Origin: Bacteroidota bacterium
Lineage (GTDB): Bacteria; Bacteroidota; Ignavibacteria; UBA10030
Length of the DNA: 34,368 nucleotides
Reading direction: 5' to 3'
Assembly (NCBI GenBank): GCA_015661185.1
Contig: JACVXU010000010.1
Coordinates: 1 to 34,368, forward strand
Made by a program: the position numbers and the translations under genes. Position 1 is the first letter of the stretch. Every line of letters starts with the position of its first letter. Below the pieces are notes generated by a model that saw only the letters and a program-made list of their open reading frames with translations, did not search any database and had not been told where the DNA came from. This document shows positions 1 through 34,368 of this stretch, piece by piece.

Positions 1-1
1 G

Positions 2-94
2 GTCGCAATCGAATACAATTTTCTGGAAATCCTTGATCCTGATTTCCTTTCGGTGTGGCAGGACCCCCAGTTCAAGTCAGCGATTGTCAGATAG
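2..94 (+). CDS. 3' end of an unidentified gene (partial, C-terminus only)
   Basis: An open frame enters from the left edge and ends at a TAG at 92-94, giving about 30 residues that finish in DPDFLSVWQDPQFKSAIVR. The pattern of a DPDF-like and a DPQFK-like segment recalls the last lines of TPR-containing kinases or cyclases, but this is only a resemblance and no function is claimed. It is convergent with the DUF5916 gene, whose stop lies at 193, and the 98 bases between them hold no clear terminator. Confidence 0.5.
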   Translation, partial: VAIEYNFLEILDPDFLSVWQDPQFKSAIVR

Positions 95-192
95 ACCCGG
101 CGGCGGACCCGGCACAATAATACCGGATGAGATTCTCTTCTCAGAAAGCAATGCAGTAGTCGAATAAGAGAACGAACCGAGGCGAGAGCTGC

Positions 193-2799
193 TTAGGGAT
201 TGATCCAGTAGGTAATTTTGATGGAGTAAACGTTGTCCGGAGTCATGCGCATCAGCCTGCTAACGTCCCGCTCAAGAGAGAAATCTCCCCTGCTTTCATA
301 GTCCATCTTTTCATTTGTCCACACGAAGTACATCGTCGAGCCCGGCAGGTATTCCCAACGAAACACCGCGTTTGCGCGCAGGGACTTGAAATTGAAATCC
401 GGGTTCCAGGATTTCCATTCCCCATACCTGTTGAACATGAACGTCCCGGGCTGAGCCAGTTCCATGATGCTCGGGTATGATCCTGTTGAAAGAAGCGGCT
501 GAAGATACAGTTGAAAACTCAGCTTCGGTGTGAAGGTCCAGTTCAGTCGCAGCGTGGTGGAAAGTTGCTTCTGATCCAGAACTCCGAACACGTACCGTGT
601 ACCATACGTTGCTGTGGCCTGCACATCCGCGACAGCGGTAATAAACTGCGAGGCGTTATGTACACGGGAGAAATCGATATAGATGCTGGTGTTGAGAGTC
701 CTCGATGCTTTCCAGTTGAAATACAAGCCTGTCGTGTAAAGCCAGCCGCCCGATTCCCCCCTCCCGGCGCTCACATTCAGTGAACCATAGAGAGACTTCC
801 TCGAATCGCTTGAGAGATTGAGCGCCATACTTCTGCTCCTGAGTGACTTCATCAAGGGCCCGCCGCGTGTTCTCTGATCATCATACGTCTCGCCATAGTA
901 GGCCAGCGAGAGGCTTGCCCCCCAGTAGTTGAGAAACTGACCCGACAGGAAAAGTTGGTAGCTTTCCCCCGTCTTTTTCCCGCCGAAATTGAACTCCCGA
1001 ACAATGGCTCCGCTGATAGCCTTCGTTCGAAACATCCCTTCCGGTTCATACCATTCGTAGCCAAGATAGATGTGACTATTGATGACATCCGCTCGTGAGA
1101 GGAATCCCACATCGTTCGTTTCAAAATTCGGGTGAATTGCACCAATTGCGGAATTGAAGATCCAGTTTCCAGAAACTTTATCCAGCCAGATGCGGGACGC
1201 CCACCCCGTCAACGATGTTGCGCTCGAATCAACTCCAAGATAGCTCGCATCCGGACGCTGAAAGTAGTGCTGTGCGGAGCGCTGAAGGTTGACCATCCGG
1301 TCTTTGGTCCCCGATACGGATGACGCCCCTGCCCATCCGGTAAGCACCCAGATTTTTTTCTCATCGAGAAACGACCAGCCATCGAGGCCGATTGACAGTG
1401 CCCGGTTGTTCATCACGCCCTTTAGTCGATCGTCGCGCATATCCCGCCCGACAACCGTGCCGAGTATGCCGATCGCCTGTCGGGCGTCGTTGAATTCCTT
1501 GAGCGTGCGGACAATTCCGTAGAATGAAAGCGGTTCAATCTCATTCTTGAACCGCACTTCGGCTGAATCCGCCTGACCATGTTCGCGATCTGTCAATGCG
1601 CTCACAGCGGCAAATGACCACGAGTTTGTGATCTTTCCGCTCACTTTCGCCGCACCCAGAATTGTCGTTCGATCAGGGACATCGAGAAATCCCCGATGGT
1701 TCACAGAGCCTTGTGGTGCCCGACCGATTCGCCGGCTATAGAAGAAGTTTGGATCAGACCAGTTGAAGTCCTGAAGCCCCGACGCCCCGCCGCGTCCAAA
1801 GCTGAGGATGTTTGACCCCTCCATGAAGAAGGGGCGCTTTTCCTGGTAGTACACTTCGTAGGCAGTCAGATTGACAACGGCAGGATCGACTTCGACTTGC
1901 GCAAAGTCGGGGTTCAATGAAAGATCAAGCGTCACATCACCGGCGAGGCCAACCTTCGCATCGGCACCGATATTGAAGGGATATCTACGCTGAAATTCAA
2001 ACGGATCCGTTCTTCCCACATTGAAAGCATCAACTCCGGGTTCCTGGACAAACTTGCCCGTCGCTGCAGCATATGGCAGAAGCTCGATCCGCGCAGGCGG
2101 CTTGATGCCTTCGATTCCCTTCAGCTCCACCCATCGGGAGACTCGAACACGATCGGTTCGAGGATAGAGAACAAGATACGACTCCTCGTTCCTCCGTTTG
2201 ATCCCCCTGTAGATCTCTATACCCCACGTATAGTGATCAGCTTTTGGAAAGCGCAGCTGCGAATACGGGATACGGTATTCTGCGGTCCACCCCCACTCTT
2301 CAACATGCACTGCAACATCCCATACGCCATCCCAACTTTCATCCATTTGCGTGTCGTTGGAGAACGTGCCGTCCTGGATTGCCCCCGCAGGATTGACGAG
2401 GAAGTACATTGCCGTCCTTTTGTCATGGGCGGCATCTATCCCAACACCGATTTCATCGGATTCCGAGTCCTGGTCGCGTCGGGCCAGCCTGCCCATGATT
2501 GAATCAGGATGAGAATCATAGAGCTTCACCGCGACGTACAGTGCATCTTCGTCATAGGCAACCCAAGCCTCGGTTTTCTGAGATGCGGGTGCTCCCTCAT
2601 CGGGTTGTCGCTGGGTGAAACTGGTTTCGCCTGCACGCTGCCACACCCCTTCGGTTATGCGACCGTCGATCTTGATGGGTTGTGTTGCGCGCACAGCGAG
2701 AATTGACCGCCCCGTATCTGGTTTTACCTGGCTATTGGCGGCATCCGGGTGCAGAATGGCACAGAATTGCAGAGCAAAGATGGAACGTGCAAGATGCAT
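193..2799 (-). CDS. DUF5916 outer-membrane protein with CBM9-like N-terminal domain
   Basis: A protein of about 868 residues. After a short weak signal peptide (MHLARSIFALQFCAIL, then AANSQ) comes a CBM9-like beta-sandwich: IDGRITEGVW near residue 40, then the WVAYDEDALYVAV, DESWDGVWDVAV and GWTAEYRIPYSQLRF segments up to about residue 200. The remaining ~650 residues alternate polar and aromatic residues as in a large outer-membrane beta-barrel, including the FMEGSNIL segment typical of DUF5916 proteins. The family is common in Bacteroidota-like genomes; its substrate is unknown. The frame is open up to 3024, but those extra 75 codons would overlap the upstream gene and give no signal peptide, so the ATG at 2799 is preferred. 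No good ribosome binding site precedes it, so the start is uncertain. The gene lies 208 bases downstream of the methyltransferase/reductase gene. Confidence 0.85.
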   Translation of the reverse strand: MHLARSIFALQFCAILHPDAANSQVKPDTGRSILAVRATQPIKIDGRITEGVWQRAGETSFTQRQPDEGAPASQKTEAWVAYDEDALYVAVKLYDSHPDSIMGRLARRDQDSESDEIGVGIDAAHDKRTAMYFLVNPAGAIQDGTFSNDTQMDESWDGVWDVAVHVEEWGWTAEYRIPYSQLRFPKADHYTWGIEIYRGIKRRNEESYLVLYPRTDRVRVSRWVELKGIEGIKPPARIELLPYAAATGKFVQEPGVDAFNVGRTDPFEFQRRYPFNIGADAKVGLAGDVTLDLSLNPDFAQVEVDPAVVNLTAYEVYYQEKRPFFMEGSNILSFGRGGASGLQDFNWSDPNFFYSRRIGRAPQGSVNHRGFLDVPDRTTILGAAKVSGKITNSWSFAAVSALTDREHGQADSAEVRFKNEIEPLSFYGIVRTLKEFNDARQAIGILGTVVGRDMRDDRLKGVMNNRALSIGLDGWSFLDEKKIWVLTGWAGASSVSGTKDRMVNLQRSAQHYFQRPDASYLGVDSSATSLTGWASRIWLDKVSGNWIFNSAIGAIHPNFETNDVGFLSRADVINSHIYLGYEWYEPEGMFRTKAISGAIVREFNFGGKKTGESYQLFLSGQFLNYWGASLSLAYYGETYDDQRTRGGPLMKSLRSRSMALNLSSDSRKSLYGSLNVSAGRGESGGWLYTTGLYFNWKASRTLNTSIYIDFSRVHNASQFITAVADVQATATYGTRYVFGVLDQKQLSTTLRLNWTFTPKLSFQLYLQPLLSTGSYPSIMELAQPGTFMFNRYGEWKSWNPDFNFKSLRANAVFRWEYLPGSTMYFVWTNEKMDYESRGDFSLERDVSRLMRMTPDNVYSIKITYWINP

Positions 2800-3007
2800 G
2801 AGTAAACCAGGCGTGTCCGGATATGCTAATGGGAGAATATTCGCAGAAATATCACGAATCCGTTTCCGAAAAGCAAGGGGATTGTGGGTCCAGCCAAGCG
2901 GCTGGCATCTGCGGCGCAGAATCAGAAGAAAGCAGGCATGGAATACCTGCGGAAGTACATCGAAGAGCCACGCGCCACTTGAAACATCGATTTTGAAGCT
3001 GCGATTT

Positions 3008-4858
3008 TCAGCGAATCGCCTCAAGGATTTGGGGGATCACGTCGTATTTCTTGAAAGGAGGCATCAGGTAGACACCCGCGACGAGATGGCGGGCTTCGCG
3101 GAGGAAGTCTTTGGCGAGCTGTACACCGGCGACAGATGCTTTGTCACCCGCGTTGCGCAATGTTTCCCGGATGCTTTCAGGAATTGTCATGCCGGGGATT
3201 TCGTTGTGCAAAAACTCTGCGTGCCGGTAGCTCCTCAGAGGAAGAACACCGAGCATGACAGGTTTCTTCCATTGCTCGGTTCGTTTCACGAACTGCTCGA
3301 GTGTGCGCATTTCATACATCGGTTGCGTGAAGACGATGTCAGCACCCGCTTCGATCTTCATCGACAACCGCTTGAGTTCGCGATCCATGTCATCCGCTTT
3401 CGGATTCGTCGCACAAGCGATCATAAACGATGTCCTCTGTCCGAGAGAATTCCCCATAAGATCCCTCCCGCCGTTCATTGCGTTGATCGCACGGATGAGA
3501 CCGATGGAGTCGATGTCGAAGACCGACGTTGCGTGTGGATAGTCGCCGATGCTCGTGGGATCGCCGGTGATGCAGAGGATATTACGCAAACCAAGGGCAT
3601 GAGCCCCAAGCAGTTCGGCTTGCAGACCAATCATGTTTCGATCGCGGGTCGTCATGTGCGTCATCGCCTCAATGCCAACGTCTCGCTGCATCACGTGAGA
3701 GAGTGCAACCGAGCTGAGGCGTAACCGGGCACGGGCCCCATCGGTGAGGTTGATTGCGTCAACACCAAATCGATGAAGGTACCTGGCCCCTTCGATGACT
3801 GATGACATGTCGAGTCCTCGCGGAACATCGAGTTCGGCCGTCACGAGAAATTTCTTTCCGATATTCCGCGCAAAGTGCGAACGGGTGTCGGGCAACCCTT
3901 CCACCTCTGCAAGTTCCGTCCGAGCCATCGATTTCCCGCCCGAAGGGGCTCGAGCTGTTTCCCGAACGGAGATACTGGGAGCAGGCTGGCCCGCCAGTTC
4001 GTCCAGGGTCCTGCGAATAGCCCTGATGTGAGCAGGTGTCGATCCGCAGCAAGCACCGATGAGCGTGACCCCGGCCTGCACGAGCTCACGGGCGTAGGCA
4101 GCCAGATATTCGGGCGTGGTGTGGTACACTGACCGGCCATCCTGCAGTGTTGGAATTCCAGCTGCTGGTTGAGCAGAGAGAATAACTCCGTCCTTGTACA
4201 TCGTTCGGATAAGGCTGAACATCCGCTGCGGACCGACTGTGCAGTTGGCGCCAATGACATCCACGCCGCGGCTTAGGAGATGTTCAACAACTTCAAGGGG
4301 AAACGATCCGGAGAGTATGGAGCCATCCTCAGGGAAAGCCTTCTGAGCAACGATGGGAATCGTTGTCAGTTCTTTGGCGGCGGAAATCGCTTCATCGAGT
4401 TCGTGAAGGCTGACAAATGTCTCAAGGATGAGTAAATCAACGCCCCCTTTGAGCAGGATTTCGATCTGCTCTTTGAACGCGTCGCGGGCCTGGGACATCT
4501 TGATTTTTCCGATCGGCTCGAGCAGCTTGCCGGTAGGTCCAACAGAGCCGGCAACGTAAATATCATCTCCAGCTGCCCGACGCGCGATTTCGACGGCGGA
4601 TCCGTTGATCTCCCTGAGGCGATCCTCAATGTGAAACTGAGCGAGACGAAAGCGGTTGGCGGAGAAGGTGTTGGTCTCAATGATCTCGGCCCCGGCGTCG
4701 ATATACTCCCGATGAATGCGCTCGACAATGCCAGGATTTTTGATATTCTGAATCTCATGGGGACGTTCATCGCATCCATAGAGATCCAACAGCGTACCCA
4801 TCGCACCGTCGCACAGCACAGGACCACGCTTTAGTCTTTCCCGAAAATCAAGCTTCAC
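3008..4858 (-). CDS. Bifunctional homocysteine S-methyltransferase / 5,10-methylenetetrahydrofolate reductase
   Basis: A 616-residue fusion of the YitJ type. Residues 1-290 form the homocysteine S-methyltransferase barrel: LCDGAMGT at 15-22, and the three zinc cysteines in GANCTVGP (C206) and GACCGSTP (C270, C271). Residues from about 328 (GKKFLVTAEL) to the end form the FAD-dependent MetF-like reductase, with DGARARLRLS, NILCITGDP and the FTQPMYE segment. The expected job is to reduce methylene-THF and supply methionine from homocysteine in the cytoplasm. There is no cobalamin domain, so this is not a full MetH. Start is GTG at 4858 with GGAG six bases upstream. The next gene upstream (CusF-like) stops 55 bases away, and asd, which feeds homoserine and methionine synthesis, lies just beyond it. 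Confidence 0.95.
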   Translation of the reverse strand: MKLDFRERLKRGPVLCDGAMGTLLDLYGCDERPHEIQNIKNPGIVERIHREYIDAGAEIIETNTFSANRFRLAQFHIEDRLREINGSAVEIARRAAGDDIYVAGSVGPTGKLLEPIGKIKMSQARDAFKEQIEILLKGGVDLLILETFVSLHELDEAISAAKELTTIPIVAQKAFPEDGSILSGSFPLEVVEHLLSRGVDVIGANCTVGPQRMFSLIRTMYKDGVILSAQPAAGIPTLQDGRSVYHTTPEYLAAYARELVQAGVTLIGACCGSTPAHIRAIRRTLDELAGQPAPSISVRETARAPSGGKSMARTELAEVEGLPDTRSHFARNIGKKFLVTAELDVPRGLDMSSVIEGARYLHRFGVDAINLTDGARARLRLSSVALSHVMQRDVGIEAMTHMTTRDRNMIGLQAELLGAHALGLRNILCITGDPTSIGDYPHATSVFDIDSIGLIRAINAMNGGRDLMGNSLGQRTSFMIACATNPKADDMDRELKRLSMKIEAGADIVFTQPMYEMRTLEQFVKRTEQWKKPVMLGVLPLRSYRHAEFLHNEIPGMTIPESIRETLRNAGDKASVAGVQLAKDFLREARHLVAGVYLMPPFKKYDVIPQILEAIR

Positions 4859-4913
4859 GGATAACTCCAGGAGAAGAGAGACTGCTTTTCTTTATCAACT
4901 TTTTTTGTGGACG

Positions 4914-5249
4914 TCATTTTCTCACGACTGCCAGGCTATCGAGCCAAAGATCGGGTCGACGCACCGCGAGAACACCTCGCACGGAATCGCCCACCTCAAT
5001 CCCTTGCAGCAGGCTGGTATCTTTGACCGTGAAAGACATTGTCATCGCCTTCATAAAATGAGGTATTTCCTCGTGTGCAATGATAACACGATTCCGCGAA
5101 GGCTCAAGTGCCATCACGAGACCTTTAAGTTCGTAATACTGAACAGCACCACCTGACTTTCCTTCTTGACTGCCACAGCCTGATGCACACGAGAGTACGA
5201 GGAGTGTAAGGAGAGCCTGCGTTCGGTTGTTTCGGGCGAGCCTGTTCAT
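4914..5249 (-). CDS. CusF-like copper-binding lipoprotein
   Basis: A 111-residue protein with a lipoprotein signal: the hydrophobic ALLTLLVL segment is followed by SCASGC, with C21 or C25 as the lipidated cysteine. Residues 38-110 fit the small CusF beta-barrel, also found at the N-terminus of SCO1-family proteins: YELKGLVMAL, HEEIPHFMKAMTMSF with H59, M69 and M71 as likely copper ligands, then GDSVRGVL. It probably holds Cu(I) or Ag(I) in the periplasm. The tryptophan of the E. coli CusF site is absent, as is usual in SCO1-type copies. Its ATG lies only 6 bases after the asd stop, so the two are probably co-transcribed although their functions have no obvious link. No SCO1 or CusCBA gene is nearby. 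Confidence 0.85.
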   Translation of the reverse strand: MNRLARNNRTQALLTLLVLSCASGCGSQEGKSGGAVQYYELKGLVMALEPSRNRVIIAHEEIPHFMKAMTMSFTVKDTSLLQGIEVGDSVRGVLAVRRPDLWLDSLAVVRK

Positions 5250-5255
5250 CAGTAT

Positions 5256-6248
5256 CTATGACCCGGCGATAAGCACTTCAGCGATCTGAACGGCGTTCGT
5301 TGCAGCCCCTTTGCGGATATTGTCCGAGACGATCCAGAGATTGATTCCATAGGGAATGGTATCGTCTTTTCGTATTCGACCGACAAAGACCTCATCCTTG
5401 TCGAACGCTGTGACGGGCATCGGATAGAGATTCTGTGCGGGATCGTCCTGGAGAACAACGCCCGGTGCCGTCCGGAGGATTTCACGCACCTCACTCACGC
5501 TGCACTCTTTCTCGAACTCAATGTTCACCGATTCGCTGTGTCCTCCCATGACGGGTACTCGCACGGTTGTAGCGGTCACACTGATGTTTGCTTCCATGAT
5601 CTTCCTCGTCTCCAGCTTCATCTTCATTTCTTCCTTTGTGTAGCCATCGTCGAAGAAGACATCGATATGCGGCAGGCAGTTGAAAGCTATCGGGTGAGGA
5701 AATTTCTTCTCGCGCACCGGCCGCTTCGCCAGCTCATCTTCCAGTTGTGCGACAGCCCGCTGGCCGGCGCCGGTGACAGACTGGTAGGTCGACACGACGA
5801 CACGCTTGATCTTGAATCGATCGTGGAGAGGCTTCAGGACAACGACCATCTGAATGGTCGAGCAGTTAGGATTCGCGATAATTCCTTTGTGATGAAAGGC
5901 CTGATGCCGATTGACCTCGGGGACAACCAGCGGCACGCCTTCGTCCATTCGAAAGGCGCTGCTGTTGTCGATGACGATTGCCCCTGCTTTGACAGCATGG
6001 GGAGCGAATTCCTTGCTCACGCCCGCTCCGGCTGAGAACAGTGCGAAGTGAATGTCCCTGAACTGTTCGGGTTCAAGCTTCCGGACATCAATCGTCTTCC
6101 CCTGGAAGATGATTTGTTTCCCGACTGAACGCTCCGATGCAAGCGGGAGGAGGCGGTTGACCGGGAACCTCCGTTCCTCCAGCACTTTCAGCATCATCCT
6201 CCCAACCATGCCCGTTGCCCCGACCACAGCTAGATCAAATGATTTCAT
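5256..6248 (-). CDS. asd: Aspartate-semialdehyde dehydrogenase
   Basis: A 330-residue enzyme of normal length that reduces aspartyl phosphate to aspartate semialdehyde, the branch point for lysine/diaminopimelate and for homoserine-derived amino acids. The NADPH motif GATGMVGR is at 10-17. The catalytic cysteine is C129 in NPNCST, the catalytic glutamine is in STYQSVTGAG (Q156), and the substrate residues R230 and H237 sit in VRVPVMGGHSE. The ATG at 6248 is preceded by AGGAAAG. It starts 21 bases after the lysA stop, and the CusF-like gene begins 6 bases after its own stop, so lysA, asd and the CusF-like gene look like one operon. Confidence 0.97.
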   Translation of the reverse strand: MKSFDLAVVGATGMVGRMMLKVLEERRFPVNRLLPLASERSVGKQIIFQGKTIDVRKLEPEQFRDIHFALFSAGAGVSKEFAPHAVKAGAIVIDNSSAFRMDEGVPLVVPEVNRHQAFHHKGIIANPNCSTIQMVVVLKPLHDRFKIKRVVVSTYQSVTGAGQRAVAQLEDELAKRPVREKKFPHPIAFNCLPHIDVFFDDGYTKEEMKMKLETRKIMEANISVTATTVRVPVMGGHSESVNIEFEKECSVSEVREILRTAPGVVLQDDPAQNLYPMPVTAFDKDEVFVGRIRKDDTIPYGINLWIVSDNIRKGAATNAVQIAEVLIAGS

Positions 6249-6269
6249 CGTCGTCTTCTTTCCTCGTCG

Positions 6270-7507
6270 CTATTGCAGTTGATCCATTGTTTGCCGGTCA
6301 CGGATGACGCGAACTTTGTCTCCATTCACAAGAATCTCTGCCGGGCGCAGCCGGGCGTTGTAGTTCGAAGAGAGCGAAAAACCATAGGCCCCAGCCGTCA
6401 TCACTGCAAGTGCGTCATTTCGCTTCGATTTGTTGAGGGAACGGTCGCGCGCAAGATAATCCCCGGTTTCACAAATAGGTCCTACAACATCTACCTTCTC
6501 GCACTCATACGTCTGCAGTTTGAGGGGCACAATCTGGTGATACGCATTGTAGAGGCTCGGTCGCAACAGATCGTTCATCCCTGCATCAACAACAACGAAT
6601 TTCTTCGCGCCGTTCTCTTTCGTATAGAGGACCCTTGTGAGCAGAATCCCGGCATTGGCAACGATCGAGCGCCCCGGCTCGAACCAAAGCGAGCACCCTG
6701 TTTCCTTGAGAACAGGCAGGGCTCCCTCGACAAACAGATGTAACGGCGGCACCGCAACTCCTTCAGGCTCTTTCGGCAAGCCCTCACATGCAAGAGCGTT
6801 GATGTATTGGACTCCGAATCCTCCTCCAAAATCAATATGGTTGATCGGCAGTCCCGCTTCGCGCAGGGATTTCACGAGATTTGCAAGAAACGCGGCCGCT
6901 TCTACAAAAGGCTCCACCTTTGTGATCTGTGAACCGATGTGGGCGTGCACTCCGATGACCTCCAGATGCGAGAGCGATCCCGCATACTGGAAGAGCTTCA
7001 AGGCTTCCTCCGCCGGAATCCCAAACTTGTTTTGCTTCAATCCGGTTGTGATGTACGGATGACTTTGTGCATCAATATCCGGATTGACCCGGAGGGAGAT
7101 GCGAGCCTTCTTGCCGAGGCGGAGAGCCACGAGCGAAATCACCTGGAGCTCTTGCGATGACTCGGCATTGATCGAGAAGATGTCGTTCTTGAGCGCGTAC
7201 TCGATTTCATCGTCACGCTTGCCGACACCGGCGAAGGTAATTGTGTCGGGAGAAAATCCGGCTTTGAGCGCCAGATACAATTCCCCTGCCGAGACAACAT
7301 CAGCACCGGCTCCTTCCTGGGCGAGGATCTTGAGCAACGCCGTATTCGCGTTTGCCTTCAGAGCATAGCAGACCAGGTGCTCTGTCCCGGCCAGCGGTGC
7401 TTGCTTCTGCTGTAGACATACAAAGGGGTTCCGAACTCCTCGGCGAGCTCCGACAACGAAACATCCTCGCAGTACAGCTCATTCTCTTGATAGCGAAATG
7501 CGTCCAC
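6270..7507 (-). pseudogene. lysA: Diaminopimelate decarboxylase, frame broken near the N-terminus
   Basis: LysA is a PLP enzyme that converts meso-diaminopimelate to lysine. A GTG at 7507, with AGGAAGGAG just upstream, opens a frame that begins VDAFRYQENELYCEDVSL and reaches GTPLYVYSRSK, a correct LysA N-terminus, then runs into a TGA at 7358-7360. The rest of LysA is in another frame: AGTEHLVCYALKAN, with the PLP lysine codon at 7356-7358, and then a clean run to the stop at 6270 containing GAGADVVSAGEL, HIGSQI, FGGGFG, EPGRSIVA, CETGD and AYGFSLSSNYN. Only 41 bases separate the YVY and CYALKAN codons, where about 69 are expected, so roughly 28 bases are missing between 7391 and 7412. Either the gene is broken or the assembly has lost a short segment. 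A start at the TTG at 7337 would lack the PLP lysine and is not credible. Confidence 0.85.
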
Positions 7508-7518
7508 AGTACTCCTTC

Positions 7519-8574
7519 CTAAGACCGATTGTGTCTTGAAGAAAAATACCCCACGACAGCGTCCGTTAACTTCTCCGGGCCGAACCGAAATGCATCCACT
7601 GCCGGGAGGCCGGTCATTTGACTGATCTGTTCTGCCGCTTCACGCGCTTCATCATCTGTTAGACCTACCGTGTTGAGTCCGATCGCGACAACTTTCGTTT
7701 CACGGAAGAACTTTACTACGGTTTCATGGAATGCGATGATGTTTTTCAGACCCGGAAGGAGCAGGCCGTAGTCGTCCTTCAAACGCGCGGGCTGATGGCA
7801 GAGAATCATCGCATCCGGCATTGTTCCGTGGATGAGACCGAGCGTCACACCCGAATAGCCCATATGTGTGAGAGAACCCTGTCCTTCCACGAGGATGTAC
7901 TCATACCCTTCCTCAACGGAACGGTCCACTTCCAGTTCGATCGCTCCTGCGATGTAGTCGCCAATGAGCGAGTCGACCGCAACGCCTCTTCCCCGGATCA
8001 TCATTCCCGTCTGACCAGTTGCGACGAAGTCTGCTTTCAATCCGCGTTGTACCAAGCCCTTGTGAACCTCCAGCTGCGTGGTCATTTTTCCGATATTGCA
8101 GTCCGTCCCGACGGTCAGGATGACCTTTGCTGTACGGCTCCGCCACGAACCCTTGGCGACCACTTCCGATTCGGGCCCGATCTTTCGATAATCGGTCAAT
8201 GTGATGTCATGTTCGTGCGCGAGAGCTGCGAACTCTGGATCGTCGGAAAGAATCGTATGAAGCCCACTCAAGATATGCAGGCGCGCCATGATGGCTTTTC
8301 GGATGACATCCCGCCACGCATCCGGCAGGCGGCCCCCTGTGGGAGCAATTCCAACGAGCATGTGTGTTGGACTGAAGCGGAAGCCCTCTTCGAGGCTTCG
8401 CACCACCGGTATTGGACCTCCGTATCCGAGTACCTGTTGAGCGATCATCCCGGACTTCGTGCTGTCGATGACCCCGACTACTTCACCCGGCAGATAGGCA
8501 ATGGCGCCATTGGCCGTTTTGGATTTCAGCGGACTGAAACGTCCTTCTGCGAGTGCGAGAATTTTTCGCTGCAT
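7519..8574 (-). CDS. DUF1611 family protein (possible D-glutamate N-acetyltransferase, DgcN-like)
   Basis: A 351-residue protein with the DUF1611 layout: an N-terminal Rossmann-like part (KILALAEGRFSPLKSKTA, VVGVIDSTKSG) and a C-terminal P-loop part with GTDCNIGKMTT at 156-166, ATGQTGMMI, the EGQGSL segment and HQPARL. As I recall, some members (DgcN) acetylate D-glutamate and pair with DgcA, an enolase-superfamily racemase; the family is also found beside L-Ala-D/L-Glu epimerases. A member of that enzyme family lies 11 kb away at 19710. The TAG stop overlaps the ribosome binding site of lysA, so the two are coupled. The ATG at 8574 has only a weak Shine-Dalgarno. Family assignment is firm; the reaction is inferred. 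Confidence 0.85.
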   Translation of the reverse strand: MQRKILALAEGRFSPLKSKTANGAIAYLPGEVVGVIDSTKSGMIAQQVLGYGGPIPVVRSLEEGFRFSPTHMLVGIAPTGGRLPDAWRDVIRKAIMARLHILSGLHTILSDDPEFAALAHEHDITLTDYRKIGPESEVVAKGSWRSRTAKVILTVGTDCNIGKMTTQLEVHKGLVQRGLKADFVATGQTGMMIRGRGVAVDSLIGDYIAGAIELEVDRSVEEGYEYILVEGQGSLTHMGYSGVTLGLIHGTMPDAMILCHQPARLKDDYGLLLPGLKNIIAFHETVVKFFRETKVVAIGLNTVGLTDDEAREAAEQISQMTGLPAVDAFRFGPEKLTDAVVGYFSSRHNRS

Positions 8575-8791
8575 AGTCTAAGAACTCAGGAATCGAAACA
8601 GGCGCAGCCGCTCCGGAGTATCATCACTGAAAGCAACCAAATCGATTCGGCTGTCCGATGAAGCGCAGTGAGCGCGGAGATGTTGATCCTACGGTAATCT
8701 GACCGGGATATTTACCAAAAAATGAGTAGAAATTCAAGCTATCTTGTTTGGCACGACCTTTGTGGAACGGTTTGGCCTCTGGTTGAGCAAC

Positions 8792-8808
8792 AAGACTCTC
8801 AGAGTCTT
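8792..8808. promoter_or_regulatory. Palindrome AAGACTCT-c-AGAGTCTT, possible operator
   Basis: Two perfect 8-base arms around one central base end exactly at the proposed -35 box of the zinc-ribbon gene. The position fits a regulator binding site, but no regulator is known and a chance palindrome cannot be excluded. Confidence 0.35.
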
Positions 8809-8836
8809 TGATTTTGACCGACAGCCAGACTATCTT
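8808..8836 (+). promoter_or_regulatory. Sigma-70-like promoter for the zinc-ribbon gene
   Basis: TTGATT (8808-8813) and TATCTT (8831-8836) are separated by 17 bases. Transcription would start near 8843, about 50 bases before the ATG at 8896. The boxes were found by eye against the general consensus, and promoter consensus in this lineage may differ. Confidence 0.4.
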
Positions 8837-8895
8837 TGCAGGGCACCAGCCATCATGGAGCCTATTCTTCTCTAAAGGAAACGGAGACGATCACG

Positions 8896-9180
8896 ATGAC
8901 TTGTCCAAAGTGCGGCAATGAACAACCGGACGTCTTCTCTCAGTGTCAGAAGTGCCGGTACATTTTTCCACGTCAATCCTCGAATAGTTCAACAGATGCC
9001 AACTCTCCGGTTTCTTTCCCGGTGCCGGCAAGCAAGCCTTCGCTTTCTGCCTTCTTTGGCGCCCTGGCCGTTCTGATCGCTCTCTCTGCTGGCCTGTGGT
9101 GGCTTCATACACCGGAGGGGCTTCCTCTCCCTGAAGATCCATACACGAATGAAAAGCATCACTTCTGTATTTCGTCATAG
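8896..9180 (+). CDS. Zinc-ribbon protein with one membrane segment, possibly truncated
   Basis: A 94-residue protein starting at an ATG with GGAG nine bases upstream. Residues 2-20 form a small zinc ribbon (CPKC at 3-6 and CQKC at 17-20). A Ser/Pro-rich linker follows, then one transmembrane helix at about 48-67 (SAFFGALAVLIALSAGLWWL), and a short tail ending NEKHHFCISS. A tail of the form NEKHxFxIS often opens a larger extracytoplasmic domain in such proteins, so the stop at 9178-9180 may cut it short. The REP/RAYT element begins only 57 bases downstream, which makes disruption plausible. Function is unknown. An in-frame ATG at 8836 exists, but it lacks a ribosome binding site. Confidence 0.7.
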   Translation: MTCPKCGNEQPDVFSQCQKCRYIFPRQSSNSSTDANSPVSFPVPASKPSLSAFFGALAVLIALSAGLWWLHTPEGLPLPEDPYTNEKHHFCISS

Positions 9181-9236
9181 TGTCGCTGATCGCGTTCATC
9201 AAGGGATAATGCAGTAGCACGGATCGGCCGGGGGGC

Positions 9237-9307
9237 ACCCGGCGTCGGATTAGCAATCCGGCGGACAAGAGGTTTGAAATGTCCGACGGGACGCCAGTCC
9301 CGTCGCC
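9237..9307. repeat. REP-like repeat, left copy
   Basis: The repeat starts ACCCGGC. A first hairpin has arms GTCGGAT (9244-9250) and ATCCGGC (9256-9262) with one G-T pair. A second is perfect: GACGGGAC (9285-9292), loop GCCA, GTCCCGTC (9297-9304). It is about 90% identical to 10114-10184 and in the same orientation. Confidence 0.85.
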
Positions 9308-9367
9308 TCCGAACGACAGCTTCTGTTCCTCAGTCAGGCCGCCAGCACCGTTCGCATTGACAAATCC

Positions 9368-10060
9368 CTACCATAACAAACCCGGCTTGCAGTACGTCCA
9401 TTTCCAATCGGTCCACGACTTCACTAGTCGGGCCTTGACCGGATTCAAGATCACATACCATAAGATCCTTTCCAGCTCTTCTCCATCGCGCACGACGTGG
9501 TCATAGTTTTCACCCTTCCAGAAAGCACCATGACGACCCAGCTTTCTATTTGCTTCGAGAGCAGTGTGTTTCTTCAGTGAACCTATGATATCTGTTACTG
9601 GGTGAGAGGACGAACAACTATTCTCGACAAGTTCTCCTCCCCCGGCATTTCCCCTGCATCGCTCATTCTTTTCCGGTAGCTTAAACACCAGATGAACATG
9701 ATTTGGCATAATGCAACAGGCATAGAGGTCGAACATAGTGCCATCGCGAAACTCTATCGCCTCCACCACAATCTGCGCGATTTCAGGCTGACTGAGCCAG
9801 AGAGGACCCGGCCTTAATCGATTTAGCATAGCATCCAGACGGCCGAAGTGTTTGAGGCGATACAGCTTCATTGCCTCCGCCCGTTCCTCGTCGGTTCTGG
9901 ACCCCAAGATGATTTTCTCAAGCTCTGTCGCCTCATCTAGCCATCTCCTAGTCAAGCTTATGGCCAATGATCCCGCAAGTCGAAATGTCACAAAGTACGT
10001 GGCCCCATCCGGCTGATAGTGTGGCAAATGCCTGTAGTAGTAATTGTCCAAAGCTATCAT
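9368..10060 (-). CDS. REP-associated tyrosine transposase (RAYT, Y1_Tnp family)
   Basis: A single-strand DNA nuclease/transposase of the HUH superfamily. Using the ATG at 10060 it has 230 residues and begins in the usual RAYT manner with YRHLPHYQPDGATYFVTFRL. The HUH metal motif is HVH at 121-123 (CCIMPNHVHLVFKL) and the catalytic tyrosine is probably Y186 in KGENYDHVVRD. The tail ENYDHVVRDGEELERILWYV is standard for the family. An alternative TTG at 10108 would add 16 unrelated residues. No strong Shine-Dalgarno is present, as is common for these genes. It stands alone between its two repeats, with xerD beyond the right copy. Confidence 0.92.
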   Translation of the reverse strand: MIALDNYYYRHLPHYQPDGATYFVTFRLAGSLAISLTRRWLDEATELEKIILGSRTDEERAEAMKLYRLKHFGRLDAMLNRLRPGPLWLSQPEIAQIVVEAIEFRDGTMFDLYACCIMPNHVHLVFKLPEKNERCRGNAGGGELVENSCSSSHPVTDIIGSLKKHTALEANRKLGRHGAFWKGENYDHVVRDGEELERILWYVILNPVKARLVKSWTDWKWTYCKPGLLW

Positions 10061-10113
10061 ATTGCTAGCAGAATTGGACTTCGAGTTGTGGTTCGGGCCT
10101 TGCAGCAAGAGGT

Positions 10114-10184
10114 ACCCGGCGTCGGATCAGCGATCCGACGGACAAGAGCTTTGACTCGTCCGACGGGACGCCAGTCCCGTCGCC
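10114..10184. repeat. REP-like repeat, right copy
   Basis: Direct copy of 9237-9307. The first hairpin is perfect here: GTCGGAT (10121-10127), loop CAGCG, ATCCGAC (10133-10139). The second hairpin has GACGGGAC (10162-10169), loop GCCA, GTCCCGTC (10174-10181). It lies upstream of the RAYT start and downstream of the xerD stop, so it could also slow transcription leaving xerD. Confidence 0.85.
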
Positions 10185-10257
10185 ACTGATTGATCAGCAT
10201 CTACACTCCAAGTCAAGTCTCGGATCGGACTGCCAAGTGTTTCGTTTGGTTGGACGG

Positions 10258-11202
10258 TCAGGCGCGGGGATGGAACGTGCGATGGACTTCTTTGAGGTAT
10301 TCGCGGTCAATGTGTGTGTAGATTTGCGTTGTGGAGATATCAACGTGGCCCAGCATTTCCTGCACAGCGCGGAGATCGGCTCCGCCTTCCAGTAGATGGG
10401 TGGCGAAGGAGTGACGGAATGTGTGCGGGTGTACTTCCTTCTTGATACCAGCAGCCCGGGCGTATTTCGCCACCATGTCGCGTATCGCCGCCCTCGATAG
10501 CCTCCCACCACGGAAATTGAGAAAGAGCACGTCCTGCGACTTCCCCCCCTTCGCAAGATGAATTCGCACTTCCCGCTGATACCTGGTCACCCAGTCCACG
10601 GCTGATGCTCCAATTGGTACAAGACGCTCCTTGGAGCCCTTTCCGAAGACAAGGATCAAATCCGAATCGAACATCAGATCGGACTGCTTGAGATTGGTCA
10701 GCTCCGAGACCCTCACCCCGGTTGCATAGAGAACTTCCAGAATGGCCCGATCCCGCAACCCCAGTTGCTGCCGTGTGTCAGGTTGCTTGAGGACGAGATC
10801 AACTTCCGCAACAGACAGGACTCCGGGAAGGAATTTCGATCGTTTCGGTGATTCGATGTTTTCCGTCGGGTCATCGTCATGTATTCCCTCGCCGACCAGA
10901 AAACGATGGAAGCCCCGAACAGTGGAGAGAATTCTTGAGATACTTCTTGGTGAAAGGTTCTTCTTTGTCAATTCTTTGAGGAAATCACCGATGTGTTCTT
11001 CGGTGACCTTTTGGGCAGACTGGATTTCCTGCGCGGTGAGGAACGTGCGATACTTCGCGAGATCAAACTGATAGGAATGAAACGTGTGCAGGGTGACCCC
11101 TTTTTCCAGTCGGAGGAAATCGAAATATTGCCGTAGTACTCTGTCGAGCCCTGACATACCGGCCTGACCGGACTGGATCGAGAATCGGCTGATCTTCCCC
11201 AT
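10258..11202 (-). CDS. xerD: Tyrosine recombinase XerD
   Basis: A 314-residue site-specific recombinase that resolves chromosome dimers at dif. The N-terminal SAM-like domain covers about 17-115. In the catalytic domain the full set of residues is present: R164 (ATGVRVSEL), K188 (GKGSKERLVP), H260 and R263 (HPHTFRHSFATHL), H286 (LGHVDISTTQIY) and the nucleophile Y295. The ending THIDREYLKEVHRTFHPRA is closer to XerD than XerC. Its start is 14 bases after the symporter stop; an internal ATG at 11157 is an equally possible start since the first 15 residues are not conserved. No dif-like site was recognised nearby, so it is more likely the housekeeping enzyme than part of a mobile element. Confidence 0.93.
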   Translation of the reverse strand: MGKISRFSIQSGQAGMSGLDRVLRQYFDFLRLEKGVTLHTFHSYQFDLAKYRTFLTAQEIQSAQKVTEEHIGDFLKELTKKNLSPRSISRILSTVRGFHRFLVGEGIHDDDPTENIESPKRSKFLPGVLSVAEVDLVLKQPDTRQQLGLRDRAILEVLYATGVRVSELTNLKQSDLMFDSDLILVFGKGSKERLVPIGASAVDWVTRYQREVRIHLAKGGKSQDVLFLNFRGGRLSRAAIRDMVAKYARAAGIKKEVHPHTFRHSFATHLLEGGADLRAVQEMLGHVDISTTQIYTHIDREYLKEVHRTFHPRA

Positions 11203-11216
11203 GGGGTCCCCGAGGA

Positions 11217-12698
11217 TTACGATGCCGACGGTGCTACGCGGGCGCGGATCCAGCTACTCAGATTGCCGACGAGGATCGTCACCGAGGAACCAATGAAGGT
11301 ATGCCACGTAAAGTCGATTCTCGTCGACGACAGAACGATCGTCATCGCCGCAATGCCGGCCACGAACCCGATGTACGCATCTTTCTGATTAGTTCGTTTG
11401 AAAAGAAGGCCGAGGAAAAAAGTCCCGAGAAGACCGCCGTAGGTGAACGAGGCTATCTTCAATCCGATTTCGATTACAGGGTTCTTCGAATCCGTGAACA
11501 ACATTGCTCCACCGATCAGCACGATACCCCACAAGAGCGTGAATGCTTTGGACCACCACACTTCTGCTTTTCCCGTGGTCGCTTTTCCTTTCGACGTCAT
11601 TTTGAAAAGGTCGAGATATGTTGACGAGGCAAGGGAGCTGATCGACGACGAAAGTGTCCCCATGGCGGAGGCAAGGACCCCTGCGACGACGAGACCCGCC
11701 ACTCCTGTCGGAAGATTTTCGATGATGAATTTCGGGAACACTTCGTCCGATGCACTCAATCCCAGTTGTTGAATCGAAACACCTCCGTAGAACGCATAGA
11801 GGCAGAGACCCAGCAGCAGGAAGAAGGCAAACTGCAGGACGATGAAAACCGCGTCGAGCATCAACGCGCGTTGACTATCCCAGCGGGACTTGCATCCGAG
11901 AAGGCGCTGCACGAGCAGCTGGTCGGTTCCATGAGACGCCATCGTCAGGAAGGTCCCGCCGAGCAGGCCCCCGACGAGTGTATACGGTGTGGCAAGGAAA
12001 CTCCAGAAATCAGTACCCCAATTGAGATTCAGGATCGCAAATTTATCGCCGCCGTTTGCTCTCGCGAAGCTAGCAACATCAGCCCATCCGTTCGGCAATT
12101 GATGGATGATGATACCCATCGCCGCCGCAGCTCCGCTCAGGTAAATGAACAGCTGCACTACGTCCATGGCGACGACAGCTTTCAGTCCGCCCAAGTACGT
12201 GTAGATCAGCGTGAAAACACCGATCAACAAAATGCTCGTGGAGTAATCCAACCCGGTAATGAGGTGAACGGGAATCGCAGTGGCGAATAGTCTGACCCCA
12301 GAGGCGAGGACGCGGGTGACAAGAAAAACCGACGAGGTGAATTTCCTGAGCGACAGGCCGAATCGTTTCCCGAGGAAATCGTACGCGGTTTCGAGATCGC
12401 CCTTGTAGTAGGCAGGAATGAAGACAACGCTGACCAGCAGACGGCCAATGAAGTAGCCCAGAGCCAGTTGGAGAAAATGCATGGTGCCGGTATAGGCGAG
12501 ACCAGGGACGCTGATGAACGTCAGGGTGCTTGTTTCGCTTGCTACAATCGAAAAGCCCACAGACCACCATGACATTTCCTTGCCCCCAAGGAAATAGTCC
12601 CGCGAAGTCCGCTGTTTGCCGGCGATCAGAGTCCCAATAACAGTGACACCAATCAGGTAGACACCGACGATGCCGTAGTCCAGCACCGAAAAACCCAT
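11217..12698 (-). CDS. Sodium:solute symporter family protein
   Basis: A 493-residue integral membrane transporter of the SSS/SLC5 family with about 13 hydrophobic segments. Family signatures include the first helix (YGIVGVYLIGVTVIGTLI), KQRTSRDYFLGGKEMSWW, the SIVASETSTLTFISVPG stretch and ASAMGTLSSSISSLASSTYLD, which carries the second sodium-site serines. The substrate cannot be read from the sequence. The ATG at 12698 has AGGAG seven bases upstream. xerD follows after 14 bases. Confidence 0.92.
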   Translation of the reverse strand: MGFSVLDYGIVGVYLIGVTVIGTLIAGKQRTSRDYFLGGKEMSWWSVGFSIVASETSTLTFISVPGLAYTGTMHFLQLALGYFIGRLLVSVVFIPAYYKGDLETAYDFLGKRFGLSLRKFTSSVFLVTRVLASGVRLFATAIPVHLITGLDYSTSILLIGVFTLIYTYLGGLKAVVAMDVVQLFIYLSGAAAAMGIIIHQLPNGWADVASFARANGGDKFAILNLNWGTDFWSFLATPYTLVGGLLGGTFLTMASHGTDQLLVQRLLGCKSRWDSQRALMLDAVFIVLQFAFFLLLGLCLYAFYGGVSIQQLGLSASDEVFPKFIIENLPTGVAGLVVAGVLASAMGTLSSSISSLASSTYLDLFKMTSKGKATTGKAEVWWSKAFTLLWGIVLIGGAMLFTDSKNPVIEIGLKIASFTYGGLLGTFFLGLLFKRTNQKDAYIGFVAGIAAMTIVLSSTRIDFTWHTFIGSSVTILVGNLSSWIRARVAPSAS

Positions 12699-12777
12699 AC
12701 AATTCTCCTAGGTGAGTTTGAGGAAAGGTCCGGCTTCATGCAGAGAGAAAGGCTGAGGCCCGGAAAACGTGAGACTG

Positions 12778-13110
12778 CTACGACCGAAGCGCTTTAGCAA
12801 CCGTGTCATGGATATGGAAGGCGCGGTCAAGGCGGGAAATACGAATGAGTGAGAGCACTTTCTTCTGGAGACCGGCAAGCTTCACAAGTCCCCCGTTCTC
12901 CCTCATCTTACGTTCGGCAATCAGAAGTGCGCTGAGGCCGCTACTGTCACAGAATTCCACCTGGCTCAGGTCAATGACAAGAATCTTCGTCTGGCGATTG
13001 CAGAGGACCAGGAATTCCCCCTTCAACTCAGGAGAGACGCTCGCATCAAGCTTGCGTTCCTTGATCTTGAGAATCGTCGCATCACCATTCTTCTTCACTT
13101 CAAATTGCAT
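12778..13110 (-). CDS. STAS-domain protein (anti-sigma factor antagonist type)
   Basis: A 110-residue single STAS domain. The phosphorylatable serine lies in FCDSSGLSALL (Ser56/57), as in SpoIIAA and RsbV. Such proteins switch partner by binding or releasing an anti-sigma kinase. No RsbW-like kinase or sigma factor is in the window, so the partner is elsewhere. AGGAG stands seven bases before the ATG at 13110. Confidence 0.9.
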   Translation of the reverse strand: MQFEVKKNGDATILKIKERKLDASVSPELKGEFLVLCNRQTKILVIDLSQVEFCDSSGLSALLIAERKMRENGGLVKLAGLQKKVLSLIRISRLDRAFHIHDTVAKALRS

Positions 13111-13171
13111 GACAGTCTCCTCTTGCCACTGGGGGCTCCCGACCGATTCTCTCTGCGCTGAATCGATCCGG

Positions 13172-13711
13172 TCAAAACATTTCTATGCACTTCAACAGTT
13201 TTGAATATACTTGAGTAAGATTGCTTGACGGCCCGGTCTGCACTTGAAAGTTATAGAAACTATCAGCGTACTGCTTCACGAATCCGATGCGCAACGGCGC
13301 TTGCGAGGCGCGACACAGAAATGAACTCGGCAGTGCGAAGCGGACATTCAGGTCTAACGCCACATCGAATGTACTCTTTTTCATCTTTCGAAGCAACCCG
13401 GGGCGCGGAAGATACCACGTGTTGAGTTCCTCCCCGGTGTACGTGACGACATTGAAGCCGCGGTGATCGGGCAGAGAGGATACGATATCTTGCCGGGCGA
13501 CCAACACCACCTTGCTCGTGTGGAATCGTTGTGTGAGAAATTTCAGGACTTCTTCGATGACGGAAGCCTCGGCGGAGATTTCGGGCAGGATAACAAGGGG
13601 CCTGCGCGCCTGGGTGATCGCCTCGGTGAAATGGACAATCGGATCCCCTGCAGCCCTGAAATGGTACCGCGCATAGGACGTTCCAATGTGGTATCGCATT
13701 TTTTCCAGCAT
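13172..13711 (-). CDS. Glycosyltransferase-9-like half protein, function unknown
   Basis: About 179 residues from the ATG at 13711. A TTG at 13753 and a second ATG at 13699 are alternatives, and none has a clear ribosome binding site. The central part (RRPLVILPEISAEAS, KVVLVARQDIV, STFDVALDLNVRFALPSSFL, APLRIGFVKQYADSFYNFQV) resembles the N-terminal Rossmann half of heptosyltransferase-like GT9 proteins or the DUF6913 family of Bacteroidota. The second Rossmann half with the nucleotide-sugar site is missing, so it is unlikely to be an active transferase by itself. It sits between ligA and the STAS gene on the same strand. Confidence 0.7.
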   Translation of the reverse strand: MLEKMRYHIGTSYARYHFRAAGDPIVHFTEAITQARRPLVILPEISAEASVIEEVLKFLTQRFHTSKVVLVARQDIVSSLPDHRGFNVVTYTGEELNTWYLPRPGLLRKMKKSTFDVALDLNVRFALPSSFLCRASQAPLRIGFVKQYADSFYNFQVQTGPSSNLTQVYSKLLKCIEMF

Positions 13712-13817
13712 AGATCTGTGCCGTGCACCTCTTCCCGCTTCACTGGTTTTCAACTTCTTCCGTTTCGGACAACAATCGGGAACCGAGAGTACAAAACGGT
13801 GCCACGATCACCGTTCT

Positions 13818-15851
<2,034 letters not shown>

Positions 15852-16670
15852 TTATTGAACCTGCTGAATACCAGACTGGGTGATAAGTACATTCCGCGCG
15901 ACGGCGCCACGTTTCCCAAGTGCGCCGAGACTTTCACCGTTGAGACGAAACGTAGCGGCGCCCGCATTCCCCATCGACACGATGAACTGTTCCTTTGCCG
16001 TCCACGCGCGGATCCGCCCCGCGGGAAAGAGATACTGACCCCTTCGGACATTGTCTATCACCACGGAGACCCAGACAGAATCTGTGGTTGTGATCTCCAG
16101 GCGCAGGCTATCGGCTGCAGGTTGAAGGGTCGTCTGCGGAGATGGTTGGCGAGGTGTCTGCTGGGGAGTTTGTTCGGGTTGAATGACAGCAGCTTCCGAC
16201 TCGCGCACAGCCTTATCAAATGGTACCTTTGAGAGGGGCTCTTGTGATGGTATCGCGGATTCCTTGTTCGCAAGAAAGATGATCCCTGAGGCTGCAACAA
16301 GGATTACGACAGCGACGATAATGGAGGGGAGCGAAATTCGGGATGAAGACGGTGTTGACTCGGCTGAGGTGCGTTCGGCACGGACGACATGATGCTTGCC
16401 CCGGTTGACCCACTCCTCCGCCACGGTCCTGATCTCCTGGTTCACTTCGTCATAGTGGCGAAGAACTTCGTCCGGATTGAGGTCAATTGTACGAGCATAG
16501 GCCCGGAGGAAGGCACGTATATAGGCTTGAGGAAGGACAGAGAATTTGCCGGTCTCGATTGCCTCCAGCATTTTTTCACTGATGCGTGTTGCTTCAGAGA
16601 TCGCAGGTAGAGAGATCTGTTTCTGCTCGCGCTGCCTCCGCAATTCTTCTCCGAACTTCTCGAGATTCAT
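15852..16670 (-). CDS. RodZ-like helix-turn-helix membrane protein
   Basis: A 272-residue protein with the RodZ layout. Residues 1-75 form a cytoplasmic HTH_25 domain (FGEELRRQREQKQISLPAIS, LPQAYIRAFLRAYA). One transmembrane helix lies at about 115-134 (PSIIVAVVILVAASGIIFLA). A Gln/Pro/Thr-rich linker leads to a periplasmic DUF4115 beta domain from about 190 to the end. RodZ anchors MreB filaments and controls cell width. The GGAG lies unusually close to the ATG at 16670 (one base), so the start may be inefficient, but the N-terminus matches the family. It leads the ligA cluster. Confidence 0.88.
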   Translation of the reverse strand: MNLEKFGEELRRQREQKQISLPAISEATRISEKMLEAIETGKFSVLPQAYIRAFLRAYARTIDLNPDEVLRHYDEVNQEIRTVAEEWVNRGKHHVVRAERTSAESTPSSSRISLPSIIVAVVILVAASGIIFLANKESAIPSQEPLSKVPFDKAVRESEAAVIQPEQTPQQTPRQPSPQTTLQPAADSLRLEITTTDSVWVSVVIDNVRRGQYLFPAGRIRAWTAKEQFIVSMGNAGAATFRLNGESLGALGKRGAVARNVLITQSGIQQVQ

Positions 16671-16773
16671 ACTCCGTCGATATCTGATTGTTGAATACGG
16701 CTGTGAAGGGGAGGGTTGTTATTCTGCCCGAAAATGGTAGCAATTATTTGACCGATTTGCAACGATCACATCG

Positions 16774-16801
16774 CAGGAACATGAACACAGGAACATGAAC
16801 G
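16774..16801. repeat. Two tandem copies of a 14-base unit
   Basis: CAGGAACATGAACA occurs twice in a row, with the last base of the second copy changed to G. It lies downstream of the hybrid kinase gene and upstream of the RodZ-like gene. A function is not evident. Confidence 0.6.
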
Positions 16802-16831
16802 CTGACGTTCTGCTCCTCTCAATGCACCACC

Positions 16832-19060
16832 CTACGAACCATCCGGTTTTCCGTCAAACACTTCACGCAACACTTTCGACAGCTCCTCCATTTGGTATGG
16901 CTTCTGAAGGAACCCGTCAACAAGATTGTTCAGCGGCGTGGGCTCCAGGCTCTCGTTGCTGTAGCCAGTCGATACAACGACGCGCACATCAGGTCTGATT
17001 TCTTTGAGCCTCTCGAACGTCTCTTTCCCGCTCATCGTTGGCATGTTCATGTCCAGGATGACCGCATCGATGCGCGTCTTCTTCCCGATCAGGACGAGAG
17101 CTTCCTGACCGCTGTGAACGACCAGGACCTTGTACCCGAGATGCTGGAGCATGCGGCTAATCATCTCGCTTACGTGCTCCTCGTCATCGACGACGAGGAT
17201 TCGTTCGTGACCCTGCTGGAGCCTCTGCTGTTTGAGCGCACGCTGAAACTTCTCTCTGTCTGCCAGGAGGGGAAAGAACATCGAAAACTGTGATCCGCGT
17301 TCAGGATCGCTCTGCATGGTGATGAAGCCACCGTGCGAATTGACCACCCCGTATACGACGGAAAGCCCCAAGCCCGTCCCCTTTTCCTTCGTCGTGAAAA
17401 AAGGCTCGAATATCCGTTGCTGAACCTCCTGGCTCATCCCGATTCCGTTGTCACGGACGATAATCGAAGCAAACTCGCCCGCCCGCGGCTCCCCGAACAC
17501 GCTGGAGTGCTGCACGTCGGAGTCCACGATCTGACTGCTGATCTTTATGGTCCCTCCGTTTGGCATTGCATCGCGCGCGTTGATGAGCAGGTTGAGAAGC
17601 GCTTGCTGGATCTGACCGTCGTCCCCTTTGATGATGGCCATGTCGCCGGAAAGCTCCTTGCCGATTGCGATACTCTTGTCGATGCTGCGCTCGAACAGCC
17701 GGAGTGTTTCTTCGATGATGTCGTTAACGATTACGGGGCGGAATTGAGGGGTACTCTTCCTGGCAAACGTAAGAAGTTGTCGTGTGAGCCCGGCCCCCCG
17801 TTTGGCTGCAGTCTCGATGATGTCGGCGAAATGGTACCAGGTGTTGCTTTTCCTCATCTTCCGTTTCATGATGGCGGTGGAGCCGAGAATCGACGTGAGG
17901 ATGTTATTGAAATCGTGGGCAATACCGCCGGCAAGGTTCCCGATGCTGTCAATGCGTTGGGCGTGCAGGATTTTGGATTCGAGTTTCTTTTTCTCGGTAA
18001 TGTCCCGGGCGACGACGCGCATGAAAGCCGGTTTACGCGATTCATCGTAGACGATCGAGGTGATCACACTGACATCGACCACCTCTCCCGACTTCGTGAG
18101 GAATTGCTCCTCCAGGCCCGACACCTCACGTCTGCTTTCGAACACATCATGAACGAGGGCCTTCGCAGCGAGATGGTACTGAAGAGGATAGAGTGCCAGC
18201 ACCGAAAACCCGACCAAATCTTCCTTCTGATATCCGAGCCGATCTGTCTCGGTTTGGTTGCAACTGACAATGATTCCCTCGCGCGTCACGATGTGGGACA
18301 TATCGGGGGAATGCTCGAAGAGATCCATGTACCGTTCTTCGGATTTCCTCAGCTGCTCAAAGAGGGTTGCGTTCTCGAGCGCTACGCCGATCTGGTTGGA
18401 AAACGCTCCCATCAATCCCAGTTGCTTTTCCATGATCTCGCCCCTGGTCTTGCTCGCAACGATGATCACTCCGGCAAACCGATCCTTCACAGTGATGGGA
18501 ACGGATCCCCAGGCCGCGATCGCACCGAACTGCCACTTCGATGCATTCGACCTTCCACGCGGCTTCTGGCTGATGCGAGGCGAGCGTGCCCACACGATGT
18601 CATTCGCGTCCGCTTCGATGTTCGAATCAATGATGAGCAACGGTGACGACGCGACTCCATCGGAGGCCCTGAGAACGAGCCTCCCCCCCTCCACGTGATA
18701 GATCCAGCCGAAGTCCACATCCAACAGACGCCGGACCTCGCGGATCGCTTCCTGAAGAAGGAGGCTGATCTCCACGGAACGGTTGACAGCCTCAGCAATC
18801 GTATTGAGCGCGAGGAGCTCGCGCTTCTGTTCTTCGAGTTGTTGCCCGTACCTCAGCGTAAAGAAAACATTGATGAATCCGAACACACCGACCGTGATAA
18901 TGCTGCCGAACAGAAGCCAATCGAGAGTCTTGCCGACCGTGAAAAGACGGATGCTCACGATGGTCGCCATCGTAACGACCACAGCCGTCGAGGCCACAAC
19001 CTGGGCTTGCTCAACAGGCCCGAGTGATGTACGGAATTTCAGTAGTTTGGTGAATTTCAT
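16832..19060 (-). CDS. Hybrid sensor histidine kinase (2 TM, GAF, PAS, HisKA, HATPase, receiver)
   Basis: A 742-residue kinase. Two transmembrane helices lie at about 21-40 and 49-68 with almost no periplasmic loop, so sensing is probably cytoplasmic. A GAF domain spans about 85-235 and a PAS domain 240-360 (VARDITEKKKLESKI). The phospho-accepting histidine is H382 in GGIAHDFNNILTS. The ATPase boxes are LLINARDAMP, VRDNGIGM and GTGLGLSVVYG. The C-terminal receiver begins at ILVVDDEEHV (621-630) with phosphoacceptor D670 and the switch lysine in QKPYQ. It likely works with the single-domain regulator encoded 89 bases upstream on the same strand. The start at 19060 has a weak Shine-Dalgarno. 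Confidence 0.95.
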   Translation of the reverse strand: MKFTKLLKFRTSLGPVEQAQVVASTAVVVTMATIVSIRLFTVGKTLDWLLFGSIITVGVFGFINVFFTLRYGQQLEEQKRELLALNTIAEAVNRSVEISLLLQEAIREVRRLLDVDFGWIYHVEGGRLVLRASDGVASSPLLIIDSNIEADANDIVWARSPRISQKPRGRSNASKWQFGAIAAWGSVPITVKDRFAGVIIVASKTRGEIMEKQLGLMGAFSNQIGVALENATLFEQLRKSEERYMDLFEHSPDMSHIVTREGIIVSCNQTETDRLGYQKEDLVGFSVLALYPLQYHLAAKALVHDVFESRREVSGLEEQFLTKSGEVVDVSVITSIVYDESRKPAFMRVVARDITEKKKLESKILHAQRIDSIGNLAGGIAHDFNNILTSILGSTAIMKRKMRKSNTWYHFADIIETAAKRGAGLTRQLLTFARKSTPQFRPVIVNDIIEETLRLFERSIDKSIAIGKELSGDMAIIKGDDGQIQQALLNLLINARDAMPNGGTIKISSQIVDSDVQHSSVFGEPRAGEFASIIVRDNGIGMSQEVQQRIFEPFFTTKEKGTGLGLSVVYGVVNSHGGFITMQSDPERGSQFSMFFPLLADREKFQRALKQQRLQQGHERILVVDDEEHVSEMISRMLQHLGYKVLVVHSGQEALVLIGKKTRIDAVILDMNMPTMSGKETFERLKEIRPDVRVVVSTGYSNESLEPTPLNNLVDGFLQKPYQMEELSKVLREVFDGKPDGS

Positions 19061-19149
19061 GATCGAAGAGCGTGGAATGACACAGAAAAAGTAGCAACAC
19101 GGTGCTTCAATAGCAAGTCAGACACCGGCCGATCAAGCGCGTTCGGGTG

Positions 19150-19524
19150 CTACTGCGGAAGGTATTGTTTGAGAATAGTATACAAATCGTTCTCATCGTA
19201 CGGCTTGAGAAGGCAGGCTGTTGCACCAAGTTCGCGGGCAACTTCTTTCGCATGGAAATCGTCAATGGCAGAAAAGAAGACCACTGGGGTGGAAGAAATC
19301 TTCGGCAGGTGCCTGATCTTATCGAGGAGATCGAAGCCGTTCATGTCCGGCATCCGGAGATCGCTGACAATCAGATCCGGGCGGTATTTCACGAGGAGAG
19401 CAAGCGCCTCGGCCGCAGTCTGCACGCCTTTCACCTGATACCCCTGTTTCTTCAGCACGTGAGTTACGCTCTTCAGCCACGCTGGCTCATCGTCAACGAC
19501 CAGAATCTGCTTCTTCTTACCCAT
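19150..19524 (-). CDS. Single-domain response regulator
   Basis: A 124-residue CheY-like receiver: ILVVDDEPAWL with the acidic pair, phosphoacceptor D in LIVSDLRMPDMNG, and KPYDENDLY with the conserved lysine. There is no output domain. Two adjacent ATGs are possible (19527 and 19524); GGAGG lies six bases before the second, which is chosen. It is followed by the hybrid kinase, so the pair could form a phosphorelay or a partner-binding switch. Confidence 0.93.
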   Translation of the reverse strand: MGKKKQILVVDDEPAWLKSVTHVLKKQGYQVKGVQTAAEALALLVKYRPDLIVSDLRMPDMNGFDLLDKIRHLPKISSTPVVFFSAIDDFHAKEVARELGATACLLKPYDENDLYTILKQYLPQ

Positions 19525-19556
19525 CATGACCCTCCAAAGTCGAACGAACCTGAATG

Positions 19557-19585
19557 AATGTACACACTGCACTGACCGAAAGCAA
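19557..19585 (-). promoter_or_regulatory. Sigma-70-like promoter for the response regulator/hybrid kinase pair
   Basis: Read on the minus strand, TTGCTT (19585-19580) and TACATT (19562-19557) are 17 bases apart and lie 32 bases before the start at 19524. The match is moderate and was made by eye. Confidence 0.4.
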
Positions 19586-19642
19586 ATCCATCGCTGCGCA
19601 GAGTGCAGAATGGTCGTTCTGCTGTATCAAAACCCCAGTGCT

Positions 19643-19671
19643 TTGGAAATAATTCCCGTTTTCCCTACCTT
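19643..19671 (+). promoter_or_regulatory. Sigma-70-like promoter for the dipeptide epimerase gene
   Basis: TTGGAA (19643-19648) and TACCTT (19666-19671) are 17 bases apart, about 38 bases before the ATG at 19710. The match is moderate; it is divergent from the promoter proposed for the response regulator. Confidence 0.4.
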
Positions 19672-19709
19672 GTGACGCCGCGCAACCACTTCCAAGACGA
19701 GGAGTCGCT

Positions 19710-20846
19710 ATGAACCAAGACCGAAGAGATTTTCTGAAAACCACATCCGTTCTGGCTGGCGCATCTCTTCTGAGTTCATTCTCAGATCTTCATGCGGGAC
19801 AGGTGTACACGCCGCAACGGAACGACGCACGTATGAAGCTGCGATTTCGCCCCTACACGCTCGAGCTGAAACATGTCTTCACCATCGCAACCAGTTCACG
19901 TACCACCACTCCGGCGATGCTCACTGAGATCGAGTACGACGGAGTTGTCGGCTACGGCGAAGCATCCATGCCTCCTTATCTTGGGGAATCGCAGGAAGGC
20001 GCGGCTGCTTTTCTGTCGAAGATCAACCTCGTCAAATACGAGAACCCGTTCGAGATGGAAACCATCTTGAACGACATCGATGTCATCGCGACAGGAAATC
20101 CCGCCGCAAAGGCTTCCGTCGACATCGCATTGCACGATCTGGTTGGAAAGCTCATGAACCAGCCGTGGTACAACATCTGGGGATTCAAGAAGACGACAAC
20201 TCCCTACACATCATTCACAATCGGCATCGACAAGGAGGATGTGGTCCGCCAGAAGACGAAAGAAGCGGCAGAGTACAAGATCTTGAAAGTCAAACTCGGC
20301 CGCGAGACCGATAAGATGATGATCGAGACCATCCGCTCCGTGACCGACAAGCCGATCACCGTCGATGTGAACCAGGGATGGAAGGATAGGTCATTCGCCC
20401 TGGACATGATTCACTGGCTGAAAGAACGAGGAGTCCTCTTTGTCGAACAGCCGATGCCCAAGGAACAGGTGGAAGACATGGCGTGGCTGACGGAGCGAAG
20501 CCCGCTCCCAACCTTCGGCGACGAAGCCGTGCAACGGCTGGCGGACGTCAAGAAGGCCCACGGCGTGTACAATGGCATCAACATCAAGCTGATGAAGTGC
20601 ACCGGGATGCGCGAGGCACACAAAATGCTGACACTGGCCCGATCACTCGACATGAAGGTGATGATGGGGTGCATGACCGAGACATCGTGCGCCATTTCCG
20701 CTGCTTCACACCTCGCGCCAATGGTTGAGTATGCGGACCTGGACGGAGCGGTTCTGATCAGCAACGATGTGTTTGACGGCACGAAGATCGTAGACGGGAG
20801 AGTGACCCTGACCGATAGGCCTGGGATCGGCGTGAAAAAGATCTAG
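19710..20846 (+). CDS. Tat-exported dipeptide (L-Ala-D/L-Glu type) epimerase, enolase superfamily
   Basis: A 378-residue member of the muconate-lactonizing subgroup of the enolase superfamily. The catalytic lysine motif is KVK at 193-195 (YKILKVKLG). The metal ligands are D219 (TVDVNQGW), E246 (LFVEQPMP) and D271 (FGDEA), with the opposite lysine in NIKLMKCTG (K293). These fit L-Ala-D/L-Glu epimerases such as YkfB and YcjG, which act on murein dipeptides, and the related DgcA racemases. An unusual feature is the N-terminus: RRDFLKTTSVLAGASLL is a twin-arginine signal, so the enzyme is probably folded with its metal in the cytoplasm and then exported. GAGGAG precedes the ATG. It faces the NlpC/P60 gene, with 48 bases between the two stops. 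Confidence 0.93.
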   Translation: MNQDRRDFLKTTSVLAGASLLSSFSDLHAGQVYTPQRNDARMKLRFRPYTLELKHVFTIATSSRTTTPAMLTEIEYDGVVGYGEASMPPYLGESQEGAAAFLSKINLVKYENPFEMETILNDIDVIATGNPAAKASVDIALHDLVGKLMNQPWYNIWGFKKTTTPYTSFTIGIDKEDVVRQKTKEAAEYKILKVKLGRETDKMMIETIRSVTDKPITVDVNQGWKDRSFALDMIHWLKERGVLFVEQPMPKEQVEDMAWLTERSPLPTFGDEAVQRLADVKKAHGVYNGINIKLMKCTGMREAHKMLTLARSLDMKVMMGCMTETSCAISAASHLAPMVEYADLDGAVLISNDVFDGTKIVDGRVTLTDRPGIGVKKI

Positions 20847-20894
20847 CCCGGGCAAGAGCCATTGCAGAGCCGGGCCAGTGAAGGGATTTCTGAA

Positions 20895-22079
20895 TCAGTT
20901 TTTCAGGACTTCGGGGACCTGTGCCGGGCCGATGTACCTCCGGGCGCGGACAAAGCTTTTACGAAGAGACTCGCTGTAGTTGGAAGCTGATGGATCGAAG
21001 CTGTTGAATTTCACCCACGACCCTCCTGGGGTGTGAATGAATTCCTGCTTTTCGAGATAAATACCGACGTGGCTGATGCGTTCCGGTTTGTCCGCGGACC
21101 CTTTCCTCCCGAAGAACAACAAATCCCCCTTCTTCAGGTTCTCGAAGTTTTCTCCCGGCTTCCGTTCCTCACCCCCCAGTGCCTGCTGGTCCGCGTCGCG
21201 ACTCAACTCAAGTCCATTGAGTCGATACACCATCTTCGTGAACCCCGAGCAGTCCATCCCCTTCGGCGATGTGCCGCCCCAGAGGTAGGGAATCCCGAGA
21301 AACATTGATGCAGTCTTTTCGATACTCTCGTCTGTCAGCTTCCGTGAGTTCTTCCAGCGACCGAACTCTTCCACATTCGACTTCTCGATGTATCCTTTAC
21401 GTCCATCCGGCGATTCCACCGCTACCCATCCGCCCGTTGCACCAACTTGCTTCATCAGCACGCCCGCGACGGCATCGCTCACGGGACGTGAGCCGGCGTT
21501 TGGCTGCTCTCGCACCATCGTGAAATAGGTCGTGGCTATGACTTTCGGAGTAGCTTTCCACTCTTCAACACCTGCGGCGTTTGTGATCTTCATGGCGTTC
21601 TCTTCCAACCAGCCCAGGTAGTTGTCGGGCATCTGAATGTAGTAGTATCCCCCCTGCTTCTTCAGAAGCTTCACGACCATACCCATCAACGCTTGCGTCG
21701 CGAGCTCAGCAGAGTTCCGGGGAGTAGACCGGACGTTTCCTACACTCACAGCGACGATGCCGTAGCGCTTCTCGCCTAGCAGCGGATCGGGCAGGACCTT
21801 GATACTATCGATCACCTGACCTCCCAGAATTGCGTGGAGAGTTGACAGTGCGTCCTCTTTCGCTTTCGGATTGTCAACTTCCCCCCGTGCGATAACGATA
21901 CTCCCTTGCAGGCCAACGGTAATATCAAACACCGCAACGCGTCGATCCGGCGCGTAACGGGCTTTGAGGGAATCGAGCACACCGCTCATCGGCGTGTCAG
22001 TCTTCTCTGCCTGCGAACAGGCAGCGAGTGTGCAAACGATGCCAAGAAAGGCAAAGCGGATGATGCTGTTCGTTTTCAT
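20895..22079 (-). CDS. NlpC/P60 lipoprotein peptidase with SH3 domains (YkfC-like)
   Basis: A 394-residue cell-wall peptidase. The lipobox is LAAC with C21 lipidated. A BON-like segment lies near 48-95. Two bacterial SH3 domains follow (about 105-165 and 178-237), then the NlpC/P60 domain (about 250-385) with catalytic C277 (GMDCSGFTKMVYR), H337 (SHVGIYLE) and polar H349 (FIHTPGG). YkfC-type enzymes with this layout cut the gamma-D-Glu to diamino acid bond in murein peptides and release L-Ala-D-Glu, the substrate of the enzyme encoded by the facing gene. The lipid anchor and the Tat signal of the epimerase would place both in the same envelope compartment. Confidence 0.93.
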   Translation of the reverse strand: MKTNSIIRFAFLGIVCTLAACSQAEKTDTPMSGVLDSLKARYAPDRRVAVFDITVGLQGSIVIARGEVDNPKAKEDALSTLHAILGGQVIDSIKVLPDPLLGEKRYGIVAVSVGNVRSTPRNSAELATQALMGMVVKLLKKQGGYYYIQMPDNYLGWLEENAMKITNAAGVEEWKATPKVIATTYFTMVREQPNAGSRPVSDAVAGVLMKQVGATGGWVAVESPDGRKGYIEKSNVEEFGRWKNSRKLTDESIEKTASMFLGIPYLWGGTSPKGMDCSGFTKMVYRLNGLELSRDADQQALGGEERKPGENFENLKKGDLLFFGRKGSADKPERISHVGIYLEKQEFIHTPGGSWVKFNSFDPSASNYSESLRKSFVRARRYIGPAQVPEVLKN

Positions 22080-22168
22080 AGAATGTTCGAAGAAATGAAT
22101 GCACTCGATGGGTGGAAATGATCGGGGCTACAATGCCAGGCAAAATATACACCAAATCAAGGAAGCTT

Positions 22169-23086
22169 TCAATCTTCCCTTTTGATTCTTCGCTTTTTTC
22201 CCTCGAGTGACAACTCCCGAATTCTCTTTTCCGCCAATCGCACATAGCGACGACTCTTCTCATAGGCGACAAACAGCCGATTGGCTTGGAGCGCGGCGAT
22301 GCAGGTTGAACCGCTTCCTGCAAACGGATCAAGCACGACATCTCCCTCGAAACTGTACAGTTGGATGAGCCTTCGGGGAAGTTCGACGGGAAATGGAGCC
22401 GGATGACCGATGCGGCGTGCTGACTCCGAGGGAAACGACCAGATGCTTTTTGTGTATTCCAGAAATTCATCCCGTTCGATCGTGCTCTTCTTTCCTACTC
22501 CGCTTCGGGCATAGCTGTTTTTTGAAAAGATGAGGATGTACTCGTGAACGTCGCGAAGCGTCGGATTTGTTGCTGATTTCCAGCTTCCCCATGCTGTGGA
22601 TGGTCCCGCACTCCCCCCCTTGTTCCAGATAACCTCTCCCCTCATCGCAAATCCGAGGTCTATCATATCCTCGGTAAGAAAAGCGTGAATCGGTATGTAC
22701 GGTTTCCGTCCGATGTTCGCCACGTTGACGCACGCTCTTCCTCCAACGACGAGAATCCGATAGGTCTCCCGGAGTACCCGCCTGAGAAGCTCGCGATATT
22801 CGTCCAGAGTGAGATCCTCATCATATTCCTTGGACACATTGTAGGGGGGAGATGTGATCATCAAATGGACGGAGTTGTCCGCCAGTTCATTCATGGACTC
22901 GCTGCTCTTGCAGAACACACGATTCAAAACATCCTGAGGGAGCGCTTTTTCCGCCGATGGCCCGGCGGTCTTGTCAGATGGAGGGCCGTAAAGTCGACTG
23001 TTGTAGAATCGGGAGGAATCGTGGCTGATGCGGCCAGAGGTACCAAATGCTGATGACGCGGTCTTCTTTCGGGTTTGTTTCTTCAC
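22169..23086 (-). CDS. Orphan site-specific DNA methyltransferase, beta class (N4-cytosine or N6-adenine)
   Basis: A 305-residue methyltransferase with motif IV TSPPYN at 78-83 ahead of the SAM motif DPFAGSGST at 253-261, the beta-class order. TSPPYN is more frequent in N4-cytosine enzymes, but N6-adenine specificity is possible. The middle (VIWNKGG, HEYILIFSK, WSFPSE, HPAPFPVELPRRLI) is standard for the family. No restriction endonuclease is encoded nearby, so it is probably an orphan regulatory methylase. The start is a GTG at 23086 without a clear ribosome binding site; the next in-frame ATG would remove 64 residues. The recognition site is unknown. Confidence 0.92.
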   Translation of the reverse strand: MKKQTRKKTASSAFGTSGRISHDSSRFYNSRLYGPPSDKTAGPSAEKALPQDVLNRVFCKSSESMNELADNSVHLMITSPPYNVSKEYDEDLTLDEYRELLRRVLRETYRILVVGGRACVNVANIGRKPYIPIHAFLTEDMIDLGFAMRGEVIWNKGGSAGPSTAWGSWKSATNPTLRDVHEYILIFSKNSYARSGVGKKSTIERDEFLEYTKSIWSFPSESARRIGHPAPFPVELPRRLIQLYSFEGDVVLDPFAGSGSTCIAALQANRLFVAYEKSRRYVRLAEKRIRELSLEGKKRRIKRED

Positions 23087-23133
23087 GAACGCGCTCGAGA
23101 GAGTGAATACAACGGTTGCTGTGCGTCGTGAAT

Positions 23134-23814
23134 CTACTTCATATCCTCTGGAACAGCAAGCTTTATCTGGAGCCAGTCCGAGAGGTCGGACAAACTCTGC
23201 TCACTGATGGAGTGGGAAATAGGATACTCTTTGTAGGTAAGGTCTGCTTGCGTTTTGGAGAGCAACTCATGCGCACGTCGACCGAAGTGGATGGGGACGA
23301 CAGAATCGTCCAGGCCATGGGCAACAAAGAGTGAGAGATGCTGAAGTTGATCCCAGGCAAATTGAAGGGATGTGTTTTCCGGAACATACCCACTGTGAGC
23401 AACGATGCCGCGAACCATCTGCGGCTTCATGAGCGAAACTGCGAAGGACATAACGCTCCCCATACTGAAGCCGAGCAAAAACACCCGCCGGCCGTCGACA
23501 GGATATCGCTGCTTCACATCGTCGACGAACTGAACCAGACGGTTGTAGCTCTCTTCAAATTGCTTCGGATGCGGAGTATCGATGTCCTGAACCTCGTACC
23601 ACGTATAGCTTCCAGAACCCTGATCGAACCGGAATGGAGCACGGGCACTGACAATGAACAGGCGCGGATCCAGGTAGTCCACAAATTCCAGCAGGTCGTC
23701 TTCATTCGTGCCGCGACCATGCAGCAATATCAGCGCCGGATGCTCCCCGCTGATCGTTGCTGCCGGCTGCCGGATTTTGTGAACAAGTGTGGATGAAATC
23801 AGCGTCGGCGTCAT
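23134..23814 (-). CDS. Phospholipase/carboxylesterase family alpha/beta hydrolase
   Basis: A 226-residue serine hydrolase of the YpfH/acyl-protein-thioesterase-like group. It shows the oxyanion-hole segment LILLHGRGTNEDDLL, the nucleophile S117 in LLGFSMGSVMSF, the acid in FVAHGLDDSVVP (D169 or D170) and H201 in YPISHSIS. There is no signal peptide, so it is cytoplasmic. The natural ester is unknown. It is on the same strand as the methyltransferase, 47 bases upstream of it. Confidence 0.92.
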   Translation of the reverse strand: MTPTLISSTLVHKIRQPAATISGEHPALILLHGRGTNEDDLLEFVDYLDPRLFIVSARAPFRFDQGSGSYTWYEVQDIDTPHPKQFEESYNRLVQFVDDVKQRYPVDGRRVFLLGFSMGSVMSFAVSLMKPQMVRGIVAHSGYVPENTSLQFAWDQLQHLSLFVAHGLDDSVVPIHFGRRAHELLSKTQADLTYKEYPISHSISEQSLSDLSDWLQIKLAVPEDMK

Positions 23815-23861
23815 TGCACGTCACTCAAGTCTTTGAAATCGGGAAGAGGACTGAAGTGGAT

Positions 23862-24132
23862 TAGGAGGTTGCTGAAAAAGCACGCCATCGACTGAAGTCC
23901 CAGCCCGACTTCGCCGATCCAAGTCGGTCTGGCGGGCCAGCCCGCCTCGATGCATCCGATGAGGCTGGCGGGGACGTCTTTGAAAATGCGAAACCCTTTC
24001 CCGAAGGGACCCTGTCTTAGAAGCCTCTCGCTTCGGGACGGGCGGGTTTCGTGAAAAACGAGGCGTCCGATTTACCCCGTGCAACGGGGCGAGTCGGATG
24101 GCGTAGAGAAGCGGTTTTTCCGCTTCCTCCTA
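23862..24132. repeat. 271-base hairpin-rich element with terminal inverted repeats (MITE-like)
   Basis: This fills nearly all of the gap between the esterase and a cytochrome gene; no gene is seen inside. The ends are inverted copies: TAGGAGG (23862-23868) and CCTCCTA (24126-24132), and the likeness continues inward (a GAAAAA stretch, then ACGCCATC(C)GACT). Inside are perfect hairpins: CCGACTT/AAGTCGG (23905-23927), GGCGGG/CCCGCC (23931-23946), the nested CGAAACCC/GGGTTTCG (23989-24051) and TCCCGAAG/CTTCGGGA (23999-24038), CCCCGT/ACGGGG (24075-24089) and GAAGCGG/CCGCTTC (24108-24126). The right end supplies the stop codon of the cytochrome gene. It could be a non-autonomous element or a structured RNA; other genomic copies would decide. 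Confidence 0.6.
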
Positions 24133-24561
24133 GTTCTTCTTAGCGCCCTGCTCAATCCATTGGCGCAATATTTCGATCTGCCCTGCGGTGGGTATCAGTT
24201 TCTTGCTCGGGGGCATCTTTTTGCCGAACGGAGGAGCCGGACTCATCTTCTGAAGAAGCAGACTCTCCTTCGAGTTACCCGGTTCTACCGCTTTGCCATG
24301 TTTCCCTCCAGTCATCAGGGTTTCATAGGAATCCATGAAGAGTTGGCTTGGATGATCTTCATCCGCGTTGTGGCATGTTGCGCAGAACTTCTCGACAATC
24401 GGGGATACATCTTTCGTATACGAGATTTCCTTTGCAGGCGTTGCGGCGCTGCTGTCTTGCGCAGCGGCATTGCAGGTGACAACGACAACTCCTGCGAGCC
24501 ACAAGAATGAGAGATTGCCTCGTCGTTTCTCTTGTCCTCTGTTGGCTGTTTGAGTATTCAA
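24130..24561 (-). CDS. Secreted PSCyt-type mono-heme cytochrome c
   Basis: A 143-residue protein using a TTG start at 24561. That codon overlaps the TGA of the upstream gene in the sequence TTGA, and AGGGG lies about ten bases upstream. This start gives a clean signal peptide: a basic region, then SFLWLAGVVVV, ending before QDSS. A GTG at 24588 is an alternative with 9 more residues. The heme site is FCATCH (C60, C63, H64) and a likely axial methionine is M115 in KKMPPSKK. The layout SPIVEKFCATCHN ... LIPTAGQIEILRQWIEQGA is that of the c-type cytochrome domains fused to or encoded near planctomycete-type proteins. It probably carries electrons in the periplasm. The last codons run into the hairpin-rich element. 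Confidence 0.85.
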   Translation of the reverse strand: MNTQTANRGQEKRRGNLSFLWLAGVVVVTCNAAAQDSSAATPAKEISYTKDVSPIVEKFCATCHNADEDHPSQLFMDSYETLMTGGKHGKAVEPGNSKESLLLQKMSPAPPFGKKMPPSKKLIPTAGQIEILRQWIEQGAKKN

Positions 24562-25046
24562 TTGTTCTTCGCCCCTTGATTGATCCACAGTTTGATGGTT
24601 TGAATAGTACTGTCCGGAAGGTACGGCCCTCCTTGCGGCATGCGATCCCCGAATGGAGTGCCTGGAGCGAGCTTCCTGACCAGCGTGCTCGAATCCGCTT
24701 TCCCGGGTATCACTGACGGTCCATTGTCACCTCCTCGTAACAGTTGCGCAACGGACGAGACAATCAGGCCCCCGCTGCCGCCGTGACAACTGTTGCAGCC
24801 ATAGCGCTGGAAAATTGGTAAGACGTGGCTTTGAAACGAAACATCCTGACCTTGTTGCGGAGGCGGAGATGAATTCGATGTATCGCCCCCGGCAACAACA
24901 CTCCCCATGTCAGAACAGCCCGTGAGGACCAATGCCGTCATCATTAGTACGATTAGTCCGGCCATCAAGCCTACATATAACCGAGAATTGATTACTCCGT
25001 TTGACATCACAAGTCGCTTTCGCAATATATGATAACGAAATTCCAT
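24558..25046 (-). CDS. PSCyt-type mono-heme cytochrome c lipoprotein
   Basis: A 162-residue lipoprotein. A long basic N-terminus leads to a hydrophobic stretch (VGLMAGLIVLMMTALV) and the lipobox LTGC with C44. The heme site is GCNSCH (C84, C87, H88) and the likely axial methionine is M136 in DRMPQGG. The C-terminal DSTIQTIKLWINQGAKNN matches that of the next gene, so the two are paralogues. GGAAAG precedes the ATG at 25046; another ATG at 25007 lacks a ribosome binding site. It follows the CHRD gene by 91 bases and overlaps the second cytochrome gene by four bases, so the three genes probably share a transcript. Confidence 0.87.
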   Translation of the reverse strand: MEFRYHILRKRLVMSNGVINSRLYVGLMAGLIVLMMTALVLTGCSDMGSVVAGGDTSNSSPPPQQGQDVSFQSHVLPIFQRYGCNSCHGGSGGLIVSSVAQLLRGGDNGPSVIPGKADSSTLVRKLAPGTPFGDRMPQGGPYLPDSTIQTIKLWINQGAKNN

Positions 25047-25137
25047 ACTCTTTCCACCGACATGCTCGCCCTAGCCCCTCTGCCGCGAGGAAGCGCCCAT
25101 GCCGACCGACAGGGCGCCCGCCTCATCACTTTATGGC

Positions 25138-26967
25138 TTATTTCAAAAGTGTCATTTTCTTTGTCTGAATCCCCGCGCCATCTGCCATCAGACTGTAGAA
25201 GTAAACACCAGACGGCAAGCTACTGGCATTGAAACTCATTTTGTACGCTCCAGGTTCCCTCACTCCGTCAAAAAGAGTGGCGACCAGTTGTCCGATCATG
25301 TTGTAGACCCTGAGGGAGACACGCCCGGCTTTTGCGACATCGAAGCTGATGACGGTCGAGGGATTAAACGGATTTGGATAGTTCTGATCCAGTCTGTATG
25401 CGCTGGGAATTTCCCCCTGCTCAATGCGTTCGACGCTTGTAGCCAGCCCGGTCGATCCAACCACCTGACCCCGAATTTCGCCGCCCGGATTGGTTGAGGT
25501 GTGAGCATTCAGATAGAGTCTTCCCTTCACCAACTCCCTGAGCAAGGCGTCAGTCAGAGGTTGAGTCGCATCCGCGCTTGTCCAGGTCCCCGTTGCAGTG
25601 TTGTTAACGAGAGAGATGCTTTTCACAACTCCTGCTGCAACACCCGCCGCCCCGTTGTGAAAATGCGCGGCACTTGGCGTAATGCCTGTGACGGTTTCGT
25701 CAAAGGTGACCGTTGCGTTGGGGTTGAGAATGACAGAAGCCGTACCCGAAGCGTTGGTAGTTACCGGCGGGACTTCCTGACCTCCATCGAGCTTCACGGC
25801 AAATCCAGCCCCAGAAGCCATGAGAACCTGACCGCGGATCTCACCGCCAGGATTGGCAGAGGTGTGAGCGTTTACGTATAGTCTCCCGCGCAGCAATTCG
25901 ACGAGCATTGAGTCTGTGAAGGGCTGTGTTGCGTCGGTGCTGCTCCAGACACCGGAGGCAGTGCCGTTGACGATTGTCAGGCTTTTTACGACACCGGCAG
26001 CGATCCCCGCAGCGCCGTTGTGGATATGCGCGGCGGTCGGAGTGAGGCCGTTGAACGTGACTATGTAATTGAGTTGCGTACCACTTGCGTTGAGGACAAA
26101 TCCTCCGGTCCCGCTGGCGGCGGTGGTCACAGGCGGCACCTCCTGGCTTCCATCAATCGTGGCCATGAATGCCAGCCCGGGAGCCGGTAATACCTGCCCG
26201 CGAATTTCCCCGCCGGGATTCGTACTTGTATGAGCGTTCACGTAGAGTCTGCCGCGCACCAGATCTCGCAGGAGCGCGTTTGTTAAGGGCTGTGTTGCAT
26301 CACCGGATGTCCAGGTTCCTGAGGCCGAGTTGTTGACGAGCGTGATGGTCTTGACGACTCCCGCCGCAACACCTGCAGGGCCGTTGTGGAAGTGTGCAGC
26401 GCTAGGCGTCAGCCCAGCAACTGTAACACGGAAACTTGCCGAGCCGCCCGGAGAGAGAAGAACGACAGCACTCCCCGTTGCCGTTGTAGTCGTAGGAGGC
26501 ACCTCCTGCGATCCATCGATCTTTGCAGAGAACCCCGCTGGAACTGCCTGCAGAACCTGTCCCCGGATTTCACCGCCCGGGTTGGCGGTAGTATGGACGT
26601 TCACATAGAGCCTTCCGCGAAGCAATTCTGTCAGAAGCGAATCAGTGAGTGGCTGTGTTGCATCCGCGCTACTCCAAACACCCGAAGCAGTATTGTTGAC
26701 GAACGTCAAGGTTTTTACCACTCCCGCAGCGACGCCCGCCGCACCGTTGTGAAAATGTCCGGCGTTGATGGTCAAGCCATTGACTGTGATTGTGTACGAA
26801 AGGGCTGTGCCCGCAGCGTTCAAAACAAACGCTCCGGTCCCCGTCGCAGTCGTCGTTACTGGAGGCACTTCCTGACTTCCATCCATCTTCGCCGTAAACT
26901 GGATCTGCCCGAAACCCATCGAAGTGAGTAACAATGCGATGGTCAAAAAGAGTAGTATTCGTCCCAT
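25138..26967 (-). CDS. Four-CHRD-domain secreted protein with type IX sorting domain
   Basis: A 609-residue exported protein. A signal peptide (MGRILLFLTIALLLTSMGFG) is followed by four CHRD domains of about 120 residues each (near 22-144, 145-264, 265-386, 387-506). Each has EVPP, a HxHNG(A/P)AG segment, DATQP and NPGGEIRGQV. The C-terminus (about 525-609) is a type IX secretion/sorting domain: NYPNPFNPSTVISF, then VYNMIGQLV, GVYFYSL and a KKMTLLK end. CHRD domains were first seen in chordin; their role in bacteria is unknown. Domains 1 and 3 resemble each other, as do 2 and 4. A strong sigma-54 promoter lies 58 bases upstream of the ATG. Two cytochrome genes follow. Confidence 0.95.
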   Translation of the reverse strand: MGRILLFLTIALLLTSMGFGQIQFTAKMDGSQEVPPVTTTATGTGAFVLNAAGTALSYTITVNGLTINAGHFHNGAAGVAAGVVKTLTFVNNTASGVWSSADATQPLTDSLLTELLRGRLYVNVHTTANPGGEIRGQVLQAVPAGFSAKIDGSQEVPPTTTTATGSAVVLLSPGGSASFRVTVAGLTPSAAHFHNGPAGVAAGVVKTITLVNNSASGTWTSGDATQPLTNALLRDLVRGRLYVNAHTSTNPGGEIRGQVLPAPGLAFMATIDGSQEVPPVTTAASGTGGFVLNASGTQLNYIVTFNGLTPTAAHIHNGAAGIAAGVVKSLTIVNGTASGVWSSTDATQPFTDSMLVELLRGRLYVNAHTSANPGGEIRGQVLMASGAGFAVKLDGGQEVPPVTTNASGTASVILNPNATVTFDETVTGITPSAAHFHNGAAGVAAGVVKSISLVNNTATGTWTSADATQPLTDALLRELVKGRLYLNAHTSTNPGGEIRGQVVGSTGLATSVERIEQGEIPSAYRLDQNYPNPFNPSTVISFDVAKAGRVSLRVYNMIGQLVATLFDGVREPGAYKMSFNASSLPSGVYFYSLMADGAGIQTKKMTLLK

Positions 26968-27024
26968 TTGTCCGCCCTTACCATGATAGTGAGTGTTGTT
27001 TTGTTAGCTCAGTGAAGGGTGGAG

Positions 27025-27040
27025 TGCAAACCTGGTGCCA
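27025..27040 (-). promoter_or_regulatory. Sigma-54 (RpoN) promoter in front of the CHRD/cytochrome genes
   Basis: Read on the minus strand the sequence is CTGGCAC-CAGGT-TTGCA: a perfect -24 TGGCAC (27040-27035), five bases, and a perfect -12 TTGCA (27029-27025). Transcription would start near 27015, about 48 bases before the CHRD ATG. It lies between the stop of a sigma-54 activator gene (27159) and its presumed target. The 118 bases upstream could hold the activator sites; a weak dyad CAATT-N8-AATTG is at about 27063-27080. Confidence 0.8.
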
Positions 27041-27158
27041 GGGGACCGATCTGGGAATGCCTTCAATTCAGGGCACAATTGGGCGTACATCTATGGAGAG
27101 ACCGTGAAATACTGTGGAGGGAAGGCAACATGGGTGGAGAAAGCGGGGAATCAAATCC

Positions 27159-28568
27159 TCACGGTGAGGTATCCTCCCCACGGAATCCAGCTAGATCGAT
27201 CCCGTAATCTTCAATCTTCTTATAGATAGTTTTCCGATCAAGGTCCATCAACTCCGCGACGACTTTGACGTTTCCCTGGTGCTGCTCGAGCATCGCCACC
27301 AGATATTTCGACTCAGCATCCCCCACAATTTTTTTCACATACTCCTTGAAGGGAGTCCCCGGCAACGGCCCCGGAGGCGAAACGTGAGGCGTACTTACGG
27401 GGGGGGCAATTCCCGGGATTTCAACAGCGGTAATCGTCTCCCCTTCGGTCTTTATCAATGCCCGCTTCATGACGTTCTCCAGCTCACGGATATTTCCGGG
27501 CCAACTGTAGCTGGCGAGGGAGGATACAATCACCGGCGCCAGATCTTTCACCCTGCCGGCAGACAGGTTGTTGTACTTCTGGACGAAATGTCGCGCCAGG
27601 AGCGGGATATCATCCAGTCTTTGTTTGAGCGTCGGCAGATGGATTGGAAATACATTCAGGCGATAGAACAAGTCTTCGCGAAACTGCCCATTCTTTGTCA
27701 TGCTCTGCAGATCCTTGTTCGTCGCAGCGATGATCCTGAGATCGACGGGAATCGGTTTGTTGCTCCCCACGCGTTCGATTTCCTTTTCCTGCAAGACCCT
27801 CAACAGTTTCGTCTGAAGATGGAGGGGAATATCGCCGATCTCGTCAAGGAACACCGTCCCCCTGTTCGCATCCTCGAATTTTCCGACGCGCGCTCGCTGG
27901 GCGCCAGTGAACGCACCTTTCTCGTGACCGAACAGCTCGCTCTCCAGCAGCGCCTCATTGAGCGCGGAACATGTTATGACAATGAATGGCTTCACCTTTC
28001 TCGAGCTGTTGTAATGAATCGCCTTCGCAAGCATTTCTTTCCCCGTCCCTGTCTCGCCGAGGATCAAGACGGTCGCATCTGTGTCAGCCACCTGACGGAC
28101 GAGTTTGAACACCTGTTTCATCGAGTCGCTCTGGCTAACGATGTTCGAGAAGCTGTAAGTCCCGCGCAACTCTTCCCGCAGCTGGCGGAGTTCACGATCC
28201 TTCCTCCGGCCCTCGAGCACCCGTCGTATTTTGATCAGAAGCTCGTCGTTGTCGCAAGGCTTGGTGATGTAGTCGTATGCACCATGTCGAATTGCCTCAA
28301 CCGCCGTCCGCACAGATCCGTACCCCGTGATCATCATGACCGGAGTCTCAGGCGCGCGGGCTTTGATCCACTCGAGTAATTCGATGCCATTCATCCCTTC
28401 CATCACGAGATCGGAAAGAACGAGATCAAACTTGTCGGGTTCAAATACCTGCTGTGCCTCCCGCGCGTTTGACGCAATCTGAACGGAGAAACCGTTGTCC
28501 TGCAACAGGGCAACCGTGGCGATTCTGAAGGCATTATCGTCGTCGACAACCAAGATATGGTCATTCAT
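27159..28568 (-). CDS. NtrC-family sigma-54-dependent response regulator
   Basis: A 469-residue activator. The receiver domain holds the acidic DDD at 9-11, phosphoacceptor D53 ([12 protein letters not shown]) and the switch lysine in ITKPCDN. The AAA+ domain has Walker A GETGTGKE at 171-178, the sigma-54 contact loop GAFTGA at 218-223, and Walker [12 protein letters not shown] Fis-type helix-turn-helix closes the protein ([20 protein letters not shown]). The sensor kinase gene lies 81 bases upstream. The nearest sigma-54 promoter is the one just past its own stop, so the CHRD/cytochrome genes are the best candidate targets. The ATG at 28568 has a weak Shine-Dalgarno. Confidence 0.96.
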
Positions 28569-28649
28569 ATTTGGTCTTTTCTTGGCGCGCTCTTCGTATC
28601 TTGCCTGCCCCGATCTTTTTCGGGGGTGGTTTTCTTTTTCAGCATCCTG

Positions 28650-30476
28650 TTAGACGGGAAGCGAAATGACAAATGTTGACCCTTCTCCTGTCGCACTGGT
28701 GACGCTGATGGTGCCGCGGTGCTGGCTGACAATGCCGTACGTGACCGAGAGACCAAGACCGACACCGCTCACCGTGCTTTTTGTCGTGAAGAATGCGTCG
28801 AAAATCTTGTCAAGGTTCTCCTTCGGAATCCCTACACCGGAATCGCTGATCGAAATCCTGATGAGCCCGTTCTCCTCCGCTGTCACAATACGTATAAGGC
28901 CTCCATCAGCCATTGCGTCCCGTGCATTGAGAATGAGATTGAGGAACACCTGCTTGAGCTTGTCGGCCGATCCTCTCACAACAGGCAGATGCTCCCGGAG
29001 GTCCAGCTTCATATCGATACGACTCTTGCTCAATTGATCGCCGAACGATTGGACAACCTCTTGCAGGAGGCCGTTGAGCTCGACAGGCTTCATCTCGTCC
29101 GGCACAAATGAATTTCGGTAGAAATCCAACAGTTGCCGGGTGAGCTTCGACATGCGCGTCACTTCTTCATAGGCAACTTCGATCAGCTCCCGCCCCTGCA
29201 GGTCACTGGGAAACCTGCCGAGGCTGGTTTTGAGACAGCTCTGGATGTTATGGATCGGGTTGTTGATCTCGTGCGCAAGCTGCGCGGTGAGCTTTCCCGT
29301 CGCTGCCAATCGTTCGCTCTTAACCAGTTCTTCTTGTGCTTGCTGCAGCTTTTGGAGCGTCTCGTCGAGATCGCGGTTACGAGCGACCAGATCCTGATTC
29401 AACCGGCCCAGCTCGGTGATTTTCTCTTTCAGCGACCTGCTCATATCGCCGAACCGCTGTGCCAGGAAGCTCACCTCATCCCGGCCATTTACTGCGATGA
29501 CATAGTCATAATTTCCCTTGCTGACTTCCGTTGTTCCCTGGACGAGTGCATTGATGGGCCTTGTCATGCCGACCGCGATTGCTTGCCCGATGAGAGTCGT
29601 GAGCACAAGAAAAATCAGGGAAATAATTCCGAAGGTGCCGAGAATGGGATTGAGCGACCTGGAAACCTCCCGGTCCGTGGACTTCATAATGAGATAGTTG
29701 ATCGGTTCACCGTCAGGGCCCGGCTTGTTCAGCTGAAAAGCCGTGCCCAGATAGACATCGTTTACCACGTTCAGTTTGAACACACCTGCCGAGCCCCGGG
29801 CCGACGGTTGGTCCAGGATACCTGACGCCTCGAGGGATGTTTTGAGATCATTCTGACCATGGGGATCGAGCGTCGAGAGAACGATCTTCCGCTGATGGAC
29901 CAGGAATATCTCGCTGTTGTTCGTCCATTGCTTCAGTCTCCCCAGCTCTTCATCTGTGATCGCGAAACCGAGAGTCAGCGTACCGATCACATCGCGGTCG
30001 ACAAGAAGCGGGACCGATGAGACACGGAAGACTCTCGTACCCAGCGACCACACATCTGTGGTCGAACCGGCTTGAAGAGCTTGTTGGATGGAAGCGCGGC
30101 CGGCAACGTCCCCCTCCAGTTTCTGGCCGAAAACGAGCTGCACCAAAGGCTTGCCTCGTCGGTCCGTGAGAACCAGCAGGTCGCTCACGGTGGTCTGGAT
30201 GAGCTCTTGCGAAAGCTGATAGGCGGTTTTTGGATCCAGAAGCTCGACGACGGCGCGCAGACGGGGGGATTCTGCAATCACCTGACAGCCCCTTGAAAGG
30301 ATTTCAGCCTCCAGACCGATGATCCCGTTGAGGGTGGAGCGATTGCTCAGCAATGCTTCTGAAAATGCATCCTCGATTCTGCTGCGGGTCCAGTAGTTGA
30401 TGATGAAGAATGTTATCACCAACAAGCTTAGGACCACACCCCAGATTGAGAGAAGAATTTTATAGCGGAATTTCAT
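28650..30476 (-). CDS. Sensor histidine kinase with periplasmic Cache-like domain and HAMP
   Basis: A 608-residue membrane kinase. The first transmembrane helix (about 8-28) is followed by a ~245-residue periplasmic domain of the double-Cache type (VSDLLVLTDRRGKPLVQL, GRASIQQALQAG, VSSVPLLVDRDVIGTLTLG). The second helix is about 280-303, then HAMP (TRPINALVQGTTEVSKGNYD), a coiled coil, HisKA with H402 (QLAHEINNPIHNIQ), and the ATPase boxes NLILNARDAM, DSGVGI and GVGLGLSVTYG. It resembles AtoS/ZraS-type kinases that pair with NtrC regulators, and the regulator gene lies directly downstream. The ligand is unknown; the cupredoxin and porin genes upstream hint at a metal, redox or envelope signal. 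Confidence 0.95.
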   Translation of the reverse strand: MKFRYKILLSIWGVVLSLLVITFFIINYWTRSRIEDAFSEALLSNRSTLNGIIGLEAEILSRGCQVIAESPRLRAVVELLDPKTAYQLSQELIQTTVSDLLVLTDRRGKPLVQLVFGQKLEGDVAGRASIQQALQAGSTTDVWSLGTRVFRVSSVPLLVDRDVIGTLTLGFAITDEELGRLKQWTNNSEIFLVHQRKIVLSTLDPHGQNDLKTSLEASGILDQPSARGSAGVFKLNVVNDVYLGTAFQLNKPGPDGEPINYLIMKSTDREVSRSLNPILGTFGIISLIFLVLTTLIGQAIAVGMTRPINALVQGTTEVSKGNYDYVIAVNGRDEVSFLAQRFGDMSRSLKEKITELGRLNQDLVARNRDLDETLQKLQQAQEELVKSERLAATGKLTAQLAHEINNPIHNIQSCLKTSLGRFPSDLQGRELIEVAYEEVTRMSKLTRQLLDFYRNSFVPDEMKPVELNGLLQEVVQSFGDQLSKSRIDMKLDLREHLPVVRGSADKLKQVFLNLILNARDAMADGGLIRIVTAEENGLIRISISDSGVGIPKENLDKIFDAFFTTKSTVSGVGLGLSVTYGIVSQHRGTISVTSATGEGSTFVISLPV

Positions 30477-30516
30477 CCTATCTCGCTGTCAAAAATCCAA
30501 TCTCAAGAACAAAGAA

Positions 30517-30640
30517 GAACCGCAAAGGTCGCCCCCGACAAGAAACGTCGGGGTAAACAAGAGCGCCAAGTGTTTGGAAAGTTTGAGAAAGAGAATAACT
30601 CAAAATCCATCTCGGCAGTTCTTGGCGTTCTTGGCGGTTC
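30517..30640. repeat. Intergenic inverted-repeat element with a CCCCGAC/GTCGGGG hairpin
   Basis: It lies between the porin and kinase genes. The outer arms GAACCGCAAAGGTCGCC (30517-30533) and its near complement (30624-30640) match at 14 of 17 positions. A second pair of arms (30559-30570 with 30621-30632) matches at 11 of 12. A perfect hairpin CCCCGAC-AAGAAAC-GTCGGGG sits at 30533-30553. The hairpin unit and the following GTAAAC recur near 34072-34105, so it belongs to a dispersed family. It may act as a transcript-processing or attenuation point between the porin and kinase genes. Confidence 0.6.
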
Positions 30641-30660
30641 GATTTTTTTTCGACATCGTT

Positions 30661-31782
30661 CTAGAACGCGACTGCCAGCTGAAGAACGGTAAGATTGTCC
30701 CGCATGCCGGTCACCTCCGGCGTTCGCGTCTCACGGCGGACGATCTTGATGATCGTGCTCCTGTCGATATGATAGCCGATCCCCGCCTCGACTTCAAGAA
30801 CGTTGTTGTCCCACCGCAGAGAGGAATCGCCAATGTTGAGTTTTGAGAAGATCAGGCCGCTTACACGCGCAGCCGTATAGAAGCGCGGAAACCAGGTGTA
30901 TTTTGCTTCGGCATAGTAGCCGAGGACGGAGAGTTTTGTGTCTTCGTTCTCAAACGGGACCGTCCACTGGCTATAGACCGCTTCGCCGTTCAGCAGGAAC
31001 CGATCCCGGCTGAACTCAAAGTCAACTTCACCGATCAATTGCTGGTAGTGGTTGCTCCCCTCATCCCGGGGCAGGGGTTTGCCACCGTCAGCAAGGTATG
31101 CACCCATCGCTGCGGCAGCGCCAACAGTGAGTCCCATCATCGGCGTGTAGGCAAGGCGCACGATCTTGTTGAAATCCTGATTTTGATTCAACTGGCGAGA
31201 TGAAGTAGAACTAATGGTTCCATTCGAGCCCGCGATGGCGTAGTGCAAGCTGCCGATGTCGCCGTAGAGCATTGCGCCGATATCATAGATCCCAAAGTCG
31301 AGCAGGCGCATGCCCACTCCCTTGGCGCGATTATTGAGCACGTCCATGCGCACGACCACCTGATTGGGAAGTGATGTGCGATACTCATAGATCAGCGGCA
31401 GCCCATAGAGGAAATTCTTCGTCGGGAATCGCCGCTCTGCGAGATTCCCAAAGGGCATGTCGAATTTCCCCATTTGAACGTTGAAGCCAAGTCCGGCGAA
31501 ATCTGTTATTCGAATCGCAGCATAGTCGAAATTGATGGGATCATCTTCGAACGACCGGGTATTAACCAGGACGTACACGTTTTCTGTGACTTTGCCGTCG
31601 ACAAAGAGGTCAAACCGCCACCCGAATGTTGCATTGCCTTTGTTCACGACACGCGGATTCTGGGAGCGGGAGCTCTTCAAGGAATAGGCAGACGCTTCAC
31701 CACTCAACTGCACCTGGGCGAAGGTAGGGAGGGTCAGACTCGCCGCAAGTACAAGGAACACCAGGATGTTCTTCATAATCAC
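30661..31782 (-). CDS. Putative outer-membrane beta-barrel (porin-like)
   Basis: A 373-residue exported protein with a clear signal peptide (MIMKNILVFLVLAASLTLPTFA, then QVQ). The rest shows alternating strands typical of a barrel (FGWRFDLFVDG, VYVLVNTRSF, YAAIRITDFAG, FNVQMGKFDMPFG, YAEAKYTWFPRFYTAARVSGL) and ends in aromatic VAF, as expected for BAM insertion. QMGKFDMPFGNLAERRF recalls phosphate- or oligo-selective porins. No substrate can be assigned. The ATG lies three bases after the cupredoxin stop, so the two are translated from one transcript. Confidence 0.8.
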   Translation of the reverse strand: MIMKNILVFLVLAASLTLPTFAQVQLSGEASAYSLKSSRSQNPRVVNKGNATFGWRFDLFVDGKVTENVYVLVNTRSFEDDPINFDYAAIRITDFAGLGFNVQMGKFDMPFGNLAERRFPTKNFLYGLPLIYEYRTSLPNQVVVRMDVLNNRAKGVGMRLLDFGIYDIGAMLYGDIGSLHYAIAGSNGTISSTSSRQLNQNQDFNKIVRLAYTPMMGLTVGAAAAMGAYLADGGKPLPRDEGSNHYQQLIGEVDFEFSRDRFLLNGEAVYSQWTVPFENEDTKLSVLGYYAEAKYTWFPRFYTAARVSGLIFSKLNIGDSSLRWDNNVLEVEAGIGYHIDRSTIIKIVRRETRTPEVTGMRDNLTVLQLAVAF

Positions 31783-31785
31783 ATC

Positions 31786-32517
31786 TCAATAGGTGAAGTT
31801 AACATTGACGGCGTCGCCCCCCTTGACCGTCACACTCTGGCTGCCGGCAAGCTCCCGACCGCACCAGAACTTGACGATATACGTTCCGCTGGGGACATTT
31901 TTGATCGAATACGAACCATGATCGTCAGGGACCACAAAATATGGATTCTCGAGGATCAGGATGGTAGCGTTCATGTGGGAATGAATGTCACAGTAGACCC
32001 GAACAACCCCCGGCCGATCGAACCGAACGGACTTGGACGTTCCGGTCGGATATCGACCGAGATCGAACTCTCTGGGTTGCGAATAGGAAAAGACGTTATG
32101 AAAAAGGAGATCGCGATTCGGGAAGTCGACCGTCGTTCCGACGAGTATTGGCAGAACCTGGGGATGAAACGTGAGGTCCTTCTGATCCAGAATCGGATGA
32201 GTGGTTGGAGTTGCGAAATCTTGTCCCTTCAACGTTTCGCTTTCAAGATAGACAACAGCCTTCTCAGATAATTTGAACACTGTCGGGGGAGGAGTATTAC
32301 TCTCGGAACCCGTAAGCGCCGGTCGATGCGTGCTGTAACGGTCAATGATCGGAGTCTTCGGTGATTCAGGGTCAACCCTGGAAACGGTGATCTTCCCCCG
32401 GATCTCTCCCGGCTTCTTCGAATCCTGTGCCAGGAGGTGATGACCGAACGTCAGCGCTCCCGCGATGAGCAGGAACCCAAGAACCATCGCTCTTCTCATT
32501 TTTTGTGGCTCAACCAT
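31786..32517 (-). CDS. Periplasmic cupredoxin with C-terminal carboxypeptidase-regulatory-like domain
   Basis: A 243-residue exported protein. The signal peptide uses MRRAMVLGFLLIAGALTF, and GGAG lies eight bases before the ATG at 32517. The cupredoxin core (about 85-190) has a methylamine-utilization-like layout: VYLES, TFHPQVLPILVGTTVDFPN, then the copper ligands H140 (LLFHNVFS) and C176, H179 and M182 in VYCDIHSHMNA. Residues 191-243 (GSYSIKNVPSGTYIVKFWCG) form a small beta-sandwich of the carboxypeptidase regulatory type. It is a probable type-1 copper electron carrier or copper-binding protein. It heads the cupredoxin-porin-kinase-regulator run of genes. Confidence 0.88.
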   Translation of the reverse strand: MVEPQKMRRAMVLGFLLIAGALTFGHHLLAQDSKKPGEIRGKITVSRVDPESPKTPIIDRYSTHRPALTGSESNTPPPTVFKLSEKAVVYLESETLKGQDFATPTTHPILDQKDLTFHPQVLPILVGTTVDFPNRDLLFHNVFSYSQPREFDLGRYPTGTSKSVRFDRPGVVRVYCDIHSHMNATILILENPYFVVPDDHGSYSIKNVPSGTYIVKFWCGRELAGSQSVTVKGGDAVNVNFTY

Positions 32518-32618
32518 AGTGGGGTCTCCAACGGTGTACGACTGCCTTACAATTAACGAAATTTGGAGTCATAATCAATCAGGCGAACGATCGGACTGTT
32601 GCGTGTGACATGAAACAA

Positions 32619-32655
32619 GAAAGCCCGCATCAACGTTGTGTCGATGCGGGCTTTC
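32619..32655 (-). terminator. Rho-independent terminator of the bacilliredoxin gene
   Basis: A perfect 13-base-pair stem, GAAAGCCCGCATC (32619-32631) with GATGCGGGCTTTC (32643-32655), has an 11-base loop. On the minus strand it is followed by TTGTTTC, a modest T-rich tail. It lies 21 bases past the bacilliredoxin stop and separates it from the cupredoxin operon. Confidence 0.85.
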
Positions 32656-32675
32656 GCCAAACCGAACTCCTGACG

Positions 32676-33110
32676 TTAGACTACTTGTTTCGCCTCAGCA
32701 ACACAGGTCTTGTCGAACGCATGGATGATCGTCGCCGCCACTTGATCCGATGTGTGACCTTCGATCTGGTACCGATGGATCATGTGGATGAACTTGCCAT
32801 CACGCATGATTGCGAACGATGGGGATGACGGGGGTTGGTCCGTAAAGTACTCCCGCGCCCGGGCGGTCGCCTCTTTGTCCTGCCCGGCGAAAACCGTCAC
32901 GAGTTTGTCCGGCACGACGGAGTGCTGCAGAGCCTTTGCCAGGGCCGGTCGTGCAGCCCCCGCAGCACAGCCGCAAGTCGAGTTGATGACCACGAGCGTC
33001 GTTCCTTTTGAGTTCGGGAGGACGGCATCGACATCTGCGGGGGTTCGTAATTCCTGCGCCCCAAGACGCGCAACCTCATCCCTCATTTGCTGTATCAATA
33101 TATCGTACAT
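32676..33110 (-). CDS. BrxA/BrxB-family bacilliredoxin
   Basis: A 144-residue thioredoxin-fold protein of the YphP/YqiW (formerly DUF1094) family, with the CGC active site at 46-48 (VINSTCGCAAGAARP). In Firmicutes these proteins remove bacillithiol from oxidised protein thiols; in this lineage the thiol partner is probably bacillithiol or a relative, which is inference. AGGAG stands eight bases before the ATG at 33110. A strong terminator follows. Confidence 0.94.
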   Translation of the reverse strand: MYDILIQQMRDEVARLGAQELRTPADVDAVLPNSKGTTLVVINSTCGCAAGAARPALAKALQHSVVPDKLVTVFAGQDKEATARAREYFTDQPPSSPSFAIMRDGKFIHMIHRYQIEGHTSDQVAATIIHAFDKTCVAEAKQVV

Positions 33111-33244
33111 ATCCGCTCTCCTTTTCGAAATTTCAGTCAGAAATCAGTGCCTGTCGTAGGAAGTAAGAACAATTCTGGCGTGAAATCGTTCCCCAGCAAT
33201 GGGGCTGCGGCATCATCAAAGGAAACCAACAGGCCGGTCCTGCC

Positions 33245-33268
33245 AGCGACGTTGCATGCAACGTCGCT
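33245..33268. repeat. Perfect 24-base palindrome (REP-like)
   Basis: AGCGACGTTGCA followed directly by its reverse complement, with no loop bases. Sequences with the core ACGTTGCATGCAACGT are, from memory, frequent intergenic palindromes in several phyla and may be RAYT-type REP sites. It is in the 218-base gap between the bacilliredoxin and the small hypothetical gene. A smaller hairpin CCCC-AGCAAT-GGGG lies at 33191-33204. Confidence 0.8.
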
Positions 33269-33328
33269 CCGTAGAAACACAGGGAGCGGAGGAGGGCCTG
33301 GCGGGTGCCACGCACCTTCACGGTAGGC

Positions 33329-33595
33329 TCATTTGGATCCGGAGAGGTGCGGTGGCTTAAAACCACGATACGTGTCGTAGCGGGAATCGTAGAAGACAAG
33401 CTGGAACGTACAGTCTCTCAGTGTGCCGCCGGAGGGATAGAGGTAGAATTTCTCGATTGTATCGGTGGGTTTCGTTGATGGCTTGTGCCGGTCCGCAAAG
33501 AATTCCAGAACGTAGTATCCGTTCCGATACTCGGCCGTTTCGATTTGCGCGAGTATATTCTCGTGGCTAAAAAGCCGAAGGTCCCGCTCTGCCAT
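33329..33595 (-). CDS. Hypothetical protein
   Basis: An 88-residue protein not recognised. It is soluble, rich in aromatic residues (EYRNGYYVLEFF, TIEKFYLYPSGG, FQLVFYDSRYDTYRGF), and has no signal peptide, cysteine cluster or membrane segment. Its ATG follows the GroES-like stop by six bases, so the two are co-transcribed and may work together. The Shine-Dalgarno is weak, which fits translational coupling. Confidence 0.65.
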   Translation of the reverse strand: MAERDLRLFSHENILAQIETAEYRNGYYVLEFFADRHKPSTKPTDTIEKFYLYPSGGTLRDCTFQLVFYDSRYDTYRGFKPPHLSGSK

Positions 33596-33601
33596 GCGTT
33601 T

Positions 33602-33994
33602 CTACGGTTGTTCCGATCCCTGGACGTATTCGCTTCTGCGGATGAGCATCAGGATCGCTGAGTGTGACACGATAAGATACTTGTGTTCATCGTATTCGAT
33701 CTCGATGGCGGAATCGCGCAGGAACAGCGCATAATCCCCCTCTTCGGCCTGCAGGGGCATGTACTTGATCGGATCTTTTGGGGAGGTCGACCATTGCTCC
33801 TGGTCGAGGAAGTGCGGGTTTGGAACAGCATACCCGGGACCAACCTGGACAACCATGCCGCTGTTGACTTTTTCCTTCTCCTTGACGCCAGGAGGAAGGT
33901 AAAGGCCGTGGTTAGTTCGTTCTGCCTCGGCTTCAGGTGAGAGGAGCACCTTGTCGCCGACGAGGATGATCTTTTTTCGTGTCTTAATTTCCAC
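33602..33994 (-). CDS. GroES-like (Cpn10 family) protein with an inserted segment
   Basis: A 130-residue Cpn10-fold protein. The GTG at 33994 is chosen because GAGGG lies five bases upstream; a longer open frame extends to 34201, but its product upstream of this point is unlike the family and covers palindromes. The fold is seen in GDKVLLSPEAEAE, VVQVGPG, EEGDYALFLRDSAIEIEYDEHKYLIV and the final ILMLI. The mobile loop that binds GroEL is kept in outline (ERTNHGLYLPPGVKEKEK, with LYL in place of IVL). A ~28-residue insert (about 55-83) sits between the roof region and the next strand. No groEL is adjacent, so it is a paralogue rather than the main groES. Confidence 0.85.
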   Translation of the reverse strand: MEIKTRKKIILVGDKVLLSPEAEAERTNHGLYLPPGVKEKEKVNSGMVVQVGPGYAVPNPHFLDQEQWSTSPKDPIKYMPLQAEEGDYALFLRDSAIEIEYDEHKYLIVSHSAILMLIRRSEYVQGSEQP

Positions 33995-34033
33995 TCGGTC
34001 CCTCACACAGCAACGACCCCTCTTGAATGCAGA

Positions 34034-34105
34034 TCCCGACATAGAGCGTCCCGAAAAAGTATTCGGGACAAGTCGGGGTAAACGGCCCCGACAAAAAACG
34101 TCGGG
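34034..34105 (-). promoter_or_regulatory. Structured leader with mutually exclusive hairpins, upstream of the GroES-like gene
   Basis: Between tRNA-Pro and the GroES-like start the sequence carries repeated arms. GTCGGGG (34072-34078) can pair with CCCCGAC (34086-34092), and the same middle arm can instead pair with GTCGGG (34100-34105). A separate perfect hairpin GTCCCGAA/TTCGGGAC is at 34048-34069, and a further TCCCGAC is at 34034-34040. The unit CCCCGACAAaAAACGTCGGG is nearly the one at 30533-30553. It may be a dispersed repeat, an attenuator or both. Confidence 0.5.
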
Positions 34106-34270
34106 ATGCAAAAAAACGCAGATTTGTTCGAAATTGTACGGCGAACGCTTCCTGTGAGCCGGTGACAATTTCAGAATCTCCCGCTCCTGGATTCCGCTCA
34201 CGAGCGGGATTCAAAGAGCGGAACCGCACGCTTTGGGTGCGGGAAACCCTTTCATAGTCTCTTCGATTCG

Positions 34271-34344
34271 TCGGAACGGCGGGATTTGAACCCGCGACCC
34301 CTTGCACCCCAAGCAAGTGCGCTACCGGGCTGCGCTACGTTCCG
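34271..34344 (-). tRNA. tRNA-Pro (anticodon GGG)
   Basis: The minus strand folds into a complete 74-base cloverleaf: acceptor CGGAACG/CGTTCCG, D stem GCGC/GCGC, anticodon stem CTTGC/GCAAG around loop TTGGGGT (anticodon GGG), T stem GCGGG/CCCGC around TTCAAAT, and discriminator A. The CCA end is not encoded. The GroES-like gene lies downstream on the same strand. Confidence 0.96.
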
Positions 34345-34368
34345 GGTATATCTCCTCCTCACAATTTC

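Follow-up and report, generated by a model that had tools for sequence, protein, structure and literature searches.

The minus-strand element at 27040-27025 is, with a probability of roughly 0.83, a sigma-54 promoter for the CHRD gene, one that would be opened by the adjacent kinase-activator pair through two tandem dyads. Systems of this kind are well established. What is new is the target, along with its exchange between relatives, and the tandem enhancer is a newly identified candidate. In the window, by which we mean the whole 34,368-nt stretch of DNA analysed, a promoter, a candidate enhancer, and an activator can be named concretely enough to be tested, in a lineage that is uncultured, Ignavibacteria-like, and equipped with ∼100 sigma-54 activator candidates, and the locus ties sigma-54 to bacterial CHRD proteins. 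A literature search for Ignavibacteria with sigma-54 and a response regulator, including sigma-54 targets in the lineage, found no paper, and the best matches of a search on "CHRD domain" or "sigma54" carried only sigma54.

The sigma-54 element and its neighbors

The element and the genes around it are as follows.

27025..27040, minus: probable sigma-54 promoter, TGGCAC-CAGGT-TTGCA (-24/-12); exact consensus, kept in six species
27014, minus: predicted transcription start (+1), 12 bases counted from the -12 C by sigma-54 promoter geometry; leader of ∼47 nt
25138..26967, minus: candidate target gene with signal peptide, four CHRD domains, and T9SS type A sorting tail (Pfam, NCBIfam)
24558..25046, minus: small exported CxxCH protein (PSCyt1; Pfam), possible second gene of the transcript; trails the promoter in relatives too
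24130..24588, minus: second small PSCyt1 protein (Pfam), possible third gene of the transcript; its listed start overlaps the previous gene
27159..28568, minus: sigma-54 activator (Pfam; sequence)
28650..30476, minus: sensor histidine kinase with weak dCache_3, HAMP, HisKA, and HATPase_c (Pfam); adjoins the activator in orthologous loci
30661..31782, minus: exported protein without family match, conserved upstream neighbor (synteny)
31786..32517, minus: cupredoxin-like exported protein, conserved upstream neighbor (weak Pfam matches below cutoff; synteny)
32676-33110, minus: BrxA/BrxB-family bacilliredoxin, conserved neighbor upstream of the kinase-activator genes (synteny)

As the original prediction had claimed, the full TGGCAC-N5-TTGCA consensus is aimed at the CHRD gene: the minus-strand element, TGGCACCAGGTTTGCA, faces this open reading frame with 57 bases separating it from the ATG and lies 118 bases past the activator stop codon on the same strand. 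Both the -24 GG and the -12 GC of a sigma-54-dependent promoter are present at the proper spacing (TGGCAC-N5-TTGCW). A scan returned no other zero-mismatch site in the window, again as predicted, and the nearest site that had been named, 8749-8764, reads TGGCACGACCTTTGTG and does lack the -12 GC. With equal base frequencies, an exact match is expected 0.016 times per window and about twice per genome, and the 4.33-Mb genome holds three, the same number as a reversed-pattern control. A perfect match is therefore not significant by itself genome-wide; the uniqueness that the original prediction relied on holds in the window, but as evidence for a promoter the match alone is weak, suggestive at most, and we rejected the genome-wide count of exact matches as proof. 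The sigma-54 matrix we used is approximate, and the conclusions are independent of its exact scores. No sigma-70-like site was found on the minus strand of the activator-CHRD spacer.

The neighboring gene had been called an NtrC activator. Its product has the receiver, the AAA+ domain with GAFTGA, and the Fis-type HTH of a two-component-class bEBP, so the family and the class fit, but it is AtoC/ZraR-like rather than NtrC itself, scoring 417 bits against the NtrC equivalog cutoff of 558.6 (TIGR01818) and also falling below the cutoffs for AtoC (485 versus 714) and ZraR (399 versus 760). The original prediction had further depended on an rpoN gene, and the genome encodes one of 481 amino acids (aa) that looks intact and carries the RpoN box ARRTVAKYRE. 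The 4.3-Mb genome contains ∼109 sigma-54 activator candidates in all, and several of its relatives carry similar numbers, making this an activator-rich lineage. At the other end of the proposed circuit, the T9SS type A C-terminal sorting domain of the CHRD protein scores above cutoff in both models (TIGR04183, 38.1 versus 23; PF18962, 36.4 versus 27); the protein is probably exported, with a predicted surface location.

Conservation of the element and a candidate tandem enhancer

Five further genomes in the family carry close orthologues of the activator at 65-80% identity (G000 is the analyzed genome and the other G numbers are relatives), and their loci share, where contigs reach, the bacilliredoxin, the cupredoxin-like protein, the exported protein without family match, the kinase, and the activator. 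TGGCA-N6-TTGC lies past the activator stop codon, in the same place and on the same strand, in all six species with a close orthologue, at distances of 121, 121, 121, 122, 130, and 131 nt from the stop, and it is the top sigma-54-like site of each of the six loci. The rest of the activator-promoter spacer is near-saturated, with 31-54% pairwise identity. It is this position and conservation, not the perfection of the match, that make the element significant.

Another block, TGAGGA-N6-TCCCCA at the stop codon of the activator, also proved conserved in the alignment, and with it came a pair of dyads that a repeat finder did not show.

27144..27161, minus: upstream dyad 1, TGAGGA-TTTGAT-TCCCCG, candidate activator site, center ∼-138; conserved block in six species, leave-one-out tandem rank 1
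27113..27130, minus: upstream dyad 2, TGTTGC-CTTCCC-TCCACA, candidate activator site, center ∼-107; found with the dyad-1-only matrix, beats all shuffles

The original prediction had anticipated a conserved dyad 80 to 150 bases upstream, and two in tandem are present, of the form TGnGGm-N6-kCCnCA and 31 bp apart in all six species. A matrix built from dyad 1 only finds the second copy exactly 31 bp on, with a mean score of 7.1 compared to a maximum of -1.3 over 3,000 shuffles. In leave-one-out scans nothing in any locus ranked above the tandem pair, and with a matrix derived from the two distant species alone, the G000 pair came out at the top of 34,320 positions. Counted from the predicted start at 27014, both centers fall within the ∼80 to 150 bp upstream where an enhancer's candidate activator sites would be sought, and by analogy they would lie where activators of this class usually bind; such sites can be 100 bp or more from the promoter (PMC4641369). 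The dyad-promoter distance differs between the two clades, being shifted by 9-10 bp, about one helical turn, in G007 and G021, which agrees with phasing without proving it since the shift may be a single event. Because dyad 1 overlaps the activator stop codon, conservation of its TGA could have a different cause.

Neither single nor tandem dyads disclosed a regulon beyond the CHRD locus. The single-dyad search gave 45 strand-hits versus 24 in the control, and the 21 other single-dyad sites that were checked have sigma-54-like scores of at most 12.2 within 260 nt, compared to 18.9 here, while a tandem dyad with zero or one mismatch has no copy beyond the CHRD locus within G000-G003. Because the tandem dyad is confined to this locus in these genomes, the activator looks dedicated to a single target.

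The regulatory module is not tied to an intact CHRD gene. In G002, promoter and dyads are kept before a different T9SS-tailed CxxCH protein, and in G003 they are kept before a 52-residue in-frame CHRD remnant (L037, 9102-9260) in which the signal peptide is fused to the last part of the T9SS tail; the small CxxCH genes come next in both. The module thus outlives its first gene, and since the promoter is kept in the same place even where CHRD has been swapped or gutted, comparison of these loci indicates that it is very probably real. The findings that could have overturned the reading in silico came out in its favor, and we regard the element's identification as a sigma-54 promoter as supported at the level of sequence.

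That the promoter is real but opened by another activator, with the adjacent pair acting elsewhere and the dyads belonging to a different regulator, strikes us as unlikely. There are many other activator candidates to choose from, and binding is beyond proof from sequence. Six species nevertheless keep promoter, dyads, and activator gene as a unit, the genome has the low-mismatch tandem dyad nowhere else, and similar dyads lie behind activator orthologues in other families (see below). No sigma-54-like site was found before the CHRD genes of G011, G016, G024, and G038, genomes in which no activator orthologue was detected, which also argues for the adjacent activator. In G020, TGGCACTCTGTTTGAT stands at -109 without the -12 GC, and rpoN is not detectable in that assembly, making absences in G020 uncertain. 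Counting against the link, G029 has a CHRD gene near the kinase-activator pair without a canonical sigma-54 site.

Similar sites in the genome and in distant families

The genome holds eight TGGCAY-N5-TTGCW sites, and three of them (on contigs C137, C109, and C47) are found on the strand of an activator gene and 119-201 nt behind it, where 0.014-0.030 would be expected for 60-130 activators (P ∼2e-6). The site-behind-activator arrangement thus recurs in the genome. This enrichment, together with the fixed-offset conservation in a near-saturated spacer, makes it very improbable that the match is due to chance and that CHRD transcription comes from an unrecognized promoter or from read-through of the kinase-activator operon, a reading to which the control-rate frequency of exact sites, the tandem arrangement of the genes, and terminator-like sites not above chance at the locus lend some weight.

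The two other sites have features of their own. On C109 (L046, 4501-4847, minus), a second exact sigma-54 match behind an activator gene precedes an 86-aa open reading frame that amounts to a stand-alone activator-type (Fis) HTH domain; promoter and mini-HTH recur in G004, G005, G015, G020, and G022 with 65-94% identity, and one possibility is that the mini-HTH is a built-in competitor for the activator's sites. On C47 (L162, 1501-1516, minus), TGGCAT-N5-TTGCA lies 176 nt behind yet another activator gene and near the point where a possible STAS-like (anti-sigma-factor antagonist) open reading frame begins.

Orthologues of the activator with at least 54% identity occur in 28 of 98 genomes of the order. 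Of 23 distant loci, eight carry TGGCAY-N5-TTG no more than 400 nt behind the activator, where 0.07 would be expected and two controls gave none; the element is absent from the other 15, so the promoter-activator link is not universal. Six of the eight element-bearing loci contain between them seven dyads that match the form strictly, against an expectation of 0.03 and zero in the control. Dyad and promoter are separated by 70-71 bases in G036, G060, and G077 compared to 72 in G000. Judged by eye from their N-terminal sequences, the genes behind these elements are exported-lipoprotein-like in G036 and G060 and ECF-type-sigma-factor-like in G074, G076, and G077.

The -12 C is normally near-invariant in sigma-54 promoters, and seven of the eight distant elements lack it. 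Behind the activator orthologue in L013, L015, L211, L212, L214, L215, and L219, the TGGCAY of the -24 region is intact and TTGA or TTGT replaces TTGC at -12. Genome-wide, G071 has seven TGGCAC-N5-TTGAA and no TTGCA. An altered sigma-54 behind these variants is not supported, given that the 11 genomes with a match share an identical RpoN box and a conserved HTH region; another promoter in G012 is canonical, which speaks further against it.

Taken more broadly, these loci could reflect a conserved "slot" made up of the kinase-activator pair and a fixed enhancer-promoter module, with cargo exchanged between lineages: CHRD, another T9SS-tailed protein, or a gutted remnant in the genus, and exported lipoproteins or ECF-like sigma factors in other families, where the promoters would have drifted at the -12 C (TTGA/TTGT) with the -24 region and dyads kept. 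We put this forward tentatively and would give it somewhat less than even odds. If true, such swapping of targets while enhancer and promoter stay fixed would make a clean natural example of regulatory wiring outliving its target.

Proposed mechanism and comparison with known systems

The promoter element with its conservation, the fixed geometry of the tandem dyads, an intact rpoN, and a complete activator are all computed directly. We infer that the dyads are bound by this activator and that transcription starts near 27014; how far the transcript reaches and the signal are likewise inferred. In the mechanism we propose, sigma-54 RNA polymerase would wait at 27040-27025 as a closed complex until the adjacent histidine kinase, on an envelope signal, phosphorylates the adjacent activator. 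The activator would then bind the two dyads, assemble, loop the DNA, and open the promoter, giving a transcript that would cover CHRD and perhaps the two small CxxCH proteins behind it too. Non-promoter binding of sigma-54 is known in E. coli (PMC4591121), but that this site mainly holds polymerase or blocks other transcription, and does not activate CHRD, is barely credible for an intergenic, correctly oriented element that in most of the species precedes the gene start by 57-83 nt and has a conserved upstream enhancer.

A promoter for an exported, probably surface-located target would fit the theme of sigma-54 control over the exterior of bacteria (Francke et al. 2011, PMC3162934). The abstract of that study names exopolysaccharide, flagellar, lipid, lipopolysaccharide (LPS), lipoprotein, and peptidoglycan genes, classes that differ from the CHRD target here.

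The closest relatives by family score are the AtoS-AtoC and ZraS-ZraR systems: in NCBIfam, activator and kinase score best against AtoC and AtoS, followed by the NtrC and Zra families, and these systems likewise place a receiver-AAA+-HTH activator beside its own kinase. They differ in that all scores here are below the equivalog cutoffs and in that the target is a CHRD/T9SS protein instead of short-chain fatty acid or zinc genes.

The regulators of pyruvate formate-lyase in Desulfovibrio (PMC4641369) resemble the present locus in layout, with an activator gene adjoining its target, a conserved sigma-54 promoter, and an upstream palindrome, and both systems were found by comparing related genomes. 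The activator, the palindrome, and the target are different, however, and the present locus is set apart by a first target gene that is swapped among close relatives.
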